Shown: piece after piece, positions 1 to 64,000 of the stretch
How the letters are laid out: each line of letters begins with the position of its first letter
Position numbering within the stretch: position 1 is the first letter of the stretch
Source: a virus
IMG/VR virus record: IMGVR_UViG_3300042502_001233
Coordinates: 298,019 to 362,018 of that record
DNA: 64,000 bases
Reading direction: 5' to 3' (one strand)
The notes under the pieces: generated by a model
Databases searched by the model: none
Seen by the model: the letters and a program-made list of their open reading frames with translations, nothing else
Told to the model about the DNA's origin: nothing
Program-made: the position numbers and the translations under genes

Positions 1-542
1 ACAGCATCACCAAAATACTCTCTAATCAACTTGTTACTCATATTAACATACAAGTTTTTTAAGTTGTTGGTGCTTAACATGGCGCGTTGTAATGGTGTGG
101 CTACACCACCTTGAATGGTGATATCTCTTTCGACATTCTCTTTACCATATCTACGAGGAACAGATTTCTCTTTCACAACTTTTACAACCTTAACAGCTTT
201 TGGTTTAACCTCAACGATTGGCTCAACTACAGCTTCAATAACTGGTTCAACTACAGTTTCAACGATTGGTTCAGGTTGTATATCCTCACCAGTATTCAAC
301 AATTGATTGTATCTAATAGCGTATTCTTCTTTGGTAGAGATAAGTTCTTCGAAGATACTAGTTATCATTTCTTCGGTTCTTTCAGGTAACTTACCTTCTT
401 TGGTTAAACGATATAAAACACTAAATGGCAATTTAACATCTTCTGTAAAGATTGCATTCAAGTCTTCTATTTTTTCGATTAATCTTAGAGTTGTAAGTCT
501 ATCAAACTTCAACTCAGCTATTTTTGTGAAAAATGATTCCAT
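1..542 (-). CDS. Hypothetical protein, 3' end outside window
   Basis: The gene starts at 542 and runs off the left edge, so about 180 residues are visible and no stop is seen. The N-terminal half is charged and probably helical (MESFFTKIAELKFDR). A Pro/Glu/Val-rich linker follows with the repeated unit EPxVE near residues 85-110, then a basic stretch and a segment beginning RDITIQGG. I recognise no family. The start shares bases with the stop of the upstream gene (TAATG), which implies translational coupling. Confidence 0.75.
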   Translation of the reverse strand, partial: MESFFTKIAELKFDRLTTLRLIEKIEDLNAIFTEDVKLPFSVLYRLTKEGKLPERTEEMITSIFEELISTKEEYAIRYNQLLNTGEDIQPEPIVETVVEPVIEAVVEPIVEVKPKAVKVVKVVKEKSVPRRYGKENVERDITIQGGVATPLQRAMLSTNNLKNLYVNMSNKLIREYFGDA

Positions 543-895
543 TATTTTGCAGCTTTGGTTTTTAATTCAGTTAAAATTTTATTGTGTTGTGAAACTTGGT
601 TACCCAACTTGGCTTTCAAATCTTTAACGTGTTTACCAAGACTGTCACATGTTGTTCTATAAACAACAACCTCTAACTTGTTGGCTCTGCGTTTGTCCAA
701 GATATCTTTAACTTCATTGATTAAACGGTGTGACTCTGATACGTGACTAGGTTTGGTCCCTTCTACTTTGTGGTACCATACTGATAGTTCTTTATCTAAA
801 TCAGATTGTGTTTGAAAAGCATTTTGTGCTATTTGCTCAATTGTATCGTAATGCTTTACGAAATCTCTTAATTTTTCTAATGAATCTTTTGACAT
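542..895 (-). CDS. Hypothetical helical protein (117 aa)
   Basis: A charged, probably coiled-coil protein beginning MSKDSLEKLRDFVKHYD. No membrane segment, signal peptide or catalytic motif is visible. A Bacteroidota-type promoter lies 27-34 bases upstream, so this gene heads a small operon with the downstream partial gene. Function unknown. Confidence 0.75.
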   Translation of the reverse strand: MSKDSLEKLRDFVKHYDTIEQIAQNAFQTQSDLDKELSVWYHKVEGTKPSHVSESHRLINEVKDILDKRRANKLEVVVYRTTCDSLGKHVKDLKAKLGNQVSQHNKILTELKTKAAK

Positions 896-921
896 AACTA
901 ATTCGTTTAAATATTAGAGTA

Positions 922-929
922 CAAAGATA
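922..929 (-). promoter_or_regulatory. Bacteroidota-type -7 box (TATCTTTG)
   Basis: Read on the minus strand, TATCTTTG fits TAnnTTTG. TTTG lies 19 bases upstream (949-952), the expected -33 spacing. It serves the gene at 542-895 and is the clearest example of the host-type promoter in this window. Confidence 0.75.
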
Positions 930-971
930 CGACTATATTTTATATACGCAAATTTTTTTTCACTTTTTTTC

Positions 972-999
972 AAAAAAAAAATCCTAACTCTCGTTAGGA
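972..999 (-). terminator. Rho-independent terminator
   Basis: The stem TCCTAAC / GTTAGGA closes a TCTC/GAGA loop and is followed on the minus strand by a run of about nine T. It ends transcription of the gene at 1010-1459. Confidence 0.8.
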
Positions 1000-1009
1000 C
1001 TTGATTTTA

Positions 1010-1459
1010 TTAGTTGTAAGCTTGTGGGTTATCAACAACTTTACCCATTGCAGTTACCTTGCTTAACTTAGGATGCCTTACTTTACCGTCGGCATCTGGC
1101 TTACCAGACATTTCTTTGGTTGTAATTGACCTATCTGATGCGTTGTCAGCGTCACACTTATGGTCACCACACATAGCACCTGATGCATCCATTACTTGAG
1201 ATAGCTTAAGAATTCTATTAGGACCTTGTGTCGCATTTTTAACTTTAGCCGTAAGAGTTTTTACTTTCTTTTTTTCACCAGCATTTAAATCTTCATAATC
1301 TTTTTGACTAGAAGGTTTATCCTCGTTATCATCTGGATAGTCATTGGCTGGGTTTTTCTTGTTTAATGGTTTTTTAGTCTCTTCGCTGTTCTTGCCAGCT
1401 TCTAACATATTACCCAATAAACCTTCTCTAACCAATTGTTGTATTAATATCTTGCTCAT
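1010..1459 (-). CDS. Hypothetical acidic/lysine-rich protein (149 aa)
   Basis: Starts MSKILIQQLVREGLLGNML, then a low-complexity Lys/Asn/Asp-rich middle and a C-terminal half with one CGDHKC cluster. The opening (hydrophobic pair, then L-x-RE) resembles the start of the large protein at 54263-55744. That may be a shared targeting or assembly segment, but this is only a visual likeness. The gene has its own terminator and is preceded by the ATATTTATAATAAAA motif rather than a host-type promoter. Confidence 0.7.
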   Translation of the reverse strand: MSKILIQQLVREGLLGNMLEAGKNSEETKKPLNKKNPANDYPDDNEDKPSSQKDYEDLNAGEKKKVKTLTAKVKNATQGPNRILKLSQVMDASGAMCGDHKCDADNASDRSITTKEMSGKPDADGKVRHPKLSKVTAMGKVVDNPQAYN

Positions 1460-1471
1460 CGTATTTTATTT

Positions 1472-1487
1472 TATTATAAATATCATG
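1472..1487 (-). promoter_or_regulatory. Putative phage promoter motif (ATATTTATAATAAAA)
   Basis: Read on the minus strand this is ATATTTATAATAAAA, 13-28 bases before the ATG at 1459. The same string, or one differing by one or two bases, precedes genes starting at 5278, 6611, 7517, 21099, 34341, 40125, 45245, 55864 and 59475. Related ATATTTATATATA strings precede the plus-strand genes near 14790 and 16470. A promoter role is inferred from recurrence and position only. Confidence 0.45.
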
Positions 1488-1509
1488 AAACATGATAAAA
1501 ATCAACTAA

Positions 1510-1905
1510 CTACTGCATTTTTTTACCATAACTTTTACTGGTGATAGCTCTTTTAGGTATCGAATAATCATATTGAGTCGAATCAAACACATCATCTGGT
1601 GATTCATACAATATCTTATTCATATCTTCAAGACTCAATTCAACATTATAACCAGTGGCTTCATAAATTTTGTAACGGAAATCAGTGATTCGGTTGTTGA
1701 CCTCAATAGCTTTATTTTCTGACCACTTTTCCCATATTGGGAACAAAGTATCTTCATCAATATTAAAAATGCTCATAATCGTTTGCATCACACTTCTGAG
1801 GCCAACTTCTGAACCATCGAAGTTATCCACTAACTTATACGACACCAAAGTTGATAAGGTGAATATATAGTTGTTTTCTAGATATTTCGTAATCATTTGT
1901 TCCAT
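1510..1905 (-). CDS. Hypothetical protein (131 aa)
   Basis: A soluble, acidic protein of unknown function starting MEQMITKYLENNYIFTL. No motif is recognised. Its ATG overlaps the stop of the sigma factor gene (TAATG), so it is probably translated from the same message. A regulatory partner of the sigma factor is possible from position alone. Confidence 0.7.
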   Translation of the reverse strand: MEQMITKYLENNYIFTLSTLVSYKLVDNFDGSEVGLRSVMQTIMSIFNIDEDTLFPIWEKWSENKAIEVNNRITDFRYKIYEATGYNVELSLEDMNKILYESPDDVFDSTQYDYSIPKRAITSKSYGKKMQ

Positions 1906-2783
1906 TACGCAAAGTTTTCGTAGGCAGATTTCATTCTAACACTGTTTTTGAATTTTTTAAGTGTTTTTTCTCTAACTTGACGAACCATTTCACGTGTTAA
2001 GTTAACGTCTTTACCTACTTCTTCAAGTGTTCTAGCTGCATGACCATTTAAACCAAACAAAGATTCCATAATATACTTGTCTCTCGGTTTAAGAGTTTCA
2101 AGAAGCACGTTGATTTCTTCAACAACATCACTATTGTTTAACAAATAGTCTGTTGATTTATCTGTATCATCAGAAATCAAATCACCCAATGTTGAACTGT
2201 TACCTTCATCATTGTTGATTTCTCTATCCAAAGAGTCCACATTAAATGTAGACAAGGAATCTAAGAATTCAAATTCATCAGTAGTCATTTCGTTACCGAA
2301 TGCACTAATAACTTCTTGAATATCGACTCTGTGGTTGTTCTTTTGCTCCAACTCACTAACCAATTTATCCAACTTTGACAAGTTGTTGATTTTATTGGCT
2401 GGAAGTCTAACTATTTTACCGTGTTTAGAAATGTGTTCTAAAATAATTTTTCTAATTGACCATACGGCAAACGATATAAATTTATAACCCATACTTGGTT
2501 GAAACTTCTTCACAGCCAAAATAAGTCCAATGTTACCTTCGTTTACTAAGTCTTCCAATGGAATCTTGTCTGTTGCATATTTTTTAGCCACAGAAATCAC
2601 AAAACGTAAGTTTCTTTCAACCAATTCATCAGCAGCAGCTTTGTCACCATTTAAGACTTTTTCAGTCAACTTAGCTTCTTCATCAGGTGTTAGCATAGGT
2701 ATATCATTAACCTCTCTCAAATATTGTTTGAAAGATGCTATATCTCTGTTAGTAAGTTTGGAGGTAATTTTAAATTTTTTCAT
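1905..2783 (-). CDS. RNA polymerase sigma-70 family factor, RpoD/SigA-like
   Basis: A 292-residue sigma factor, about the length of the short primary sigma of Bacteroidota. Region 1.2 lies near residues 14-45 (FKQYLREVNDIPMLTPDEE). Region 2 lies near 55-130 and includes RNLRFVISVAKKY and the -10-melting segment FISFAVWSIRKII. Region 4 lies at the C-terminus with the helix-turn-helix LEEVGKDVNLTREMVRQVRE. It would direct host RNA polymerase to promoters, either the TAnnTTTG class or a phage-specific class. A TACATTTG box lies just upstream. It differs from most phage late sigma factors in being close to a housekeeping sigma. Confidence 0.93.
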   Translation of the reverse strand: MKKFKITSKLTNRDIASFKQYLREVNDIPMLTPDEEAKLTEKVLNGDKAAADELVERNLRFVISVAKKYATDKIPLEDLVNEGNIGLILAVKKFQPSMGYKFISFAVWSIRKIILEHISKHGKIVRLPANKINNLSKLDKLVSELEQKNNHRVDIQEVISAFGNEMTTDEFEFLDSLSTFNVDSLDREINNDEGNSSTLGDLISDDTDKSTDYLLNNSDVVEEINVLLETLKPRDKYIMESLFGLNGHAARTLEEVGKDVNLTREMVRQVREKTLKKFKNSVRMKSAYENFA

Positions 2784-2819
2784 CGTATATGTTTATTTGG
2801 GTGTTACTATTATTATTTG

Positions 2820-2827
2820 CAAATGTA
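2820..2827 (-). promoter_or_regulatory. Bacteroidota-type -7 box (TACATTTG)
   Basis: TACATTTG on the minus strand, 37 bases before the sigma factor ATG and just after the end of smpB. No strong -33 TTTG is visible at the ideal spacing, so this is a weaker call. Confidence 0.45.
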
Positions 2828-2838
2828 ATACAAAGTTT

Positions 2839-3285
2839 TTAATCATTTAAACTTCTTTGTAAATCTTTTTTCAAGTCTCTATCCTTGATTGTTTCTCTCT
2901 TGTCGTGTAGGTTCTTACCTCTGGCTAACCCAATTTCTAGTTTGATTAACCCTTCGTTCGTTAATTTGATTGCTAAAGGTATGATTGTCAGACCCTTCTC
3001 AGAAACCTTTTCTTTCAACTTTAGGATTTCTTTCTTCTTCATTAGAAGTTTTCTATCTCTCAAAGGTTGGTGATTGTTGTATTTGCCACCTTCTTTGTGT
3101 TCGGCCACGTGCATACCTTTGATGTATATTTCATCATCTTGGATGAAACAATACGCTTCCGATATGGAAGTTTTGCCACCTTTGATTGATTTAACCTCGG
3201 AACCTTTAAGCTGAATACCAGCTGTGTGTTTATCGAGTATGTTGTATTCGAAAAAACCTTTCTTATTGCTTACTATTGTTTTCAT
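2839..3285 (-). CDS. smpB: SsrA-binding protein SmpB
   Basis: A full-length 148-residue SmpB. Family hallmarks are present: GFFEYNILDKHTAGIQLKGSEVKSIKGGK near residues 10-40, the segment RDRKLLMKKKEI near 78-90, GLTIIPLAIKLTNEGLIKLEIGLARGKN, and the closing DKRETIKDRDLKKD. SmpB delivers tmRNA to stalled ribosomes. No tmRNA gene could be found in the window, so the protein may use host tmRNA or act without it. Finding it beside RNase R and IF-3 genes in the same window fits control of ribosome rescue and mRNA decay during infection. Viral copies are uncommon. Confidence 0.95.
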   Translation of the reverse strand: MKTIVSNKKGFFEYNILDKHTAGIQLKGSEVKSIKGGKTSISEAYCFIQDDEIYIKGMHVAEHKEGGKYNNHQPLRDRKLLMKKKEILKLKEKVSEKGLTIIPLAIKLTNEGLIKLEIGLARGKNLHDKRETIKDRDLKKDLQRSLND

Positions 3286-3739
3286 TTTTATTTATTAGTT
3301 TAGTTGCTAAATAACATAAATCAATCGTTTTGACTTTTACTATAACGTCTTTTCTATTTTCTCTACGATAAAGTTCATACGTATCTTTTGATGTACCTAT
3401 TTCTTTACCTTTGGTTTTATTGGCAATAAATTCTTGTAATATAATTTTGTCAACAATAATCCAATAGTCTTCAGTTTCAAAAGCAAAAAAATCAGCATCA
3501 CCATATAACCAAGATAATTTGCCTCTAACATTTTTAAGTTCGACCCAATGAAAATTTTCATTGTAAAATAAATCTGACCTAGATTCTTTTTTCAAACTTT
3601 TAACATCTATTTTAGCTTCTATTTTCAAATCCCAATGTTCGTACATATCTTCTTCTTTTGTAGAAGGTGTAACATTGGTGAATAACGCAGAAAAATCATC
3701 TTCTTTTAATTTACCGATTATAAATTCTTTATTATTCAT
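3263..3739 (-). CDS. Putative PD-(D/E)XK-like nuclease
   Basis: The chosen start (MNNKEFIIGKLKEDDFSAL) is internal to a longer open frame because the upstream reading runs deep into the next gene; this start leaves an 8-base overlap. About 158 residues. The stretch WDLKIEAKIDVKSLKK with a later HWVELKN suggests the D-x(n)-ExK core of restriction-like nucleases, and LSWLYGDADFFAFE resembles the following strand-helix. The assignment rests on pattern only. The C-terminus overlaps the smpB start by 23 bases. Confidence 0.5.
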   Translation of the reverse strand: MNNKEFIIGKLKEDDFSALFTNVTPSTKEEDMYEHWDLKIEAKIDVKSLKKESRSDLFYNENFHWVELKNVRGKLSWLYGDADFFAFETEDYWIIVDKIILQEFIANKTKGKEIGTSKDTYELYRRENRKDVIVKVKTIDLCYLATKLINKNENNSKQ

Positions 3740-3983
3740 TTTTCTTCTTTTTAGTTTTCTTTGGCCACATACCTTCACATGGTTCTTGACACCATCTGGC
3801 GGTTCTGGCAACGATTACGTTAATGGTATGGATGTTACAACCATCTTCCAAGTGTTTGGCGTATTCTCTACACGCTGCTCTATCCATTTTATGTTTCACT
3901 GCAAGATGAACAACCCCGCCACATTTTGAACATGTGGCGGCCATTACTTCGACTTTACTTAAGTCTTCTTCTTGTTCTGCCAT
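3732..3983 (-). CDS. Small Cys-rich, probably zinc-binding protein (83 aa)
   Basis: Contains CSKC near residue 18 and further Cys/His residues (CREY, DGC, WCQEPC), then a very basic C-terminus (PKKTKKKK). This suggests a small zinc-stabilised nucleic-acid-binding protein. It starts one base before the stop of the phosphoesterase gene and overlaps the downstream nuclease-like gene, so all three are probably co-translated. Confidence 0.6.
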   Translation of the reverse strand: MAEQEEDLSKVEVMAATCSKCGGVVHLAVKHKMDRAACREYAKHLEDGCNIHTINVIVARTARWCQEPCEGMWPKKTKKKKNE

Positions 3984-4679
3984 TTAAACTTTTGCTGCTG
4001 ATGGTTCCCCATCAATGATTACTAAATATTCACCAGTTGTTCCTATGGTGTCGATACCAATCAAACTATCAGTTATCGTTAGTTCTTCGATTGTGGTGTG
4101 ACCCACAACAAATCGATAACCATCTAACTTGTTTTTTAATAGTGATGGTATTCTAACCCATATTGGGGGTTGTGTAACATCATTACCACTATTACTAAAG
4201 TTATCACCGTAAGTAAACCTAAACGATTCAATGTTTGACATGAACCTTCTGTTTACTGAATCTTCCAACTCGGATAAGTTTATGTCATTATTTTCACACC
4301 ATGTTTTGGTTAACCCAGCGTGTGTGAACACAAAATCTTCATAAACATAACACATCTGTAACAAACCAGTTGATACGGCTGGTTCCAAGACTTCATTAAT
4401 ATCAATAGCTTTAAACTTCTGATACCCAGAATAAGTTTCTTGAGCTCCTTTAAGATAATGAAAGTCGTGATTACCAATAAGCAAAATAACCTTATCCACA
4501 TTTTCTTTTTTAAAATTTAGAATGTCTATAAAGTTCTGTATTTGTTGGTCTACTGAAACATCGTAATGCGTGTCGAAATAATCTCCTATAAAGACTATTT
4601 TATCAGCATCAGTTTCTTTAGCCACGATATTTTTCCAGTGGATGCGACCATGAGTGTCGCCAAGACATACTATTTTCAT
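3984..4679 (-). CDS. Calcineurin-like phosphoesterase
   Basis: A 231-residue metallophosphoesterase with the full motif set: GDTHGR at the N-terminus, GDYFDTH near 32-38, GNHD near 69-72, HAG near 122 and VVGHT near 192. Closest in layout to the PPP-type serine/threonine phosphatase fold, although nucleotide or RNA substrates are also possible. It overlaps the upstream LAGLIDADG gene by 4 bases, so the mobile endonuclease gene sits directly before its start. Confidence 0.88.
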   Translation of the reverse strand: MKIVCLGDTHGRIHWKNIVAKETDADKIVFIGDYFDTHYDVSVDQQIQNFIDILNFKKENVDKVILLIGNHDFHYLKGAQETYSGYQKFKAIDINEVLEPAVSTGLLQMCYVYEDFVFTHAGLTKTWCENNDINLSELEDSVNRRFMSNIESFRFTYGDNFSNSGNDVTQPPIWVRIPSLLKNKLDGYRFVVGHTTIEELTITDSLIGIDTIGTTGEYLVIIDGEPSAAKV

Positions 4680-5278
4680 TTTGTTTTGTTTTGTTTATGT
4701 TCTAGTTTTTTGAAATCTAACGTTTTGTATAACATACTATGATGATATGACTCTTTAAAAAAAGATTCGAATTTAACAACTTCTTTTATTGATGTTAATC
4801 TAATTTGTTTTCTTGACTGTTTAAAATTAATATCGAATTTTGTTTTAAAATAATTTATTATTAATTGTATTTCCTCATCATTAAAATTATCAACAGCTAA
4901 AATTAAATGACAAATATTACCGTTATAATAAAGACAACCATCATCCATATACCATACAGCGATAGCCATAGGTTCTAACATTTCTAAAATTTCTTCTGTG
5001 ATTACTTTTCTATCGTTATAAAATAATTCTCTATATTTAACATAATCATCAATTATAGAATAGCATGTTATTGAATGATAAAATTTATTAGTCCTTTTAT
5101 CAAATCTTTTTCGTTCATAAATTGAATAATTATTTAAAGAATTTTCAGCTTTCCATATAGCATAGTCTTTTTGAGCTAATGAATGTTCCCATCTAACACT
5201 ATAAGATTTTCGTCTATTACATAGTTTAGGTACTATTGCATCACCTAAAATCGTTCCTAATAAAATTTGTTCTTTCAT
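4676..5278 (-). CDS. Free-standing LAGLIDADG homing endonuclease
   Basis: A 200-residue protein with two LAGLIDADG-type helices: GTILGDA near residues 8-14 and AVWYMDDGCLYY near 107-118. The basic DNA-contact strands between them are typical of the LAGLIDADG_2 family. It lies immediately upstream of the phosphoesterase and is preceded by the ATATTTATAATAAAA motif seen before other mobile genes here. No intron or intein boundary is apparent. Confidence 0.85.
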   Translation of the reverse strand: MKEQILLGTILGDAIVPKLCNRRKSYSVRWEHSLAQKDYAIWKAENSLNNYSIYERKRFDKRTNKFYHSITCYSIIDDYVKYRELFYNDRKVITEEILEMLEPMAIAVWYMDDGCLYYNGNICHLILAVDNFNDEEIQLIINYFKTKFDINFKQSRKQIRLTSIKEVVKFESFFKESYHHSMLYKTLDFKKLEHKQNKTK

Positions 5279-5370
5279 TTGTATGTTTTATTATAAATAT
5301 ACAAAACCATGATAAAAGACTAACACAAAATAGTAATGCTATTATTTTCATATATACTTTTTAACGTTTA

Positions 5371-5378
5371 CAAATATA
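5371..5378 (-). promoter_or_regulatory. Bacteroidota-type -7 box (TATATTTG)
   Basis: TATATTTG on the minus strand with TTG 20 bases upstream. It now reads into the LAGLIDADG gene, 93 bases away. It was probably the original promoter of the phosphoesterase before the mobile gene arrived: a short MKIIAL reading frame starting near 5352 sits exactly where that gene's start would be expected. Confidence 0.5.
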
Positions 5379-5419
5379 CTACATAAAACGCTAAAATGCA
5401 AGTTTTTTTTACGTTTTTT

Positions 5420-5578
5420 TTAACAGTAAGACCAATTAGATGGGTCATTGTGGTCATCTAATTCATGTTCTTCGTGGTCATGTTTTTCTTTATTTTTATG
5501 TTTATGACCTTTCATAATATTAGACAATCTTTTTTTAATCTGAGTAGATTTTACTATTATGTTTACAAATTTTTTCAT
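5420..5578 (-). CDS. Small His/Lys-rich protein (52 aa)
   Basis: Begins MKKFVNIIVKSTQIKK. The second half is rich in His, Asp and Glu (GHKHKNKEKHDHEEHELDDHND), which could bind metal. It lies directly after the glycosyltransferase gene and may be translated from the same message. Function unknown. Confidence 0.5.
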   Translation of the reverse strand: MKKFVNIIVKSTQIKKRLSNIMKGHKHKNKEKHDHEEHELDDHNDPSNWSYC

Positions 5579-5582
5579 AATT

Positions 5583-6611
5583 TTAATTTTTTAATTTTAA
5601 TAACCATTGTAATTTGGCTTTTATGTTATATATTTTTAAACTAAAACTTTGTAACCATGTTATAAAACCTCTATATTTGTACGCTAATTTTAATTTTTTA
5701 ACAATACCCTTATGTTCGGTAGGCGATACCTTCATAATCCATGGCATCCAACTTATATCATCAGAAGCAACTATTGGAACTTTAGCTGTTACGAAATCAG
5801 CTGTAACAATGTTGAACGATTCAGAAAAAGATACTTGCATACCTATATCCATTTTAGATGCCGCTTCCAAAAATTCAGCATGTTTATACCATCTATGTTC
5901 AACCAACTCGTGTCTAGAATGTTCAAACAACGCTTGAATGTTTTTTAACGCATTGTCACCAGATTGTTCAGTTCTGGTTCCGTTGATATGAAATCTTAAA
6001 GTTTTACCTATTTTTTCAGCAAACTCTATCGCAGCCATCGCTTGTTGGTATGTGTTTTTCATTGGTCTAATCGCACCAAAAGAACCAATATCAACAAACT
6101 CTTTGCTTTTCACATGTTTTTTAGGTGTGAATGGTTTCGCTTTATAAATATTTGGTAAAAAGATAAAATTACCTTCTGGGAAACAGTAAGTTAATTGTTC
6201 AGTAAGTTCCGTTGTGTTAGGAGCAATTTCAATTTTTAACTCATCGATAGAAGCATATTGTTTTATCCATCTAGTTGCGATACCTTCGTTGGCCAAAAAT
6301 GGTGCTTTTGAATGTAATCTCACAATCCATCTTCTATTTAGATGTCTTTGGATTTGGAACAATTCTTTGAACTTTGCTGGTGGAACCCAAATAGCTTCAA
6401 TTATAACCACATCTGGGTTAAATTCAGTCACTACTCTATCAATAGAATTTGAGTCAGGTACTGGTGTAATTTTAGCATCAAAGTCGTTTTCATTTAGATA
6501 ATTAACAACAAAACTAGCTGAATTAAATAATCCAGATGTGACACCATAGTAGTCTTTTACTCTGTCGCAAGTTATAAATTGTATACGTTTTTTTGGGGTG
6601 ATTTCGTTCAT
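5583..6611 (-). CDS. Glycosyltransferase, GT-B (group 1/4) type
   Basis: A 342-residue protein with a Rossmann-like N-terminal domain (GVTSGLFNSASFVVNYLNE) and a C-terminal nucleotide-sugar-binding half. That half includes DIGSFGAIRPMKN near 185-197 and the late acidic segment VSFSESFNIVTADFVTAKVPIVASD, which matches the E-x7-E region of GT4-like enzymes. It is likely to modify host surface sugars or virion glycans. The start is preceded by an ATATTTATTATTAAA motif. A tRNA-like gene lies upstream. Confidence 0.8.
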   Translation of the reverse strand: MNEITPKKRIQFITCDRVKDYYGVTSGLFNSASFVVNYLNENDFDAKITPVPDSNSIDRVVTEFNPDVVIIEAIWVPPAKFKELFQIQRHLNRRWIVRLHSKAPFLANEGIATRWIKQYASIDELKIEIAPNTTELTEQLTYCFPEGNFIFLPNIYKAKPFTPKKHVKSKEFVDIGSFGAIRPMKNTYQQAMAAIEFAEKIGKTLRFHINGTRTEQSGDNALKNIQALFEHSRHELVEHRWYKHAEFLEAASKMDIGMQVSFSESFNIVTADFVTAKVPIVASDDISWMPWIMKVSPTEHKGIVKKLKLAYKYRGFITWLQSFSLKIYNIKAKLQWLLKLKN

Positions 6612-6685
6612 TTTGTCGTTTAATAATAAATATAGTAAACGACCTAGAAATAATATTTTTTTTGTGTTAATTTTGTACTATTTTG

Positions 6686-6784
6686 TGCGAGAGGATGGAT
6701 TCGAACCACCGACACCTAGTCCCTAGTTGTTCCCTTGTACTTCGGGCTAAAAACCTTAGCGTTTACCAACTTCGCCACTCTCGC
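6686..6784 (-). tRNA. tRNA-like gene, Leu-type, abnormal anticodon arm
   Basis: The acceptor GCGAGAG / CTCTCGC pairs fully, the D-region TGGCGAAGTTGGTAAACGC is Leu-like, and the T-arm GGTGG-TTCGAAT-CCATC is canonical. At 98 bases it is too long for tRNA-Leu. The only good anticodon stem is GCTAA / TTAGC with a 5-base loop instead of 7. An extra segment (AAGTACAAGGGAACAACTAG) lies before the T-arm. The anticodon therefore cannot be assigned. It may be degenerate or interrupted. Confidence 0.5.
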
Positions 6785-6786
6785 AG

Positions 6787-6806
6787 TTTCTAGTCTTTCC
6801 CAGTGT
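6787..6806 (-). repeat. 20-base repeat, copy 1 (beside tRNA-like gene)
   Basis: On the minus strand this reads ACACTGGGAAAGACTAGAAA. An identical copy lies at 7771-7790. Both copies end a stretch of structured-looking non-coding RNA near tRNA-like sequences. GGGAAAGACTA resembles conserved group I intron core strings, but no complete core could be drawn. Confidence 0.6.
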
Positions 6807-6869
6807 CACCCACTTATAAGCCTCTAGGTTTTTGTTCCTGTTAGGGTAAGGCAATTAATCACAATGTAA

Positions 6870-7517
6870 TTATTTTCTTCCTTGAACCCAACCTTCGTTT
6901 AAGTAGGTTTCAAGGTCTTCTTTTTTAATTTTTTTGTTGGTACCATCTTTGGTTATCCAACATGTACCATATTGACTGTTTAATTCGCCAATACCAGTGT
7001 TTTTCATTTTTTCTGATATTAATATCTTAGATTCCTCTGAATGTTTTTTACCATCCCAATCGTGAAAATATTTTTTTTCACGTTTACCTTCTTTATATGC
7101 TCTTTTTAAACCGTTAGAATGATTTTGTTTATAATTTATTTTAAATTCTAAATCATTTTCTCTTTTTTTAGCTAAACCTTTACCACCAGAACTTGAACAT
7201 TTAATCATATGTTCTTCACTTGAAAACCCACCTTGACCACCTTCCTTAAGGTTCATACATTTACCATCAGAAATTAATTCTTTGGTAACTAACTCAATCT
7301 CTCTAAGAACTAATTCTTCTCTTGTCGGTAAGAACTCAAGTATTTCTTTGGTATGGTTTTCTACACCATATTTTCTAATTGAATATCTGAGTATTTTACC
7401 ACTCCCCATATAACCATCATCTAGGTTACTTGTGCTATGCATCCCTACATACCATCGTCCAGTTACATTACATGTTGTTTTATATATGTAATGTATGTTT
7501 CTTTCTTTTCTTGCCAT
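6870..7517 (-). CDS. GIY-YIG homing endonuclease with NUMOD3 motif
   Basis: A 215-residue protein. The N-terminal GIY-YIG domain is visible as IHYIYKTT near residues 8-15, then WYVGMHS, with the catalytic-region segment SIRKYGVENHTKEILE and REIELVTKE. The C-terminal half contains the NUMOD3-type DNA-binding motif KKHSEESKILISEKMKNTG. It lies between two tRNA-like genes, a typical target for such mobile endonucleases. It is preceded by the ATATTTATTTAGAAAG form of the putative phage promoter. Confidence 0.88.
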   Translation of the reverse strand: MARKERNIHYIYKTTCNVTGRWYVGMHSTSNLDDGYMGSGKILRYSIRKYGVENHTKEILEFLPTREELVLREIELVTKELISDGKCMNLKEGGQGGFSSEEHMIKCSSSGGKGLAKKRENDLEFKINYKQNHSNGLKRAYKEGKREKKYFHDWDGKKHSEESKILISEKMKNTGIGELNSQYGTCWITKDGTNKKIKKEDLETYLNEGWVQGRK

Positions 7518-7574
7518 TTTACTTCTTTCTAAATAAATATCTAGAAATTATAAAAAGTACAAAAAAGTTTAAGG

Positions 7575-7648
7575 TGGAAGTAACGGGACTCGAACCCGTG
7601 TTCTCGCAACATCAGCCGCTTTATACTATCCTATTGTACTATACTCCC
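7575..7648 (-). tRNA. tRNA-like gene with non-canonical anticodon stem
   Basis: A 74-base unit with paired acceptor (GGGAGTA / TACTTCC), D-arm (GTAC / GTAT) and canonical T-arm (ACGGG-TTCGAGT-CCCGT). Canonical numbering puts AAGCG opposite TTGCG, which cannot pair. The only stem is GCGGC / GTTGC with a 4-base loop. An Ile-like loop CTGATGT can be read but is unsupported by pairing. It may be degenerate or need an unusual maturation. Confidence 0.55.
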
Positions 7649-7770
7649 ATTTGATTACTGTAGGCAATGAATAACACTTATCTATCATTTATTAGCATCA
7701 GATAGAACGATTCTTCTTGTTACCCAACTATCGGTGTCGCTAACGCCTCATGCACTCACACAGTAATCAT

Positions 7771-7790
7771 TTTCTAGTCTTTCCCAGTGT
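7771..7790 (-). repeat. 20-base repeat, copy 2
   Basis: Identical to 6787-6806. It follows the P4-P5-like hairpin and precedes the inverted repeat that starts TGATTACTGT. The shared context suggests both copies belong to the same kind of structured RNA element next to tRNA genes. Confidence 0.6.
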
Positions 7791-7877
7791 TTTCAACCAT
7801 TGCAGTAAGTGCTCTAGAACACTTGCCAATTACCTAACATATAAATCTTGTTAGGGGCTTAACCGTTGGATTTCTTG

Positions 7878-7970
7878 TGGAGAAGAAAGGGTTCGAACCT
7901 TTACAAGCCGCTAAGCTGCCATCCATGACCTTCCTCTGGACTCGAACCAGACTTCTTCCAAAGCTTCTCC
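7878..7970 (-). tRNA. tRNA-like element with two T-arms
   Basis: The ends pair perfectly (GGAGAAG / CTTCTCC) and the 3' T-arm is canonical (AAAGG-TTCGAAC-CCTTT). A second T-arm-like hairpin (TCTGG-TTCGAGT-CCAGA) lies inside, and the D- and anticodon arms cannot be identified. A similar double-T-arm layout occurs at 62732-62847. It is probably a tRNA carrying an insertion, or a fusion of two tRNA remnants. Confidence 0.4.
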
Positions 7971-8040
7971 ATTTTGAGAGGATTAGGTATGGCTCACCCC
8001 TCTATAACTGACGTCCTACCTTGACAGTCTTTTTGTTTTT

Positions 8041-8126
8041 GGTTAAGAATAGGGTTCACACCTAAAAAGAGACTCATGTTCTCGGAAACCACTTGAGTTT
8101 CCACCACCTTTTGCGGCTTGTTAACC
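8041..8126 (-). tRNA. Probable tRNA-Leu (CAA)
   Basis: An 86-base type II tRNA. The acceptor is GGTTAA / TTAACC, the anticodon arm GGAAA / TTTCC encloses CTCAAGTGG with the Leu anticodon CAA, and the variable arm GAGA / TCTC is typical of tRNA-Leu. The T-arm loop is TGTGAAC rather than TTCGAAT. The anticodon loop is two bases longer than normal, a deviation shared with neighbouring tRNA-like elements. Confidence 0.5.
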
Positions 8127-8159
8127 GATTTGTCGATGCTCTGGCCACTGCCACCAGTT

Positions 8160-8199
8160 CTCCCCTTGAAACGAAGTGTTTTCTGTTAAACTACGCACC
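8160..8199 (-). pseudogene. Orphan 5' portion of a tRNA-Glu (UUC)-like gene
   Basis: GGTGCGT, a D-arm-like AGTTTAACAGAAAAC and an anticodon arm with loop GTTTCAA (anticodon UUC) follow each other as in tRNA-Glu. No T-arm and no acceptor partner (ACGCACC) occurs downstream or nearby. Either this is a remnant or its 3' part is encoded elsewhere. Confidence 0.35.
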
Positions 8200-8318
8200 A
8201 TAAGACCTTGCAAGGAATCGCTACTAAGTCGTCGACTACTTTTTGCTAAACTATTCTGATACATTTGCAACCCTAACACCGCTACTGCGAGGCTAGGAAA
8301 TGTACCTTAACAATTTTG

Positions 8319-8415
8319 TAGACAAGGCTGAGTTCGAATCAGCATACCCAAACTAGCCACGCTTGGAAAAGGTTTTTAATGAGCTTTCCCCTTTGCTCCG
8401 AGCCGAATGTGTCTA
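8319..8415 (-). tRNA. tRNA-like element, type II, unassigned
   Basis: The T-arm GCTGA-TTCGAAC-TCAGC is canonical and the acceptor ends share TAGACA / TGTCTA. A 7-bp stem GGGAAAG / CTTTTCC encloses a 12-base loop containing CTCATTA, and a long variable-like segment follows. The loop is too large for a normal anticodon arm. Identity is unresolved; Met-like or Leu-like readings are both possible. Confidence 0.35.
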
Positions 8416-8694
8416 TCAATTTAATGTTCACCTAGAACAACCACCCCCAATGAGGTCAGCTTGACTTTTCCACCACTTGTCTCCTATCTGTACCCTACAT
8501 AGATTGGGTAAGCGACCTCTGTCACTTCCTATCAACAATGCCATCCATGTTTGGCTATAGTGTATAGACATACCAAGTCTAATTGGTTTTGATTACATCT
8601 CCTAGCCGCTAAGCCTGATGTCGCGTGCCAGACCTTACTGGCATAAATGGTGGTTACACTACTGTTGAATCAGAACAGATTTTTTTTTACATTG

Positions 8695-8702
8695 CAAATA
8701 TA
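8695..8702 (-). promoter_or_regulatory. Bacteroidota-type -7 box for the non-coding tRNA region
   Basis: TATATTTG on the minus strand with TTTG 20 bases upstream. Transcription would begin near 8688 and run through the tRNA-like region, not into a protein gene. Confidence 0.65.
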
Positions 8703-8743
8703 CTACTTAGTTTTTATACTTGCAAATTTTTTTTAAACTTTTT

Positions 8744-8998
8744 TTATTCACACCAACAATTATTTCTATCATACCCACAACTAGGGCATTTGTTGGCGCT
8801 TTCTCTTTCGTGTTCTTTACGTCTGGTTTCAGCGTCTGGAACCCATTCACCGATTTCTTCATTGTACTCCATTCCTTCATAAAAACCACCTTTGGTATTT
8901 GATGAAAAGAATTCTCTGTTGGTCATTAAACCTTGTTTTCTGTGATGGTCATCCCAAAACGTGTCATCTTCGTTATACGCTGGATATTTGTTGCTCAT
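8744..8998 (-). CDS. Small zinc-ribbon-like protein (84 aa)
   Basis: Mostly acidic and polar, ending with CPSCGYDRNNCWCE, a plausible zinc knuckle (CxxC ... CxC). It starts 5 bases downstream of the phosphoesterase gene stop, so it is in the same operon. Function unknown. Confidence 0.65.
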   Translation of the reverse strand: MSNKYPAYNEDDTFWDDHHRKQGLMTNREFFSSNTKGGFYEGMEYNEEIGEWVPDAETRRKEHERESANKCPSCGYDRNNCWCE

Positions 8999-9002
8999 AG
9001 TA

Positions 9003-9668
9003 CTATTTTTTTATTTCTACCACAATTGGTTTGTTTTGCACTTGGTAGTTGAAGTTAAGTATTGATGCGTTTACAAACACCCCACCATCTGGAAACTCAA
9101 ACTTACCGTATGCTTCGTGGATATGACCACACACAAATAGCTTTAGGTTGGTCATTTCAGCAGACTTCTCCAATAAATAAGGACAGCCAGTAGATACACC
9201 TCTAGTTGTCATATCCAAGAAACCTTTCATTGGACCATGTGTTATAAGCACATCGGTATCCAACGGTATCATATCCCAATGTTGACATATATCAGTACCC
9301 ATTCTATTAAACGCCCAATCATAAAACCATGGGGTGACTCCACTACCATGAAATTTTAACCCTTCAATTTCTACATTAGTATCATGTAAATAAATTATTG
9401 TTGGGTATTTTTCTTGTAACATTTCGTTGACAGCAAAAGTACTAACTTTTTCAAACCAAAAATCATGATTACCTGGAATAAAAATTTTGTATTTATAATT
9501 TAAAGCATTATACCAACTTAAGAAATCTTCAACCTCTCTTAGACTTCCTCTTCCAGATATATCACCAGCGTGTATTATCATGTCAATAGAACCATCTTTA
9601 TTATCTAACCAATCTGGCGGTATGCGGTGATGTATTGAATGGGTGTCACTTATACATGTAATAGTCAT
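9003..9668 (-). CDS. Calcineurin-like phosphoesterase, MPPED-like
   Basis: 221 residues with SDTHS near residue 7, HAGDISGRG near 34, PGNHDFWF near 64, ITHGP near 142 and CGHIHEAYG near 180. The THGPxxG and GHIHEAYG forms match the MPPED/UPF0046 subfamily. The start overlaps the upstream homing endonuclease gene by 4 bases. A 13-codon near-copy of its first codons (MKITCISDTH) survives upstream of that endonuclease at 10555-10596, showing where the gene used to begin. Confidence 0.88.
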   Translation of the reverse strand: MTITCISDTHSIHHRIPPDWLDNKDGSIDMIIHAGDISGRGSLREVEDFLSWYNALNYKYKIFIPGNHDFWFEKVSTFAVNEMLQEKYPTIIYLHDTNVEIEGLKFHGSGVTPWFYDWAFNRMGTDICQHWDMIPLDTDVLITHGPMKGFLDMTTRGVSTGCPYLLEKSAEMTNLKLFVCGHIHEAYGKFEFPDGGVFVNASILNFNYQVQNKPIVVEIKK

Positions 9669-10525
9669 ATTTCATTTATTTTTTCTAAACATGTGATACT
9701 TAAACATTCACTCCATCCTTCAAATGGTAATTTAGGCATCACTTTATAATTTTTATATTCTTTAATTAATCTTTTCTCCATATCATAAATTTTAGATGGG
9801 TTATCCTCGATTAATTTTATTATTTCAAACTGGTAATTTTTTAAACTTCTATAACGTTCTTTTACAGTATTAGATGTAATACCAAATTTTATAAATTCTT
9901 CGTTTTTATTAAAAACCCTTAAAATATAAAAAAAAGCTGTTTTACCTTTGGTTTTTTTTAACCATGATTCTTTACTAAAACCAACACTTCCACATTTTTT
10001 ACAACCATGACCACATAAATGTGATTCAATTAATTGGTCAAATTCACCATGTATTGGACAATTAATTTTTATTTTAACCTTACCATTAGTATAATCAAAA
10101 GTTTTATAAGAATAAAAATTATTATGTACTTTATTAGCTTTAAATACGAACAGTTTATATTTTTCAGTACACGTCTCAATACTTATTTTAGAACCTTTAA
10201 GTAAATCGTAACATTGTGGTGTATATTTAAAACCGTTTACGTCTTCAACTAATAAAGATTCTTTCATTCCATTATAGTCTAACAATTTTAATGTTGGGTG
10301 TAACAATTTTATCTTTGATTCGATGTATTTTTCTTTATCAACAACTGATTGAATATTAAAAGATGATTTTAATAAATTATAACCATTACTTTTTCGATAA
10401 AGCCAACCATCACTATCTTCAACTATTATTTCAGAGGTAACATTAGTAAATTTTACTATTTTAAAATTTGGGAATTTTTCATTAAATTTATTAATAAAAG
10501 ATTCATTTGCTTCTTTATGTTTCAT
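9665..10525 (-). CDS. Homing endonuclease: DUF723 zinc module plus GIY-YIG-like domain
   Basis: 286 residues. Near 150-190 is a DUF723-type unit (NFYSYKTFDYTNGKVKIKI, CPIHGEFDQLIESHLCGHGCKKC), a zinc-binding DNA-recognition repeat. The C-terminal part, FYILRVFNKNEEFIKFGITSNTVKERY, fits a GIY-YIG-like catalytic core. The gene lies exactly between a remnant of the phosphoesterase start and the intact phosphoesterase gene, so it invaded that gene's 5' end. Confidence 0.75.
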   Translation of the reverse strand: MKHKEANESFINKFNEKFPNFKIVKFTNVTSEIIVEDSDGWLYRKSNGYNLLKSSFNIQSVVDKEKYIESKIKLLHPTLKLLDYNGMKESLLVEDVNGFKYTPQCYDLLKGSKISIETCTEKYKLFVFKANKVHNNFYSYKTFDYTNGKVKIKINCPIHGEFDQLIESHLCGHGCKKCGSVGFSKESWLKKTKGKTAFFYILRVFNKNEEFIKFGITSNTVKERYRSLKNYQFEIIKLIEDNPSKIYDMEKRLIKEYKNYKVMPKLPFEGWSECLSITCLEKINEI

Positions 10526-10554
10526 ACTAATAAATATCTAAAAATATTTAAAAG

Positions 10555-10596
10555 TCAAATTTTATTGTGTGTATCACTTATGCATGTTATTTTCAT
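10555..10596 (-). pseudogene. 5' remnant of the phosphoesterase gene
   Basis: Thirteen codons, MKITCISDTHNKI, then TGA. They match the first codons of the phosphoesterase at 9003-9668 (MTITCISDTH). The ATG overlaps the glycosyltransferase stop as TAATG, like an original operon junction. The homing endonuclease gene begins 30 bases further on. This is a scar of endonuclease insertion. Confidence 0.7.
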
Positions 10597-11816
10597 TATG
10601 AAAAATTTTCATTATCATTTTCAAATGAACCACCAGCTCCAGAGCCTGAGAAGTCTCCACCCCCAAATCCTCCTTCGAATGATTCATTATTATTATTCAT
10701 TGATTCACCGATAATACCACCAATCAAATTACCACCAACAACAGTTCCGATTAACGCTGAATCGGTTATATAACCAATCATCGCTGATTCAACAAAAGAA
10801 TTATCATTATCAACAGTAACGTTTGTTGTTTTGGTTTGACCAGTATTTTCTCTATGTTTAAAATAATTTTTAACATAGGTGTCGTCTTTGGTTATATATA
10901 AACCATTTTTGTCTTTTTTATTAATGGTTTTTGCGATTGGTGTGAATTCAGTAATTCGTTTTAAGTATTGTCTACTTTCTAAAGACCCATGCCAAATGTG
11001 ATACAAATCACCTTTAACATAACCTAATTTACCTTTTGTTTTCTTAAAGAATTTTTTAGACCATTTGGTTACAGCATCAATATCTTCTGTAAACGATTTA
11101 GCGATACACTTATGACAAATATGACCAGCAGCAGCATGTGCCATAATATGGTCAGCACCACCTACCAAAGCTTTGTCATACAAAGGTATTTTATCTAAAA
11201 GACTTCTTTGAGCACCCCATGCAAAACCAACGTGACCGTGTTTATCATAGTTGTGGTCATCTGAATAATCAGTTGTAACATAGTTGGCAGCGAAGCTTCT
11301 CCACAATCTAGGATGTCTAACTGGTGGTTCACATCTCATATGGTCTTTAGCTTCATGTAAGTTAAAGTCTGGTTCGTATTGGTCTTTTTCCAAATGAACA
11401 CAATATTCAAACAATTGAACAATTTGTTTTTTCTGTAATTCGTCAACGGCATCTACCAACCAATTTTTGTTTGTGAATAACACATCAGCATCAACCCACA
11501 TAACATATTTAAAAGAATAAGGTAATTTTTTAATCAAACCGTTCAATAGCGTTTCTTTGTGCCAAAGAGTTGTTTGTGTGTGTACCAAGCTAAAATTTAA
11601 GTTGTCATGGTTTAATTCTGGTTTTGAATCACCAATAACACATTCCACAATTCTATGGTTTAAATGTTTTATTGATTCGTAAAATTTGTTGAAAGCGATT
11701 AACCTATAAGGGTTATTCTCAGGGTTAAAATAACAAGCGATGATTACCGCTTCTGGGTGGTTCACATATCCTGTGTTTGTTTCCCCGAATAAAAATTTTT
11801 TGAAAAAATTATGCAA
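10596..11816 (-). CDS. Glycosyltransferase, GT-A type with Gly/Asn-rich tail
   Basis: 406 residues from a TTG start; no in-frame ATG lies early enough. The GT-A signature WVDADVLF near residues 105-112 gives the metal-binding DxD, and AVIIACYFNPENNPYRL is the nucleotide-sugar-binding strand. A His/Cys-rich segment (HGHVGFAWGAQRSLLD, GADHIMAHAAAGHICHKC) follows. The last 70 residues are low complexity (GGNLIGGIIGES, GGFGGGDFSGSG). An ATG 11 bases upstream opens a different frame, MKITCI, that again resembles the phosphoesterase start, so this 5' end has been rearranged. Confidence 0.8.
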   Translation of the reverse strand: MHNFFKKFLFGETNTGYVNHPEAVIIACYFNPENNPYRLIAFNKFYESIKHLNHRIVECVIGDSKPELNHDNLNFSLVHTQTTLWHKETLLNGLIKKLPYSFKYVMWVDADVLFTNKNWLVDAVDELQKKQIVQLFEYCVHLEKDQYEPDFNLHEAKDHMRCEPPVRHPRLWRSFAANYVTTDYSDDHNYDKHGHVGFAWGAQRSLLDKIPLYDKALVGGADHIMAHAAAGHICHKCIAKSFTEDIDAVTKWSKKFFKKTKGKLGYVKGDLYHIWHGSLESRQYLKRITEFTPIAKTINKKDKNGLYITKDDTYVKNYFKHRENTGQTKTTNVTVDNDNSFVESAMIGYITDSALIGTVVGGNLIGGIIGESMNNNNESFEGGFGGGDFSGSGAGGSFENDNENFS

Positions 11817-11843
11817 GTTATTTTCATTATCTTTTATTTTTTA

Positions 11844-11851
11844 CAAATATA
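11844..11851 (-). promoter_or_regulatory. Bacteroidota-type -7 box (TATATTTG)
   Basis: TATATTTG with TTG 20 bases upstream on the minus strand, 28 bases before the glycosyltransferase TTG start. Confidence 0.65.
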
Positions 11852-11875
11852 CTAAAACTTTTATTAATCTGCAAC

Positions 11876-12643
11876 TTAAAGACCGCTATTTTTACTAATA
11901 TAACGTTCAGAAGCCGCAACCACAGCTTCTGAATACCAATCATCATAAGCTTTTTCTATGAATTCATATATAATTTCAGTCTCACCAATAAAATAATTTT
12001 GCATTTTTTCTTTGGTCAAAGGTCCTCGGCCAATCCATGTTACAACCCAATTCCTTGTCCCCATAGTTATAACCAACTCTTGGAAAAATTCTTGTATTTT
12101 GTTTTGTATTACGTTCTTGCTATACCACTCATACAATAAAGTTTTGGCGTGTTCAACTTGTTTATATGTATCCAAAGATAACTGAGTATCAAATTTTTCA
12201 GAAAGCTCTTTATATTTAACACCAGATTGATAATTTTTGATATACCTTTCAACTCTAGGTCTAATTATGTATTCGTTATAATATGAATGAAAATAAGCTG
12301 TGATAAAATCTGGGCTGTATTCTTTCTTTCTATTAAAATGTTTTAACATAACTTGTAACCCATTAGTCGCACCGTATTTATCACCAACACTATTTAGATA
12401 ATCGTACAAATCTTGAGTTAGTTTTTCTTTAAATTTTAAATACCACCCTTTTACTATGTCAAAAGATGAAGTTTTATCATCTATGTAATAGTTGCCAATT
12501 ATTACATTGAAACGATGTGTGATAAAATAATCAAATTTTATTTTTTGTTTGGTATCTTTCTCAACTACCATAACATCTATGTTGTCTAGCATTACGGTAT
12601 AGTTTCTATTTAAGAATTTTACTATAAACTTTTCGTCTGTCAT
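11876..12643 (-). CDS. Hypothetical protein (255 aa)
   Basis: Start chosen at MTDEKFIVKFLNRNY because the ten upstream residues run towards the RNase R terminator. Aromatic-rich and soluble, with no recognised motif. WVVTWIGRGPLTKEKM near residue 205 is the most distinctive segment. It follows RNase R but is separated by a terminator. Confidence 0.65.
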   Translation of the reverse strand: MTDEKFIVKFLNRNYTVMLDNIDVMVVEKDTKQKIKFDYFITHRFNVIIGNYYIDDKTSSFDIVKGWYLKFKEKLTQDLYDYLNSVGDKYGATNGLQVMLKHFNRKKEYSPDFITAYFHSYYNEYIIRPRVERYIKNYQSGVKYKELSEKFDTQLSLDTYKQVEHAKTLLYEWYSKNVIQNKIQEFFQELVITMGTRNWVVTWIGRGPLTKEKMQNYFIGETEIIYEFIEKAYDDWYSEAVVAASERYISKNSGL

Positions 12644-12671
12644 TTTTATAATCTTTTGACTTAAATATAAC

Positions 12672-12695
12672 AAAAAACCTTGATAAAATCAAGGT
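12672..12695 (-). terminator. Terminator of the RNase R gene
   Basis: The stem AACCTTGAT / ATCAAGGTT with a TTT loop is followed by TTTTT on the minus strand, immediately after the RNase R stop. Confidence 0.8.
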
Positions 12696-14687
12696 TTAAA
12701 GATTAATTAACGACAAATTTATGTTCTTTTTCTCAACATCTACACTGGATACAATCACATGAACCATGTCCCCAAGTCTAATCTTGTGACCTGTGTTATA
12801 ACCTTTTACGCAATGATTGTTGGTATCAGCTTGATAAGTATCACCGTTGATGTCTGATAGTTTTATGAACCCATCACATTTGTTCTCTAGTATCTCTACA
12901 AACAAACCGTAATCAGTTACAGAACTCACAATACCTTTGAATACTTTGCCAATGTTTTCACTCATATAAACACATTGCATGTATTTGATTGAATCACGTT
13001 CTGCTTTCTGCGCCTTCTTCTCTCTTTCAGATAAATGTTGGCATCTGGTTTCAAGCTTCTCAATTTTAGGTAGCGTTGGTTTGTTCTCCAAGTACAACCC
13101 TAACAGTCTGTGTGTTATAACGTCTGGATAACGTCTAATCGGACTGGTGAAGTGGCTGTAGTCTTTAAAACCAAGACCATAGTGACCAATGTTTTTAGTT
13201 GTGTAGTTTGCTTTCTGCATTGTTCTCACAACCAAGTTGTTAATCATATCTTCCTCAGCAGTACCTCTAACATCCAACAACAACTGGTTAAGAGTTCTTG
13301 TGGTTTCCTCTGGTGTGTCAATACGAATCTCATAACCAAACTGTGAAATAAATTCCTTTAAGTTATTTAATTTATCATCGTTAGGTTTATCATGTGCTCT
13401 GTTTACATTAGGCAACTCTCGTTTGTTTATGTATTGAGCAACATGTCTGTTTGCCAACAACATAAATTCCTCAATCAACTTGTTTGAGTCTTTGGCTACC
13501 TTGAAGTGGATACCAATTGGCTTGTTGTTTTCATCCAACTTGAATTTAACCTCTTGTTTATCAAAGGATATTGAACCTTTCTTTGAACGAGTCTTACGCA
13601 TTCTCTGTGCTATCTTATTTAACAATCTAACTGCATCAAACATTTTCTTTACTTCCGTAGCGTATCTCATGCTACTGTCAATATTCATGTTTTTCATAAA
13701 TTCAAAATCAGATATGTCGGTTTCTCCTTTACCTTCTGATTCAATAATTATTTGTGCTTCTTCATATGTAAGTCTACAATCAGAGTTAATCACAGTTCTA
13801 CCGAACCATTCTTCAAGCACATGACCGTTTTGGTCAATCTTAAACACCGCTGAGAAACACAATTTGTCCTCGTTAGGTCTAAGACTACACAATCCGTTAG
13901 ACAAGTTCTCAGGAAGCATTGGAACACATCTGTCAACTAGATACACACTGGTACCTCTGGCAAACGCTTCTTTATCCAATTGTGTGTCTGGACGCAAATA
14001 GTGTGATACGTCAGCAATGTGAATACCAACAAACAACTCACCATCAACCCATTCAACACTCAACGCATCATCAAAATCTTTGGCATCCGCTGGGTCAATG
14101 GTGAACGTCAATACGTCACGCATATCTCTACGTTTGTCAATCTCTGATTGTGGTATGTCTATTGGGATTGCTCTAGCTTCTGCCAACACATCTTCGTCGA
14201 AGTCGTATGGTAAACCATATTCTTCAAGGATACTGTGTATCTCAGTTTCATGTTCACCAGCATCACCTAAAACTCTAAGGACTTTCCCGTTAGGGTTTTT
14301 AGCGTTGTCTCTCCATTCAGTTAGCTTCACAATAACCTTTTGTCCATCTGTAGCTCCACAGAGCTTGTCTGATGGAATATAAAAGTCAATTGGTAGTTTG
14401 TTACTATCTGGAATAAAGAACGCGAATTTTGGGCTTATTTGTATTGTACCAACAAACTCCGTTCTGAATCGTTCTACGATTTCAACTACATGTCCTTCCA
14501 TTGAGCGGCCAATACCTTCGACCACTTTAACTTTGACTTTATCCAAATGCAACGCTTGGTTAGTGTTGCTCTTGTGGATGTAAATGTCTTTTGGTAGGTT
14601 TGGGTCAGTCAAATACGCTGAGCCACTAGCATTCATGCTTAGTCTACCTTCTAATATATCATCAATTTTTATTTTTTCTTCTCTCAT
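12696..14687 (-). CDS. rnr: Ribonuclease R (RNB family 3'-5' exoribonuclease)
   Basis: 663 residues, slightly shorter than cellular RNase R. N-terminal cold-shock-like domains occupy roughly the first 180 residues. The RNB catalytic domain has the conserved acidic site TIDPADAKDFDDALS near 195-210, GIHIADVSHYLRP, and HFTSPIRRYPDVITHRLL near 515-532. A C-terminal S1 domain spans roughly 585-663. RNase R degrades structured RNA and works with tmRNA-SmpB on stalled messages. The phage also encodes SmpB, suggesting control of mRNA turnover. Own promoter and terminator. Confidence 0.95.
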   Translation of the reverse strand: MREEKIKIDDILEGRLSMNASGSAYLTDPNLPKDIYIHKSNTNQALHLDKVKVKVVEGIGRSMEGHVVEIVERFRTEFVGTIQISPKFAFFIPDSNKLPIDFYIPSDKLCGATDGQKVIVKLTEWRDNAKNPNGKVLRVLGDAGEHETEIHSILEEYGLPYDFDEDVLAEARAIPIDIPQSEIDKRRDMRDVLTFTIDPADAKDFDDALSVEWVDGELFVGIHIADVSHYLRPDTQLDKEAFARGTSVYLVDRCVPMLPENLSNGLCSLRPNEDKLCFSAVFKIDQNGHVLEEWFGRTVINSDCRLTYEEAQIIIESEGKGETDISDFEFMKNMNIDSSMRYATEVKKMFDAVRLLNKIAQRMRKTRSKKGSISFDKQEVKFKLDENNKPIGIHFKVAKDSNKLIEEFMLLANRHVAQYINKRELPNVNRAHDKPNDDKLNNLKEFISQFGYEIRIDTPEETTRTLNQLLLDVRGTAEEDMINNLVVRTMQKANYTTKNIGHYGLGFKDYSHFTSPIRRYPDVITHRLLGLYLENKPTLPKIEKLETRCQHLSEREKKAQKAERDSIKYMQCVYMSENIGKVFKGIVSSVTDYGLFVEILENKCDGFIKLSDINGDTYQADTNNHCVKGYNTGHKIRLGDMVHVIVSSVDVEKKNINLSLINL

Positions 14688-14691
14688 AATG

Positions 14692-14699
14692 CAAATATA
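14692..14699 (-). promoter_or_regulatory. Bacteroidota-type -7 box for RNase R
   Basis: TATATTTG on the minus strand, just 5 bases before the RNase R ATG, so the leader must be very short or the message leaderless. Confidence 0.6.
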
Positions 14700-14789
14700 C
14701 TATTTTTTTTATAAATACGAAACTATTTTCATAAAAAAAAATTGATTTTAAAATTTTTCAACATATTTATATATAGAAACTATATAGAA

Positions 14790-14948
14790 ATGAAAAAACA
14801 AGATAAACGAATTCTTTTAAATATTGATGAAGAGTTAAAAACGTTGTTCACAAAAAAATGTGATGATAACCATATGAAAATATCAGCTAGAATAAAATAT
14901 CTAATAAAAATGGATATTGAAAATAAAATAACAATTAACAATGGATGA
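14790..14948 (+). CDS. Putative ribbon-helix-helix protein (52 aa)
   Basis: Start chosen at MKKQDKRILLNIDEELK, since the 16 upstream in-frame residues overlap the promoter-like ATATTTATATATAG. The short basic strand RILLNID followed by two helices (KTLFTKKCDDNHMKISARIKYLIKMDI) is Arc/MetJ-like. It overlaps the next HNH gene by 8 bases on the plus strand, against the direction of its neighbours, and may regulate or accompany it. Confidence 0.55.
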   Translation: MKKQDKRILLNIDEELKTLFTKKCDDNHMKISARIKYLIKMDIENKITINNG

Positions 14949-15558
14949 TAAACGTAAAAAATATAGAGAAGATAATAAAGAAAAAATAAAACAATATCGC
15001 AAAGCTTATTACCTTAAAAATAGAGAAAAAGAATTAGAGTATCAAAAAAATTTAACAAAACCTTCTTTAACTGATGATGAAAAAGAACGAAACAAATTAT
15101 ACGCTATAGAATATCGAAAAAATAACAATGAAAAAGTAAAAGAATCTAGGAAAAAATGGAAAAACAAAAATAAGTCACATATAAATAATTATAACAAAGA
15201 AAAAAGAATAAACGACCCTATGTTTAAATTAATCTCTAACTATAGAAGTATGTTATATTATAGACTAAAAAACAATGGTTTTGTTAAAAATAATAAATCT
15301 GAAATAATATTAGGTTGCACTTTTGATGAATTCAGAACCTATATAGAATCACTTTGGGAATCTTGGATGACTTGGGATAACTACGGTAATCCAAAAGATG
15401 GGGTTTATGAACCTAATAAGACTTGGGATATTGACCATATGATACCGACAGATTCGGCAACGACTGAAGAAGAACTAATTAAACTTAACCACCATACAAA
15501 TCTTCAACCAATGTGTAGTTATCATAATAGGTTCATAAAATCAAATAAATTTATTTAA
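14941..15558 (+). CDS. HNH homing endonuclease
   Basis: 205 residues. A long, lysine-rich, probably helical N-terminus repeats the pattern YRxxNxEK. The C-terminal HNH core reads WDIDHMIPTDSATTEEELIKLNHHTNLQPMCSYHNRFIK, with the catalytic DH, the N of HTNLQP and the final H. The preceding GCTFDEFRTYIESLWESWMTWDNYG is shared with the protein at 16470-17111, so the two are paralogues. It is on the plus strand and ends 4 bases past the stop of the convergent protease-like gene. Confidence 0.88.
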   Translation: MDDKRKKYREDNKEKIKQYRKAYYLKNREKELEYQKNLTKPSLTDDEKERNKLYAIEYRKNNNEKVKESRKKWKNKNKSHINNYNKEKRINDPMFKLISNYRSMLYYRLKNNGFVKNNKSEIILGCTFDEFRTYIESLWESWMTWDNYGNPKDGVYEPNKTWDIDHMIPTDSATTEEELIKLNHHTNLQPMCSYHNRFIKSNKFI

Positions 15559-16079
15559 TCATCTTTTCCTATGAACTTTATTATAAGTTCGTTATATTTG
15601 TTAATATCATTTTGTATTTCACCAAAGTACAATCTTGCCATTGGTGCATAATCTTCTTGTTTATGTTTTTGGTCCAACTGTTGTGTTTGATACCATGGGT
15701 AAATTACTTTGTTAAAATTATAGAACATCAAACATGCATATCTATCAGCTAGGATTTCTTCTATAAAAATGTGTTTTGTAAACTCTCCAAAATCTTCTAA
15801 CGACAAATTGTGTAAAATCCAATCACCCCCAAATTTGGTGATTCGTTTCATGTGGCATGTTTCGTGCAAAATTATGAAATAAACCAACTTGTCATTATAG
15901 TAATCAACTTTGTCAACATCAACGTAAACACCTTCAATGGTTGCTATTGCTATTGGTGCACCATTAATTTTCCTAGCTTTGTAGACGAATCCAGTACATT
16001 GAATAAACTCAATAAGTTTATTGAAATCGTATTTACCGTGTTTTTTTCTTAAAAACTCTATTATCTTTTGGTCTATCAT
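15555..16079 (-). CDS. Putative zinc metallopeptidase (HExxH)
   Basis: 174 residues with HETCH near residues 72-76 (LVYFIILHETCHMKRI) and a downstream EEILADRYACLMF whose Glu or Asp could be the third zinc ligand. No signal peptide is seen, so a cytoplasmic protease is likely. It overlaps the S24-like gene by 4 bases, and the pair may cooperate. Confidence 0.6.
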   Translation of the reverse strand: MIDQKIIEFLRKKHGKYDFNKLIEFIQCTGFVYKARKINGAPIAIATIEGVYVDVDKVDYYNDKLVYFIILHETCHMKRITKFGGDWILHNLSLEDFGEFTKHIFIEEILADRYACLMFYNFNKVIYPWYQTQQLDQKHKQEDYAPMARLYFGEIQNDINKYNELIIKFIGKDD

Positions 16080-16363
16080 ATTACCTCAGTCACTTTTCCG
16101 AACACGCTTTTGGTCCAACCGTTGATGTGTCCTTTGTTGTTTCCTATTTGACAACCTTTCTTTTCGTTCTTGGCTTTGACCAGATGTGTGTAGAAATTAC
16201 CTTTCACTTTGCAATATACTATATCACCAACCTCTACATTCTCCCACGTTGCTGGTTCAAGTTTGTGTTTCTGACCAGACTTGATAAGTGGGACCATTGA
16301 GTTCCCTTTTTCACTGGTTATGAAGCTTTCCCCTTTATCCAACTTTTCTACTTTAAAATTCAT
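16076..16363 (-). CDS. S24/LexA-fold peptidase-like protein (95 aa)
   Basis: The segment GNSMVPLIKSGQKHKLEP, followed by VEVGDIVYCKVKGNFYTHLV, matches the S24/S26 peptidase fold, with Ser in GNSM as the nucleophile. At the general-base position, where LexA has Lys, a His (YTH) may stand in. No DNA-binding domain is present, unlike a repressor. Own promoter immediately upstream. Confidence 0.65.
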   Translation of the reverse strand: MNFKVEKLDKGESFITSEKGNSMVPLIKSGQKHKLEPATWENVEVGDIVYCKVKGNFYTHLVKAKNEKKGCQIGNNKGHINGWTKSVFGKVTEVI

Positions 16364-16367
16364 AATG

Positions 16368-16375
16368 CAAATATA
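16368..16375 (-). promoter_or_regulatory. Bacteroidota-type -7 box (TATATTTG)
   Basis: TATATTTG on the minus strand, 5 bases before the S24-like ATG. Confidence 0.6.
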
Positions 16376-16469
16376 CTATTATTTTTATAAATATCAAAAT
16401 AATTTTAATAAAAATGTTCTTATCGGTCGTACTTTTAAATTTTTTTAAATATTTATATATAAAAAGATT

Positions 16470-17111
16470 ATGACAACAGAAGAAAAAAAAGAAAAAAAGA
16501 GATTATATGATATAGAATATCGTAAAAAAAATAAAGAAAAACTTTGTAATCAAAAAAAAGAATGGGTTGAAAACAACAAAGAAAAAATATCAAGTTACAA
16601 ACAAAAACATAAAGAAAATAAAAAAATATCAGATAAAAAATATGCTGAAAAAAATAAAACAAAATTAAACATAAAAAAAACAAATTGGGCTAAAGCTAAC
16701 ATAGATAAAGTTAGACAAGCAAAATTAAAATATGAAAAAAATAGATTAGCTACTGATTATTTATATAAATTAAAACATAACATTAGTTGTGCAATAAGAC
16801 AGTCATTAAAAAAGAATGGTTTTAGTAAAAAATCTAAAACACATGAAATACTTGGTTGTACTTATGAAAAATTTAAAGAACACGTTGAGTCACAATGGGA
16901 ATCATGGATGTCTTGGAATAATTATGGTAAATATAATGGTGAATTAAACTATGGGTGGGATATAGACCATATAATTCCAACTTCATCAGCAATAACAGAA
17001 GAAGATGTTATTAAATTAAACCATTACACAAATCTTAAACCATTATGTAGCAAAGTTAATAGAGATATTAAAAAACATTATACCAATGTAGGTATACCAT
17101 TTATTACATGA
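16470..17111 (+). CDS. HNH homing endonuclease, paralogue of 14941-15558
   Basis: 213 residues with a very lysine-rich N-terminus and the HNH core WDIDHIIPTSSAITEEDVIKLNHYTNLKPLCSKVNRDIKKH. GCTYEKFKEHVESQWESWMSWNNYG matches the paralogue. It is on the plus strand and preceded by ATATTTATATATAAAAAG, the same motif as the first copy. Its 3' end overlaps the convergent HAD gene by 34 bases, consistent with insertion of a mobile gene. Confidence 0.88.
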   Translation: MTTEEKKEKKRLYDIEYRKKNKEKLCNQKKEWVENNKEKISSYKQKHKENKKISDKKYAEKNKTKLNIKKTNWAKANIDKVRQAKLKYEKNRLATDYLYKLKHNISCAIRQSLKKNGFSKKSKTHEILGCTYEKFKEHVESQWESWMSWNNYGKYNGELNYGWDIDHIIPTSSAITEEDVIKLNHYTNLKPLCSKVNRDIKKHYTNVGIPFIT

Positions 17112-17605
17112 AATATTTTGAAACTTTGTAACCTACCAGTTTCAACTTGATTTTCACACCATTTTTTAAATATATCTATGTGTTCAGACCTATCATCATA
17201 TATAGAAATTTCTCTAATGGTGTTTACTCTACGTAGAATATCTTCCATGGTTTTAATCTTGGCTGTATCGGTAGAACCACCTCTGTTGAAATGATACTCG
17301 TCAAACGTCAAGTGTTTATCAGCAAGTATCTTCCTAACCAAGTCACCTAGTTTGACCATACGACCAGTAAGCATTACTGTCATGGTACTTGGGTCAGTTT
17401 TTTCTTTTTCATAATCAGCTATCACTGATGGTACTGTTGGCATATCAAACACACTCATATCTAACGAGAGTGGTTGTCCCCACCAACCAGCATGTGGCCA
17501 ATCTTTACCAGTCTTTTCTTTATATATTTTTTTACCTTCTTCTGGTAACGGTGTGTCTACAAGAGTTCCGTCAAAATCCCAGATTGTCAATTTTTTTATT
17601 TCCAT
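17078..17605 (-). CDS. HAD-superfamily phosphatase
   Basis: 175 residues: motif I DFDGTLVDT near residue 10, motif II MLTGR near 97, and motif IV-like IYDDRSEH near 137. The arrangement fits the HAD domain of RNA-repair-type (Swiss Army Knife) proteins. It might remove 3' or 5' phosphates from nucleic acid ends, but substrate is inferred. The plus-strand HNH gene overlaps its C-terminus. Confidence 0.75.
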   Translation of the reverse strand: MEIKKLTIWDFDGTLVDTPLPEEGKKIYKEKTGKDWPHAGWWGQPLSLDMSVFDMPTVPSVIADYEKEKTDPSTMTVMLTGRMVKLGDLVRKILADKHLTFDEYHFNRGGSTDTAKIKTMEDILRRVNTIREISIYDDRSEHIDIFKKWCENQVETGRLQSFKIFHVINGIPTLV

Positions 17606-17607
17606 TT

Positions 17608-18450
17608 TTATTCTTCTGTTTCTAAACGTCTTACAACGTCTTTAATGTTAATGTATGATGTTAATATTGTTGGCAAACCCAATAACGCGTTACAAAAATC
17701 AAACATATATCTATATGTTGAAAATACACTACCTACGGTTACTTTGTTATACATAACGTAATATGTTAACAAAGCTGTAACACTACCGTAAACAATTGTT
17801 TGAATCCATAGCGAGAATTTAGCGTCAATTGATGATAACTTTAAAGATAATTTTTGACTTCGCCTTAATAAATTATTAATTGATGATATATTTCTTGTCC
17901 CAACAATATCTGTTTGTTCTTCAGACAAGTCATTATAATGACTAGTGATTTTAGCAATTTTAGGTGAATAATATACCGTAACACCCAAGATTAAAATTGT
18001 GGTGATGATTAAAAACCCAACAATCGGTAAACTAACCAACGCTAAGAAATAAATAGCACCAACAATTCCGATAATTGTTTGTAAAACCACTAACATATCT
18101 CTTTCAAAGAAACTAACAATGTAATGCATCAAAGTTAACCTACCATTAATTTTAGTAGTTTCAACATTATTATAAATTTGGTTTTGTGTTTCTTTTGATG
18201 CAAATCGTCTATAAATACTAGAGAAAACTTTGGTATCGTAAATTCTACTAAGATAACCAAAAACCATTATATATACAAACGTAAATATTAAATACCAAAT
18301 GTATGAATAATCTTTTGCGATTAAGTGGTCAATAGAATTACCCAAAACTTTAGGGTATATTACCATCAATGTCGCGTTGATTGCAAATAAAGAATAAGAA
18401 AACAATATTGATTTCCAATTCATCTGAAACATTACTTTTAATTTATCCAT
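17608..18450 (-). CDS. ABC-exporter-like six-helix membrane domain without ATPase
   Basis: 280 residues with about six hydrophobic helices. The long cytoplasmic loops resemble type I ABC exporter membrane domains (DIVGTRNISSINNLLRRSQKLSLKLSSIDAKF). There is no Walker A, signature or Walker B sequence, and none in the neighbours. It could pair with a host ABC ATPase or act as an inner-membrane effector. It overlaps the upstream gene by 13 bases. Confidence 0.7.
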   Translation of the reverse strand: MDKLKVMFQMNWKSILFSYSLFAINATLMVIYPKVLGNSIDHLIAKDYSYIWYLIFTFVYIMVFGYLSRIYDTKVFSSIYRRFASKETQNQIYNNVETTKINGRLTLMHYIVSFFERDMLVVLQTIIGIVGAIYFLALVSLPIVGFLIITTILILGVTVYYSPKIAKITSHYNDLSEEQTDIVGTRNISSINNLLRRSQKLSLKLSSIDAKFSLWIQTIVYGSVTALLTYYVMYNKVTVGSVFSTYRYMFDFCNALLGLPTILTSYINIKDVVRRLETEE

Positions 18451-18785
18451 TTAGTAAAAAACTTCTTTAATTTGATTATAAAACTTTCTTTTTTCTCGTT
18501 ACTTAATAACGCACCATAAATTCTTTTGGTTGCGCTTCCAATGAAATCACTTGTAATCGGCCCGTGTGCGTGTATTGTTTGTTTTAGTGCACCACTGATT
18601 CTTTTGGTCTCATTTATTTTCTCTTTCTTCAACTTTTCAATTGCGTCCAGATTATTTTGTTCGTAATCGCTTACTACATCTAAGATGAAATCAATATCCT
18701 TTTGTGTTATTGTTTTGTTGAGCAATTGGTTCACCAATTTTTGTCTCAATCTACCATTTCTGGTCTTTAATATGTTAAACTTCAT
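18438..18785 (-). CDS. Hypothetical basic helical protein (115 aa)
   Basis: Charged and mostly helical (LVNQLLNKTITQKDIDFILDVV near residues 17-38), with a basic aromatic C-terminus (IIKLKKFFTKWIN) that could touch membrane. It overlaps the ABC-like membrane gene and is presumably a partner. No family recognised. Confidence 0.65.
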   Translation of the reverse strand: MKFNILKTRNGRLRQKLVNQLLNKTITQKDIDFILDVVSDYEQNNLDAIEKLKKEKINETKRISGALKQTIHAHGPITSDFIGSATKRIYGALLSNEKKESFIIKLKKFFTKWIN

Positions 18786-18798
18786 CTTAAATTCTTTG

Positions 18799-18806
18799 CA
18801 AATATA
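18799..18806 (-). promoter_or_regulatory. Bacteroidota-type -7 box (TATATTTG)
   Basis: TATATTTG on the minus strand, 14 bases before the start at 18785. Confidence 0.6.
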
Positions 18807-18850
18807 ATACTTAATTTGGAGCTACCAAACTCTTTTAATAAATATTTTAA

Positions 18851-19387
18851 TTATTCTAAAAATTGTCTAGCTTGGCTTTCATACAACGCGGCTAGACTTT
18901 GTTTACTACCGTCATAAGAATCTAACAACCCACTGGGTTGTTAGATTCTTATGATTTCGTTTCTATCTGGATTTCTAGGTTTTGGGACACCTATTTCATA
19001 ATCTGGTGTTGGATGGTCTAATTGACCATATTGATAGTCCATGTAAAACAATTGACCAGTTGGCGCGCTCATAGATTCAATTGAAATTAAATCTCCACCA
19101 ATCAACGATGATGATATACTTCTAGCTATTGGGAAATCAATAGTATATCTATTTCTCCAATAATTTGATAAATCAACATGTGGGATAATAGTATTAGCCC
19201 AAGAATTGATAGCCCATTTGGTTCTGGTGTATCCATACCCAAAAATTTCAACTAGTTCTTTGACTAGCTTTTCATCGTCATATTTAACTAACCCGTCACC
19301 TTCATATTTGAATATAACGTAATTACCTCTACCATTTTTACCTAAAACATAAAAAGCGCTTAAGTATTTGTACAATAATTTCTTCAT
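18851..19387 (-). pseudogene. Capsid-like open frame interrupted by one in-frame TAA
   Basis: From MKKLLYKYLSAFY the frame runs 148 residues to EIIRI and TAA at 18941. It then continues in the same frame for 29 more codons (QPSGLLDSYDGSKQSLAALYE ...) to a second TAA at 18851. SIESMSAPTGQLFYMDYQYG near residue 110 resembles the N-arm motif of T4-like major capsid proteins (PMxxPTGQVFALRAVYG). The first stop lies inside a perfect 20-bp-arm palindrome. This may be a truncated capsid relative, a pseudogene, or a readthrough gene. At about 180 residues it is much shorter than a full capsid protein. Confidence 0.5.
18913..18953. repeat. 41-base perfect palindrome over an in-frame stop codon
   Basis: Two 20-base arms (CATAAGAATCTAACAACCCA and its complement) flank a single central base. 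No T-run follows on either strand, so it is not a normal terminator. The minus-strand arm that introduces TAA is an inverted copy of the coding sequence for GLLDSYD just downstream. Confidence 0.85.
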
Positions 19388-19423
19388 GTACAATTATACT
19401 CAAAACGCTACATTATGTAAACC

Positions 19424-19930
19424 TTATTTTTTAGTTTTAGGTTTTAAAGTACACATCATTTTTTTACCTTCAAGTTTAGGTAATCCTTCACTAGTACCAA
19501 ATTTATCTAAATCTAATATAAATTTAAGGATAACTTCCATACCTTTATCGGTAAACAACATTTCACGCCCTCTAAATTGCATTGAAAGTTTTATCTTATG
19601 CCCAACCTTAAGAAAATTTTCAGCATGTTTAAGTCGATAATCTAAATCATTCTGCCCAATATTATAAGAAAGTTTGATTTCCTTAATATCTAGTGATTTT
19701 TGTTTTGTCGCTTTATTTTGGTTGTAAACATATTTTTCATAATTTATTATCTTACAAACTGGTGGTTGTGCATTTTCATTAATTAAAACTAAATCTAACT
19801 CTTGTTTGTTAGCTAAATCTTGTGCTTCTTTTAACGTTATAATACCATACTCTGCAACACGAACACTTGGGTGTTTAATTTCAAAATTTAGTTTGTGTTG
19901 TCTTTCTTTTTGCTTATTTTTTTTGTTCAT
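19424..19930 (-). CDS. infC: Translation initiation factor IF-3
   Basis: 168 residues covering both IF-3 domains. The N-domain has NFEIKHPSVRVAEYGIITLKEAQDLANKQELDLVLINENAQPPVCKIINYEKY. The C-domain has KEIKLSYNIGQNDLDYRLKHAENFLKVGHKIKLSMQFRGREM. Lengths and motifs match cellular IF-3. IF-3 controls start-site selection and subunit splitting, so a phage copy could bias initiation toward phage messages. The start overlaps the upstream endonuclease gene by 4 bases. Confidence 0.95.
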   Translation of the reverse strand: MNKKNKQKERQHKLNFEIKHPSVRVAEYGIITLKEAQDLANKQELDLVLINENAQPPVCKIINYEKYVYNQNKATKQKSLDIKEIKLSYNIGQNDLDYRLKHAENFLKVGHKIKLSMQFRGREMLFTDKGMEVILKFILDLDKFGTSEGLPKLEGKKMMCTLKPKTKK

Positions 19931-21099
19931 TTATATAAATTATGTATTAAACTTATCGGTAAATTAAATCTCTTCATGAGTCTATGCGGGTGTTCAAATT
20001 TGCATAATTCTTTAAAATTAGAGTAATTACATGATTTGAGATATTCTTCATATTCAGTATAAGTTTTAAACGATTTATTTTTAGGTAAATCATTTATCAA
20101 CCCTAATTCATCGTTTTGAAAAAGTTTATATTTTTTAATTTTCTTAAATAAATCTGGGTATTTTTTTATTTCTGTCATTTTTTTACCCACAACAAGTAAT
20201 TTTTCATCTGGTGTTAACAAATTAGGGAAAACTATTTTAGGTAAATAATTTAAAATATCTTCTTTGGTTATACTTAAACCAGTTATTAAATTCACTTTTT
20301 CTATTTGTAAAATCAGTTGGTTTTTAATGTTTTTTTCATAATCTCTATAGTTATCAGTAAATTCATGTACAGTAAACAACTCGACACCAACTTTAGAACA
20401 TAATTCTTTTTTATTCTTATCATCAACTGAATTATGAAAATATCTTCCATCGTATTCCCAACCTATTTTCCATTTATCAAAATAACAATCTATTTCAAGT
20501 GGTTTAATTACAGTTCTATTTTCATAATCACATTTTTCTTTTAAAATAAACTCTAAAATATCTTTTAATATTAATTGTGGTATACTAAAACCACCGCTAA
20601 TCATATGACCACAAATTGAGTCTAACCAACCCATTTTAACAGCTTTTGAGTAAGCACCTTTATCTTTAAGATAAAACTCGTGTCTAGTTACGTATTTTTT
20701 AGCAATAGCTTCAACCAATTCGTATTTCAAATCACGTCCATTTATTTTGGAAATTTTAGCTGTGACAAAATCTTTTTCAGTTTTAGTTCTATACAAATTT
20801 AATTCTTTTAGTTTCTTACCAACAATTTTTTTTGTCTTATTGAATAAAACAGATAGTTCGTTATTGGTGTTAATTTTATATAGTTCGATTAATCTTTTAA
20901 CTTCATCGTCAGACCAATAATTTTTTGAATTATTTTTTTTACGCATTTCGCTTATATATGAAATACTTTTTTTAAACCCTAAACTATTAGCTTTTCTAAT
21001 TAAAGCACCTTTTTTAACTTGTAATTTTTCTGAAATAATAACATTATCAGTTTCTGGGTATAAGCTAACCAACATTTCTAACTTTTCTTTTGTCCACAT
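19927..21099 (-). CDS. Homing endonuclease, Vsr-like (EDxHD type)
   Basis: 390 residues. The N-terminal region has two Myb/SANT-like DNA-binding units (WTKEKLEMLVSLYPETDN and WSDDEVKRLIELYK). A central nuclease core, PLEIDCYFDKWKIGWEYDGRYFHNS near 195-220, then KVGVELFTVHE, matches the Vsr-like EDxHD fold of I-Bth0305I relatives. It sits directly upstream of infC and just downstream of a truncated gene (21139-21240), so it probably inserted there. Confidence 0.78.
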   Translation of the reverse strand: MWTKEKLEMLVSLYPETDNVIISEKLQVKKGALIRKANSLGFKKSISYISEMRKKNNSKNYWSDDEVKRLIELYKINTNNELSVLFNKTKKIVGKKLKELNLYRTKTEKDFVTAKISKINGRDLKYELVEAIAKKYVTRHEFYLKDKGAYSKAVKMGWLDSICGHMISGGFSIPQLILKDILEFILKEKCDYENRTVIKPLEIDCYFDKWKIGWEYDGRYFHNSVDDKNKKELCSKVGVELFTVHEFTDNYRDYEKNIKNQLILQIEKVNLITGLSITKEDILNYLPKIVFPNLLTPDEKLLVVGKKMTEIKKYPDLFKKIKKYKLFQNDELGLINDLPKNKSFKTYTEYEEYLKSCNYSNFKELCKFEHPHRLMKRFNLPISLIHNLYK

Positions 21100-21138
21100 A
21101 ATTTTCTTTTATTATAAATATAACAAAATTGCCAAAAG

Positions 21139-21240
21139 TTAAAAAATATTTTCGATACTTCCAGCCAAGAATACATTTAGGTAGTCTTGGTCTATTGTAA
21201 CTTCATTAGGCGCTTGTACTTCAATTGCTTTTTGTTGCAT
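21139..21240 (-). pseudogene. Truncated nucleoside deoxyribosyltransferase-like gene
   Basis: 33 codons ending VFLAGSIENIF and TAA. VFLAGSIE is the N-terminal strand and loop of nucleoside 2-deoxyribosyltransferase-like proteins, which normally continue for over 100 residues. The frame stops where the homing endonuclease region begins, suggesting that insertion removed the rest. Confidence 0.55.
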
Positions 21241-21249
21241 AAAAACTTT

Positions 21250-21459
21250 TTAATTCAAACTAATATTGTAGTCATCAAAACCTTCGATATCTATATCATC
21301 ATCATCATCTTTGTCATCATCAATGACGTTTGTAATAATAATTGTTTCAATTACATCTTGTAATTCATCCAATACTGACACTTCAATTGCGCCAGTTTCA
21401 TTATCGTATTCTATTTTTACGATATACTCGCCCAAATCAACGGTTTTTTTGATTAACAT
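21250..21459 (-). CDS. Small acidic protein (69 aa)
   Basis: Start chosen at MLIKKTVDLGEYIVKIEYDNETG, which follows the upstream gene's stop directly. A longer frame would overlap that gene by 100 bases. Ends in a very acidic tail (DDDKDDDDDIDIEGFDD), as in DNA mimics or binding adaptors. Function unknown. Confidence 0.6.
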   Translation of the reverse strand: MLIKKTVDLGEYIVKIEYDNETGAIEVSVLDELQDVIETIIITNVIDDDKDDDDDIDIEGFDDYNISLN

Positions 21460-21461
21460 TT

Positions 21462-21701
21462 TTAATAGTTCATTGTGTTCGGTGTTATTTTTCCAGAAAT
21501 AATATCTGGTATTACCTTTTCTTGGTAATCGTTCAACAATTTTTCCCTTGTTACACTCCAACCTTCTGGCGGTAAACCATAATCTTCAAAGTATGTATAA
21601 CGTATCATCCCACAGATGTTTGGACCAGCGTCTTTGGCGGTTCCATCATCCATAATAACTTCGAACTTTCCCTCGTTAATGTGTTTAATTTCGTTATACA
21701 T
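21462..21701 (-). CDS. Hypothetical protein (79 aa)
   Basis: Begins MYNEIKHINEGKFEVIMDDGT. Small, soluble and without motif. Followed immediately by the acidic-tail gene, so they are probably an operon pair. Confidence 0.65.
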   Translation of the reverse strand: MYNEIKHINEGKFEVIMDDGTAKDAGPNICGMIRYTYFEDYGLPPEGWSVTREKLLNDYQEKVIPDIISGKITPNTMNY

Positions 21702-21726
21702 ACTTATATTAGACTATTTTTCTTTT

Positions 21727-21792
21727 TTAACTACCTGACAACTCACCAGTTGATTCATTTGACGATAAATACCCAACTTTAAAATCTGGCAT
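21727..21792 (-). CDS. Possible 21-residue peptide
   Basis: MPDFKVGYLSSNESTGELSGS lies between the AAA+ gene stop and the next gene with no overlap. Too short to call with confidence. Confidence 0.25.
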   Translation of the reverse strand: MPDFKVGYLSSNESTGELSGS

Positions 21793-21800
21793 ATCGTAAG

Positions 21801-23015
21801 CTATTGGTTCCTAACAATACTTTTTGACTGTAACTTAACCTCAGCAGTGTCTTCACATTCATCATCACCATATTCATCTCGATTAATCTGTTTGATGATG
21901 TTTTTAGCGAAATCAGACATTTCTTTAGAGCTTTTCTTCATACCACCAGTACCAAAACCTACTCCGAAATCATCGTCATAAGCATAAGTATAGTTGATAG
22001 TGTCAGCGTCTTCAACTTTAATTAAAATTGGCTCGTCAAAACCTAATTTTTTACCTTTGTCACCTTCAAAAGGTTCAACCTCAATAGTTGAGAAATTGAT
22101 AACTCTTGAAACATGACCAATAGTTTGATTATCAATTTCAAAACGATAACCAACACGACTTTCGTTGTACATTGGTTTTGGATAAACTTTTACGTTACTT
22201 GCCAATTCCACAAGTCTACCGTCTTCGTCTCTCATTTTAATGTTGAACTTACCTTTGATTTTCTTAACGTTGAAAATTGCTTCGAACTCACTTGGTGCTT
22301 CTTGGTGAATGTTAACCTCCGCTAAGATTGCTTTTACGATGTCAACTGTAATTGTTTCCAAGTTACAGATGAAGTCAATACAAGCTTGTTTGAACTCTGG
22401 GTATTCTAACACGTCGTCGATGATTTCTTCAACCACTGCTGGTTTAAGGTCTTCAAATTTCTTCATGTAACGAATCCTACCAGGTCTCTGGATAAGGTTT
22501 TGGTCAACATACAAGTTGTTCGTAGTAAACAAGAACACTCTTCTAAACGTTGAATTTGACGCTCCATCCATGATTGTCAACATCTCTGATGACTCACCAA
22601 ATACTTTCTCATACTCATCAATAAATATCGTGATATTTTGCGGAATTGAGTTTAAAAATTGATGAATTCCATCTAATCTTTGTTCAACCAAAATAATCGG
22701 CTGATTTAGGCTGTTAGCCATGATTTTTGAACTAACAGTTTTTCCAGTTCCTTTCAAACCATTCAACAATACACCCAAATTTCCATGTGGTGTTGCGTTG
22801 TATGTTTTGATTACTCTGTTTACAAGTGATGTCTCAAGACCGTATAACTTGTAATCAAACGTAAACTTGTCGCTATTTTTAGATAGATACAAACGACCAA
22901 ATGGGTCTACACCTACTTTATAAATTGCGTTTTCGAGTTTTTCAAACTCTTCTGACGGGTACCCTAAGTATAACTTATTACCCTCGGCATTCCAGACTTT
23001 TTTCACTTCTGCCAT
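21801..23015 (-). CDS. AAA+ ATPase
   Basis: 404 residues. Walker A LNGLKGTGKTVSSK near 83-96, Walker B ITIFIDEYEKVF near 129-140, sensor 1 LFTTNN near 170 and the arginine-finger region QRPGRIRYMKKF near 179-190. Single AAA module followed by a beta-rich C-terminal domain. Similar in design to the AAA+ gene at 48514-49911. Could be an unfoldase, clamp-loader-like or nucleoid-remodelling ATPase; the sequence does not decide. Confidence 0.85.
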   Translation of the reverse strand: MAEVKKVWNAEGNKLYLGYPSEEFEKLENAIYKVGVDPFGRLYLSKNSDKFTFDYKLYGLETSLVNRVIKTYNATPHGNLGVLLNGLKGTGKTVSSKIMANSLNQPIILVEQRLDGIHQFLNSIPQNITIFIDEYEKVFGESSEMLTIMDGASNSTFRRVFLFTTNNLYVDQNLIQRPGRIRYMKKFEDLKPAVVEEIIDDVLEYPEFKQACIDFICNLETITVDIVKAILAEVNIHQEAPSEFEAIFNVKKIKGKFNIKMRDEDGRLVELASNVKVYPKPMYNESRVGYRFEIDNQTIGHVSRVINFSTIEVEPFEGDKGKKLGFDEPILIKVEDADTINYTYAYDDDFGVGFGTGGMKKSSKEMSDFAKNIIKQINRDEYGDDECEDTAEVKLQSKSIVRNQ

Positions 23016-23024
23016 ATATTAATT

Positions 23025-23249
23025 TTAAATTGTTACGAAATCAACGGTCATACAGCCGCCTAAATTAAAGAAATTACAAGGTTCCAAACCATAGTCCATT
23101 AGTATATTTTTGACTATGGTTTTCATTTCGGTTGAATTACCCGTTATAATTTCTGCTTGTGGGATTTCAAGTTTTATACAATCCCAAATGAACGAATCTA
23201 ATACGTCCTGAACTTCTTTGTGTCTAACACCATGTAAATCTAATCTCAT
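23025..23249 (-). CDS. Smr-domain protein (74 aa)
   Basis: Essentially a bare Smr domain: LDLHGVRHKEVQDVLDSFIW at the start, IITGNSTEMKTIVKNIL in the middle. Smr domains nick or cleave RNA or branched DNA, and some act on colliding ribosomes. Overlaps the Nudix gene by 4 bases. Fits the ribosome and RNA quality-control theme of the window. Confidence 0.8.
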   Translation of the reverse strand: MRLDLHGVRHKEVQDVLDSFIWDCIKLEIPQAEIITGNSTEMKTIVKNILMDYGLEPCNFFNLGGCMTVDFVTI

Positions 23250-23701
23250 CCTTCAATAATCTCTTTAATCTTATCAATACACGCAACTTGTGTATCATGT
23301 AAAACCTTAGAAGCTTCATCAAGACTAACCCATTTGTAACCATCCATTTCTGGAAAACCACCACGGTCCTCTGGAACGTTTGAGTTACACTTAAATTCAA
23401 CACTATCCCAATCAAATGAAGACTTCTTATTCTCTAAATATAAGAAAGGGTATAAGATTTTCTTCTTGTGTTTGTAGTTAACAGCTTTCAACGGATATAT
23501 TGTGAAGTCTGTTGTGTTGGACAAATCCAAATTGGTTTCCTCGTAGGTTTCACGTATTGCAGCTTCTAAGAAAATTTCATCATCTTCTACTTTACCCTTT
23601 GGGATGCTGTAAAAGTTTGCTGGATGATTTGTCGGGTGACAAATCAAAACTTTCTTGTCCTTTCTGACAATAAATAAACCTGATGCAATTGTTTTAGCCA
23701 T
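23246..23701 (-). CDS. Nudix hydrolase
   Basis: 151 residues. The Nudix box G-x5-E-x7-REUxEExGU reads GKVEDDEIFLEAAIRETYEETN near residues 35-57. FSIPKG-type strand YSIPKG precedes it. Substrate could be a nucleotide, capped RNA or ADP-ribose. Close spacing with the Smr and tRNA-binding genes suggests an RNA-related operon. Confidence 0.85.
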   Translation of the reverse strand: MAKTIASGLFIVRKDKKVLICHPTNHPANFYSIPKGKVEDDEIFLEAAIRETYEETNLDLSNTTDFTIYPLKAVNYKHKKKILYPFLYLENKKSSFDWDSVEFKCNSNVPEDRGGFPEMDGYKWVSLDEASKVLHDTQVACIDKIKEIIEG

Positions 23702-23703
23702 AA

Positions 23704-24057
23704 TTACAATAGTTTTGTTCCGATACTCATGTAGTCTAACCCAACTTCCATTTGACCTTGTAAATTGGTACCAACTACTATCATAGCTTCACTGGTAATA
23801 CCCATCATCTTTGACGGTTTAAGGTTTACAATAAACGGCATTGTTAAACCAATCAATGATTCTGGAACTATGGTTGCACCGATATTCGTAACCACAGTTA
23901 GCAGTTGCTCTGACTCAAAATCAAATTTAACTGATAACTTCAAAAGTTTATCACTTTTAGGTACACGCTCAGCGGCTAATACTTGACCTATACGAATATC
24001 TAATTTTTTCTCTATTTCTAAGAATTCTGTAAATTCTATTTGTTCTTTAGTTACCAT
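23704..24057 (-). CDS. tRNA-binding OB-fold protein, Trbp111/CsaA-like
   Basis: Start chosen at MVTKEQIEFTEF, six residues into the longer frame, overlapping the upstream small gene by 11 bases. The core LDIRIGQVLAAERVPKSDKLLKLSVKF and GITSEAMIV are the two conserved blocks of the EMAPII/Trbp111 tRNA-binding domain. Such domains bind the tRNA elbow independent of sequence, and could chaperone the many unusual phage tRNAs. Confidence 0.85.
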   Translation of the reverse strand: MVTKEQIEFTEFLEIEKKLDIRIGQVLAAERVPKSDKLLKLSVKFDFESEQLLTVVTNIGATIVPESLIGLTMPFIVNLKPSKMMGITSEAMIVVGTNLQGQMEVGLDYMSIGTKLL

Positions 24058-24223
24058 TGAAACTATAATTAACATTTATAATTTGTATTTGTTTATCATT
24101 TTCTCTTATAGCTTCTTGTATCGCTAGAGAATCATCTCGTTCAGCTAGTTTTTTTAAAACCGCATTTGATTTTTCTAGAGAGTTTAACAACCCTTCTAAA
24201 ACGTGTAAAGGTACTTTGTACAT
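24047..24223 (-). CDS. Small helical protein (58 aa)
   Basis: MYKVPLHVLEGLLNSLEKSNAVLKKLAERDD and a charged helical tail. Its ATG overlaps the HAD gene's stop (TAATG) and its end overlaps the tRNA-binding gene, which is good evidence for a real gene in this operon. Function unknown. Confidence 0.6.
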   Translation of the reverse strand: MYKVPLHVLEGLLNSLEKSNAVLKKLAERDDSLAIQEAIRENDKQIQIINVNYSFNGN

Positions 24224-24633
24224 TATATTAAATTATTTACGTTTAACATCATTTCTAAATGAAACCAATCAACAAATGGTCTTGGTGATAGTTCTTTATC
24301 AATTTTTAAAGGAACACCTATCGCTATATCATCAATCATAAGTTGACCATAAGCTTTTGGGCTATCTGTCCATTCATGTTGTGTTGGGTTTGTATTTACC
24401 CCATACAACGGAATATCATTTTCAGCGAACCAATCAATCGCTTCTTGAAGACAATCTCTTGTTTTACCATCTGGATGAATGTAAGGTCTGTGACTACGCA
24501 TTGTAAACAATATAAGTTTATGTCCTTTTTGAACCAATTTCTTTAATACAAAAACTGAACCTATATCTTTTCCAACAAACGGAAAATCATGCGTCACACA
24601 CGTGCCATCAAAATCTACTAATATTTCTTTCAT
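24223..24633 (-). CDS. HAD-like phosphohydrolase
   Basis: 136 residues. Motif I VDFDGTCV near residue 6, motif II LFTMRSH near 43, and a late acidic motif LMIDDIAIG near 98. Short single-domain HAD with C-terminal dimer-like tail. Heads the operon 24633 to 23025 (HAD, small helical, tRNA-binding, Nudix, Smr). Confidence 0.8.
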   Translation of the reverse strand: MKEILVDFDGTCVTHDFPFVGKDIGSVFVLKKLVQKGHKLILFTMRSHRPYIHPDGKTRDCLQEAIDWFAENDIPLYGVNTNPTQHEWTDSPKAYGQLMIDDIAIGVPLKIDKELSPRPFVDWFHLEMMLNVNNLI

Positions 24634-24637
24634 AATA

Positions 24638-24645
24638 CAAAGATA
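24638..24645 (-). promoter_or_regulatory. Bacteroidota-type -7 box (TATCTTTG)
   Basis: TATCTTTG on the minus strand with TTG about 20 bases upstream. Drives the HAD-led operon away from the CRISPR array. Confidence 0.7.
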
Positions 24646-24741
24646 CTACTATTATTTTAATTTTGCAAGTTATTTTAAAAATTATTCCTATATGGATGAA
24701 ATATAAATACAAACAAATATAAAACATTTGTATGACATCCC

Positions 24742-26705
24742 TTTTGTGATTCCTTAAAAGATTGAATATAAGATAATAAGCAAAAGCAGTTCTGTCTGAC
24801 TAAGCAGTTTTGATTCCTAAATAGAATTAATATATGTAAATTGTACAGGATGCTGGAGTAACCACCTTGTATCTTGCGATTCCCATAAGTTTATGTATAT
24901 GTAAAATAAAACAAGAATAACAATAACGCATCAACTGTTTCGATTCCCTTACTGAATAAGTATAAGTATAAGTATGATAGTAACCGTACTAGGAAATGTG
25001 GCTTTGTGATTCTAATATATAATTGGTATAGGTTTTTTTTTATAACACGCTTGCATAGGTGCAACAAGGTTTGTGATTCCATTACAGAATAAGTTTAAAT
25101 ATAATTTATTACAATACTGAGCAGTATTCTTGATAGTTGTGATTCCTTTACAGATTAGGTATTAGTGTTATTGTTTACAACAGTGCGCAACAAAATATTG
25201 TTGTTTTGATTCTTGTACAGAATATGTGTAAGTACATCCATCGAACCATATAAACGCCTCATCAATATTGTGATTCCCTACAGAATTATTAAAAGTATTA
25301 TTAAGTCACCTTGCAAAGCCGCAGCCCGAATTGTGATTCCTTATGGGTTAATTATAAGTACAATAAGTAAAGCAATTGGATTAGCAATGACTGTTTTTCG
25401 ATTCCTCACAGATTAATTATATATACGATGTTGTCAATTTGATACAATAAGTACAAGATTGTGATTCACTACAGAATAAATATAAGTACGTTAGGTATTC
25501 TTAACACTAATGGTTGCTCAATCTTGTGATTCCCTACAGAATGGGTATAAGAACAATATGTTTTTCAACTGTAGCCTTGGCAACACCGTTGTGATTCCAT
25601 ACAGAATGAATATAAGTACAGTACACCTACTTCCATAAACATTATATTACGTTGTGATTCCCTTACAGGATAAGTATAAATGTAAAAAGGGTGTTTTGGA
25701 TTGATATAACGTTATGATTCCTTTTTGGATTAAGTATAAATATATTTTATAATGGGTTTAGCCTAAATCACCAAGAATTTTGATTCCCACACAGAATGGA
25801 TATAAGTATAATATCACCAGAAGGTACCTTGGTATTAGACAATTGTGATTCCATTACAGAATGAGTATAAGTACAGTAGATTATGATTTTGAATTTAGCG
25901 GTTGTGATTCCCATACAGAATGGGTATAAGTACAGTTTTAATGATTTTCATCGCTTTGTTTAGCGTGTTGTGATTCCCGTACAGAATGGGTATAAGTACA
26001 GTGGTGTAATCATTCTTCTGTAGTTTCTGTATGTTGTGATTCCCCTACAGAATGGGTGTAAGTACAATAATCCATATTTTTACTGCACTGGCAGAACAGT
26101 TTTGATTCCCTACAGAATTTCAATGAACGTAATTCCCTTACGGATGTTAGTTAAGTTCGTCAAGTCTACTACTTTTGATTCTTATACAGAATGAGTATAA
26201 GTACAGCTCCCACCGTCACGAATATACTTGTCACTACCGTTTTGATTCCCTAAAGATTATGTATAGGTACAATCAAAACCTTCAAAATGAATGCAACCTA
26301 GCGTTGTGATTCCAGAGTAACGGGCCGAATGCTAATTGCATTGTGATTCCGTTATAGAATAGGTATAAGTACAGTTAATATAAAAAAACAAGGCAAATTG
26401 TCAAGGTTGTGATTCCCCTACAGAATGGGTACAAGTACTGTACTGGGAGCTACCCAGTTGGAACCTGATACGTTGTGATTCACCTACAGAATGGGTATAA
26501 GTACAATAGGATTCGGAGATACCCTTTTTACTTTATTGTTGTGATTCCCCTACAGAATGGGTATAAGTACAATATTAACACCAGGTTTTGTTAAATGTTT
26601 CACGTTGTGATTCCCCTACAGAATGGGTATAAGTACAATGCACTTTTACTAGTTGGGTGTATACATATAGTTGTGATTCCCCTACAGAATGGGTATAAGT
26701 ACAAT
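24742..26705 (+). CRISPR. CRISPR array, 31 repeats of 36 bases with about 30-base spacers
   Basis: The period is 64-66 bases. The best-conserved repeats at the right end begin GTTGTGATTCCCCTACAG and end AATGGGTATAAGTACAAT; the last copy is 26670-26705. Repeats decay progressively to the left: around 24742-25060 only GATTC and scattered bases remain. Several internal repeats are mutated (about 26098, 26239, 26302). Spacers are all different. The array lies beside the cas genes and ends at a plus-strand terminator, so plus-strand transcription is favoured, although repeat decay would normally place the leader at the right. No leader promoter is clear on either side. Confidence 0.97.
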
Positions 26706-26707
26706 AG

Positions 26708-26742
26708 ACCCTTTGTAAAGACTTGTAAACAAAGGGTTTTTT
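26708..26742 (+). terminator. Rho-independent terminator at the end of the CRISPR array
   Basis: Stem ACCCTTTGT / ACAAAGGGT followed by TTTTTT on the plus strand, three bases after the last repeat. The opposite strand has no T-run after the stem. It indicates that the array transcript runs left to right. Confidence 0.75.
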
Positions 26743-26757
26743 GCACTTTTCATAATA

Positions 26758-26808
26758 AAAAATGGTTTAAAATTACCATATAATCCATAAATAACCCCAT
26801 TTTTTAAT
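26758..26808. terminator. Possible bidirectional terminator after cas6
   Basis: AAAAAATGG and CCATTTTTT are complementary across a 31-base spacer immediately after the cas6 stop, giving an A/T-tracted hairpin readable on both strands. It would stop the cas transcript before it runs antisense into the array. Weak stem, so moderate confidence. Confidence 0.4.
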
Positions 26809-27502
26809 TGTAAATCTTATGATTCTCTGTTTTATATATTGTACCAAACCCACTTCCAGTTGACTGACCGATACCTATTGTGTATAACAATTTAGCAACT
26901 TTCTTACTGCAATTGATATTCAACTGACAATGATTGGCTTTGTTGGCAACATTCTTAACCATTATTGTTTTAACTTTGTTAAATGGTCTATTTTCAACAA
27001 CAACATCAAAATCTTTCAAATCCAAAGTAGAATCAATCTTGCTTAATTTATTAACTAAATAGGTTTTCAATTTTGAATTGAATTCGACATCATTTAACGT
27101 TAAATACTGATAGGTTTTCATATCCGTATATTCTTTAACTATAAACGGTGACAACGTAATAAAATAGTTCCAACCATTATGGAACGTTTCTTCGACGTAA
27201 TCCACCCCAGAAAAACGCATACCAAAAAAAAGTTCTGGATTGGTTAACACACCCATTAACAATTTTTGAATAAATTCATTATCATTAGATGTTACCGTAA
27301 AATAAGCTCCTTTTTCAAAATTAAGCGTTTTATCTTCTAAGTTTATTCTACCACCTTGCAAAATAGAAATAGAGTAATCTGATTTGGTATCGTGATATTT
27401 GTTATCTTTCCCTAAACACTTATGAACGTAACCATTTAATAATGATTGGTTGTTCACTGGGACTGGCGTTGTATTCTTGCTAAAATTAAATTTTACTCTC
27501 AT
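26804..27502 (-). CDS. cas6: CRISPR-associated endoribonuclease Cas6
   Basis: 232 residues. N-terminal RRM-like strand MRVKFNF, a possible catalytic His in LLNGYVHKCLG near residues 22-32, and the diagnostic C-terminal Gly-rich loop GIGQSTGSGFGTIY near 210-223. Cas6 cuts the array transcript within repeats to release crRNAs. Last gene of the cas operon, 2 bases after cas5, and next to the array. Confidence 0.85.
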   Translation of the reverse strand: MRVKFNFSKNTTPVPVNNQSLLNGYVHKCLGKDNKYHDTKSDYSISILQGGRINLEDKTLNFEKGAYFTVTSNDNEFIQKLLMGVLTNPELFFGMRFSGVDYVEETFHNGWNYFITLSPFIVKEYTDMKTYQYLTLNDVEFNSKLKTYLVNKLSKIDSTLDLKDFDVVVENRPFNKVKTIMVKNVANKANHCQLNINCSKKVAKLLYTIGIGQSTGSGFGTIYKTENHKIYN

Positions 27503-27504
27503 AA

Positions 27505-28335
27505 TTATTGTTTTTCTAAACTTATTTCACCAACCAAAACATGGTTGTCATTAATTTCAATTTGGTTTGCTGTTAAGACTTTATTAATAAAAACTAAACC
27601 ACCATCTAACAGCTTTGCAAACCCTTTATTTTTTTTTATTTTTTCAATATCATCTTCTGATACTGGGACATATATCTCACCGTTCAAACGATGAATATTA
27701 TCAAGACCTTTAAAAACTGTTAAAACCGTTCTATTGTTTTTATTAATATTAGTTAATTCTGAATCAACACCATATATAGAGTCATACAGCGGTTTTTTAG
27801 CTTTTTTGTTTAACTCAATAAATATGTTTTTAATTCTTTCATCTTTTGAATTTAACACCATTTTTTTAAACTCATTGAATGAGATTGATAAACAATCGAT
27901 GTTAAATATTTTATTCATGTTTGCAATGAACTCATTGAACAAGTCAATTTCCAATAGTCTTGATACACGCTCCCAATTAACATAAGCAACTGGATTCCAA
28001 CCATTATGAACAGCTTTTTTTAATTGTATCTTTTCACCAATGAGTTTTCCGTTTTTATCTTTTAAACTGGTAATGTTCAAATAAGATTCTTTGGCTTTTT
28101 TTACTAGGTATTGATTTTGTTCATAAAAAACAGTGCGATTCATTGGTACTGGTCTTTCACCAAATAAAACATGGAGCATATTTGAAATTTGTTGAGCCGT
28201 TATTGGCTCAACAAACTCAGGGATATCTGTTCTTTTAATACGTTCACCATCATTAAAACTGATGTCTTTTGTTTTTCTATTTTTTCTAAACAAACCCGCA
28301 TTTCTGAACTCTAGAATTAGATATTTATTCAACAT
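27505..28335 (-). CDS. cas5: Cas5-like Cascade subunit
   Basis: 276 residues between cas7 and cas6, overlapping cas7 by 11 bases. No strong textbook motif can be read. The call rests on operon position, a beta-rich N-terminus (YLILEFRNAGLFRKN) and size. By analogy with minimal type I complexes it should cap the crRNA 5' handle and perhaps take over PAM reading, since no large subunit gene is present. A divergent large subunit cannot be excluded. Confidence 0.6.
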   Translation of the reverse strand: MLNKYLILEFRNAGLFRKNRKTKDISFNDGERIKRTDIPEFVEPITAQQISNMLHVLFGERPVPMNRTVFYEQNQYLVKKAKESYLNITSLKDKNGKLIGEKIQLKKAVHNGWNPVAYVNWERVSRLLEIDLFNEFIANMNKIFNIDCLSISFNEFKKMVLNSKDERIKNIFIELNKKAKKPLYDSIYGVDSELTNINKNNRTVLTVFKGLDNIHRLNGEIYVPVSEDDIEKIKKNKGFAKLLDGGLVFINKVLTANQIEINDNHVLVGEISLEKQ

Positions 28336-29401
28336 CTTCTTCTACTTTTTTAATTTTTTTAGATTTAGAAACCTCGGCTTTTTTAGCTTTTTTAGCTAAT
28401 TTAACGGCCTCATAATTGTCAATTAATGATTGACGAGTTTTTTCAGATTCTTCTTTATCTTCAAGTTGGTAATACGTTTCAGCTTCAAAATTAATTGCTT
28501 CCACGTCTGATAATGTTTTGATTGAAACCCAATTATCCTCTGAATACATTGTGTCTTCAATAGGGTCCATAACCAATTTATATTCCAAAACACCCATATT
28601 GGCAAAAGCATTCTTTTTGTGAATGTCTAAAGTTAGTAACTTTTTAAACAAATCTTTAACAATAAACAAAACATTTTCGTTTGTCAACGTAAATCCATAT
28701 TCTGGAATTTTAACGTCTGAACCAATTTGTTGGTAATACCCTAATTCTGAATTAAAATTAGGTAATTTAGAACTCATCAATTGTTTGTAGAATGGGAATA
28801 AATCTGAATTAAACGCATAACGGTCAAATATTTGGTCACATGACACAAATTGTAACTGCATTAAATCAATCACACCGCTGGTTTGATAAGTAATATCACC
28901 AATAACTTCTTTTTTGTAGAAAGAGTTATCCGAACCTTCTTTATCAACATCTGTGTTTTTGGCACCACTTCTACTAAATGTCTCTAATGTAGATACTGAA
29001 TCATTGATTTGAACTGCATCAGTTATTGATAACGCACCAGAACGTTTTAACGTCTCATCTTTGGCGAATAAATACCCTCTAAGCAAAGATGTTGGTGATG
29101 CGATAAAAGAATACAACAACGCTTCGTTATGGATTAAATTAGGTGATTGTGTTTGCGATTCTTTGATGAAAATGTTATGACGCAAACAATCTGAACTAAT
29201 TACAATTTTATAGTTAGCATCATTTCCAGCACCAAAAAATCTTTTTTTAGCATAAGACACGTTGTCATGTCTTGTTTTCATGTGGTTAAAATTTTCGGTA
29301 GGTAAATTATTGAACACCCATTTTTGTTCGCTGCTGTCATAATTTACGATACCATTACCGTTTAGTTTCATTCTAAAAAGAATGTTTTTTACTTTACTCA
29401 T
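28325..29401 (-). CDS. cas7: Cas7-like Cascade backbone subunit
   Basis: 358 residues. RMKLNGNGIVNYD at the start is the RRM strand and Gly-rich turn. Central LLRGYLFAKDETLKRSGALSITDAVQ and FSRSGAKN, with DITYQTSGVIDLMQLQFVS, resemble the Cas7fv family of minimal (I-F2/I-Fv) systems by eye. The C-terminus is a Lys-rich tail (KKAKKAEVSKSKKIKK). Forms the filament along the crRNA spacer. First gene of a unit with cas5 and cas6, behind a repeated operator-like sequence. Confidence 0.75.
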   Translation of the reverse strand: MSKVKNILFRMKLNGNGIVNYDSSEQKWVFNNLPTENFNHMKTRHDNVSYAKKRFFGAGNDANYKIVISSDCLRHNIFIKESQTQSPNLIHNEALLYSFIASPTSLLRGYLFAKDETLKRSGALSITDAVQINDSVSTLETFSRSGAKNTDVDKEGSDNSFYKKEVIGDITYQTSGVIDLMQLQFVSCDQIFDRYAFNSDLFPFYKQLMSSKLPNFNSELGYYQQIGSDVKIPEYGFTLTNENVLFIVKDLFKKLLTLDIHKKNAFANMGVLEYKLVMDPIEDTMYSEDNWVSIKTLSDVEAINFEAETYYQLEDKEESEKTRQSLIDNYEAVKLAKKAKKAEVSKSKKIKKVEEDVE

Positions 29402-29439
29402 TTTTTTTTATTTTAAATAATTGTTATTTTATGATACAA

Positions 29440-29475
29440 GTATACTTAATTAATTTTAATTTGTCAAGTATACTA
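29440..29475 (-). promoter_or_regulatory. Repeated operator-like sites before cas7
   Basis: The 10-base string CAAGTATACT occurs twice, about 24 bases apart, in the short gap between cas3 and cas7. AAGTATACTT is itself palindromic. The cas7-proximal copy also gives TATACTTG on the minus strand, close to the TAnnTTTG promoter box. A repressor dimer site overlapping the cas7-5-6 promoter is a reasonable reading. Confidence 0.5.
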
Positions 29476-29494
29476 TGAAATATTTTTTCAAATT

Positions 29495-31777
29495 TTATAT
29501 AAGCACTTCTAAATCAGATTTTTTTATTAAACCAAAACTAGGGTGATAAACTTTATCAAACCTAATATACGGTGTTTCTATTTTTCTAGCATTAACATAA
29601 ACACCTTCTTCGGATAAGTATTTTTTAGAATTAATCATATCATTATAATCAAATCTACCATCATTGTTATTACGCAATAATTCCCAAGTTTGTTTTACCT
29701 TTTTAAACGTGTTAGAGTTTTCATCAAATTCTTCACTAAAAGTTTTTCTTATTGTAACAGAAAAAGTGTCAGTAAAATTATTTGGGTCATCGTGATATTG
29801 TGCTATAACAAATACACTGTTACCATTAGACCTTAATTTGTTACCACCAGCTGTTATTGTTTTTGTTTTTGATTTAGAAAAATACATAACAGGATAGATT
29901 TTAGTTAAACAATCCAAACTCTTAGCCAAGGTTTCTCTTAACTCTCTAACCAATATTTTTTCATACATCGCTTGAAATTCATTATAGATAACATAAAATC
30001 TATCAATAGATAAATTTTCACCACTATATTGTTTTAAATGTGCAAACCAAGAATTAGATAAATTGTTAGTATACAAAATTTCTCTCATTTTGGTTTCACT
30101 TCTATTATCAAATAGCATAACATAAACCTCTGGGCTCAAATAATAACCCCATCTGTTACATCTACCAATACGTTGTAAAGTTGTTTCTGGTGATAACACT
30201 GATTCATATAATTTATTGAATGATATGTCTAAACTAGACTGTATTATAGGTGTACCCATAACATTTGGTTTAGTTAAACTTCTATCGGAAGTTTTACCAT
30301 AGTCTTCATATAATTTAGCAAAATTTTTCTCCCTATCTGATTTTACAAAATCAGAATGGAACAGAGAAGCACATGAAAATTTGTTTTTGTTTAACTGCGA
30401 TGTTTTTATCGCGTTCATAACTACCAAAGAAGATGAATTTGGTTCTACGATTGCTTCTCCATCTATCGTATTGAACAAAAATTCAACACTATGTGGTGCA
30501 TTGAAATGTCTGTGTTTTTCTGGTAAAATCAAAGTTTTAGCACCTATAGAATCCCATAACGCGCACATGTTTGTTGGTGTTGCTGATAGTAAAAGAGTGT
30601 TAGCTCTGGTGAAACGGTTTCTAGTTGTCATTATGTTTATAAAACTTGAAAACAAAGCAGTTTCTTTACCAATTAATTCATGAAATTCATCAAATATAAC
30701 ATCAGAGTTTATAATGGTGTATAACCTAGATGCTACGTTATTGTTGATACTAGGTGTTAGATAATTATCTATATTAGTTACTATTATATTTGAATCGAAC
30801 CCCTTTGAATTATGTGTACTTTTTTTAACTTCGCTAGAGTAAAACAACTCAACTGAAATATTATTATCCCCAAACAATTTTAACTCTTCGTTTATTGTTT
30901 TATATACAGATTGAGCAATTACGTTAGTTGGGCAAACCCAAATAACTCTTTTATTCCTTGTTATTGCAAACAACATCCCTAACAAAGTTTTACCGAAACC
31001 AGCTGGTGCGTTAATTTGTGTTGTTTTTTCTGTTGATTCAACAATTGAAAGTTGGTTAGTAAAACGTTCATTACCAAAAAATTTATGTTTTTTAATGTCG
31101 ATACCATATTCTACAGTATTGTAGTTTGAAATCAAATCTTTAATTTCTTCATCAGTTGCCGTTTCATATTTTGAGGCTAACCTATCAGCAGAAATCACAC
31201 AAGACCTAATTAAAAGATTTTCAGCATTTTTTTGATAACAATCATCACCAACCATATAAAACATTGGAGTATTTTTAGGGACGTAGTCTTTTTCCTCAAA
31301 ATAAATTCTATCGTTAGAAACGTTTTTCTTTATGATATCATTAGCAAAACCCATCATAATTTTAAACTCTTCTTCTGTAATATTTTTCTCAATATCCGTG
31401 TCTTTATATTTACCAAATTCATTACTAATACCGTGATGCCAATAAATAACGTTTAGAATTTTTTCTAATGTTTCTTTATTTATACCGTTTAAATATCTAC
31501 TTAAAAAAGCCCAACCTATTTCATTATGCCTAAACTTTTTGTCGGTAGGTAATTTTTCTTCAATTTGGTCCTCAGATAAACCTTTATTTAACTTTTTTTG
31601 AAAGAATTCAGTGCATTTACCGATATCGTGCAACAGTGATGAAACTTTTATTACTAATAACGTTTCGTCATTAATTTCTAAAATCGTTTGTCTCGCAATT
31701 TCTTCTGCAAACTTTGAAACCAAAATAGAGTGGTCTTCCAAACTTTGACCAGAACTTTTTGCTAAAATGATACTCAT
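29495..31777 (-). CDS. cas3: Cas3 HD nuclease-helicase
   Basis: 760 residues. N-terminal HD nuclease: HDHSI-like EDHSILVSKF, SLLHDIGKCTEFF near 47-60 and YWHHGISNE near 115. SF2 helicase: Walker A NAPAGFGKTLLGML near 256-269, DEFHELIG near 357 in place of DEAH, LLSATPTN near 395, and motif VI TTLQRIGRCNRWGYY near 525. Recruited to target DNA bound by Cascade and degrades it. There is no Cas2 fusion, unlike type I-F Cas2-3. Separated from cas7 by a 93-base gap with its own regulatory sites. Confidence 0.92.
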   Translation of the reverse strand: MSIILAKSSGQSLEDHSILVSKFAEEIARQTILEINDETLLVIKVSSLLHDIGKCTEFFQKKLNKGLSEDQIEEKLPTDKKFRHNEIGWAFLSRYLNGINKETLEKILNVIYWHHGISNEFGKYKDTDIEKNITEEEFKIMMGFANDIIKKNVSNDRIYFEEKDYVPKNTPMFYMVGDDCYQKNAENLLIRSCVISADRLASKYETATDEEIKDLISNYNTVEYGIDIKKHKFFGNERFTNQLSIVESTEKTTQINAPAGFGKTLLGMLFAITRNKRVIWVCPTNVIAQSVYKTINEELKLFGDNNISVELFYSSEVKKSTHNSKGFDSNIIVTNIDNYLTPSINNNVASRLYTIINSDVIFDEFHELIGKETALFSSFINIMTTRNRFTRANTLLLSATPTNMCALWDSIGAKTLILPEKHRHFNAPHSVEFLFNTIDGEAIVEPNSSSLVVMNAIKTSQLNKNKFSCASLFHSDFVKSDREKNFAKLYEDYGKTSDRSLTKPNVMGTPIIQSSLDISFNKLYESVLSPETTLQRIGRCNRWGYYLSPEVYVMLFDNRSETKMREILYTNNLSNSWFAHLKQYSGENLSIDRFYVIYNEFQAMYEKILVRELRETLAKSLDCLTKIYPVMYFSKSKTKTITAGGNKLRSNGNSVFVIAQYHDDPNNFTDTFSVTIRKTFSEEFDENSNTFKKVKQTWELLRNNNDGRFDYNDMINSKKYLSEEGVYVNARKIETPYIRFDKVYHPSFGLIKKSDLEVLI

Positions 31778-31821
31778 ATTTATTTTTATTATATAAACTT
31801 ATTATTTTTAATACTAGAAAA

Positions 31822-31848
31822 TAAAAGGTGCTTTCACACCTTTTATTT
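31822..31848 (-). terminator. Bidirectional-looking terminator
   Basis: AAAAGGTG / CACCTTTT stem with a CTTTCA loop and T/A tracts on both sides. Ends the HTH-phosphoesterase gene before cas3. Confidence 0.7.
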
Positions 31849-33449
31849 TAAATTTCAAACGTTGTAAACTCACCATCGATAAAGTTCAAATGCTGAGCCC
31901 TACCATCGTTATGGATAATAACATGTGATTGTAACCATGAACTTGGTCCTTGATTATATCCAACTCGTAGTCTAGTTGTTGTACCAACCGCCACAGCACC
32001 ATCTTTTCTTCCAGGACTATGGTAATGTCCCACGACAATCTTAGTGTTCAATTTTCTAAACTGTAGCAAAGAACCTCTACTACCGTTAGAACCTATATCA
32101 CCATGTTGTCCTAACTCCCAACCTTTAACTTTGTAAGATGCTGCTCTTCCAAGTGTTTTAAATTTAGGGAATTTTTCATTGATAAGACTAGGGATAACAC
32201 CTTTAACGTTGTAAGGGTCTTTACCGTACTGTTCTAACAAAATGTCAGAATACTTCATGTACAATCTAGAGTTCTTATACGTAGGTTGTTTCTTCCAATC
32301 TTCATTCTTTAACCATCTATCCAAGAAATCATCGTGATTACTTCTTACGATTACCACATTTTTAAATTTCTCAAAAGACTCAAGACCAGCCATCATAGCA
32401 TTAACTTCTTTTTCCAAGTCGTTAGTACCAGTCATCTCTTTACCGTATTGGATAAACGGGTCTTTCATCTGGTGATGACTAATTGAATCACCATCAAACA
32501 CATCATGTAACACAACATGTTCTGGTTTTATTTTGTCCAAAAATGATAGCGTTGTGTCTAACACTTCTTGGTCATGGTGACCGTAGTGAATGTCACCCAA
32601 TACAGCAGCAGCTATTGAGTTTATTTGACTTATACCACCATCTTCAACACGATAGATTAAATCGGTAAAATTACCTGATTTATCATCGGACGTTACTTGT
32701 CTAACAAAAAATGTTTCATCATCTTTAATTTCGACAATTGCAAATCCAAAAGTATGGTGAAACTCTCCTACTTTACCAGCTTTAGCATCAGTGTAGTTCT
32801 TCATAGTAACAGCACCAGTGGTAAGCATGATTTTAGGTTTGTTTCCTTCCAACACAGGAATCATCTCTAGTTGTACCTTCGGACTACCAAAGATACATGA
32901 GTTAACCCCGCTAAGGGCTTGCATACCAGTCATTGGGTTTACAGCTGTTGGTTGTACTTTGATGTCTGACAAAATAGAAACATACTTGTGTATGTCATGT
33001 CTGTTTGCATCTAAGTAAGGTTCAACCTCTTTTTTCCAATGTTCTTCATTTTTATTGTTGTTGGTCCAGATACTCGTAGGGTTTTTGTAACGCCCAGCGA
33101 TTACCAAGATTTCAGCATCAATAAATTCAGCATAAGCTTCCATGTTTCGCAACAGTTTCTTATGGACTGGTGTGTTGTTTTGTGCCCAACTAATAATGAA
33201 TCTTTTTTTCTCATCACTATGTTGTTTGGTCTTGGCTTTGATGTACTGCTCTGGTTCAACTTCTTGTTTTTCTTTGAACCCAAGTTTTTTAAACCATTTT
33301 CTTACTGTTCTTTCTGAAAGATTAAATTCATCACCTAATTTTATAGCTAATCGCTCAACTGTTAAATTATTATCTAACCTATTATCATATTCTGATTTAA
33401 AACGTGTAATTATTTCATCAGTTAAATCTTTAAATTTAATTTTGTTCAT
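31848..33449 (-). CDS. HTH plus metallophosphoesterase, T5 A1-like
   Basis: 533 residues. An N-terminal helix-turn-helix (LSERTVRKWFKKLGF near 45-60) is followed by a unique middle and a C-terminal calcineurin-like domain. That domain has LGDIHYGHHD near 285, HDVFDGDSISHH near 315, VRSNHDDFLDRW near 368, GQHGDIG near 450 and VVGHYHSPG near 477. The layout recalls phage T5 protein A1, linked to host DNA breakdown, but that is by analogy. The upstream homing endonuclease overlaps its first codons, and an older copy of its N-terminus remains at 34364-34531. Confidence 0.78.
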   Translation of the reverse strand: MNKIKFKDLTDEIITRFKSEYDNRLDNNLTVERLAIKLGDEFNLSERTVRKWFKKLGFKEKQEVEPEQYIKAKTKQHSDEKKRFIISWAQNNTPVHKKLLRNMEAYAEFIDAEILVIAGRYKNPTSIWTNNNKNEEHWKKEVEPYLDANRHDIHKYVSILSDIKVQPTAVNPMTGMQALSGVNSCIFGSPKVQLEMIPVLEGNKPKIMLTTGAVTMKNYTDAKAGKVGEFHHTFGFAIVEIKDDETFFVRQVTSDDKSGNFTDLIYRVEDGGISQINSIAAAVLGDIHYGHHDQEVLDTTLSFLDKIKPEHVVLHDVFDGDSISHHQMKDPFIQYGKEMTGTNDLEKEVNAMMAGLESFEKFKNVVIVRSNHDDFLDRWLKNEDWKKQPTYKNSRLYMKYSDILLEQYGKDPYNVKGVIPSLINEKFPKFKTLGRAASYKVKGWELGQHGDIGSNGSRGSLLQFRKLNTKIVVGHYHSPGRKDGAVAVGTTTRLRVGYNQGPSSWLQSHVIIHNDGRAQHLNFIDGEFTTFEI

Positions 33450-34341
33450 TCATTTTTAATTTTAATATCTTTGTTATTTTATTCACATTTTCATTATATT
33501 TTATTACTATTAATTTAATTTTATTTTTTTCACAATAATCTTTTTTTATAGCATCAGTTTTTTGTTGCTCCTTAAAACGTTTTTCACCACCAAAATAATC
33601 GATAGGTTTATAATGTTGTATACCATTAAATTCAATACATGTATTATATTCTGGTAGATAGAAATCAAAAGGTAAAACATTTTTATTTTTACATTCATCA
33701 AACTTATGTTGTGGGATAAATTTAATCGAAAATTTATCTAGTAATTCTCTAATCTTATTTTCACCTTTAGATTCTTTACAAAAAGGACATCCTTGTCCTT
33801 TTAAGTGATTTTGTGGTGTTTGCTCGAAGTTACCATGATTTGAACAAATCATTTTTACTTTTTCACCAAAACCTAAATATTCAACCAACGAATAATCATA
33901 TTTATCATTATGAACTAATTTTGCTTTTTCAATAAATTTTAAAACTTTAGTTTTTCTTTTGATAAAACTACACAGTTCACAATCTCTACCCTTTAAATGA
34001 TTAGATGGTGTTTGTTCAAATTCACCATGTATCGGACAAATTATTTTTACTTTAGTATCATAATTAATGTATTCAACATTAGAGTAATTAAACTTGTCAC
34101 CATGTATTGATTTGCTTTTCCCAATAAAATCATCTATGGATATTTTTTGTTTATCTTGTGAGCATTTAGAACACCCATAACCACTTAAATGACCACTAGC
34201 TCTTTGTTCAAACTCACCATGAATTGGACAGATTATTTTTACTTTAAACTTACTTTCAGTATATTCAACTAATGAATAATCAAACTTATCACCATGAATT
34301 AACTTAGCTTTCTCAATAAATTTTAAATTTTTATCTATCAT
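33436..34341 (-). CDS. Homing endonuclease: three DUF723 zinc repeats plus PD-(D/E)XK nuclease
   Basis: 301 residues. Three tandem units of the form F-I-x-K-A-K-x-x-H-x-D-K-F/Y-D-Y-S ... CPIHGEFEQ ... HL-G-x-C-x-x-C span residues 5-190. The C-terminal nuclease core reads PFDFYLPEYNTCIEFNGIQHY then DAIKKDYCEKNKIKLIVIKY. It is inserted between the remnant start and the functional copy of the HTH-phosphoesterase gene. Confidence 0.85.
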   Translation of the reverse strand: MIDKNLKFIEKAKLIHGDKFDYSLVEYTESKFKVKIICPIHGEFEQRASGHLSGYGCSKCSQDKQKISIDDFIGKSKSIHGDKFNYSNVEYINYDTKVKIICPIHGEFEQTPSNHLKGRDCELCSFIKRKTKVLKFIEKAKLVHNDKYDYSLVEYLGFGEKVKMICSNHGNFEQTPQNHLKGQGCPFCKESKGENKIRELLDKFSIKFIPQHKFDECKNKNVLPFDFYLPEYNTCIEFNGIQHYKPIDYFGGEKRFKEQQKTDAIKKDYCEKNKIKLIVIKYNENVNKITKILKLKMNEQN

Positions 34342-34363
34342 AATATTCTTTTATAATAAATAT

Positions 34364-34531
34364 CTAAATAAAACCAAAAAGACAAAGTTTAAACCATTTT
34401 CTGACAGTACGTTCAGACTTACCGAAAAGGTTTACTAACATTTTCATTCGGTCATCCCAAGACATGTCTTTGTTTAAGTAGATTTCTCTAGCTTCTTGAA
34501 TACGTTCATCCGTTAATTCATTAAATTTCAT
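34364..34531 (-). pseudogene. 5' remnant of the HTH-phosphoesterase gene
   Basis: 55 codons, MKFNELTDERIQEAREIYL ... FGKSERTVRKWFK, then divergent LCLFGFI and TAG. It matches the N-terminus of the gene at 31848-33449 (KFKDLTDEI ... LSERTVRKWFKK) up to the same point. The homing endonuclease follows directly. A host-type promoter (34564-34571) still stands before this remnant. Confidence 0.8.
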
Positions 34532-34563
34532 TTAAACTTATTTATCTCTTGTTATGTTTTTAA

Positions 34564-34571
34564 CAAATATA
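34564..34571 (-). promoter_or_regulatory. Bacteroidota-type -7 box (TATATTTG)
   Basis: TATATTTG on the minus strand between the Thg1-like gene and the phosphoesterase remnant. Original promoter of the HTH-phosphoesterase gene. Confidence 0.6.
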
Positions 34572-34586
34572 CATAAAAAAAATGAA

Positions 34587-35411
34587 TTATGCAATATTAT
34601 CCTCAGCTATTTGAATAGTCGGAATAAGTTTATACAAGTATTCTTTTTCTTGCGTAAAAATTGGTATGTTGTAGTCTGGCAACCATTTGCTTCTTTGAAC
34701 TGGCTCACCATTTTGACCGTCAACCCAAATGGTTTGTTTTTTTACAACAACACCTCTTTTGTATTTAACTTTGTAATCATTCCAATTTACACCTTTCTCT
34801 TTGAAAAGCATTTCTTGTTTTTCTTCACCAGACTTATTCATAGTAGCTGAGTGACCTAACAAAGCGTGAGCGGCCATACTAATACTGTTTCTAGTGCAGT
34901 CTTGTTGTCTCCATATAATATAGTTAGCTACCTCTCTAATATCTGGTATCACAAATACTCTAGAATCAAAAACAGCATCAATTTCTGGAAATTCACCACT
35001 AATGATTTTTTCCATTAAATTAAATTCCTCTGGTTTAAATGCAGCAAGCATTCTTAGCATGGTTTTATTAAACGCAGCTGTCATCTTTGAAGCTGAAATG
35101 CTACATAATTTTTGTAGTTTTCCATCAAATGGTAATTCAGCATCAATGTTGTCGATTGTTGAAAAAACAAGACTAACTTCATCTGATTGCGTATAAGCAA
35201 ACAACGGATTCAAATATTTGCATAGTTCAATAGTAGCGGCATCCATCACATTGGATAGAATGTCGTCAAATGGTTTCTCAAACATTTTTGTATATTTGCT
35301 AAACCCCTTACCATCAAGTCTTATGATAACATAAGACCTATTAGGTATTTTAAAATTATAGCAACTTTCGTATTCCTTCATACGGTCGCTAAAGCTTGTG
35401 TTTTTTCCCAT
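34587..35411 (-). CDS. Thg1-like 3'-5' RNA polymerase (tRNA-His guanylyltransferase family)
   Basis: 274 residues. Family signature RLDGKGFSKYTKMFEKPFD near 31-49 supplies the first metal-binding Asp. YTQSDEVSLVFS near 74-85 supplies the second acidic site. SISASKMTAAFN follows. Thg1-like proteins add nucleotides in the 3'-5' direction using a template strand and repair 5'-truncated tRNAs. This activity suits the interrupted and permuted tRNAs of this phage. Whether it acts on them is inference. Confidence 0.92.
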   Translation of the reverse strand: MGKNTSFSDRMKEYESCYNFKIPNRSYVIIRLDGKGFSKYTKMFEKPFDDILSNVMDAATIELCKYLNPLFAYTQSDEVSLVFSTIDNIDAELPFDGKLQKLCSISASKMTAAFNKTMLRMLAAFKPEEFNLMEKIISGEFPEIDAVFDSRVFVIPDIREVANYIIWRQQDCTRNSISMAAHALLGHSATMNKSGEEKQEMLFKEKGVNWNDYKVKYKRGVVVKKQTIWVDGQNGEPVQRSKWLPDYNIPIFTQEKEYLYKLIPTIQIAEDNIA

Positions 35412-35453
35412 TGTTTTAAATTTGTTTTTCCTATTTTATTTTTTATATTTTGA

Positions 35454-36437
35454 TTAAAAACGTGCTTTTTTAAGACCTTCATAACTTGATTGACTGTTGA
35501 TTGCAATAACCGCGTAAGCTATTTGCGTTGCAACTGAGATTGATTTGATTTTAGTTACACCAAAACCAATTGGACCAGCACCCTTATCCAAGGAATCACT
35601 TATAATCAATTCTTTAAGGACCGATTTTTCAATACGACCTAACGCTGGACCAGACAACACACCATGGCTAATAATCGCTCTTACACTGTTAGCACCAGCT
35701 TCCATGATAACTTCAGCTGCTTTGCATAGTGTACCAGCGGTATCAACCATATCATCTAAGATAATAACGTCTTTACCAGTTACATCACCAATGATAATCA
35801 TTTCATCAATGACATTGGCTTGGCTACGAGTCTTATCCAACATAACATAGTTAATGGCAATGTTGTGATATTTAGCTAATTGGTCTTTCATACGTTTAAC
35901 TCTTTTTCCAGAGCCAGCGTCAGGTCCGCACAATATTGTGTTCTCGTTATAGATACTAGCGATGTATTCACTAAACACGTTTTTACCTTCCAAGTGTGTT
36001 ACTGGAATATTGAAAAAACCTTGAATTTGGTCTGCATGTAAATCAAATGTGATTACACCAGTCGCTCCACGATTTTCAATCATTTCAACCATCACTTTGG
36101 CACCAATTGGTCCGCGTGATTGGTCTTTCTTGTCACTTCTCTGATAAGGAAAAAATGGTAAAATAGGGATGATTTCTTTAGCAGCAGCACGTTTGGCCGC
36201 ATCTATCGCTAAATTTAGCTTGATAATCTCGTCGGAGTTGTTAGGGCTTGTCAAAAGATAAACTCGTTTACCTCTAATAGAATTACAGAAATCCACACAT
36301 AATTCTCCGTCTGAGAACTTTTGTGAATTAACCTTATCAACAACGATAGGGTCTTTGGATATTTTTTTGATTGCTTTGATAACACCATTGGTCAAATCTT
36401 CTCGACCATCAATTGATATAAGGACTGATTCTAACAT
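35454..36437 (-). CDS. prs: Ribose-phosphate pyrophosphokinase family (Prs, or phage Adps-like)
   Basis: 327 residues, full length. ILPFFPYQRSDKK near 94-106, FDLHADQIQGFF near 132, CGPDAGSGKRVK near 170 and the PRPP-binding loop VIILDDMVDTAGTL near 222-235 are conserved. It makes PRPP from ribose-5-phosphate. In the phage NAD+ reconstitution pathway NARP1 a Prs homologue instead pyrophosphorylates ADP-ribose; sequence reading cannot separate these. With NAMPT and NMNAT genes 7-12 kb away it completes an NAD+ salvage set. Confidence 0.92.
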   Translation of the reverse strand: MLESVLISIDGREDLTNGVIKAIKKISKDPIVVDKVNSQKFSDGELCVDFCNSIRGKRVYLLTSPNNSDEIIKLNLAIDAAKRAAAKEIIPILPFFPYQRSDKKDQSRGPIGAKVMVEMIENRGATGVITFDLHADQIQGFFNIPVTHLEGKNVFSEYIASIYNENTILCGPDAGSGKRVKRMKDQLAKYHNIAINYVMLDKTRSQANVIDEMIIIGDVTGKDVIILDDMVDTAGTLCKAAEVIMEAGANSVRAIISHGVLSGPALGRIEKSVLKELIISDSLDKGAGPIGFGVTKIKSISVATQIAYAVIAINSQSSYEGLKKARF

Positions 36438-36457
36438 AAGTTATAATTTTTAGCAAA

Positions 36458-36465
36458 GATACTAA
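36458..36465 (-). promoter_or_regulatory. Bacteroidota-type -7 box for prs
   Basis: TATCTTTG on the minus strand, 21 bases before the prs ATG. Confidence 0.65.
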
Positions 36466-36467
36466 AT

Positions 36468-36500
36468 AAAAAATGAATAACCAAACGGTTATTCATTTTT
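36468..36500 (-). terminator. Rho-independent terminator
   Basis: GAATAACC / GGTTATTC stem with TTTTTT after it on the minus strand. It overlaps the last codons of the small membrane protein and isolates prs. Confidence 0.75.
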
Positions 36501-36665
36501 TTTAGTGTTTTTTGCGATTAAAAATATAACCCACGATATAACTCCTGCTATCGCTAAGTATTTAACCAAGTAGGCAAATACCATTATCCCAATCCAAACA
36601 GATTTAAGGATAATTATTACTAGCAAAACAGCTAGGAATATCAAAAGAAATTTTATTCTTCTCAT
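36489..36665 (-). CDS. Small membrane protein (58 aa)
   Basis: Two hydrophobic helices (KFLLIFLAVLLVIIIL and KYLAIAGVISWVIFLIA) joined by a short loop, with a charged C-terminus. Holin-like size and shape, but nothing specific supports lysis. Last gene before a terminator, 6 bases after the secreted protein gene. Confidence 0.55.
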   Translation of the reverse strand: MRRIKFLLIFLAVLLVIIILKSVWIGIMVFAYLVKYLAIAGVISWVIFLIAKNTKKNE

Positions 36666-36671
36666 TTTTTA

Positions 36672-37121
36672 TTAATTTATAATTATTGAACCAGTTCCAG
36701 CATTGGTGATGATTTTGTTATCACCAACATCTTTTACGTTAAGGATGAATTCTCCTTTTGGTGGGTAAATAAATTTACAACTCGACCCACCCAAAGATTC
36801 ATAAATTGTACTTGATTTAACTGAAAAAGAATACACAAATTCAGAACCACCTTCATAACTTCTTCCAGATATCGTGTAAAATGGTTTAGACACAATTTGT
36901 TTTTTACCATTAACCTCCATCGTTACTATAGCGTCTCTAAAAATTTCAATTTCTTTTTTGAAATTAGGGTCTTCGCTGGTTACTAACGATTCTGGTACCG
37001 TTAGCGTCATAGTGTCTGTGTTTTTATCGTATGATAATGTTACACCTTTTACAGTTACCGTTTGAGCAACCATAGATATTGTTGCGAAAAACAACAATAA
37101 ACTTACTTTAATTTTTTCCAT
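36672..37121 (-). CDS. Secreted hypothetical protein (149 aa)
   Basis: N-terminal signal peptide (KVSLLLFFATISMVAQ, cleavage after AQ likely), then a beta-rich mature domain. The mature part mentions no Cys pairs or catalytic motif. Presumably exported to the periplasm of the host. Overlaps the upstream gene by 19 bases. Confidence 0.65.
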   Translation of the reverse strand: MEKIKVSLLLFFATISMVAQTVTVKGVTLSYDKNTDTMTLTVPESLVTSEDPNFKKEIEIFRDAIVTMEVNGKKQIVSKPFYTISGRSYEGGSEFVYSFSVKSSTIYESLGGSSCKFIYPPKGEFILNVKDVGDNKIITNAGTGSIIIN

Positions 37122-37465
37122 TCTCTTATGTTGTATTTGGTTTTATATTTTCCTAATTCGTAACTACCGTTATACAACACAATGTCTATGGCTGTTGGTA
37201 ATTCATCGTACAATTTATCCCACTCTGCTTTTTGTTCGTCAGAGTATGTTTTAGGACCTTCAACAGCAAAAGGGTCCATGTCTTTATCAAAACCATTTAG
37301 AATTAAATCTATAGCTTCGTATAAATCATCCTCACCAAACGGTGGAAGGTTCTCTACCCCATCATGACCTAACGCCACAATTTGATTTTCGCTGTTAAAA
37401 GACCAACGCAACTGTTTAATCAATTTAACGTGTTCTTCTTTTAACTCAAATTTTAATACGCTCAT
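37103..37465 (-). CDS. Hypothetical acidic protein (120 aa)
   Basis: MSVLKFELKEEHVKLIKQLRW at the start; highly acidic centre. Its start overlaps the sirtuin stop, so they share a message. No family recognised. Confidence 0.65.
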   Translation of the reverse strand: MSVLKFELKEEHVKLIKQLRWSFNSENQIVALGHDGVENLPPFGEDDLYEAIDLILNGFDKDMDPFAVEGPKTYSDEQKAEWDKLYDELPTAIDIVLYNGSYELGKYKTKYNIREWKKLK

Positions 37466-38220
37466 TATTTGTCGTTTTTATCGTCTCCAACAGCCTGAAC
37501 CATTAGATTATTTACTAGTTCTGACACACCTTCCACAGCACCTTTCTCAATGTATGTGATGTCTAATTCTGGATACTCCAACCCCAATGATTTGGTAGGT
37601 GCTGGGTCCACGAAATAGATTGGTACATCACGTTTACATTTTTCAAAGAAATTGTATGTGTAACCTATGTTCATGCTAGTACCAACAACAATGATAATAT
37701 CTGCTTCAATAAACGCTTCTAACGCTTCATAGAAGAAGAAAGGATATTCACCAAACCAAACAATATGTGGTCTTAATTGTGCATTATATTCTTCATCTTT
37801 ATCACCCATGTTTATATCACAATAACCGATGTCATAAACCTTTTGTGTCGCAACAAGTGTTTGGTTGTTCATTCCAAAACAAGTTCTAGCTTTGGTCAAT
37901 TCACCATGCAAGTGAATTATATTGGTAGAACCACCTCTTTCATGCAAATCATCAACATTTTGTGTTACGATTGTAACCTCGTGCTTAGATTCTAACGCAG
38001 CCAACGCTGTATGGGCATTGTTTGGTTCTACTGTAGGTAATTGTTTACGTCTAGCATTGTAAAAATCCAACACTTTAGAACGGTCTTTAGCCCAACCTTC
38101 TGGTGTGGCAACCTCATCAATCTTAAAATTTTCCCACAAACCATCCTTGGAATCTCTAAAGGTTTCAATTCCAGATTCTTTGCTGATACCAGCACCAGTA
38201 AAAACTACTATTTTACCCAT
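37465..38220 (-). CDS. Sir2-family NAD-dependent protein deacylase, CobB-like
   Basis: 251 residues. FTGAGISKESGIETFR near 6-21, TQNVDDLHERGGS near 87-99, the catalytic His in IIHLHGELT near 102-110, and GTSMNIGYTY. The Y-x-x-R pair of class III sirtuins appears as FYNARRKQ, suggesting removal of acidic acyl groups. Only one Cys is left of the usual zinc site. It consumes NAD+ and releases nicotinamide, which the NAMPT gene in this window could recycle. Confidence 0.9.
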   Translation of the reverse strand: MGKIVVFTGAGISKESGIETFRDSKDGLWENFKIDEVATPEGWAKDRSKVLDFYNARRKQLPTVEPNNAHTALAALESKHEVTIVTQNVDDLHERGGSTNIIHLHGELTKARTCFGMNNQTLVATQKVYDIGYCDINMGDKDEEYNAQLRPHIVWFGEYPFFFYEALEAFIEADIIIVVGTSMNIGYTYNFFEKCKRDVPIYFVDPAPTKSLGLEYPELDITYIEKGAVEGVSELVNNLMVQAVGDDKNDK

Positions 38221-38513
38221 TATCGATTAAAGATTAATCTAAATAGCGCACCTAGGACTCTAATTGTGATGAAAAACCCACCAACAAAACCAAAATCGTA
38301 CCAAGCACCGTTATTATGTACAGCATACACAGCAACATCGTCCCAGATAAGACTACCAATAAAAGATGGCATCATAATCATACCATGCCATGTTCCACCC
38401 CAGAAACCATATATGTGTTCGTTAGGATTTGGAAATTGAACTTGTGCAACATCTGCACATGATGTAGCGAACATTAACAACGCTAACGCCACAAAGATAA
38501 ACATTTTTTTCAT
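38220..38513 (-). CDS. Predicted lipoprotein / membrane protein (97 aa)
   Basis: Signal peptide with lipobox LMFATSC, then a short domain with Trp/Gly-rich WGGTWHGMIMMPSFIGSLIW and a C-terminal hydrophobic segment. Resembles small bacterial envelope lipoproteins. Possibly alters the cell surface, for example in superinfection exclusion; this is inference. Confidence 0.65.
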   Translation of the reverse strand: MKKMFIFVALALLMFATSCADVAQVQFPNPNEHIYGFWGGTWHGMIMMPSFIGSLIWDDVAVYAVHNNGAWYDFGFVGGFFITIRVLGALFRLIFNR

Positions 38514-38914
38514 TCTAATAATTTTTTTATTTGTTTTATTTTTTCGTTAACTCTTTGGTTAACTCTTTCTTCTACCACTCTACTCAACACAGATTCAATA
38601 ATAGTTTCAGTTATCTTATCTATTTTATCATCAATGTGTCGTTTCAATGATGTTTCAAATTCGGCTAACCGTTTATCAATTTCTCTCTTAAGATATTCTC
38701 TCTTTCGTTCTATATCTTCTTGTGTTTGTGATAGTAATTCTTGGTCGATAAACTTATGTAATTCTTCCCTTAATTCTTTAGGTGTAATCACCATATCATC
38801 CCCATAACTGTTTGTGAATTTAACAAAATCATTATCTGAAATTTGTATCGAACCACTTAATGAGTCAAGCCTTCTAAAATCGTTATATGCGTTTAAATCA
38901 CTTATTCTCGCCAT
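38510..38914 (-). CDS. Coiled-coil protein (134 aa)
   Basis: The first 45 residues are globular (SGSIQISDNDFVKFTNSYGDD). Residues 50-134 are a long charged coiled coil. The N-terminal part recalls virion or tail-associated proteins that end in coiled coils, but no firm match. Overlaps the HAD gene start region by 17 bases. Confidence 0.65.
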   Translation of the reverse strand: MARISDLNAYNDFRRLDSLSGSIQISDNDFVKFTNSYGDDMVITPKELREELHKFIDQELLSQTQEDIERKREYLKREIDKRLAEFETSLKRHIDDKIDKITETIIESVLSRVVEERVNQRVNEKIKQIKKLLE

Positions 38915-39335
38915 AATGGTTCAACATTAACTCGTAAACCTCTTGCCAATCCGTTTCTGGGCTGAAACCTGCTTTGTCCTCAAACAAAACATTCATATAA
39001 GGTTTTTTATCGTAATTCCCATAACCTTTAGGGTCAGTAGGAATCTCTGGGTTCTCATTCACGTATTTAAAATGAATATCGTTCTCAAGGAACAATCTTT
39101 GATATTCAATTACTTCATGTGGGTGAGAACACGTATACAAGAACATAACCACTTCTGGTATTGTACTTAACAATTTAAGTGTTTCTTTAGCCATTGGGTA
39201 AAACTCATCAGGTGTGTTACCATATTGATAGTTAGGTTTAAGGATTGTCCCGTGAATATCAAAGGCGAAATAACCTTTATCCCATCCTCTTTTTTCTTTA
39301 TTTCTAAAAAAATTTTTAATTGCTGTACTTACCAT
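38898..39335 (-). CDS. HAD-like hydrolase
   Basis: 145 residues. Motif I FAFDIHGTILKP near 22-33 and motif II LYTCSHP near 71. The C-terminal acidic motif NVLFEDKAGF is near 118. Its own N-terminus (IKNFFRNKEKRGWDKG) has an older relative upstream of the neighbouring LAGLIDADG gene at 40188-40268, so the 5' end was replaced when that gene inserted. Confidence 0.75.
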   Translation of the reverse strand: MVSTAIKNFFRNKEKRGWDKGYFAFDIHGTILKPNYQYGNTPDEFYPMAKETLKLLSTIPEVVMFLYTCSHPHEVIEYQRLFLENDIHFKYVNENPEIPTDPKGYGNYDKKPYMNVLFEDKAGFSPETDWQEVYELMLNHYGENK

Positions 39336-40125
39336 AACTTTCTTTTATTTGTTTGTATTTAATTAATTTTCGTGATAACCCAAAATTATCACCTTTGTAA
39401 ATGTATTCACCTAATTTTATTATATTTTTACCCAAAATACGTAAAACAGAACTTTTGTTTTCTTTGTTTGTTTTTTTATTTAAATTAATAACACGTCTAA
39501 CTTTATATTTAATTTCTAATTCATCACATAAATCTTCAAAATAAGACCAATCCTGTTCATAAGATGAAGTTATCGCAAATTGTCTACCATTATTTTTATA
39601 ATAAAAAGACCCATCACCATCTATTAATCCTCTAAAAAAATAATGTTTTAATTCATCAGGTATTTTAGATAATATTTTATCAGCTGATTTATATGATTTT
39701 TTATCATAATCATTTTCAATTAAAAAATTATTTATATTTCTATTTGAACCTATTAAATATACAGCCGTTTTCCAACCATTTTTACTTCTATCTTGGATTG
39801 ATTTACCCCAATTACCTAATTTGAAAAATAATGATTCTATTTCATCAATATCTTTTTTCACACCACCAACATTAAAATGTCTACCATCAGCCCTTACATG
39901 ACCATCAGCCCATATAAAACCTAAAACATATGCTGTATATGAATTCGTGATTTCTTCAAATTCTGAAAATTTTAAACTTTTTTCTTTTTTTAAGTTTAAA
40001 ACTCTTATTTTATAAACCACTTGTTCAACTGGTATACCTAAAACATCAGAACAATGAAATCTATCAGTTAAAGGGTATTCTTTAATTAAAAAATTTATTT
40101 CGTTTTCACTCCATTTGTGTTTCAT
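39316..40125 (-). CDS. LAGLIDADG homing endonuclease
   Basis: 269 residues. A short N-terminal Myb-like unit (KWSENEINFLIKEYPLTD) precedes two LAGLIDADG helices: YVLGFIWADGHV near 66-77 and FFRGLIDGDGSFYY near 162-175. Inserted before the HAD gene, overlapping it by 20 bases, with a remnant of the HAD start left upstream. Preceded by ATATTTATAATAAAA. Confidence 0.88.
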   Translation of the reverse strand: MKHKWSENEINFLIKEYPLTDRFHCSDVLGIPVEQVVYKIRVLNLKKEKSLKFSEFEEITNSYTAYVLGFIWADGHVRADGRHFNVGGVKKDIDEIESLFFKLGNWGKSIQDRSKNGWKTAVYLIGSNRNINNFLIENDYDKKSYKSADKILSKIPDELKHYFFRGLIDGDGSFYYKNNGRQFAITSSYEQDWSYFEDLCDELEIKYKVRRVINLNKKTNKENKSSVLRILGKNIIKLGEYIYKGDNFGLSRKLIKYKQIKESYGKYSN

Positions 40126-40187
40126 ATTTTTGTTTTATTATAAATATAATAAAAAACACAAAAAGATAAAGTTATTCACGTAAAATT

Positions 40188-40268
40188 CTAAAACCAAAAC
40201 GTTCTATCCCAATTTCTTTTTTCTTTAAGTTCGAAATGATTTATTTCTATCGCTCTTGTTATACTCAT
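40188..40268 (-). pseudogene. 5' remnant of the HAD-like gene
   Basis: 26 codons, MSITRAIEINHFELKEKRNWDRTFWF, then TAG. ELKEKRNWDR aligns with RNKEKRGWDK at the N-terminus of the HAD protein at 38898-39335. This is another homing-endonuclease insertion scar. Confidence 0.6.
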
Positions 40269-40447
40269 GGTATATATAATTTTTTAAAGTCAACTGTTTT
40301 CATTGAATAATACATATCCCCTTGTTTAAAGAAAACTGTATCACCAAATTGATTTACGTTTGACGGTTTCCATTCCGTTAATAAACTAACTGGTAAGTTT
40401 AACTCACCTTCGTTGGCAACACCAACTTTGATTAATTCTTCTGCCAT
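40265..40447 (-). CDS. Hypothetical protein (60 aa)
   Basis: MAEELIKVGVANEGELNLP, small and soluble, no motif. Its 3' end overlaps the remnant HAD start by 4 bases, as in the original operon. Confidence 0.6.
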   Translation of the reverse strand: MAEELIKVGVANEGELNLPVSLLTEWKPSNVNQFGDTVFFKQGDMYYSMKTVDFKKLYIP

Positions 40448-40448
40448 T

Positions 40449-41015
40449 CTAACTATTTAAAAAGCTTATTATTTTTTCTTTAACACCAGACTGTTTGATA
40501 CCTTCATATAGTCTTGGTGTGTGAACAAAATTCGTTAAACCACCGTTTGTTTCACCGTCTATGTTTATGTATTCACCTAGTTGCATGTCATCAACAGCTA
40601 CCCACGTATCAACTGGGTTACTCTTTAACCAATGGTTAATTTCAAGTATTCTAGCACGTTCATACCATCCTTTGTAGTGGAATAAAGCCTCACTATATTC
40701 GTCAAAATCTTTAAGGTTTGGCGTAAGAGCTATTGGTTTTTTTATGATACCTTGCAACTCATAAAACTCACCTAATTCTTCCAAATTTGCCCATCTTTTC
40801 CAATCAGACGAAACAACAATTTCAGCACCAGTTTCTTCAAGTATTTGGTTCAATACATTGATTGCTTTTTTGTTGAAATTGTCGAATCGTTCTATAACTG
40901 GGATAGACCCGTCGGCTATTGTTTGTCCAACACTTCTGTTTTGTTTCTTGAATCTGCTTCCAAATTCACTACCCAAACAAATAACCCCATCATGGTCTAA
41001 GAATATTATTTTCAT
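40449..41015 (-). CDS. HAD domain protein, RNA-repair (SAK) type
   Basis: 188 residues. Motif I FLDHDGVIC near residue 5, motif II VVSSDWKRW near 69, late motif VAVDDMQLG near 138. SSDWKR and AVDD are typical of the HAD_SAK group found in Swiss Army Knife RNA repair proteins. A 3'-phosphatase or 5'-phosphatase role in RNA end healing is plausible but not shown. Confidence 0.75.
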   Translation of the reverse strand: MKIIFLDHDGVICLGSEFGSRFKKQNRSVGQTIADGSIPVIERFDNFNKKAINVLNQILEETGAEIVVSSDWKRWANLEELGEFYELQGIIKKPIALTPNLKDFDEYSEALFHYKGWYERARILEINHWLKSNPVDTWVAVDDMQLGEYINIDGETNGGLTNFVHTPRLYEGIKQSGVKEKIISFLNS

Positions 41016-41019
41016 ATTG

Positions 41020-41027
41020 CAAAGATA
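41020..41027 (-). promoter_or_regulatory. Bacteroidota-type -7 box (TATCTTTG)
   Basis: TATCTTTG on the minus strand, 5 bases before the HAD (SAK-type) ATG. Confidence 0.6.
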
Positions 41028-41052
41028 CGAATTATTTTCGAAAAATCAAATA

Positions 41053-41724
41053 TTATGGAACATATTTTACAACGGTTACGTCTTCACCGTTTAATTCTTC
41101 TTGGATAATGCCTTCGATGATATCCCACGACCCCCCAGCTAAACCGCTGCCAATCATTGGTAAACCAAATGTCTTGCCTGAAAACTTCTCTTTCATAGCT
41201 CTCAACGCCAAACGCAATGCAGAGTAATCCAAATCCATTCTACCATGTTGTCTACCTTTATAGTCAAATTGACCATACAAGTTAACAATGATAGGTGTTG
41301 TGGTTTCAGTGTAAGTTATTGTACCCAATTTTGATTGGTCCCCAGATGTAGTTTCGCAATCAGCAGCATACGCTTCTGGAAACTTGTGTTTAATCTGTGG
41401 GGCTATACCTGCACCCATAGTGCAGAAACAATTGCAACAATGTGCAATTACGTCATAATTATCGGCATCCCTAACTAGGTCGCCATCAATGTATTTTATC
41501 ATAGTTAATATTGGTGTTGTAAATTTACGATACAAGAATACAGTTTCAACGTTGTATCTTCTTCTACCATTTATAATTGTTGGATTTAAAACCGTGTCGA
41601 TTGTTTTCAATCGATGTTTTCCGATTTTAAGAATGTGTTTTACTATTCCGCTTCTAAGCGTTTTGAATTTCCCAGTCTTTTTGATTAGGAAATCATTTTT
41701 TTGGTAATTGTCTTTTAATGCCAT
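41053..41724 (-). CDS. Macro-domain protein (ADP-ribose processing)
   Basis: 223 residues. The first 73 are a basic segment unrelated to the rest. From about residue 75 a macro domain follows: MIKYIDGDLVRDADNYDVIAHCCNCFCTMGAGIA, FGLPMIGSGLAGGSW near 190. Closest to the ADP-ribose-1''-phosphate phosphatase group that acts on a tRNA-splicing by-product. Sits next to the NADAR fusion and near sirtuin and NAMPT genes, so a role in ADP-ribose recycling fits. Confidence 0.85.
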   Translation of the reverse strand: MALKDNYQKNDFLIKKTGKFKTLRSGIVKHILKIGKHRLKTIDTVLNPTIINGRRRYNVETVFLYRKFTTPILTMIKYIDGDLVRDADNYDVIAHCCNCFCTMGAGIAPQIKHKFPEAYAADCETTSGDQSKLGTITYTETTTPIIVNLYGQFDYKGRQHGRMDLDYSALRLALRAMKEKFSGKTFGLPMIGSGLAGGSWDIIEGIIQEELNGEDVTVVKYVP

Positions 41725-41725
41725 T

Positions 41726-42742
41726 TTACTCGTTGTCGTTTTCGTTAAACCTTTTGTTTGCTAGTTTGATAGAAGCAGCTACTGTGTCTTCTAACGTGTT
41801 ATATATGTTAGCTTCGTAGTTCAATGTTTCTTCAAATACTTCACCCCACATGATGTCTAAGTAACTCATACGATAAGCATCATCTGGTCTACCATAAACC
41901 ATTTTTTGTGGTTCTCTACCTTGCCAATACCCAAATTCCATGTTGGTTGTCAACGCAATCAACTCTTTGGTTCTTGGAATCCAGAACATAATACAATCAG
42001 CGGCTTTTAAGCCATTGTATTCCCATCTAGGAACCCATGCTTTGTTTTGGTCAGATTCTGTCTTAGACGTGAACTCTGGTACTATTATATCACCATTGAA
42101 ACCTTGACGTTTAAACTCTTCTATAGCTTCATAACGCCATGATGTTAAATGTGGTTGGTGACCTCTAACCGTTGGACCAGCCAAAAATATTGATGGTTTT
42201 TCAATCAACCTGATAACTTCTTGAGGTGTATGATAACGGTGAACCGTTACATTGTGTTTGGTTAGAGCTTCTTTATCAAACTCATCTCTAACACGCATAA
42301 TAGCTTCACCTAACCAATTGGTACCTTTCCATTTTGTTTTGTCGTTGATGTCTGGGTGAGATTCATGCATCCCTATACCCCAAATAGTGTCTTCTGGACT
42401 GGCTTCAACAATTTCCAACTTGCCAGTTCTCATTAACTCTGATTTCATCACAGAATTTTGACTAAACTTAGCGTAATTAGCTTCATATACGATTTCACGA
42501 CATACAGCTTCCCATTTGTCTTTGTTAAAGTTTTTAACTTTGCGACCAATAGCTTTTTGCTCTTTAGGTCCCTTAGCCATCATAATTTCAGCCCATGATG
42601 TATAGTCTTTGAACAGTATGGCTTTTTTAGCCATCATGTATTGCTCAGCCGTTACATATTTTACTCCGTCAATTTCAAACTCACTAGGAGCCCACTGGGA
42701 AAACGTCCCACCCCAAAAGAATATGTATTTATCAGTTTTCAT
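41726..42742 (-). CDS. NADAR domain fused to nucleoside 2-deoxyribosyltransferase-like domain
   Basis: 338 residues. Residues 1-165 are a NADAR (YbiA-like) N-glycosidase domain: FFWGGTFSQWAPSEFEIDG, TAEQYMMAKKAILF and WGIGM near 122. From about 180 a deoxyribosyltransferase-like domain begins: SIFLAGPTVRG, AADCIMFWIP, TNMEFGYW. NADAR proteins remove ADP-ribose from nucleobases and process ADP-ribose derivatives. The second domain handles N-glycosidic bonds too. Such a fusion suggests reversal of ADP-ribosylation or NAD+ breakdown products. Confidence 0.85.
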   Translation of the reverse strand: MKTDKYIFFWGGTFSQWAPSEFEIDGVKYVTAEQYMMAKKAILFKDYTSWAEIMMAKGPKEQKAIGRKVKNFNKDKWEAVCREIVYEANYAKFSQNSVMKSELMRTGKLEIVEASPEDTIWGIGMHESHPDINDKTKWKGTNWLGEAIMRVRDEFDKEALTKHNVTVHRYHTPQEVIRLIEKPSIFLAGPTVRGHQPHLTSWRYEAIEEFKRQGFNGDIIVPEFTSKTESDQNKAWVPRWEYNGLKAADCIMFWIPRTKELIALTTNMEFGYWQGREPQKMVYGRPDDAYRMSYLDIMWGEVFEETLNYEANIYNTLEDTVAASIKLANKRFNENDNE

Positions 42743-42744
42743 AA

Positions 42745-43356
42745 TTAAACTAAATCTTTTGCATGTTGCATGCTTATTTTGTCATAGACACCTGAACAAA
42801 GGCTATAAACGTATAACCAAAGTCTTCTAAATGGGTTATTCAATAACGTTGCTACCAAAGATAGCGGCCAATATGAAATCCAAGCTATAATTGAAGATTT
42901 GTTATCAGTACCGTTAGGCATAATCTTAACAACAACATCTTTCATATTGTTAACATCACTACCGTATAACTTGAAACCAAACTGTCTTAAAAAATCACAT
43001 AACCCACGCAAGTGTATTTGGTCTTTTTCATCAAACTTTTTGTTTTGTTCTAAGTATTCTGCTCGTTTTGTTTTGAACAAATTGACTTTTTTCTTAACAA
43101 ATTCATTCCATTTAAGTATAGACCAACCCATACCTAATATAATATAACCTAGTGAAAAATAAATGGTTGTAGCGATGTTTGTCGATACAAAAGCCCATAA
43201 ATCTTTTCCATAGTTCCACAATAAAAGTGCCAACACAAATGATATTATACCACTTGCCCAACCTTCTTCTTCATTTTCTAGCGATACCATTACCGCTATT
43301 GCCCCTACAATACTAACTCCTAGTATAACGTAGATGTTACTTAAAAATTCTAACAT
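42745..43356 (-). CDS. Multi-pass membrane protein (203 aa)
   Basis: Three or four hydrophobic segments in the first 90 residues (NIYVILGVSIVGAIAVMVSL, GIISFVLALLLWNYG, TIYFSLGYIILGMGW), a charged cytoplasmic middle, and one late segment (WISYWPLSLVATLLNNPF). Unknown function. Lies between NAMPT and the NADAR fusion, 2 bases from the latter. Confidence 0.7.
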   Translation of the reverse strand: MLEFLSNIYVILGVSIVGAIAVMVSLENEEEGWASGIISFVLALLLWNYGKDLWAFVSTNIATTIYFSLGYIILGMGWSILKWNEFVKKKVNLFKTKRAEYLEQNKKFDEKDQIHLRGLCDFLRQFGFKLYGSDVNNMKDVVVKIMPNGTDNKSSIIAWISYWPLSLVATLLNNPFRRLWLYVYSLCSGVYDKISMQHAKDLV

Positions 43357-43368
43357 AATTTCTTTTTT

Positions 43369-44496
43369 TTAGTTTGTTACTTTTGCTCTTTCTCTAATTT
43401 CTTCGAATGTGTATTCCACAAGGATTTCACCCATTCTAAACACTTCAACCAACTCGTCTTTAACAGTGTCAAAATCAGCATCCATTGATGTAACGGTTCT
43501 GTATGTACCATCATCATTTTTAACCAATTTAAGTTTACCTTGTTTTGATTTTTTAAATGATTTGGTGATGTTACCATCAGCGTCCATTTCAGTTGGTGAT
43601 TTAACCACGTTTCTTTCTTCTCCGTCAACTACGGCAAAGCATGCTTTCGTGGCAAAGTTCAAAGTATCTCGATTACAGTCTTGAAGTAATTTACCACCCA
43701 TACCCAACGCTAAATTCTCTGGAGATATTTTTTCATCTTCTAACATTGCGTAGATTTCTTTAATTGACTCCAAGTTAACACCGTCACCTTGGATAACACG
43801 AACTTGTGGTGGCAACACTTTGTAACCTTTATCGTTCACAGTGTATCCAAATTTATCGAACAATATGTGGAAAATTTCTCGTAATGAGTTGATTACGTGA
43901 CCAGAATCTGGACGGATTACAAGCTGATTTCCTGGCTCTGCTGGACGTGATAAGATAAGGTCTATAAGGTCTTGACCCCAATATTGTGCACACGCTCTGA
44001 AAATGTTGTAAGAGTCAGATACACATGCTACCAAACCAGTAGGGAACATAGTCAATACTCTTCTCATCATTTCTAACTCACCTTCTTCACCGTTAAGGGT
44101 CATGATAGAGTGTTCAGTAGCTGGAATAGACAATCCGTAGATAGTTTCTGTGTTGTAAAGGTCTCTAATCATTTTAGAAGCAATTACAGTATCAGAACCT
44201 TTGAAGTTAACCAAATGCGCTGAACCACCAATTTTAGCTGATTGTACACTTGATACACCACGGAAACCGAAGTCATTCAATACAAAATCCACAAGGAACT
44301 CTCGTAACGCTGGGTCGTAAGATGTACATTTTTGGAATGCGGCATCTACAATTTTTCTTACTTCTCTAGAAAGAGTAGCAACAGTGATTGGGTACCATAC
44401 TTGAAGCAAAATTGATTCTAAGAAGTTTGTCAACCAAGCACATTCTGGGTCGAGACTTTCAATCGTGAATAGCACGTTCTTGGTGTTTACAACGGA
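43369..44496 (-). CDS. nadV: NAMPT exon 2 (C-terminal three quarters)
   Basis: 376 codons including the stop, starting TCC GTT GTA at 44496. Reading SVVNTKNVLFTIESLDPECAWLTN directly continues exon 1 (KAVPEG). Type II PRTase features are GVSSVQSAKIGGSAHLVNFKGSDTV, the active-site His in PATEHSIM, VSDSYNIF, RPDSGHVI and VIQGDGVN. Joined protein is about 520 residues against about 490 for the human enzyme. It converts nicotinamide and PRPP to NMN. A NARP1-type Namat role is possible. Confidence 0.92.
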   Translation of the reverse strand, partial: SVVNTKNVLFTIESLDPECAWLTNFLESILLQVWYPITVATLSREVRKIVDAAFQKCTSYDPALREFLVDFVLNDFGFRGVSSVQSAKIGGSAHLVNFKGSDTVIASKMIRDLYNTETIYGLSIPATEHSIMTLNGEEGELEMMRRVLTMFPTGLVACVSDSYNIFRACAQYWGQDLIDLILSRPAEPGNQLVIRPDSGHVINSLREIFHILFDKFGYTVNDKGYKVLPPQVRVIQGDGVNLESIKEIYAMLEDEKISPENLALGMGGKLLQDCNRDTLNFATKACFAVVDGEERNVVKSPTEMDADGNITKSFKKSKQGKLKLVKNDDGTYRTVTSMDADFDTVKDELVEVFRMGEILVEYTFEEIRERAKVTN

Positions 44497-45466
44497 CGTT
44501 TATATTCCACTCAACTCGCAACAGTTGAATGCGTTCTCTAAGGAACTGCTTTATCTCTCGATAAAGACTAGACTATATCAAAACCCTATTTACTAGGGTC
44601 AAAACCATTTCCAGAACCATTAGCTTGTTCTGTACTCCCTTGCGGGATAGTCGTTGAACGTTTTTCTAAATTTAAGTATATTTTATTAACAAGGTTTAAA
44701 AAATCATCATGGTCTAAACACATTTTAGCTCTATTACATGTTTCACAACAAGTAACAACATTTTCGTTGGTGTATCCAATTTCATTATTCAATCTATCAA
44801 TTCCGTTTCTTTTAAACTCTAAACCACTTCGATTATATCTTTCCTCACCTTTATTTACTTTTGGTTCCTCACCGCAATAATAACAATTTGAAAAAATTAA
44901 TTCTTTTACCTTTTCATCGGTAAGTAAGAATTCATAACCTCTATTTTTTGCACCACTTTTATATTGTTTTAAAACTCTACTAAGTAATGCGCCATTTTCT
45001 GGTTTTATTCTAGTTTTGGAAATTTCTTTGATTGAACATTGTTTACATTGTGTTCTTTTTCCATTATTTAATTCATTTGGTCTTACTTTTGCTTCTCCAC
45101 CACATTCACACTCACAAACCCAAAGGTATTGTTCATATTTTTTAGTTTCATCTAAAATGTAATCTTTAGCAATTAACTTACCAAACTTCTCACCAGTTAA
45201 ATCTTTAAACAATGGTGATTCTTTTCCTTTTTTATACTCTCTCATAATTAATGCGTTTATTAATAAATATCACGAACTTTTAAAAACGCACTAATAAAAT
45301 GAAAATAAATTTAGAAACTTCGCTGCTGATTTCCCAATCCTATATCTTTTCAAACATTCACGCTTAATATTACTATTTACGTTGTAGTGTTATAGGCTCT
45401 AAGGGGTTCCCAGCAATTAGATTTCTTTAGACATACTATTACTAGTATGAATGGCTACTTTTGTTA
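44497..45466 (-). mobile_element. Group I intron in the NAMPT gene
   Basis: 970 bases. Core elements in order on the minus strand: P (AATTGCTGGGAACCCC, about 45403-45418), Q (AATCAGCAGC, about 45322-45331), R (TTCAACGACTATCC, about 44645-44658), S (GATATAGTCTAGTC, about 44566-44579). The 5' exon ends in T (GAGGGT) and the intron ends in G, as in group I splicing. Removal fuses the frames exactly. An HNH gene sits between Q and R and its last codons run into the R segment. Confidence 0.93.
44586..45245 (-). CDS. Intron-encoded HNH homing endonuclease
   Basis: 219 residues. A zinc-knuckle-like N-terminus (WVCECECGGEAKVR ... QCKQC) precedes an HNH core: CYYCGEEPKVN, GIDRLNNEIGYTNENVVTCCETCNRAK. 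The C-terminal 25 residues are encoded by the intron core itself. Would cut intronless NAMPT alleles to spread the intron. Preceded by ATATTTATTAATAAA. Confidence 0.9.
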   Translation of the reverse strand: MREYKKGKESPLFKDLTGEKFGKLIAKDYILDETKKYEQYLWVCECECGGEAKVRPNELNNGKRTQCKQCSIKEISKTRIKPENGALLSRVLKQYKSGAKNRGYEFLLTDEKVKELIFSNCYYCGEEPKVNKGEERYNRSGLEFKRNGIDRLNNEIGYTNENVVTCCETCNRAKMCLDHDDFLNLVNKIYLNLEKRSTTIPQGSTEQANGSGNGFDPSK

Positions 45467-45901
45467 ACCCTCTGGAACCGCTTTGATACTTATTGGTAGT
45501 TTACCATCGTATTTATCAACGATATAGTCAAATTTGCTTCTATCGAAGACATCATCACGACCAAAGACACCTAACTTGGTACCTAAGTATTCGTAAGCTT
45601 CATCAACTTCTTCTTTAACGATTGCAATACCTTCAAGGTATTGTTTAAGGATAATTTGTAGACCGTAGAACAATGTGGTATCAAATTTACCACCTCTAGA
45701 TTCCAAATAAGAAATCATTTTGGTCATTTCAACACCGTAGAATCTGTGGTGTGAATATTTGTAAGCGTCGCTACACAAGATAAGGTTATCTGGTTTAACA
45801 AGCACTTTTGATAATACTTTTTGGATTGATTTAATATCATCCAAATCAGCGTTGGCTAACGCTCTCTCTAGTCGTCTGACTAAATTTCTTTGTATGCTCA
45901 T
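45467..45901 (-). CDS. nadV: NAMPT exon 1 (N-terminal part)
   Basis: 145 codons: ILCSDAYKYSHHRFYG near 41-56, YLESRGGKFDTTLFYGLQIILKQYL, and the exon end YDGKLPISIKAVPEG. Divisible by three, so splicing leaves a codon boundary. The first 38 residues are a helical extension absent from the usual enzyme. Without splicing, translation stops at TAA just inside the intron. Confidence 0.92.
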
Positions 45902-45923
45902 AATTTTTAAACATTTAGTTGTG

Positions 45924-45931
45924 CAAATATA
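45924..45931 (-). promoter_or_regulatory. Bacteroidota-type -7 box for NAMPT
   Basis: TATATTTG on the minus strand, 23 bases before the NAMPT ATG. Confidence 0.65.
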
Positions 45932-45959
45932 CTACTATTTTATTATATCTGCAATTATT

Positions 45960-47465
45960 TTAGTAATTTTTTAGTTTGCCATTTTCGTCTCTGTGCATGA
46001 TGTGCTCAGACGTTAATTGAGTAACATCTGTCAAGCCCATAGCGCCCAATACTTCTCTCACTTCATGTATCACAGCTTTATGGTAGTTATACACACGTAC
46101 TTTCTTTTCTGCTGGGTTTAACGCGCCAATAAGTGTTTTGTTTTGCGTGGCAATTCCAACTGGACAAGTGTTCATGTTGCACTCTCTAGCTTGAATACAC
46201 CCAAGACTTAACATAAATGCTCTAGCTGCGTTCACAGTATCAGCACCCATAGCCAATAGTTTGATAATATCGAATGAAGTACTAGCTTTACCTGATGCAA
46301 TTACTTTAATATCATCTTTTAACCCAGCTTTATTCAAGTTATGGTTAACAATTTTCAAAGCATCCATAAGGGGCATACCAATACTGTTAGTGAACACCAA
46401 AGGAGCCGCACCAGTACCACCCTCACCACCATCAACAGTTATAAAGTCTGGGTAGTTTTTGTTTTCTTTCATCGTTTGACATAACTCTTGGAACTCCAAA
46501 TCATCACCAATACATAATTTAATGCCGATTGGTAATCCACCAGACAACTTTCTAAGTTTAGCCACGAACTTTAATAACCCAACAGAATCAGAAAATGCTG
46601 AATGATATGGTGGACTCATCACATCTATATTGGCCTCAACACCACGTATAGCGGCTATTTCAGGTGTGTTTTTAGAAGCTGGTAAAATTCCACCATGACC
46701 AGGTTTTGCCCCTTGAGACAACTTGATTTCAATCATCTTGATGTTCCCACTTTTCAAAGTTTTTACAAATTCCATATCAGAAAAATGACGTTTACCAGCT
46801 ATGGTTTTACCCGCACCAAAATAACCAGTACCTATTTGGAAACACAAATCACCACCATTCTCTGTATGATATGGACTTACACCACCTTCACCAGTGTTGT
46901 GATAAAAGTTACCCAACTTAGCACCACCATTTAACGAACGCACAGCAGCATTTGACAACGCACCGTAGCTCATAGCACTAATGTTAAGAATACTTGCAGA
47001 ATAAGGTTTCTTGCAGAATTTTGAACCAATGGTAACACGAGGTTCTTTAACTAGTGACAAATCTTTTGGGTACATCGAATGTTTCAGAAATTCATATCCT
47101 TTTGCATATACATCATCTTGTGTACCAAATGGTGTCGTGTTAACCTCACCTTTGGATTTTTGGTACACGTCAGAACGTTTTTCACGATTATAAGGTGTTC
47201 CGTTAGTGTTATCCTCGATAAAATATTGTTGAATTTTTGAACGCTCGTGTTCAAACACCCATCTAAGTCTACCGATTAGAGGATAATTTCTTAACAACGC
47301 ATGTTTGGTTTGGTTGATGTCTTTAATAACTGTAACTAAACAAACCACACTGGTCAAAGCCAATAGTGTTAACAATAGACTAGGAAACAACGAAGCAAAT
47401 AACGTAAGAATTATTGCCAAGCATGTAAATATCAATAAAATTTTGTCTCTAGTTAAATTACTCAT
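45960..47465 (-). CDS. FMN-binding glutamate synthase-domain protein, membrane anchored
   Basis: 501 residues. Two N-terminal hydrophobic segments (ILLIFTCLAIILTLFASLFPSLL and LLALTSVVCLVTVI). From about 130 a GltB central/FMN domain: ISAMSYGALSNAAVRSLNGGAKLGNF, TGEGGVSPYH, QGAKPGHGGILPA, VDGGEGGTGAAP and CNMNTCPVGIATQ with an Fe-S-like Cys pattern. Such stand-alone proteins occur in bacteria (YerD-like). Rare in phages. The redox or nitrogen role is unclear. Lies between NMNAT-Nudix and NAMPT. Confidence 0.88.
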   Translation of the reverse strand: MSNLTRDKILLIFTCLAIILTLFASLFPSLLLTLLALTSVVCLVTVIKDINQTKHALLRNYPLIGRLRWVFEHERSKIQQYFIEDNTNGTPYNREKRSDVYQKSKGEVNTTPFGTQDDVYAKGYEFLKHSMYPKDLSLVKEPRVTIGSKFCKKPYSASILNISAMSYGALSNAAVRSLNGGAKLGNFYHNTGEGGVSPYHTENGGDLCFQIGTGYFGAGKTIAGKRHFSDMEFVKTLKSGNIKMIEIKLSQGAKPGHGGILPASKNTPEIAAIRGVEANIDVMSPPYHSAFSDSVGLLKFVAKLRKLSGGLPIGIKLCIGDDLEFQELCQTMKENKNYPDFITVDGGEGGTGAAPLVFTNSIGMPLMDALKIVNHNLNKAGLKDDIKVIASGKASTSFDIIKLLAMGADTVNAARAFMLSLGCIQARECNMNTCPVGIATQNKTLIGALNPAEKKVRVYNYHKAVIHEVREVLGAMGLTDVTQLTSEHIMHRDENGKLKNY

Positions 47466-47467
47466 GA

Positions 47468-48445
47468 TTATTTTAATGTAATTAAGTTTTCTTCTACTAC
47501 TTTTTTGATGAATGTTTCCATCAATTTAATGTGTTCTGGGACAATTTTATCCTCTATATCGAACATATAGTTTTTATTCTGGGTGTGACCACTACCTTGA
47601 CTTGGGTCTGTTATCACACTAAACAAATCTTTGATGTTAAACCATTTTACTTCCGCGATATCGTCAGAAGCTTCTGGTCTACCCATTTGGTCCCAAGCGT
47701 GTGTCATGAACAAAGTTGTCATAATACCGTTTTCTTCTCTAGCATAACGCCAATCTTCTACAGCTTGACTGCACACATAATGCATTTTCAACGCAGATAG
47801 TTTTGTTTCTTCGTAAAGTTCTCTACGAGCAGCCATTTCCCAATTTTCATCAGTACGGTCAACAAACCCACCAACAAATCTAAAAAGCGTTTCAGATGGT
47901 TTTCTAGCCAATAGGATTTTATCACCATCAACAACCACAACATCAACTGTTGGGTATGTTACTGGTCTTTGTCTGTGAATACCATAGATAACACCACTTC
48001 TAAATTCATCTGAATCCAACGGTGTATTAGCAGCTTCTGCTCTAAGGTCAGTAGCGTTGTGTGAATCGACTTGTGGGTATTCTTCTGTAGAATGATTTCC
48101 ATGATAATGAGGAATGAATGAATCGCGACTACCATATAATACCGCATCGGTTTCTGGGAACATACTTCTAATAGCGTTGTCAATCTGTGTTGACCATTTA
48201 TGGTCACTTCTGTTGTCGTCTAACGGCAATAAAATGACATTTGGATAAACGTTTTGAACCATTTTACATCTGGTTGCAAAATCCAAAGGATTTCTTTTTG
48301 AGTTTTGTATTCTAGGGATACCTAAAAACACAACAACATTTCTATGGTTTTCAGTTACATAGTCCAACAGACCTGTGTGACCTTCATGTAATTCAGGTGT
48401 TTGGAATCTTCCAATAACTACACCTACAGTGTTTAAATTTTTCAT
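47468..48445 (-). CDS. nadM: Bifunctional NMN adenylyltransferase / Nudix hydrolase
   Basis: Start set at MKNLNTVGVVIGRFQTPELHEGH because the longer frame begins inside the promoter. About 325 residues. The N-terminal NMNAT domain has GRFQTPELHEGH (H-x-x-H-type site) near 10-21 and a C-terminal-of-domain LYGSRDSFIPHY. The C-terminal Nudix domain has GGFVDRTDENWEMAARRELYEETKL near 205-229. Same order as cyanobacterial and Francisella NadM-Nudix enzymes. Joins NMN to ATP giving NAD+; the Nudix part probably cleans ADP-ribose. Completes NAD+ salvage with NAMPT and Prs. Confidence 0.93.
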   Translation of the reverse strand: MKNLNTVGVVIGRFQTPELHEGHTGLLDYVTENHRNVVVFLGIPRIQNSKRNPLDFATRCKMVQNVYPNVILLPLDDNRSDHKWSTQIDNAIRSMFPETDAVLYGSRDSFIPHYHGNHSTEEYPQVDSHNATDLRAEAANTPLDSDEFRSGVIYGIHRQRPVTYPTVDVVVVDGDKILLARKPSETLFRFVGGFVDRTDENWEMAARRELYEETKLSALKMHYVCSQAVEDWRYAREENGIMTTLFMTHAWDQMGRPEASDDIAEVKWFNIKDLFSVITDPSQGSGHTQNKNYMFDIEDKIVPEHIKLMETFIKKVVEENLITLK

Positions 48446-48463
48446 TTTCTTGATTTTATGTTG

Positions 48464-48471
48464 CAAAGATA
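48464..48471 (-). promoter_or_regulatory. Bacteroidota-type -7 box for NMNAT-Nudix
   Basis: TATCTTTG on the minus strand; it decides the start codon at 48445 rather than 48466. Confidence 0.65.
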
Positions 48472-48472
48472 C

Positions 48473-48510
48473 ATAAAAATCCCAACTAACAAATTAATTG
48501 GGACTTTTTT
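48473..48510 (-). terminator. Rho-independent terminator
   Basis: TCCCAA and TTGGGA pair across an A/T loop and are followed by TTTTTA on the minus strand, just after the AAA+ gene. Confidence 0.7.
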
Positions 48511-48513
48511 ATT

Positions 48514-49911
48514 TTATTTTAAATGAAACCCCATTGAGGTTTTTTCTTTCTCTACTTGGCTAGCGTAGAAACCTTTGTATGACTCAGTTATAAGACTTAC
48601 AGTATCAGTTACTGACCATTCTGGGTCATCTTCTGACATCTCTACAATGTTATCAGCCAAATTCGCAATAAATGCACCAGTAATGTTAGCTTTTTTACCG
48701 TTAATTGTTCCAGTAAGCGCATCGTACACTTCTTGAATTTGCCATTTCTCTGGTAAGTGAATTTGACAAACTCTGATGATTTGGTCATCGTTCAAGAATG
48801 TATAATCCAACGTAAAGTTAAAACGTCCAGGTCTCTCAGCCGCCTTATCCACCAAACCTTTATCGTTCGTAGAGGCTAATAAACTTATTTTACGTTTCTT
48901 AACACCGTCAAAGAACGATAAGAACTGACCTAACAATTTGGTATAGCTACCGTTATCACGTGAACCCAAGAACAAGTCGATGTCGTCCATGATAATAACT
49001 GCGTTATCAAAAATCTCGCAAGCTTCCATGATTGTTGTTAAATCCGAAGTATATTCAAACTCTGGGATGATGAATGTAACGTTTGGTACTAATTTACGAC
49101 AAATCTCACGAATACTTTCGGTTTTACCAGTTCCTGGTTCTCCGTTAAGAAGATACCTTGCGCTACCACCTCTGGAAATACGAGAAATGATATGTTGGAT
49201 GTGTCTGTTTTGAAGGTCATTTAATATAAGCTCGTTACCAGCTTCTTCAATATCTACCTTTTCGATTCCTCTGAATCTACCTTCTTTCATTTTAACCTTG
49301 ATTACTTTACCTTTGTACTCAGAGTGGTTAAAGGATAGTTCTTTGATTTTCTTAACAAAGGTGTTAAATTTATCATTAACTAATCTTTCTTTTGAACTTA
49401 AGTGTAATTGAATACACAAGTCACCTCTTTGGTCCAAGAACATTTTGGTTTGAACGATGTAATCGTTATTGTTGTCTGGTAACTTACAATTAAATACGTA
49501 TGAACCAGTGATTTCAAATTCACCTCCAAAGTTAACTCTACCCAATTGGTCAACATTACAATAAGAGCTTACTGTTACGTAAGTTTCATCTTTACGTTTG
49601 TATTGGTCGAATAGGAAGCCGTTTATGATTGCAAATTCTACGAAACTGATTTCGATAGTATAACCGTTGGAACCATATTCTCCGATATCATTATCCTCAT
49701 CTTCACCAAAATCACTTGGGAAATCGTATGGATGTTCTTCACCCATCATATCATTAAATTCCTCAGAACTTATGGATATAGTTTTAATCATTGGTCCATT
49801 ATCACCACCCACTTCTCTCATTAGTCTTTTAAGATTATCTGGTAGATGATTTTCAGCGTTTAGACTGTTTTCTGTGTTTTTTTCTGTTTTCTTTTTAGCC
49901 ATGGTGGTCAA
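48514..49911 (-). CDS. AAA+ ATPase
   Basis: 465 residues. Walker A LNGEPGTGKTESIREI near 255-270, Walker B NAVIIMDDIDLFLG near 302-315, sensor 1 LLASTNDKG near 345, arginine finger AAERPGRFNF near 357. The long N-terminal region (acidic, about 200 residues) is beta-rich and resembles that of the other AAA+ gene only loosely. A start at 49902 (MAKKK) is also possible. Overlaps the phosphoesterase gene by 17 bases. Confidence 0.87.
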   Translation of the reverse strand: MTTMAKKKTEKNTENSLNAENHLPDNLKRLMREVGGDNGPMIKTISISSEEFNDMMGEEHPYDFPSDFGEDEDNDIGEYGSNGYTIEISFVEFAIINGFLFDQYKRKDETYVTVSSYCNVDQLGRVNFGGEFEITGSYVFNCKLPDNNNDYIVQTKMFLDQRGDLCIQLHLSSKERLVNDKFNTFVKKIKELSFNHSEYKGKVIKVKMKEGRFRGIEKVDIEEAGNELILNDLQNRHIQHIISRISRGGSARYLLNGEPGTGKTESIREICRKLVPNVTFIIPEFEYTSDLTTIMEACEIFDNAVIIMDDIDLFLGSRDNGSYTKLLGQFLSFFDGVKKRKISLLASTNDKGLVDKAAERPGRFNFTLDYTFLNDDQIIRVCQIHLPEKWQIQEVYDALTGTINGKKANITGAFIANLADNIVEMSEDDPEWSVTDTVSLITESYKGFYASQVEKEKTSMGFHLK

Positions 49912-50488
49912 TTAATTCGATTACTTTACTGTTCATTATGCTTTTAATTTCATTGTAACTTATGGGAGCATAACCCCAACCATTACATCCTAAATCCAAT
50001 ACTTTACGTTTATAGTAATCTGGAAGCAGCGTTACTAGACTCTGGTGACAGTGTCCATGTAACATATATTCACCGTGGTGGTGTTTATCCCAAGATAGTA
50101 TTGGATAGTGCATCATTACGATACCTTGTTTTTTTCTTGGGTTATCATGGTCCGTTACTGAAAGACTTACATAGTCGCTTATTGTTTCAAAGCGTTTTAA
50201 ACTACGAATGTCTTTCTCACGGTCATGGTTGCCTAGAATAAAATGTATCTTACCTTTTAGTTGGTCAACAATGTGTTGTGTTGTTACACCGTTTTTCTCA
50301 AAGGATAAATCCCCAAGATAAAACACAACATCATCATCGCCAACCACTTCATTCCAATTGTCGATTAATGTTTGATTCATTTCCTCGACATTGTTAAACG
50401 GACGGCCATCATATTTTATCACGTTCGCATGACAAAAGTGATAATCTGATGCAAACCAAATCCGTTGGTGGTCAATGTTAATCCTCAT
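49895..50488 (-). CDS. Calcineurin-like phosphoesterase
   Basis: 197 residues. FASDYHFCHANVIKYDGRPF near 12-31, FYLGDLSFEKNG near 55, FILGNHDREKD near 83, MMHYPILSW near 126 and LHGHCHQS near 142. Matches the small phage phosphoesterase family with the DxHxxH form in motif I. Substrate unknown; 2',3'-cyclic nucleotide or RNA ends are possible. Confidence 0.85.
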   Translation of the reverse strand: MRINIDHQRIWFASDYHFCHANVIKYDGRPFNNVEEMNQTLIDNWNEVVGDDDVVFYLGDLSFEKNGVTTQHIVDQLKGKIHFILGNHDREKDIRSLKRFETISDYVSLSVTDHDNPRKKQGIVMMHYPILSWDKHHHGEYMLHGHCHQSLVTLLPDYYKRKVLDLGCNGWGYAPISYNEIKSIMNSKVIELIDHHG

Positions 50489-51074
50489 TCTTTTCTAATT
50501 GTTCTTTTAGTTTCAACAGAGCACTGCTGGCATCACCTAACGTGTATGTCGCTTGTTTCTTTAAAGCTGGCGCCATTTTGTTAACTTGTTTTTGCACGTC
50601 TGAGTCGTTGATAGACTTAGCTCTGTTTACAAAAACATCACGTCTAAGACTAGACAATAGCCAATTAATGTGTTTGTCACCTTTTAATGACTTGGTAATA
50701 ACCCAATCATAAAAGTGTTGGAAGTTTTCGTAAGACATATAGGTTGTTGTCCCTTCCCCAGAAACACCCATTTTTTTATCACCAAACAATTTTGCAACTG
50801 CTGATGTTTTGTCTGTACTTTCGTCAAAAGCTATTTTCAAGCTTTCCATAAAATTCTTTTTAAAGTCTTCGGATTGGATACCTTCTAAGATATCTTGCGT
50901 AGACAATAAAGATTCTCTGGTGATAACACATTTGAAATCACCTTTTGGTCTGTCCCAAACTTTCTGAACTTTTGTGAAAGGCACATAAGACCTAACCAAA
51001 TGGTTTAAAAAGTTTTTACTCTTTGGGTTCGCAAGCATTTCATCTAAACTTGCAAAAATTTGTTCTTGACTCAT
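50478..51074 (-). CDS. Hypothetical protein (198 aa)
   Basis: Soluble, mixed charge, starting MSQEQIFASLDEMLANPKS. GVSGEGTTTYMSYENFQHFYDW near residue 105 is the most distinctive part. No family recognised. Overlaps the phosphoesterase start by 11 bases. Confidence 0.65.
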   Translation of the reverse strand: MSQEQIFASLDEMLANPKSKNFLNHLVRSYVPFTKVQKVWDRPKGDFKCVITRESLLSTQDILEGIQSEDFKKNFMESLKIAFDESTDKTSAVAKLFGDKKMGVSGEGTTTYMSYENFQHFYDWVITKSLKGDKHINWLLSSLRRDVFVNRAKSINDSDVQKQVNKMAPALKKQATYTLGDASSALLKLKEQLEKNED

Positions 51075-51098
51075 ATTTTAATTTTGTAAAATTACATA

Positions 51099-51494
51099 TT
51101 ATCCTAAAGCTTCTTTAGCCAAACGTGATACTATCGAATTGTCAGCTTGACCAACATAGGTCTTGTTAAAAGTACCCATAATCAAACCAATGTTGTTTGC
51201 ACCACCAGCAACTAAGTCTTTTATTACAGTAGCAATTTGCTCTTCTGTCATCATGGTTGGTAAGTATGGTCCCAAGAAACCTAATTCAGTTAAAGCTTCT
51301 TCTGAATTTGTCAATTTCAAAGATTTTTCCATTTTCTTTAAGATTGACATAACAACAGCATCTGTCGCTACAGTTCCTCTACCTTCTTCATTTTGGATTT
51401 CTCCTTTTAAAATACCTAAAAAGTTCTTTCTAACCATGTCTTTGGTTTTAAAAGCTTCCATGAAATCTGTGTGAATTCTTTCTTTAAGTGTCAT
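51099..51494 (-). CDS. YqeY-like (GatB/YqeY domain) protein
   Basis: 131 residues, the usual size is about 150. KERIHTDFMEAFKTKDMVRKNFLGILKGEIQN at the start, YLPTMMTEEQIATVIKDLV near 78 and IGLIMGTFNKTYVGQADNSIVSRLAKEAL at the end match the family throughout. The domain is the tRNA-binding tail of the GatB amidotransferase subunit. YqeY proteins are tRNA-related, which suits the tRNA theme of this phage. Confidence 0.88.
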   Translation of the reverse strand: MTLKERIHTDFMEAFKTKDMVRKNFLGILKGEIQNEEGRGTVATDAVVMSILKKMEKSLKLTNSEEALTELGFLGPYLPTMMTEEQIATVIKDLVAGGANNIGLIMGTFNKTYVGQADNSIVSRLAKEALG

Positions 51495-51502
51495 TTTTAT
51501 AA

Positions 51503-51781
51503 TTAATTTTTGTTTACAATGTAATAATGATAACCTTTATCATTATCTATAGCGTAATACGCTAACGTTATTTCACCTTTTTCTACTCTACTACTAAATT
51601 GTTTTCTTTCATCCATACTAGCATCTTGAGCGATTCTAATATATTTGTCAACACGTTTGGGTTTAGTTTCTTTTGGTGTCTCTTTAACCTTAACCACTGG
51701 TTCAATAACTGGAAGTGGTATAGGCACTTCTCTTTTCTTGGGTTCTAGTTTGGTTCCACTTGGTTTTATTCTCTCAGCCAT
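51503..51781 (-). CDS. Hypothetical basic protein with Pro-rich middle (92 aa)
   Basis: N-terminal half is Pro/Lys/Val-rich (PLPVIEPVVKVKETPKETKPK), C-terminal half a small beta domain (ITLAYYAIDNDKGYHYYIV). Function unknown. Own promoter upstream at 51787-51794. Confidence 0.6.
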   Translation of the reverse strand: MAERIKPSGTKLEPKKREVPIPLPVIEPVVKVKETPKETKPKRVDKYIRIAQDASMDERKQFSSRVEKGEITLAYYAIDNDKGYHYYIVNKN

Positions 51782-51786
51782 TTTTA

Positions 51787-51794
51787 CAAATATA
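51787..51794 (-). promoter_or_regulatory. Bacteroidota-type -7 box (TATATTTG)
   Basis: TATATTTG on the minus strand, 5 bases before the ATG at 51781. Confidence 0.55.
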
Positions 51795-51807
51795 CTAATT
51801 TAATTTA

Positions 51808-52314
51808 TTAGATGCAATCTTTATTGTTGTTTTTTTTATATAATTCAAACCTAAACTTATATCCGTTTTCTTCGTGTATCTCACTACCTTCAATCAAACA
51901 CCAATCTTTATGGTCTAAACCTTCCAAATATATATCACCTTCAACCTCACTATAAATCTGTGTTAAATACAATCTATGAGCGTATTTAAAAGCTTCCTTG
52001 TACAAACCAGCACCACCGATGATAAAAACTTCTTTATCACTATTTTCATGTACCTTTAAAAGGTTTTCTAAATCAAAAGTAACAGAAGCACCATTAGCTA
52101 CGTAGTTTTTATCTCGACTCATAACGATATTCGTTCTGTTAAGTAATGGTCTATATTTCTCTGGTATACTTTCCCAACACTTTCTACCCATCACCACAAC
52201 GTGACCTTTGGTTGTGTCTTTGAAATATTTCATGTCGGTTGGCAAATGCCAAGGCAAGTCGTTATCTTTACCGATAACTAAATTAGTTGATGTTGCTACT
52301 ATTATGTTTATCAT
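51808..52314 (-). CDS. folA: Dihydrofolate reductase
   Basis: 168 residues, full length. MINIIVATSTNLVIGKDNDLPWHLPTDMKYFKDTT carries the substrate pocket with the acidic D28-type residue (PTDM). VVMGRKCWESIP, RTNIVMSRD and EVFIIGGAGLYKEAF supply NADPH binding. Reduces dihydrofolate for thymidylate synthesis. No thymidylate synthase is in the window. Overlaps the next upstream gene by 32 bases. Confidence 0.95.
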   Translation of the reverse strand: MINIIVATSTNLVIGKDNDLPWHLPTDMKYFKDTTKGHVVVMGRKCWESIPEKYRPLLNRTNIVMSRDKNYVANGASVTFDLENLLKVHENSDKEVFIIGGAGLYKEAFKYAHRLYLTQIYSEVEGDIYLEGLDHKDWCLIEGSEIHEENGYKFRFELYKKNNNKDCI

Positions 52315-52492
52315 CTTTTTGTTGTTTTAAAGTTTCTTCTGTTATTGATACTAAAGTATGTTTGTCGTATGTCATTACATCAAATACCACTGACCTATTT
52401 TGGTCTAACCAACGCTTAAATATTAGTTCACCTTGTCCGTTGAACAAATACAACTCATTTCCGTGTATTTCTTTTCTAAAAGTTCCTTCCAT
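52283..52492 (-). CDS. Hypothetical protein (69 aa)
   Basis: MEGTFRKEIHGNELYLFNGQGELIFKRW, a small beta-rich protein with polar tail. It lies between bestrophin and DHFR genes, 2 bases from the former. Unknown function. Confidence 0.6.
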   Translation of the reverse strand: MEGTFRKEIHGNELYLFNGQGELIFKRWLDQNRSVVFDVMTYDKHTLVSITEETLKQQKDDKHNSSNIN

Positions 52493-52494
52493 AA

Positions 52495-53328
52495 TTAATT
52501 TTTTAAAGATTCCAACATTGTCTTAAATAATTTGTGTGTTGGTAAATCGTTAGGGTCACCAGCAAAAGGATTTTCAATTTCACTACTAATAATTTCAACA
52601 CCAGCAATTATATAATAAATTAACATCACTAAAGGTACTGACCATATATCTAAGTCATGAAACATACCAAATGGCAATGTCAACAAATAAATCATCATAC
52701 TAATTTTTATATGGAATACGTAGGATAACGGTATTGGTGTATTTTTGATACGTTCCAATTGATTTGAATATTCCATCATTTTCAAAAAGGAACCGTTTAA
52801 CATTGATTTAACGTTATCATCTTGTTTAAGGTATGAAACGCTTTTGAACATTTCCCTAAGGTATTGTGTTTGTGTTAAATGAAAAACACTTGATGGTTCA
52901 TTGTCTTGCCCTTTAGTCAGATAATTTCTAAGTGAGGTTAAAAAAGTAGTTAAATTCTGTTTGATAGCTGTTTCGTAATTAGTATCAAATCTGTCAAACT
53001 GTGATTTATTTAAACTATCTAACCTAGCCGTAACTATCGAAACTTCGCTGGATAAACTAGCAATAATCTTTCTACCATCCCACCAGCGGTCATAAGCAGT
53101 GTTGGTTCTAAAAACTAGTAATAAACCAATAACAATACCGATTAGACTATGTGTCGATGATGGTATAGTAAATGATGTTATTTCAAAGAATTTTATTGAA
53201 AACCAGATTAAAAAAGTAAATAACCCCATCCCTATTGTTCTGTATAACAAAACTTTTAAATAAAGGTTTGGTTTTGAAAATAATAAATAAAAAATATTGT
53301 TTTTTATTTGTTTGGTAACATTATCCAT
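52495..53328 (-). CDS. Bestrophin-like membrane channel
   Basis: 277 residues. Four hydrophobic stretches. The signature LLLVFRTNTAYDRWWDGRK near 68-86 is diagnostic for bestrophin/UPF0187 anion channels. HSLIGIVIG precedes it. Would form a pentameric anion channel in the inner membrane. Its stop and start are tightly linked with the thioesterase gene. Unusual cargo for a phage; could alter membrane potential. Confidence 0.88.
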   Translation of the reverse strand: MDNVTKQIKNNIFYLLFSKPNLYLKVLLYRTIGMGLFTFLIWFSIKFFEITSFTIPSSTHSLIGIVIGLLLVFRTNTAYDRWWDGRKIIASLSSEVSIVTARLDSLNKSQFDRFDTNYETAIKQNLTTFLTSLRNYLTKGQDNEPSSVFHLTQTQYLREMFKSVSYLKQDDNVKSMLNGSFLKMMEYSNQLERIKNTPIPLSYVFHIKISMMIYLLTLPFGMFHDLDIWSVPLVMLIYYIIAGVEIISSEIENPFAGDPNDLPTHKLFKTMLESLKN

Positions 53329-53756
53329 TATATTTCTTCTTCTTTTTTAATTAATAGTTTTTCAAAACTTAAACCATGTGGGTGTGGTTTTTTATTCTTC
53401 ATTGATACAAACGTAAAATTTGCCGCACATATATCTTCTATATCACCTTTTTGACTCTCTCTAGACACACTAATCTTAATTTGTAAAGAAGAGCGCCCTA
53501 TTGCCTTTATTTCAGCTGTCATAGTAATCAAATCACCCAAGAAAGCTGGTTTCTTGAAATCAATCTTATCAACACTGGCAGTAACTGCCCCATCACAATC
53601 TGTACCGTACAATGCACGTCTTACCACCTTAACACCAGCAACATCCATATGGCTCATAACACAACCACCAAACAACGTGTCGGCATAGTTAAGGTCTTGT
53701 GGGAATACTGTAAATGAATGTGTGGCTTTAAGTCTGTCACCAACAAATTTTTCCAT
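53328..53756 (-). CDS. Hotdog-fold acyl-CoA thioesterase
   Basis: 142 residues. SFTVFPQDLNYADTLFGGCVMSHMDVAGVKVVRRA near 14-48 is the YciA/BFIT-type active-site region, with the Asn-x-x-x-x-x-FGG turn and the Asp of MDVAG. VTASVDKIDFKKPAFLGDLI follows. Hydrolyses acyl-CoA and may change lipid metabolism during infection. Shares one base with the bestrophin gene. Confidence 0.88.
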   Translation of the reverse strand: MEKFVGDRLKATHSFTVFPQDLNYADTLFGGCVMSHMDVAGVKVVRRALYGTDCDGAVTASVDKIDFKKPAFLGDLITMTAEIKAIGRSSLQIKISVSRESQKGDIEDICAANFTFVSMKNKKPHPHGLSFEKLLIKKEEEI

Positions 53757-53758
53757 GA

Positions 53759-54007
53759 TTAGTCTTTTAATGTTTTGTTTAAACGAATTACTGAATGATT
53801 AACCAAATCATTTCTATCAGCATAACCATTATCATGTGCTGCATCAATCATAAAACACAACGCTTCTTGTAAACAAAGTATATCTTTGTTTATCATAGCT
53901 TTAGCTTCTTCTGGATTGGTTGGTGCTGGTTCTGTATCAGCTGGCTTTGTTATGTAAATTGGAATTTGATTATCGGTATCTACCGTTATAATTAATGAAG
54001 TTTTCAT
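53759..54007 (-). CDS. Hypothetical protein (82 aa)
   Basis: MKTSLIITVDTDNQIPIYITKP, followed by an acidic helical part (CLQEALCFMIDAAHDNGYADRNDL). Heads the operon with thioesterase and bestrophin. No family recognised. Confidence 0.6.
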   Translation of the reverse strand: MKTSLIITVDTDNQIPIYITKPADTEPAPTNPEEAKAMINKDILCLQEALCFMIDAAHDNGYADRNDLVNHSVIRLNKTLKD

Positions 54008-54024
54008 TTTGTATAATTTTTTTA

Positions 54025-54032
54025 CAAATATA
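54025..54032 (-). promoter_or_regulatory. Bacteroidota-type -7 box (TATATTTG)
   Basis: TATATTTG on the minus strand, 18 bases before the ATG at 54007. Its strand faces away from the small plus-strand gene at 54081. Confidence 0.6.
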
Positions 54033-54080
54033 CTCCAATAAATCTAATTTTACAAGTATTTATAATAAAATTTTTTAACT

Positions 54081-54233
54081 ATGGCAAAAACACAAACAAA
54101 ATCAGCAAGTGTTTCCGTAAGAATCGAGAAACCTAAAAAGAAAAGACCAGGTGTTCACTCTAAATGCAAATCTTCAAAATTGAAGAAATCAAAGAATTAT
54201 TTGAAAAAGAAAGTTGGACAAGGAGCTAGGTAA
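54081..54233 (+). CDS. Very basic small protein (50 aa)
   Basis: MAKTQTKSASVSVRIEKPKKK and a C-terminal part with many Lys (KLKKSKNYLKKKVGQGAR). About one residue in three is Lys or Arg. It is on the plus strand with its own ATTTATAATAAAA motif upstream and a terminator after. Likely a nucleic-acid-binding or DNA-packaging protein, or a ribosome-associated peptide. Confidence 0.7.
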   Translation: MAKTQTKSASVSVRIEKPKKKRPGVHSKCKSSKLKKSKNYLKKKVGQGAR

Positions 54234-54240
54234 AATAAAA

Positions 54241-54265
54241 AGAGGGGTATCACCCCTCTTTTTTA
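54241..54265. terminator. Bidirectional terminator
   Basis: AGAGGGGT / ACCCCTCT stem with a 3-base loop, T-run on the plus strand and, reading the other way, on the minus strand as well. Separates convergent genes at 54233 and 54263. Confidence 0.85.
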
Positions 54266-55744
54266 ATATGTAAATTTATGCCAAGTATCATAATTTTTAT
54301 CTAAAGCATCCATAGCCAGTTCAACTTCTTTTAAACATTCGTTGATACCACCACCAACTAGCACCACGTTGTTATAAGAACCCAAAAAGTCCATTAAGTC
54401 TGGAATATTAATACAATCCTCAGAATCTTCCATCAATTCTCTGATGTTTTTAGAACCGTATTGTTTAACAAATGCTTTCCAGAATTTTTTATCCAATTCT
54501 CTAGAATCGTTTATATCGTTATCTCGCATAAACTTAACCAGATTTACCAATTCTTCATCATCCCCACCACGGTCCATACAGTTTCTAAAGAACGCGTAAC
54601 CTTTGTCGTATAATCTAGCACCATAAGCTATATCTTCATCCAACCCGTTTTCTACCAACCAATCTCTATATTCATGTTCTGAAACCATACCCATAGTGTC
54701 TTCACCATTGTATAAAAACGTTAAATCAGATAATTCGTGTATATGCGTGTTGATGTATTCGAATAATTCAGTTTGTATACCACCCATCCATGAAGCGTAT
54801 TCTGGTTGAACGTCAACAACTATCAAATGTCTACCGACAGCATTTTCCGTTATCAAAGGCGTATCTTCATTGATTTCACCACTAGACAATTTTTTGTTGT
54901 GTTCAATAACTCTATCTAATATTTGATGATAAGCTTGAGATAACCTTCTCATAAGTCTTTTTTTGAAGTTTGGTGTCATTTTCTCATAGGCACCAAAGTT
55001 ATTCTCAAATTGAGTTTTAATACTACTAAAAGGAACTGGTGTTAAAAAACCATTAGGTTTGTTTTTATCCATTCCGTTGTTAGTAATATAGAACTGAATT
55101 TCTTTTATAGCTTGGGTAAACCTAGCGTTAATTTCGTATTCAAGTTTATCGTAGTCATCGCGTTGTTTTTGTGTGATAGGTGTACCTTTTGGTAAGTTAC
55201 CGTATTCTTTGTCGTAGTCATAACCTCTTTTGCTGGCCATGAACATACCTTGACTTCTCCAAGAGTCATAAGCATGTTGTAATTCGTGTAAAATTGTTGA
55301 TAGAACTTTTCTATCATACAAACGACCATGTACTTGGTTGCACATCTGGTTGTATATTTCTTGGTTGATTTGTTTACCTGATTTTAATATAGGGAAAACT
55401 ATATCTTCTATGGATTTTTGTAGTTTAGACAATTCATACCTAACAATGATATCACCACTAATTTCATTATGTGCGACAAAATCACCCAAAGAACTCAAAC
55501 TACCACTATATCTAAAACCTAAATCATATTCGTTGACAAAATCACTTAAATTTAAGTATTTGTTTCTGTTTATTTTGCTAAACATATCTTGAATTCTATC
55601 AAGGATATTTAATGTAGATTTTTTATCAATCGTTTCACTTACAAAATACCTAATACTAGTCATAAATACACTATCAGCCAAATTTTGCAATTCGACGTGT
55701 GTATTCATATCTTCTCTAAGTAGATGTTTGATTAACCTTTTCAT
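54263..55744 (-). CDS. Zinc-protease-like domain plus isochorismatase-like domain
   Basis: 493 residues. MKRLIKHLLREDM at the start resembles the opening of the 1010-1459 protein. A zinc-protease-like segment TILHELQHAYDSW (HExxH) lies near 146-158. From about 305 a cysteine-hydrolase fold begins: RHLIVVDVQPEYASWM, LYDKGYAFFRNCMD, and VVLVGGGINECLKEVELAMDAL near 468 with the nucleophile-position Cys. Length and layout suggest a virion or late protein. Preceded by a small basic gene. Confidence 0.7.
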   Translation of the reverse strand: MKRLIKHLLREDMNTHVELQNLADSVFMTSIRYFVSETIDKKSTLNILDRIQDMFSKINRNKYLNLSDFVNEYDLGFRYSGSLSSLGDFVAHNEISGDIIVRYELSKLQKSIEDIVFPILKSGKQINQEIYNQMCNQVHGRLYDRKVLSTILHELQHAYDSWRSQGMFMASKRGYDYDKEYGNLPKGTPITQKQRDDYDKLEYEINARFTQAIKEIQFYITNNGMDKNKPNGFLTPVPFSSIKTQFENNFGAYEKMTPNFKKRLMRRLSQAYHQILDRVIEHNKKLSSGEINEDTPLITENAVGRHLIVVDVQPEYASWMGGIQTELFEYINTHIHELSDLTFLYNGEDTMGMVSEHEYRDWLVENGLDEDIAYGARLYDKGYAFFRNCMDRGGDDEELVNLVKFMRDNDINDSRELDKKFWKAFVKQYGSKNIRELMEDSEDCINIPDLMDFLGSYNNVVLVGGGINECLKEVELAMDALDKNYDTWHKFTY

Positions 55745-55750
55745 ATAAGT

Positions 55751-55864
55751 TTATGCGTTCTTTAATCTGTTGATGATTTCTTCGTTTTGTTTAACCAAAT
55801 TTCTTCTTTTAACCACATTACCTCTGTTAGGTTTAGCCGCTGGTCTTTTTGTTGCTCTCGCCAT
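55751..55864 (-). CDS. Very small basic protein (37 aa)
   Basis: MARATKRPAAKPNRGNVVKRR and a short helical tail. It follows ATATTTATAATAAAA and precedes the 493-residue gene by 6 bases. Probably a nucleic-acid-binding peptide; similar in character to the basic protein at 54081. Confidence 0.55.
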   Translation of the reverse strand: MARATKRPAAKPNRGNVVKRRNLVKQNEEIINRLKNA

Positions 55865-55895
55865 AATATTTAATTTTATTATAAATATCCAGTTA

Positions 55896-55928
55896 AAAAT
55901 AAAAAAACCTATACATTGTATAGGTTTT
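55896..55928 (-). terminator. Terminator of the RNase P RNA-like gene
   Basis: AACCTATACA / TGTATAGGTT stem followed by TTTTTTTATTTTT on the minus strand, directly downstream of the RNA. Confidence 0.85.
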
Positions 55929-55931
55929 CAT

Positions 55932-56189
55932 AACAAAGTGAGCTTAGCCGCGATTCTGTTTTAATCCATAATTTATCTTTGCCACTACCCGTCTATCGTC
56001 ACAATCCAAGTTCCCTTGCTAAGACTGTATGTGTTGCATCCCGTGTTGCGGTAGTAGTAACGAATGTTCAGATGTTAACTAAAGTATTTAAACTTAGGTG
56101 CCAGCCATCTGCTGCTTACTAATTCTTCTACCTCTTGGAGAGATGTCGCGAACTTCCTCTGTTGCCAGCTATGGATTCTCTGCTTTGTT
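55932..56189 (-). ncRNA. rnpB: RNase P RNA-like gene (rnpB)
   Basis: About 258 bases. The 3' part reads AGATAAATTATGG ... ACAGAATCGCGGCTAAGCTC, matching bacterial RNase P RNA (AGATnAAT ... ACAGAAnnCGGCTTA). The 5' part has GAGGAAGTTCGCGAC, matching GAGGAAAGTCCGGGC. The two pair as helix P4 (TCGCGA with TCGCGG). The ends pair as P1 (AACAAAG / CTTTGTT), and TGCAACA occurs in the middle. It is shorter than typical (350-400 bases). A terminator follows and a tRNA-Gly lies upstream. Known role: trimming tRNA 5' leaders. Confidence 0.65.
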
Positions 56190-56334
56190 TTGTGGGGCGG
56201 CTGGAATTGCACCAACGTTTTTCAAATTTACAGTTTGGTTTTGTGAATTAAATTGCTGCAAACATTCTTCATAAACAGAATGTGTTGTTCTAACATTTTA
56301 ACACCCCCATATTAGTCACAAAAAAGTGACCAGT
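56190..56334 (-). other. Non-coding spacer between tRNA-Gly and the RNase P-like RNA
   Basis: A 22-codon reading frame (MLEQHILFMKNVCSNLIHKTKL) can be opened but has no support. The stretch GTTGG-TGCAATT-CCAGC forms a T-arm-like hairpin followed by CGCCCCA near 56195-56216, reminiscent of the 3' end of a tRNA or tmRNA, but no matching 5' part was found. Confidence 0.35.
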
Positions 56335-56407
56335 GCAGTAGACGAGACTCGAACTCGCAACCCTTGACTTGGCAAGCCAATACTCTAACCAATTGAGCTA
56401 CTACTGC
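56335..56407 (-). tRNA. tRNA-Gly (GCC)
   Basis: Canonical 73-base cloverleaf: acceptor GCAGTAG / CTACTGC, anticodon arm TTGGC-TTGCCAA-GTCAA, T-arm GCGAG-TTCGAGT-CTCGT. Confidence 0.95.
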
Positions 56408-56546
56408 ATTTATGCCTCTCTCTGCATCCGTCACACCCCATTTGTATTCTGTTAATCTCCTAAGACTGTTTGCTACGCTTGACATAAAGTCTCAGCCCTT
56501 AAAAGGATTTTCCTAACGGTAAATCGGTGTCAAAAACCAGTATTTC
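56408..56546 (-). other. Untranslated leader before tRNA-Gly
   Basis: 139 bases between the 270-residue gene and the tRNA, no gene seen. CAGTCTTAGGAG and CTGAGACTTTATG are partially complementary. Probably part of the same transcript. Confidence 0.4.
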
Positions 56547-57359
56547 TTAATACCACCACCATTTAGCTTGGTTTCTGTTTTGGTAATGAAACTCTTGGAA
56601 GTCTTGACTCCAAGCGCTAGCACTGGTCCAATCAGTCCAATCACTATCGGTGATAAACTCTCTTTCAGTCATTTCGTTACCTTGTTCTTTGTGCCACTCA
56701 TGAGAGTCGTTAATGAACATGGTGTTGAGGTTCTTTCTAAGAGCCATTTTGTCTTTGCGTCTGTTTCTTTTTGAGACACTTTTTAAGAACCAAGAATAAC
56801 CACCCTCATTGTAAGGATTCATAATAGTTCTAAGATGCCAAAGTTGGTCTCTTACAAATCTTAATTCTCGTTCTAACTCACCATCAACCACTTTACGGTG
56901 AGTGATGTAACTGTTTCTGATTTTCATAACAAAATAAAAATCTGGAACGTAAGACGCTGAGTAATATTTAGCTATAGTACCGTTCCAACGTGGTTTATCA
57001 TCTAAATGATTGTGTCGGAAATACTTTGCCACTTGTGGCGGCAATTTTAAATATTGTTCCTCAGACATTAATTTTATCTTAGGTTTTCTATCAATCACAT
57101 AACCTCTCTTTTTTTCGTAGAACACAGTCGTTGGAGACCATGTTAACGTAGAGCAATTATCAATGATGTATTGGAATACCCAAGCATCTTGTCTTCTAGA
57201 AATGTCTTCTCTTAATTCCAAATAAGCTTCATAGCCTTTGTGTATTGGTTTTTCAAGTTCAACATAACCTAAATTTTTGATGGCCATTTCAAGCTCATCT
57301 TCTTTTTCCATTAACGCTAAATAGCGTTTGTAATCTTTGTGTTTTGTGTTTTTACTCAT
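56547..57359 (-). CDS. Hypothetical basic protein (270 aa)
   Basis: Lys/Tyr/Trp-rich soluble protein starting MSKNTKHKDYKRYLALMEKED. The C-terminus is unusually aromatic (DSDWTDWTSASAWSQDFQEFHY ... KWWWY). No catalytic motif recognised. Host-type promoter at 57457-57464 gives a 98-base leader. Confidence 0.65.
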   Translation of the reverse strand: MSKNTKHKDYKRYLALMEKEDELEMAIKNLGYVELEKPIHKGYEAYLELREDISRRQDAWVFQYIIDNCSTLTWSPTTVFYEKKRGYVIDRKPKIKLMSEEQYLKLPPQVAKYFRHNHLDDKPRWNGTIAKYYSASYVPDFYFVMKIRNSYITHRKVVDGELERELRFVRDQLWHLRTIMNPYNEGGYSWFLKSVSKRNRRKDKMALRKNLNTMFINDSHEWHKEQGNEMTEREFITDSDWTDWTSASAWSQDFQEFHYQNRNQAKWWWY

Positions 57360-57456
57360 TTGTTCTCGGTATAGGGATTTGACCCTTAGTACCTCGAACC
57401 TTTTAAAATTGCAATCATAGTTTTCCTTTTTTATTAATTAGTATTTTATTAGAGTA

Positions 57457-57464
57457 CAAATATA
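57457..57464 (-). promoter_or_regulatory. Bacteroidota-type -7 box (TATATTTG)
   Basis: TATATTTG on the minus strand. Transcribes the 270-residue gene and then probably tRNA-Gly and the RNase P-like RNA. Confidence 0.6.
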
Positions 57465-57488
57465 CGAACTCTTTTTATAAATAGCAAG

Positions 57489-57758
57489 TTATTTGTTATA
57501 ATTTTTTAAATTATGTTCTACACACATAACCGCTTCTGCGATAGCCACTTTGGCATCTTCAACGTCTTTTGCCCAAGTAACCACACCCAAATTAGGTATC
57601 GTTACCTTGATGAAACCGTCTGGTCTTCTTTCAATGACGCTATTTCTGGTATCTTCTACCAACTTCTCAATTCTTTCTCTGTGCTTTCTAGAGCGTTCTG
57701 CTAACCTAGCTTTACTTTCCTCTGAAAGCTTTCCACCTAAGTATACAAAACTTTCCAT
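57489..57758 (-). CDS. HicB-like small protein (89 aa)
   Basis: N-terminal helical basic part (SKARLAERSRKHRERIEKL), then VTIPNLGVVTWAKDVEDAKVAIAEAVMC, which resembles the HicB partial RNase H fold with its VTxGxxxxEAxxxAxEA pattern. No HicA toxin gene is adjacent. Function therefore uncertain. Confidence 0.5.
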   Translation of the reverse strand: MESFVYLGGKLSEESKARLAERSRKHRERIEKLVEDTRNSVIERRPDGFIKVTIPNLGVVTWAKDVEDAKVAIAEAVMCVEHNLKNYNK

Positions 57759-57773
57759 AATTAATATTTTTAG

Positions 57774-57853
57774 AGCCGATGGAGGGACTCGAACCCCCGA
57801 TGTTTGTATACCGCTTTACAAAAGCGGTGCTGTCGCCACTGAGCCACATCGGC
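57774..57853 (-). tRNA. tRNA-Thr (TGT)
   Basis: Acceptor GCCGATG / CATCGGC, anticodon arm CCGCT-TTTGTAA-AGCGG, T-arm CGGGG-TTCGAGT-CCCTC. Slightly long variable loop. Confidence 0.85.
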
Positions 57854-57956
57854 ATTTAATAGCTATCAAATCGTGGATATCATTGATTTGAAATAAACTT
57901 ATTATCCTTTCTGCAAGGAATGACAACCATCTCTGAAGTTTACTTATCACTATTTG

Positions 57957-58030
57957 AGCCTCAGACAGGAGTCGAACCTGCGACCTGCTGATTACAAATC
58001 AGCTGCTCTGGCCATCTGAGCTACTGAGGC
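57957..58030 (-). tRNA. tRNA-Thr (TGT), second copy type
   Basis: Acceptor GCCTCAG / CTGAGGC, anticodon arm GCTGA-TTTGTAA-TCAGC, T-arm GCAGG-TTCGACT-CCTGT. Same anticodon as the previous tRNA but a different body. Confidence 0.92.
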
Positions 58031-58038
58031 ATATATTG

Positions 58039-58122
58039 TGGGCAAGGAGGGATTCGAACCCCCGAAGTCGAATGACAGATGTTTTACAGACACCGCGCTT
58101 TGAGCCGCTTGCATACTTACCC
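58039..58122 (-). tRNA. tRNA-Tyr (GTA)
   Basis: 84-base type II tRNA: acceptor GGGTAAG / CTTGCCC, anticodon arm GGTGT-CTGTAAA-ACATC, long variable arm, T-arm GGGGG-TTCGAAT-CCCTC. Confidence 0.92.
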
Positions 58123-58186
58123 ATAACGGCCTATAACGTTTGCCACTCGATGGGTATTTCTTTCTCGCAGTACCATTTCTGCCGTG

Positions 58187-58265
58187 TGGGCCTAGAGGGA
58201 ATCGAACCTACAAGAATTAACACGATTTTACAGACCGCTGAGCTCACCACCTGCTCAATAGACCC
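58187..58265 (-). tRNA. tRNA, anticodon GTA (Tyr-like)
   Basis: Acceptor GGGTCTA / TAGGCCC pairs with one wobble. Anticodon arm GCGGT-CTGTAAA-ATCGT holds GTA. The variable region is shorter than usual for tRNA-Tyr. Confidence 0.7.
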
Positions 58266-58335
58266 AATTTCAGGGTGGTGTATCGGTTTCAAATTAAAAG
58301 TTTGATGATAAAGATTGCTGAAACCACCCTTTAGT

Positions 58336-58406
58336 TGGAATGTAGGGACTCGAACCCTAAAAATGACGGTCAAAGTGTCATATGTTGCCAATTACATCAC
58401 ATTCCA
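58336..58406 (-). tRNA. tRNA-Gln (TTG)
   Basis: Acceptor TGGAATG / CATTCCA, anticodon loop CTTTGAC (TTG) on a stem with one A-C mismatch, T-arm TAGGG-TTCGAGT-CCCTA. D-region GATGTAATTGGCAACAT is typical of tRNA-Gln. Confidence 0.82.
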
Positions 58407-58418
58407 GTATAATATTGT

Positions 58419-58487
58419 TGTCCTACAAGGATTCGAACCTTGAATGACTGGCTCAAAACCAGTAGTGTTACCGTTACACTATAGGAC
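58419..58487 (-). tRNA. tRNA-Gln (TTG), second
   Basis: Acceptor GTCCTAT / GTAGGAC, anticodon arm ACTGG-TTTTGAG-CCAGT with TTG. A short but complete cloverleaf. Confidence 0.82.
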
Positions 58488-58661
58488 AATAACTCTAATT
58501 CTATGCTCGTCCTCACGCAACTCTATAAATTAGTAACAGTCTTATCTACAACGTCAGTAGGACTTAAAAGGAACCACTCATTTATATCCTTTCTATCAAC
58601 GGGGAATCACTCCCATGCTTGGCGTAATCCATACATCACTGCATGTCTATCCTACTTATTG

Positions 58662-58735
58662 AGCGATTATTCGGATTCGAACCGAAACCAGAGACTTGGA
58701 AGGCCCCTGTGCTAGCCGTTAAACACCATAATCGC
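58662..58735 (-). tRNA. tRNA-Gly (TCC)
   Basis: Acceptor GCGATTA / TAATCGC, anticodon arm GGGGC-CTTCCAA-GTCTC with G-U pairs, T-arm TTCGG-TTCGAAT-CCGAA. Confidence 0.85.
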
Positions 58736-58786
58736 AATTTTCTAATTTATTTATTTCATCTAAAACATAGTTTATATATTATTTTG

Positions 58787-58860
58787 TGCTCCCGAAGGGC
58801 CTCGAACCCTTTACCCCTCCGTTAAAAGCGGAGTGCCCGTCCACATGAGCTTCGAAAGCA
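58787..58860 (-). tRNA. tRNA-Lys (TTT)
   Basis: Acceptor TGCTTTC / GGGAGCA, anticodon arm CTCCG-CTTTTAA-CGGAG, T-arm AAGGG-TTCGAGG-CCCTT. The acceptor starts with T and uses two G-U pairs. Confidence 0.85.
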
Positions 58861-58883
58861 ATTATCCATTTCTGGATTTTTAG

Positions 58884-58957
58884 TACCCCCGAAGAGACTC
58901 GAACTCTTGACTCCCCGCTTAAAAGGCGGGTGCTCTAACCAACTGAGCTACGAGGGT
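58884..58957 (-). tRNA. tRNA-Lys (TTT), second
   Basis: Acceptor TACCCTC / GGGGGTA, anticodon arm CCCGC-CTTTTAA-GCGGG, T-arm AAGAG-TTCGAGT-CTCTT. Confidence 0.9.
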
Positions 58958-59046
58958 ATATTACACTCATAACCAATTGGTCTGAGTGACTTAACGTTTA
59001 CGCTTTATGTTCTTTATATTTTTCATTTGTTTTATTGTTGTTTTTG

Positions 59047-59121
59047 GCCTCCCAGAAGGATTCGAACCTTCCATCCATAAGCCCCCAATGGGCTGCGCTT
59101 TTCCTACTAAGCTATGGGACG
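59047..59121 (-). tRNA. Probable tRNA-Pro (TGG), imperfect anticodon stem
   Basis: Acceptor starts with C (CGTCCCA / TGGGAGG, one mismatch) as in tRNA-Pro, and the loop ATTGGGG gives TGG with G37. The canonical 5-bp anticodon stem is poorly paired; AGCCC / GGGCT pairs well but leaves a 5-base loop. Same kind of defect as the tRNAs at 6.7-8.4 kb. Confidence 0.6.
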
Positions 59122-59127
59122 CATATT

Positions 59128-59475
59128 TTATTTTTGTCTTTCTTTTAATTCTTCAACCGTTAAATTATAACGATGTAATATTCTATGATGATTCGCACAA
59201 AGGCAAACACATTTTTCAATTTCATTTATAATTTTAACATTAGACCATTTATGGTTACATACAGCGGCTATTGTAAATTCTTTATCATCTTTGTCTATGT
59301 GATGAAAATCTATACAAGCTTTATCCGCTTCCCCACAAACTAAACAAGGTTTTTTTAAGGTTTCTACTAAATCTCTAATTTCTTGTCTTCTTTGTCTTTG
59401 TTTTAAATTATGAATTTCTTTATTGTTTTTAAATTCATTTTGTTTCCATTCTTTTTGTTTTTCTGTCTGTGCCAT
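59128..59475 (-). CDS. HNH endonuclease
   Basis: 115 residues. A basic helical N-terminus, then CLVCGEADKACIDFHHIDKDDKEF near 48-70 and VCLCANHHRILH near 92-103, a standard HNH core with zinc Cys pairs. It sits inside the tRNA cluster and follows ATATTTATAATAAAA, so it is likely mobile. Confidence 0.9.
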   Translation of the reverse strand: MAQTEKQKEWKQNEFKNNKEIHNLKQRQRRQEIRDLVETLKKPCLVCGEADKACIDFHHIDKDDKEFTIAAVCNHKWSNVKIINEIEKCVCLCANHHRILHRYNLTVEELKERQK

Positions 59476-59600
59476 ATTTTCTTTTTATTATAAATATGTT
59501 CAAGTCATACAAAAAGACTAGAATTTATCAAATTATTAGCCATTATTTTCATAATGTTTCCAGTAACCGCTGCGTGGAAGCTATTTGATATGGTTACTTC

Positions 59601-59686
59601 TAAGTGATGGGACTCGAACCCACATGATGCTTTTTACACAATTCTCGTTTCCAAAACGAGTCGGCTTCCAATTGCCTTCACACCTA
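59601..59686 (-). tRNA. Type II tRNA with anticodon loop TTTGGAA
   Basis: Acceptor TAGGTGT / TCACTTA, D-arm GGC / GCC, anticodon arm CTCGT-TTTGGAA-ACGAG, long variable region, T-arm GTGGG-TTCGAGT-CCCAT. By position the anticodon is TGG (Pro), yet the long variable region belongs to Ser, Leu or Tyr tRNAs. Shifting the frame by one gives GGA (Ser). Confidence 0.65.
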
Positions 59687-59701
59687 GTTATTTTGTTGCA
59701 T

Positions 59702-59736
59702 AAAAAAACCCAGTTTAGATTGCTCTGAACTGGGTC
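59702..59736 (-). terminator. Rho-independent terminator
   Basis: ACCCAGTT / AACTGGGT stem with TTTTTTT after it on the minus strand. Ends the short gene at 59761-59862 before the tRNA cluster. Confidence 0.8.
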
Positions 59737-59760
59737 TATAATCTGTACTTACGTACTTTA

Positions 59761-59862
59761 TTATATTGTTGTCAAATCTAACAACTTGACATACCCAGTC
59801 ACCTTGAACGGTTTCCCGCCTTTAGGTTGATATTGCGTTTGATATGTGGTTGTTGTTGTCAT
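59761..59862 (-). CDS. Small protein (33 aa)
   Basis: MTTTTTYQTQYQPKGGKPFKV and a short hydrophobic tail. Flanked by a host-type promoter (59927-59934) and a strong terminator, so it forms its own transcription unit. Function unknown. Confidence 0.55.
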   Translation of the reverse strand: MTTTTTYQTQYQPKGGKPFKVTGYVKLLDLTTI

Positions 59863-59926
59863 TGTTTTTTATTTAATTTGTTTGTTTGTTTTCTTGTGGA
59901 TTTCTCCGTTGATTAATAAATATGTG

Positions 59927-59934
59927 CAAATATA
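59927..59934 (-). promoter_or_regulatory. Bacteroidota-type -7 box (TATATTTG)
   Basis: TATATTTG on the minus strand, 65 bases before the 33-residue gene. Confidence 0.6.
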
Positions 59935-59992
59935 CGAAAAGATATTATACTAGTCAAGTTTTTTTGCAACTTTTTTTAAATTATTTTCTAAC

Positions 59993-60496
59993 TTATTGAT
60001 TTTCAGAGCTTTCGTCTCTACGTTTTATTTCGTCTCTTAGAGTTGCCGCTAGTTCATAGTCTTCTTTTGTCACAGCTTCTTCTAATAATTCTTCTAATGG
60101 TCTGCTTACTTTTGGTTTATTAAACAATTCATTAATCCTATCCGAACGTTTAGTATTTTTTATTTTATCAAGTTCTTCTTTGAAAAACTTTGGTTCATCG
60201 TGTTCATCTCTAAATGGAACATCAGACATTACTTTTTTAACTACTCTACCCATTTTGGTAATCCAAATTTGTTTTTTGTAGAAGAAACCATCTTCTTCAT
60301 AATAATCCACAAAATCTGGTTCACCAAGAGTGTTATCAATATTTTTGATAGACTCAATATCTGGGTTGTTAGATTTTGATTGTGATAAAATGTTCAATAA
60401 TCTAGTCATTTTATCAGCATCGCTATTTTTTTTAGGTTTTTCATTAGAACCTTCTTCAAAAAACTCGTTGAATAGGTCATTAAATTTGTTACTCAT
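59993..60496 (-). CDS. UVR-motif protein (167 aa)
   Basis: The C-terminus LEELLEEAVTKEDYELAATLRDEIKRR is a UvrB/UvrC-type UVR helix pair. The rest is acidic and without a known domain. UVR motifs mediate protein contacts, as in McsA, Clp adaptors and UvrB. A role as adaptor for a host protein is possible. Confidence 0.75.
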   Translation of the reverse strand: MSNKFNDLFNEFFEEGSNEKPKKNSDADKMTRLLNILSQSKSNNPDIESIKNIDNTLGEPDFVDYYEEDGFFYKKQIWITKMGRVVKKVMSDVPFRDEHDEPKFFKEELDKIKNTKRSDRINELFNKPKVSRPLEELLEEAVTKEDYELAATLRDEIKRRDESSENQ

Positions 60497-60497
60497 A

Positions 60498-60932
60498 TTA
60501 CTTTAATTTTTTTGCTATTTTATGTTTTGTTTTTTTGGTATGGTGTATAATTAATCTAATAAATGGTATATCAGAGAAATAAACATACATACCAAAAAAT
60601 GTTGTCGCTAACCCGTACATAATACACATGGTAAACCAATAGTCATTAGTTATTTGTAATACCCCATATACTATCCAATCGTATCCTAACGGGTTAAAAA
60701 ATAACCCTAACGTTACCAAAAGATTTCCTAACCCTATTTTACCGTTTTTAAAGAAAAAGTAAGACAAAGATAACAATAGGAACGCCAACCCATATAGAAC
60801 GTACATTGTACTCCAATAGTCGTTGGTTAATTGTGTCAGCTTGAACACCAAAATATCGAACCCAAACGGGTTTAGAAAAGTGCCGATGGCTAAACAAACT
60901 GTCGCTATCTTCTTCCTTGTTATCTGAATCAC
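60498..60932 (-). CDS. Four-helix membrane protein with internal duplication (144 aa)
   Basis: Two homologous halves: FLNPFGFDILVFKLTQLTND and FFNPLGYDWIVYGVLQITND, each with two hydrophobic helices. The tail is basic (HHTKKTKHKIAKKLK). Function unknown. Confidence 0.7.
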   Translation of the reverse strand: MIQITRKKIATVCLAIGTFLNPFGFDILVFKLTQLTNDYWSTMYVLYGLAFLLLSLSYFFFKNGKIGLGNLLVTLGLFFNPLGYDWIVYGVLQITNDYWFTMCIMYGLATTFFGMYVYFSDIPFIRLIIHHTKKTKHKIAKKLK

Positions 60933-60942
60933 TATTTCCCAT

Positions 60943-61380
60943 ATTTAAAATTAATAAACATTATTTATTAATAAATATCATTAAAAATTTATTATTTTAC
61001 ACAAATATACTGATTTCAGTATATTTGTCAAGTTATTAAACAACACCATTTAGGTGTTATCATATTTTTAAATACGAAAATAGGTGTTTTCGTGTTTATC
61101 CTTGTCTAGTGTTTTCCAAAAACCTATTTTGTATAAGAATACATGATAGAGAAAATAAAATAGTAAAACCGACAATTCTCTATCTAATGTGGACAAAAAG
61201 TCAAATATTTTTTCTAACATTACCATTATTTATTAAAATCAATTACTATACCATTTCGATTATTTTTTTGGGCTACTGGTTTATTCTCAGAACTTTCATC
61301 ACTGACAATAAATAAATCTTTTAATCCCATTTTGTTATAAAGTTTTTAATGTTGGTACAAAGGTATGAATAAAATTTCAA
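60943..61380. other. Intergenic region with divergent promoter palindrome
   Basis: No gene is convincing. AAATATACTGA-TT-TCAGTATATTT (about 61012-61035) is a perfect palindrome that places TATATTTG on both strands, so transcription could diverge from it. Two hairpins follow on the plus strand: AACACC / GGTGTT near 61041 and CGAAAA / TTTTCG near 61076. A plus-strand small RNA is possible. A reading frame near 61226-61332 is frameshifted. Confidence 0.45.
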
Positions 61381-61872
61381 TTATGCAAATTTTTCTGGTA
61401 TTTTTTCTATGTGTCTTGTTAAAATAATGTAAGAACACCATGCAAGGTCTATTGTTTGCTCAAAGAACCCTTCATCAATTCTGTAGTGTGACCTATCACA
61501 ATCCCACAACGCATCTTTTATACCTTGAGTAAATTGTTTCATGTTGGTAGGTACAACTCTAGGTACTGGCACTTTGATAGTTTCTGGAAGATACTTCTCT
61601 TCTAATTTATGGTACCATTTACGGTTTTCATAAAAAATCTTAGTTCTAGCTTCTTCTTTAGCTACTCTATCTGGGTCTTTACTACTTATATATAAAGGAC
61701 CATATTTACTATTTAATTCATTCCACTCAGCTGTTTCTTCTGGTGAAACATCAATTATAGTTCTAGTCAACAACATATCAGTACTCAACGTTGGTAAATG
61801 ACATGCAACTATGTATTCACCGACATACATGCCTAACTGATAATTCAAAGGAAGTCTTTTTCTTTTTCTCAT
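61381..61872 (-). CDS. Hypothetical protein (about 163 aa)
   Basis: Start set at MRKRKRLPLNYQLGMYVGEY since a TACCTTTG promoter box (61877-61884) lies immediately upstream; the message would be leaderless, or M15 is the true start. Mixed soluble protein with a Pro-rich middle (PETIKVPVPRVVPT). No family recognised. Confidence 0.55.
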   Translation of the reverse strand: MRKRKRLPLNYQLGMYVGEYIVACHLPTLSTDMLLTRTIIDVSPEETAEWNELNSKYGPLYISSKDPDRVAKEEARTKIFYENRKWYHKLEEKYLPETIKVPVPRVVPTNMKQFTQGIKDALWDCDRSHYRIDEGFFEQTIDLAWCSYIILTRHIEKIPEKFA

Positions 61873-62219
61873 ATGACAAAGGTACAAATAAAAAATGACA
61901 CTACCAAATGATAATGCCATTTTTTTTGAAGGAAGCACTGCTTTACGGTAAATTACCAACCTAATTTTTGGGTCGACTGGAGTTAACAATCGGACTGTCC
62001 ACCAGCTTATTTTTTATAAAACAAGCAAAAACCTAGAAGAACAGTGACTCAAGGGAATACTCATACCTCGGCTCTAGAAACCTTTCATTTAGTTTCGCCC
62101 CCTGTATAGATAGTTTATACTCTATCAGATACCCGTGGTCAGCCACAGCTCTTTTTCTACATATCCCAATTGTGGGAAAGGGAGCCACCTCTAAACTACT
62201 TGAGTTTGTTCTCGTATGG

Positions 62220-62310
62220 TGAGTAGGATTCGAACCTACTAGGTAAGGGTTCCTTCATTGGCTGTTAAGCACCTTCATGAGGCTCAGTTTCGCCACCCTC
62301 TGCACAAACC
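62220..62310 (-). tRNA. tRNA-like element, Leu-type, unresolved
   Basis: A canonical T-arm (GTAGG-TTCGAAT-CCTAC) followed by TCACCAT, and a Leu-like segment GGTGGCGAAACTG about 65 bases earlier. CTTAACA could be a Leu (UAA) loop but its stem pairs poorly and the acceptor does not close. Possibly interrupted. Confidence 0.35.
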
Positions 62311-62424
62311 ACGACTTACTTTCCCATTTACCTTAACTGATGTTGAGACGTGCGTTCGTTTACCTTATTGTCTTTTAGCGTTCCCAGACGCATTCACCAT
62401 ATGTGAGTGACAAGATTGCGTTTT

Positions 62425-62513
62425 AATAGTGCTACCCATTACACCACACGCCCAACACCTCTATTAGGACATGCTGGGACTCGAACCCAGACCTTCTCGA
62501 TTTCAAAGCGAAT
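62425..62513 (-). tRNA. Permuted tRNA, probable Gln (UUG)
   Basis: The 3' half comes first (about 62466-62513: loop CTTTGAA, T-arm CTGGG-TTCGAGT-CCCAG, acceptor CATGTCC). A 12-base linker follows, then the 5' half (62425-62453: GGGCGTG, D-arm GTGT ... GCAC). The acceptor strands GGGCGTG and CATGTCC pair over all 7 positions. The exact junction in the anticodon arm is unclear, so the anticodon (UUG, or UGA if shifted) is tentative. Both halves are flanked by elements shared with the tRNA-Asn locus. Confidence 0.6.
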
Positions 62514-62731
62514 TGTACAAATTTGCTGAAACAATCTTTTTTCACTCTATTAAGGCTAGAGGAACCTTTTATTTTTGGCTTTCACCATAATGTCATGATA
62601 ATGTTGGAAAACCCATCCTTCTTCCAATCCTTGGTGCTTCTTAAGTTTTACGTAGCCACGGCACGGGTGTTACACTGCGAGTCCGCTGTTGAAATTGTCG
62701 ACATCTCAACAGTAAGTGTCATTATCATTAG

Positions 62732-62847
62732 TACAAGAGATTGGATTCGAACCAATGCCACTCCCACGTCTCGCATCCAATCTAAAAGGGAATCGAACCC
62801 TACGCACGGTTACAGGGGGAGTGCTCTTCCGCTAAGCTACTCTTATA
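62732..62847 (-). tRNA. Composite tRNA with inserted second T-arm
   Basis: Outer parts form one tRNA: acceptor TATAAGAG / CTCTTGTA (8 pairs), D-arm GCTTAGCGGAAGAGC, anticodon stem CTCCC / GGGAG and T-arm ATTGG-TTCGAAT-CCAAT. About 51 bases lie between the anticodon stem strands instead of 7, and contain another T-arm (TAGGG-TTCGATT-CCCTT). CTGTAAC within would give GUA or UGU. Looks like a tRNA with an insertion in its anticodon loop. Confidence 0.5.
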
Positions 62848-63019
62848 TTTGAGGCTGAGGCCTCTGTGTTGTAGTGACTACAAAGTCTATCCACTCTTCT
62901 ACCTACATCTCTACTACCACTCCGATATAGGGTGGGATGGTTCGGTCTCCTTATTTAGCATTCCTTTCTCAAGGGAACAACACAATATTTTAGACAACAA
63001 GATTACTTTTTTTCTTTTA

Positions 63020-63097
63020 CGTGCTCTAACCAACTGAGCTACCGACCCACTAGGAGCCGAGTGGGACTCGAACCCACGACCACGAGCTTAACAGGCT
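63020..63097 (-). tRNA. Circularly permuted tRNA-Asn (GUU)
   Basis: On the minus strand the 3' half is first: 63097-63053, reading AGC, loop CTGTTAA, GCTCG, TGGTC, T-arm GTGGG-TTCGAGT-CCCAC, acceptor TCGGCTC. A 4-base linker TAGT follows. Then comes the 5' half, 63048-63020: acceptor GGGTCGG, TA, D-arm GCTCAGTTGGTTAGAGC, A, CG. Joining CG to AGC rebuilds the anticodon stem CGAGC / GCTCG exactly, with anticodon GTT. The acceptor pairs over 7 positions (three G-U). Total 74 bases, every arm canonical. Confidence 0.8.
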
Positions 63098-63216
63098 ATA
63101 GATAGTTTTGTTGCTGAAATAATCTTTCTATGTCTAGTAATAACTCACGCAATTTCTCACGTGAATTATCGACCCCTTTTGTTATACTCTTGAGGGCACT
63201 CTGAGTTAGTTGGTGA

Positions 63217-63849
63217 TTACTTTCCTTGACCAGAAACGTTAATCGAACCTACAGAACCAGCTTTAGCTCTTTCGATACCAGCTGCTCTTTCAGCATCCAA
63301 CTGTAAGTACAATTTCGTAACTTGTTCTTCTAAGAACTTGTTTTGTGTCGCTAATGTACCAATTTTTGCTGCATTTTCCGCTGCGATAGCTTTGTTTTCT
63401 GAGTGAATCAACTTGATTTCGTTCTCGTATTGAGATTTCAATGTTGATGCAACAGTAGCAACTTCACGTTTTACTTGAGCCTCAGTGTTAGTTCTAGCTT
63501 CTTCTAAGTCACTTTTCAATGCGCTTAACTCGCTAGCAGAAACTGCTACTTTGTTTACGCTTGATAAGTACTCGTTAACTACACGGTCAGTGTTAGCTTT
63601 GAAGCTTAAGTCTAAATCAACTTTTAATTGACGTTCTTTTTCAGTGAACTCTACTTCCAAAGCTTTGATAGCTTCTTCTTTGTTCGCTACAAGTAACGTT
63701 AATTCTTCTGCTTTAGAAGTTAATTGATTTACACTTGCAGTTGCGTTGTTTAACTCAGCTACTGCTTTCGTGATTTGTTGTGCGGCTTGTCCTAAGACGA
63801 TTTCAGTGCTCACACTTGCTTTCTTTGCGGTTGTTGTTTTTCCAGCCAT
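63217..63849 (-). CDS. Coiled-coil protein (210 aa)
   Basis: Ala/Lys/Glu-rich and almost entirely helical, with heptads from about residue 20 to 195 and a short Gly/Ser tail. No catalytic motif. Strong host-type promoter upstream (63909-63916). Possibly a structural or scaffold protein made early. Confidence 0.75.
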   Translation of the reverse strand: MAGKTTTAKKASVSTEIVLGQAAQQITKAVAELNNATASVNQLTSKAEELTLLVANKEEAIKALEVEFTEKERQLKVDLDLSFKANTDRVVNEYLSSVNKVAVSASELSALKSDLEEARTNTEAQVKREVATVASTLKSQYENEIKLIHSENKAIAAENAAKIGTLATQNKFLEEQVTKLYLQLDAERAAGIERAKAGSVGSINVSGQGK

Positions 63850-63908
63850 TTGATTGTTTTTGTTTGTTTGTTATGTTATGTTATGATAATTAATCCATTT
63901 TTATAATA

Positions 63909-63916
63909 CAAAGATA
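63909..63916 (-). promoter_or_regulatory. Bacteroidota-type -7 box (TATCTTTG)
   Basis: TATCTTTG on the minus strand, 60 bases before the coiled-coil gene; transcription could run on into the permuted tRNA region. Confidence 0.65.
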
Positions 63917-64000
63917 CTAACTTTTAAGTCAAAAGTCAAGTAAAAATTCGTATTTTTAACAACTTTTTTTGCTGTATAAACAACTGATTGTCAATAAGTT

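Follow-up and report, generated by a model that had tools for sequence, protein, structure and literature searches.

Circularly permuted tRNA genes with a conserved flanking RNA module in bacteriophages

The permuted tRNA-Asn gene and its flanks

The DNA analysed here (hereafter the window, 64,000 nucleotides) is the terminal part of a phage record of 362,018 bp, with about 45 tRNA genes. Boxes resembling the -7 element (TAnnTTTG) suggest a Bacteroidota host, and the phage genome is probably complete, being circular or terminally redundant. The two ends of the record, which is classed as linear, overlap by about 250 bases (L009 1-200 against the window end).

On the minus strand, between 63097 and 63020, the window carries a genuine circularly permuted tRNA-Asn-type gene, in which the T-half precedes its own D-half with 4 nt between them (Table 1). 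The T-half brings 3 bp of the anticodon stem, the GTT anticodon, the variable loop, the T-arm and the 3' acceptor strand. Once joined, the halves pair at 7/7 positions of the acceptor stem (with a G-U), 4/4 of the D stem, 5/5 of the anticodon stem (CG+AGC/GCTCG) and 5/5 of the T stem, and ARAGORN identifies the resulting 74-mer as tRNA-Asn(gtt); it makes no call on the element in its encoded order. The preliminary description of this DNA, which had proposed a 74-base permuted tRNA with all four arms paired and the anticodon stem restored on rejoining, is thus borne out. Its further statement that neither half has another partner nearby also stands, since four T-arms lying within 900 nt downstream offer the D-half just 4-5/7 acceptor pairs each. 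An upstream heptamer, GGGTCGA at 63175, does pair 7/7 with the acceptor strand of the T-half and was raised as the true 5' partner by a cis-model match, but it has no good D-arm and is absent in relatives, and was therefore rejected. Such upstream 7/7 acceptor matches were also found for 4 of 70 elements. Thermodynamic folding of the permuted RNA was uninformative for this first element (z 0.3) and moderate for the second one described below (z -2.2).

With regard to decoding, the permuted gene displays the GUU anticodon of tRNA-Asn in a canonical arm, and this anticodon is kept across the Asn group in six related phages while the stem varies by paired substitutions. Position 73, however, is C, and G or T in the relatives; as the same phage has two ordinary tRNA-Asn(GUU) genes, both with G73, this counts against a simple decoding tRNA.

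Three features had escaped the preliminary description, namely, the covarying stem of 7 bp that the flanks form, another permuted tRNA lying 500 nt further on, and a mini-element at 58330-58271. The flank stem, P1 (AAGAUUA/UAAUCUU, then G), bears the motif UUUCAGCAA; in the window, TTTCAGCAA sits 13 nt upstream of the Asn T-half, and the D-half is followed after 14 nt by TAATCTT. In this phage, paired 7-mers accompany five TTTCAGCAA sites, each 7-mer being different and all sites lying near tRNA genes. They enclose two permuted tRNAs, one anticodon hairpin, one anticodon-like plus T-arm stretch, and one stretch of 43 nt.

Table 1. Features of the permuted elements in the window (window coordinates)
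Feature	Position	Strand	Remark
Asn element, P1 5' strand AAGATTA	63120..63126	-	exact complement of 62999-63005; covaries across phages
Asn element, conserved motif TTTCAGCAA	63111..63119	-	CNGC invariant in 29 cis relatives
Asn element, T-half, tRNA-Asn positions 29-73, AGCCTGTTAAGCTCGTGGTCGTGGGTTCGAGTCCCACTCGGCTCC	63053..63097	-	pairing after joining
Asn element, 4-nt linker TAGT	63049..63052	-	closes acceptor stem
Asn element, D-half, tRNA-Asn positions 1-28, GGGTCGGTAGCTCAGTTGGTTAGAGCACG	63020..63048	-	pairing after joining
Asn element, A-rich tail TAAAAGAAAAAAAG, D-half to P1 3' strand	63006..63019	-	A 73-87% at four family positions
Asn element, P1 3' strand TAATCTT and conserved next G	62998..63005	-	G in 128/129 elements
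Second element, P1 5' strand AAGATTG	62532..62538	-	
Second element, TTTCAGCAA	62523..62531	-	
Second permuted tRNA (62512-62428), T-half, loop TTTGAAA	62467..62512	-	
Second permuted tRNA, D-half GGGCGTG...GCACT	62428..62453	-	acceptor 7/7 with CATGTCC
Second element, P1 3' strand CAATCTT and G	62411..62418	-	
Mini-element AGGGTGG-TTTCAGCAA-36 nt-CCACCCT-G	58271..58330	-	anticodon-arm-like hairpin CAAA-CTTTTAA-TTTG within the 36 nt

Further structures were noticed. Directly upstream of the permuted Asn gene, a covarying hairpin with the conserved loop GTGRGRAANTGC (63180-63127, minus strand) is found at the same place in the related phages L089, L098, L107, L128 and L150. At 62846-62732 (minus strand), a tRNA bears a 49-nt insert in its anticodon loop, which itself holds a T-arm-like hairpin (TAGGGTTCGATTCCCTT); the CNGCA module is absent, two candidate 3' halves stand behind one D-half, and the relative L107 has a similar arrangement. 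A further P1-like element at G000:58315 (minus strand), AAGATGA-TTTCTGCA ... TCATCTT-G, surrounds about 176 nt of structured-looking sequence.

A phage RNA family in permuted and ordinary order

Homologous loci, which the preliminary description had proposed to look for, were found in related phages, and the locus is not the oddity of one phage: the permuted tRNA genes belong to a widespread phage RNA family that recurs, within the same conserved frame, in dozens of unrelated phages. Its defining feature is a module embedded in the anticodon arm of a tRNA, namely the 7-bp stem P1 with NNNCNGCA(A) along one side, a strand rich in A along the other, and a conserved G past the stem. Scanning IMG/VR without any requirement for the stem, and adding other loci, yielded 225 distinct UUUCAGCAA sites. 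An exact complementary 7-mer lies 15-230 nt downstream of 129 of these, compared with 2-7 in a displaced-7-mer control, which excludes chance for the family. These paired sites use 58 different 7-mers, the 3' strand being preceded by AAAANN and followed by G in all but one.

The contents of the elements range from an anticodon hairpin only, or anticodon plus T arm, to a T-arm, acceptor hairpin and D-arm without an anticodon arm, a complete permuted tRNA, or an ordinary-order tRNA lacking its acceptor stem. Among the longer elements, 71 of 84 parse as complete permuted tRNAs; 70 of these 71 are recognised as tRNA when their halves are joined, against none as encoded and 24.6 with shuffled partners. 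The split falls mostly at 26|27, at 28|29 in the window Asn element, and at 30|31 or 31|32 in others, and joining restores the stem in each case, partly by construction since the parser picks the best-pairing split. In the Asn/Lys class, acceptor pairs form across the linker at 90% (63% when shuffled), anticodon pairs 29-31/39-41 at 93% (62%) and P1 at 100% (90%), while pairs 27-28/42-43 are invariant and hence uninformative on covariation. In the main class (23 representatives), acceptor positions 3-7 are paired in 22-23 of 23, compared with 12-18 in shuffles, with up to four pair types at one position.

The members differ in other respects from neighbouring genes and from each other. Most permuted copies lack CCA, though most neighbouring tRNAs encode it. 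Anticodons of the permuted relatives vary from phage to phage, the anticodon loops change in otherwise conserved bodies, and loops of 8-9 nt occur. The main class has no CCA, a conserved acceptor-closing loop UUGGUC, and a single body carrying many GNA-type anticodons. Bacterial tRNA-Tyr and tRNA-Ser have long variable loops; in this class, GUA and GGA stand on variable loops of 4 nt.

Inside tRNAs of ordinary order the module recurs, there taking the form of a hairpin with NNNCNGCA after it. These cis forms were found in the Vibrio phages D482, D479, KVP40, nt-1, ValKK3 and R11Z, in Aeh1, in the Rak2-like phages CBB, GAP32, SNUABM_47/50, XbC2 and Kaldavass, in the cyanophage BUCT-ZZ01 and in IMG/VR contigs. 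There are thus two topologies, either an intron-like hairpin inserted in a tRNA of ordinary order, or, as in the window Asn gene, a permuted intron-exon arrangement with the module opened in its hairpin loop and the tRNA closed at its acceptor stem. Across 29 aligned cis examples, the C, G and C of CNGC are invariant; the MAFFT alignment leaves P1 out of register, and the model R1 accordingly holds acceptor, D and T pairs only. In the cis forms the body is conserved, and anticodon loops differ both in sequence and in length. In the cis Lys genes of the Rak2-like phages, the UUU anticodon is conserved and CCA is encoded, and in SNUABM_50 pair 27-43 has changed from C-G to G-C, a compensatory change across the insert. 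No clean module-less allele was found at syntenic Rak2-like loci, which hold unrelated tRNAs instead. In BUCT-ZZ01 (L340:1497-1746), two different tRNAs have a near-identical insert (GCATTCTGTAAAGAATGAATTCTGCAAT), pointing to a spread of the module between tRNAs. The 'pseudo-tRNAs' 5, 4 and 3 of KVP40 (L199:3905-4151 and 5702-5817), annotated as pseudogenes in GenBank AY283928 with the module unrecognised, are cis members bearing it as an intron-like insert. Two further cis genes of KVP40, at L199:3277-3396 and 3664-3786, lack annotation.

Carriers include Bacteroidota-type, Vibrio, Aeromonas, enterobacterial and cyanobacterial phages. In GTDB genomes, the same kind of pattern gave at least 120 matches; among the matches listed, three had a complementary 7-mer and none was convincing. 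These three are consistent with chance, and the module is essentially absent from cellular genomes. The stable RNAs C and D of T4 were considered as members and rejected, the motif being found neither in them nor elsewhere in the T4 tRNA cluster. No Rfam family matches the module, and searches of open-access literature found no report of it, nor of any permuted tRNA gene from a phage or a bacterium. The module is apparently undescribed, and its novelty is provisional.

Joining of the halves or mimicry of tRNA as candidate explanations

Overall, we favour a reading in which the module is excised and the tRNA halves are joined, to which we give an even chance, with mimicry or decoy function next. 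P1 would keep the end of the D-half next to the beginning of the T-half; excision of the module would follow, and the two ends would be joined into a circle, which RNase P and a 3' nuclease could open at the acceptor linker to leave a linear tRNA. Catalysis might come from the RNA, from a factor of the host or from an enzyme of the phage. This reading accounts for both topologies, for the way in which joining restores the anticodon stem at differing splits, for the paired BUCT-ZZ01 inserts, which are as expected of an intron, and for the CCA and UUU of the cis Lys genes. The near-complete recognition of joined halves as tRNA and the covariation of the acceptor stem across the linker also argue for it. 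Against it stand the elements made of an anticodon hairpin only, or devoid of an anticodon arm, which splicing cannot turn into decoding tRNAs, as well as the missing CCA of most permuted elements, the varying anticodon loops and linker lengths, and the failure to find a conserved splice-site sequence or a clean module-less allele. For the window Asn element itself, we lean towards joining, with the balance close to even, because its Asn arm is canonical and its anticodon is kept in six related phages.

Alternatively, the RNA may never be spliced and may act as a stable non-coding tRNA mimic, with P1 and CNGCA as a docking or stability module that displays tRNA parts. The stem would then bind a protein as in YrlA Y RNAs, and the likeliest role would be that of decoys for host enzymes acting on tRNA, notably anticodon nucleases; phage tRNAs are reported to counteract retrons as well as anticodon nucleases (PMC11555353, PMC10264068). 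We regard this reading as a serious contender, at a probability appreciable but below even. The partial elements and the features of the main class, from its missing CCA and conserved loop to its one body with many GNA anticodons and its short variable loops, are what it would lead one to expect, as are the changeable cis loops and the 8-9-nt loops. The topology, with an outer stem, T-arm, loop-closed acceptor stem and D-arm, is moreover that of YrlA, and the window element aligns end to end on RF02553 at 41 bits. This is nevertheless below the family threshold of 69 bits, tandem ordinary tRNAs alone score up to 27.7 bits, and Ro60/TROVE was found in none of seven phages. The mimic reading also fits poorly with the canonical anticodon arm kept by Asn and Lys members, with the CCA encoded by several cis members, and with modules placed within the anticodon loop (31|32), which would spoil the loop unless removed. 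That the halves are remnants of two ordinary tRNAs, left side by side when a tandem array decayed, is highly improbable. The tRNA arrays are dense here and the 7-mer at 63175 could act as a 5' acceptor strand, but that 7-mer is not conserved in relatives, the acceptor strands of the two halves pair, with covariation throughout the family, P1 shows covariation around them, and this covariation already contradicts the remnant reading.

Within the joining reading, the preliminary description, whose interpretation is supported in part, had guessed at a ribozyme-like flank. The flanks do form a dedicated structured element, whereas its ribozyme nature is a rival reading that we consider unlikely. 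As a special case of joining, the module would be a small self-cleaving and ligating ribozyme with hairpin-ribozyme-like chemistry, free of protein. An invariant unpaired CNGC core beside a covarying helix, a conserved A-rich opposite strand, the coexistence of cis and permuted topologies, and the occurrence in diverse phages without a common splicing enzyme would suit such a catalyst; the lack of an Rfam ribozyme or intron match and a variable spacing between the core and the presumed 3' junction weigh against it. More broadly, we see an appreciable chance, below even, that the family is a new, tiny (about 40-nt core) splicing or circularising intron class, maybe autocatalytic, cis and permuted, widespread in tRNA-rich phages and making tRNAs or circular decoys.

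As for protein catalysts, it speaks for joining that genes for an RNA ligase of Rnl2 type and for an Rnl1-like fragment are present in the window phage. Rnl1-type and Rnl2-type ligases are present in all seven phages of the first set, and RtcB in none of the seven. T4-style repair with Rnl1 as the general joiner was rejected because Rnl1, present in 6 of 20 further element-bearing IMG/VR contigs of at least 156 kb, is absent from the other 14, although these contigs may be incomplete. At L204:1204-1806 (G000 ~27,000), an Rnl1-type ligase is seemingly split by an intein directly after the catalytic KLDG (LDG-CCHEDTVLITEDGEM...).

Algal and archaeal permuted tRNAs are joined at the BHB by the archaeal/eukaryotic splicing endonuclease. 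BHB splicing was rejected for the phage family, as no BHB was found near the junction in 71 permuted elements, and three in 29 cis forms compared with 3.0 in shuffles represent no enrichment. Red algae and the archaeon Thermofilum pendens have permuted genes (PMC3218864) that share with the phage elements the upstream position of the T-half within one complete tRNA, as well as a precursor that would need processing on its acceptor side and joining near the anticodon; unlike them, the phage elements have the P1/CNGCA module instead and reside in viruses of bacteria. YrlA (RF02553; PMC8394870) resembles the family in its outer stem, asymmetric internal loop and T-acceptor-D tRNA-like domain with closed acceptor stem, but it has no anticodon arm, another stem-loop sequence and a requirement for Ro60/Rsr, and the phage family also has the ordinary-order, intron-like form. 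Membership among ordinary Y RNAs was rejected on this last ground, on the absence of TROVE, and on scores of 41.2 and 21.3 bits against a gathering value of 69 and tandem-tRNA false positives reaching 27.7. Lak megaphages also have short unclassified inserts in their tRNAs (PMC6784885), and an intron that may encode a tRNA is reported from Lak phages; the two insert-bearing Lak-A1 model matches that were read both lacked CNGCA. A group I permuted intron-exon (PIE) arrangement similarly has an exon flanked by reversed intron halves, but the phage module is about 40 nt long and without a group I core. No group I or II core was matched in Rfam at gathering score, and one group II match (E 1.8) is noise.

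Implications for phage tRNA biology

To our knowledge, permuted tRNA genes were believed to be restricted to certain algae and archaea possessing the splicing endonuclease. Dozens of phage contigs are now seen to carry them, together with an RNA module that is conserved and apparently unclassified. The KVP40 'pseudo-tRNAs' can be re-read in this light, as probably can many phage tRNAs labelled 'other' or 'undetermined', and the presence of the family in the model phages KVP40, Aeh1, nt-1, CBB and GAP32 opens it to direct testing. Depending on which reading holds, the family would be a small intron or ribozyme of a new kind, or else tRNA mimics that form a large new class and take part in the conflict between phage and host over tRNA. 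If the tiny-intron proposal is true, bacterial viruses would make tRNAs, or circular decoys with changeable anticodons, without a host tRNA-splicing endonuclease.
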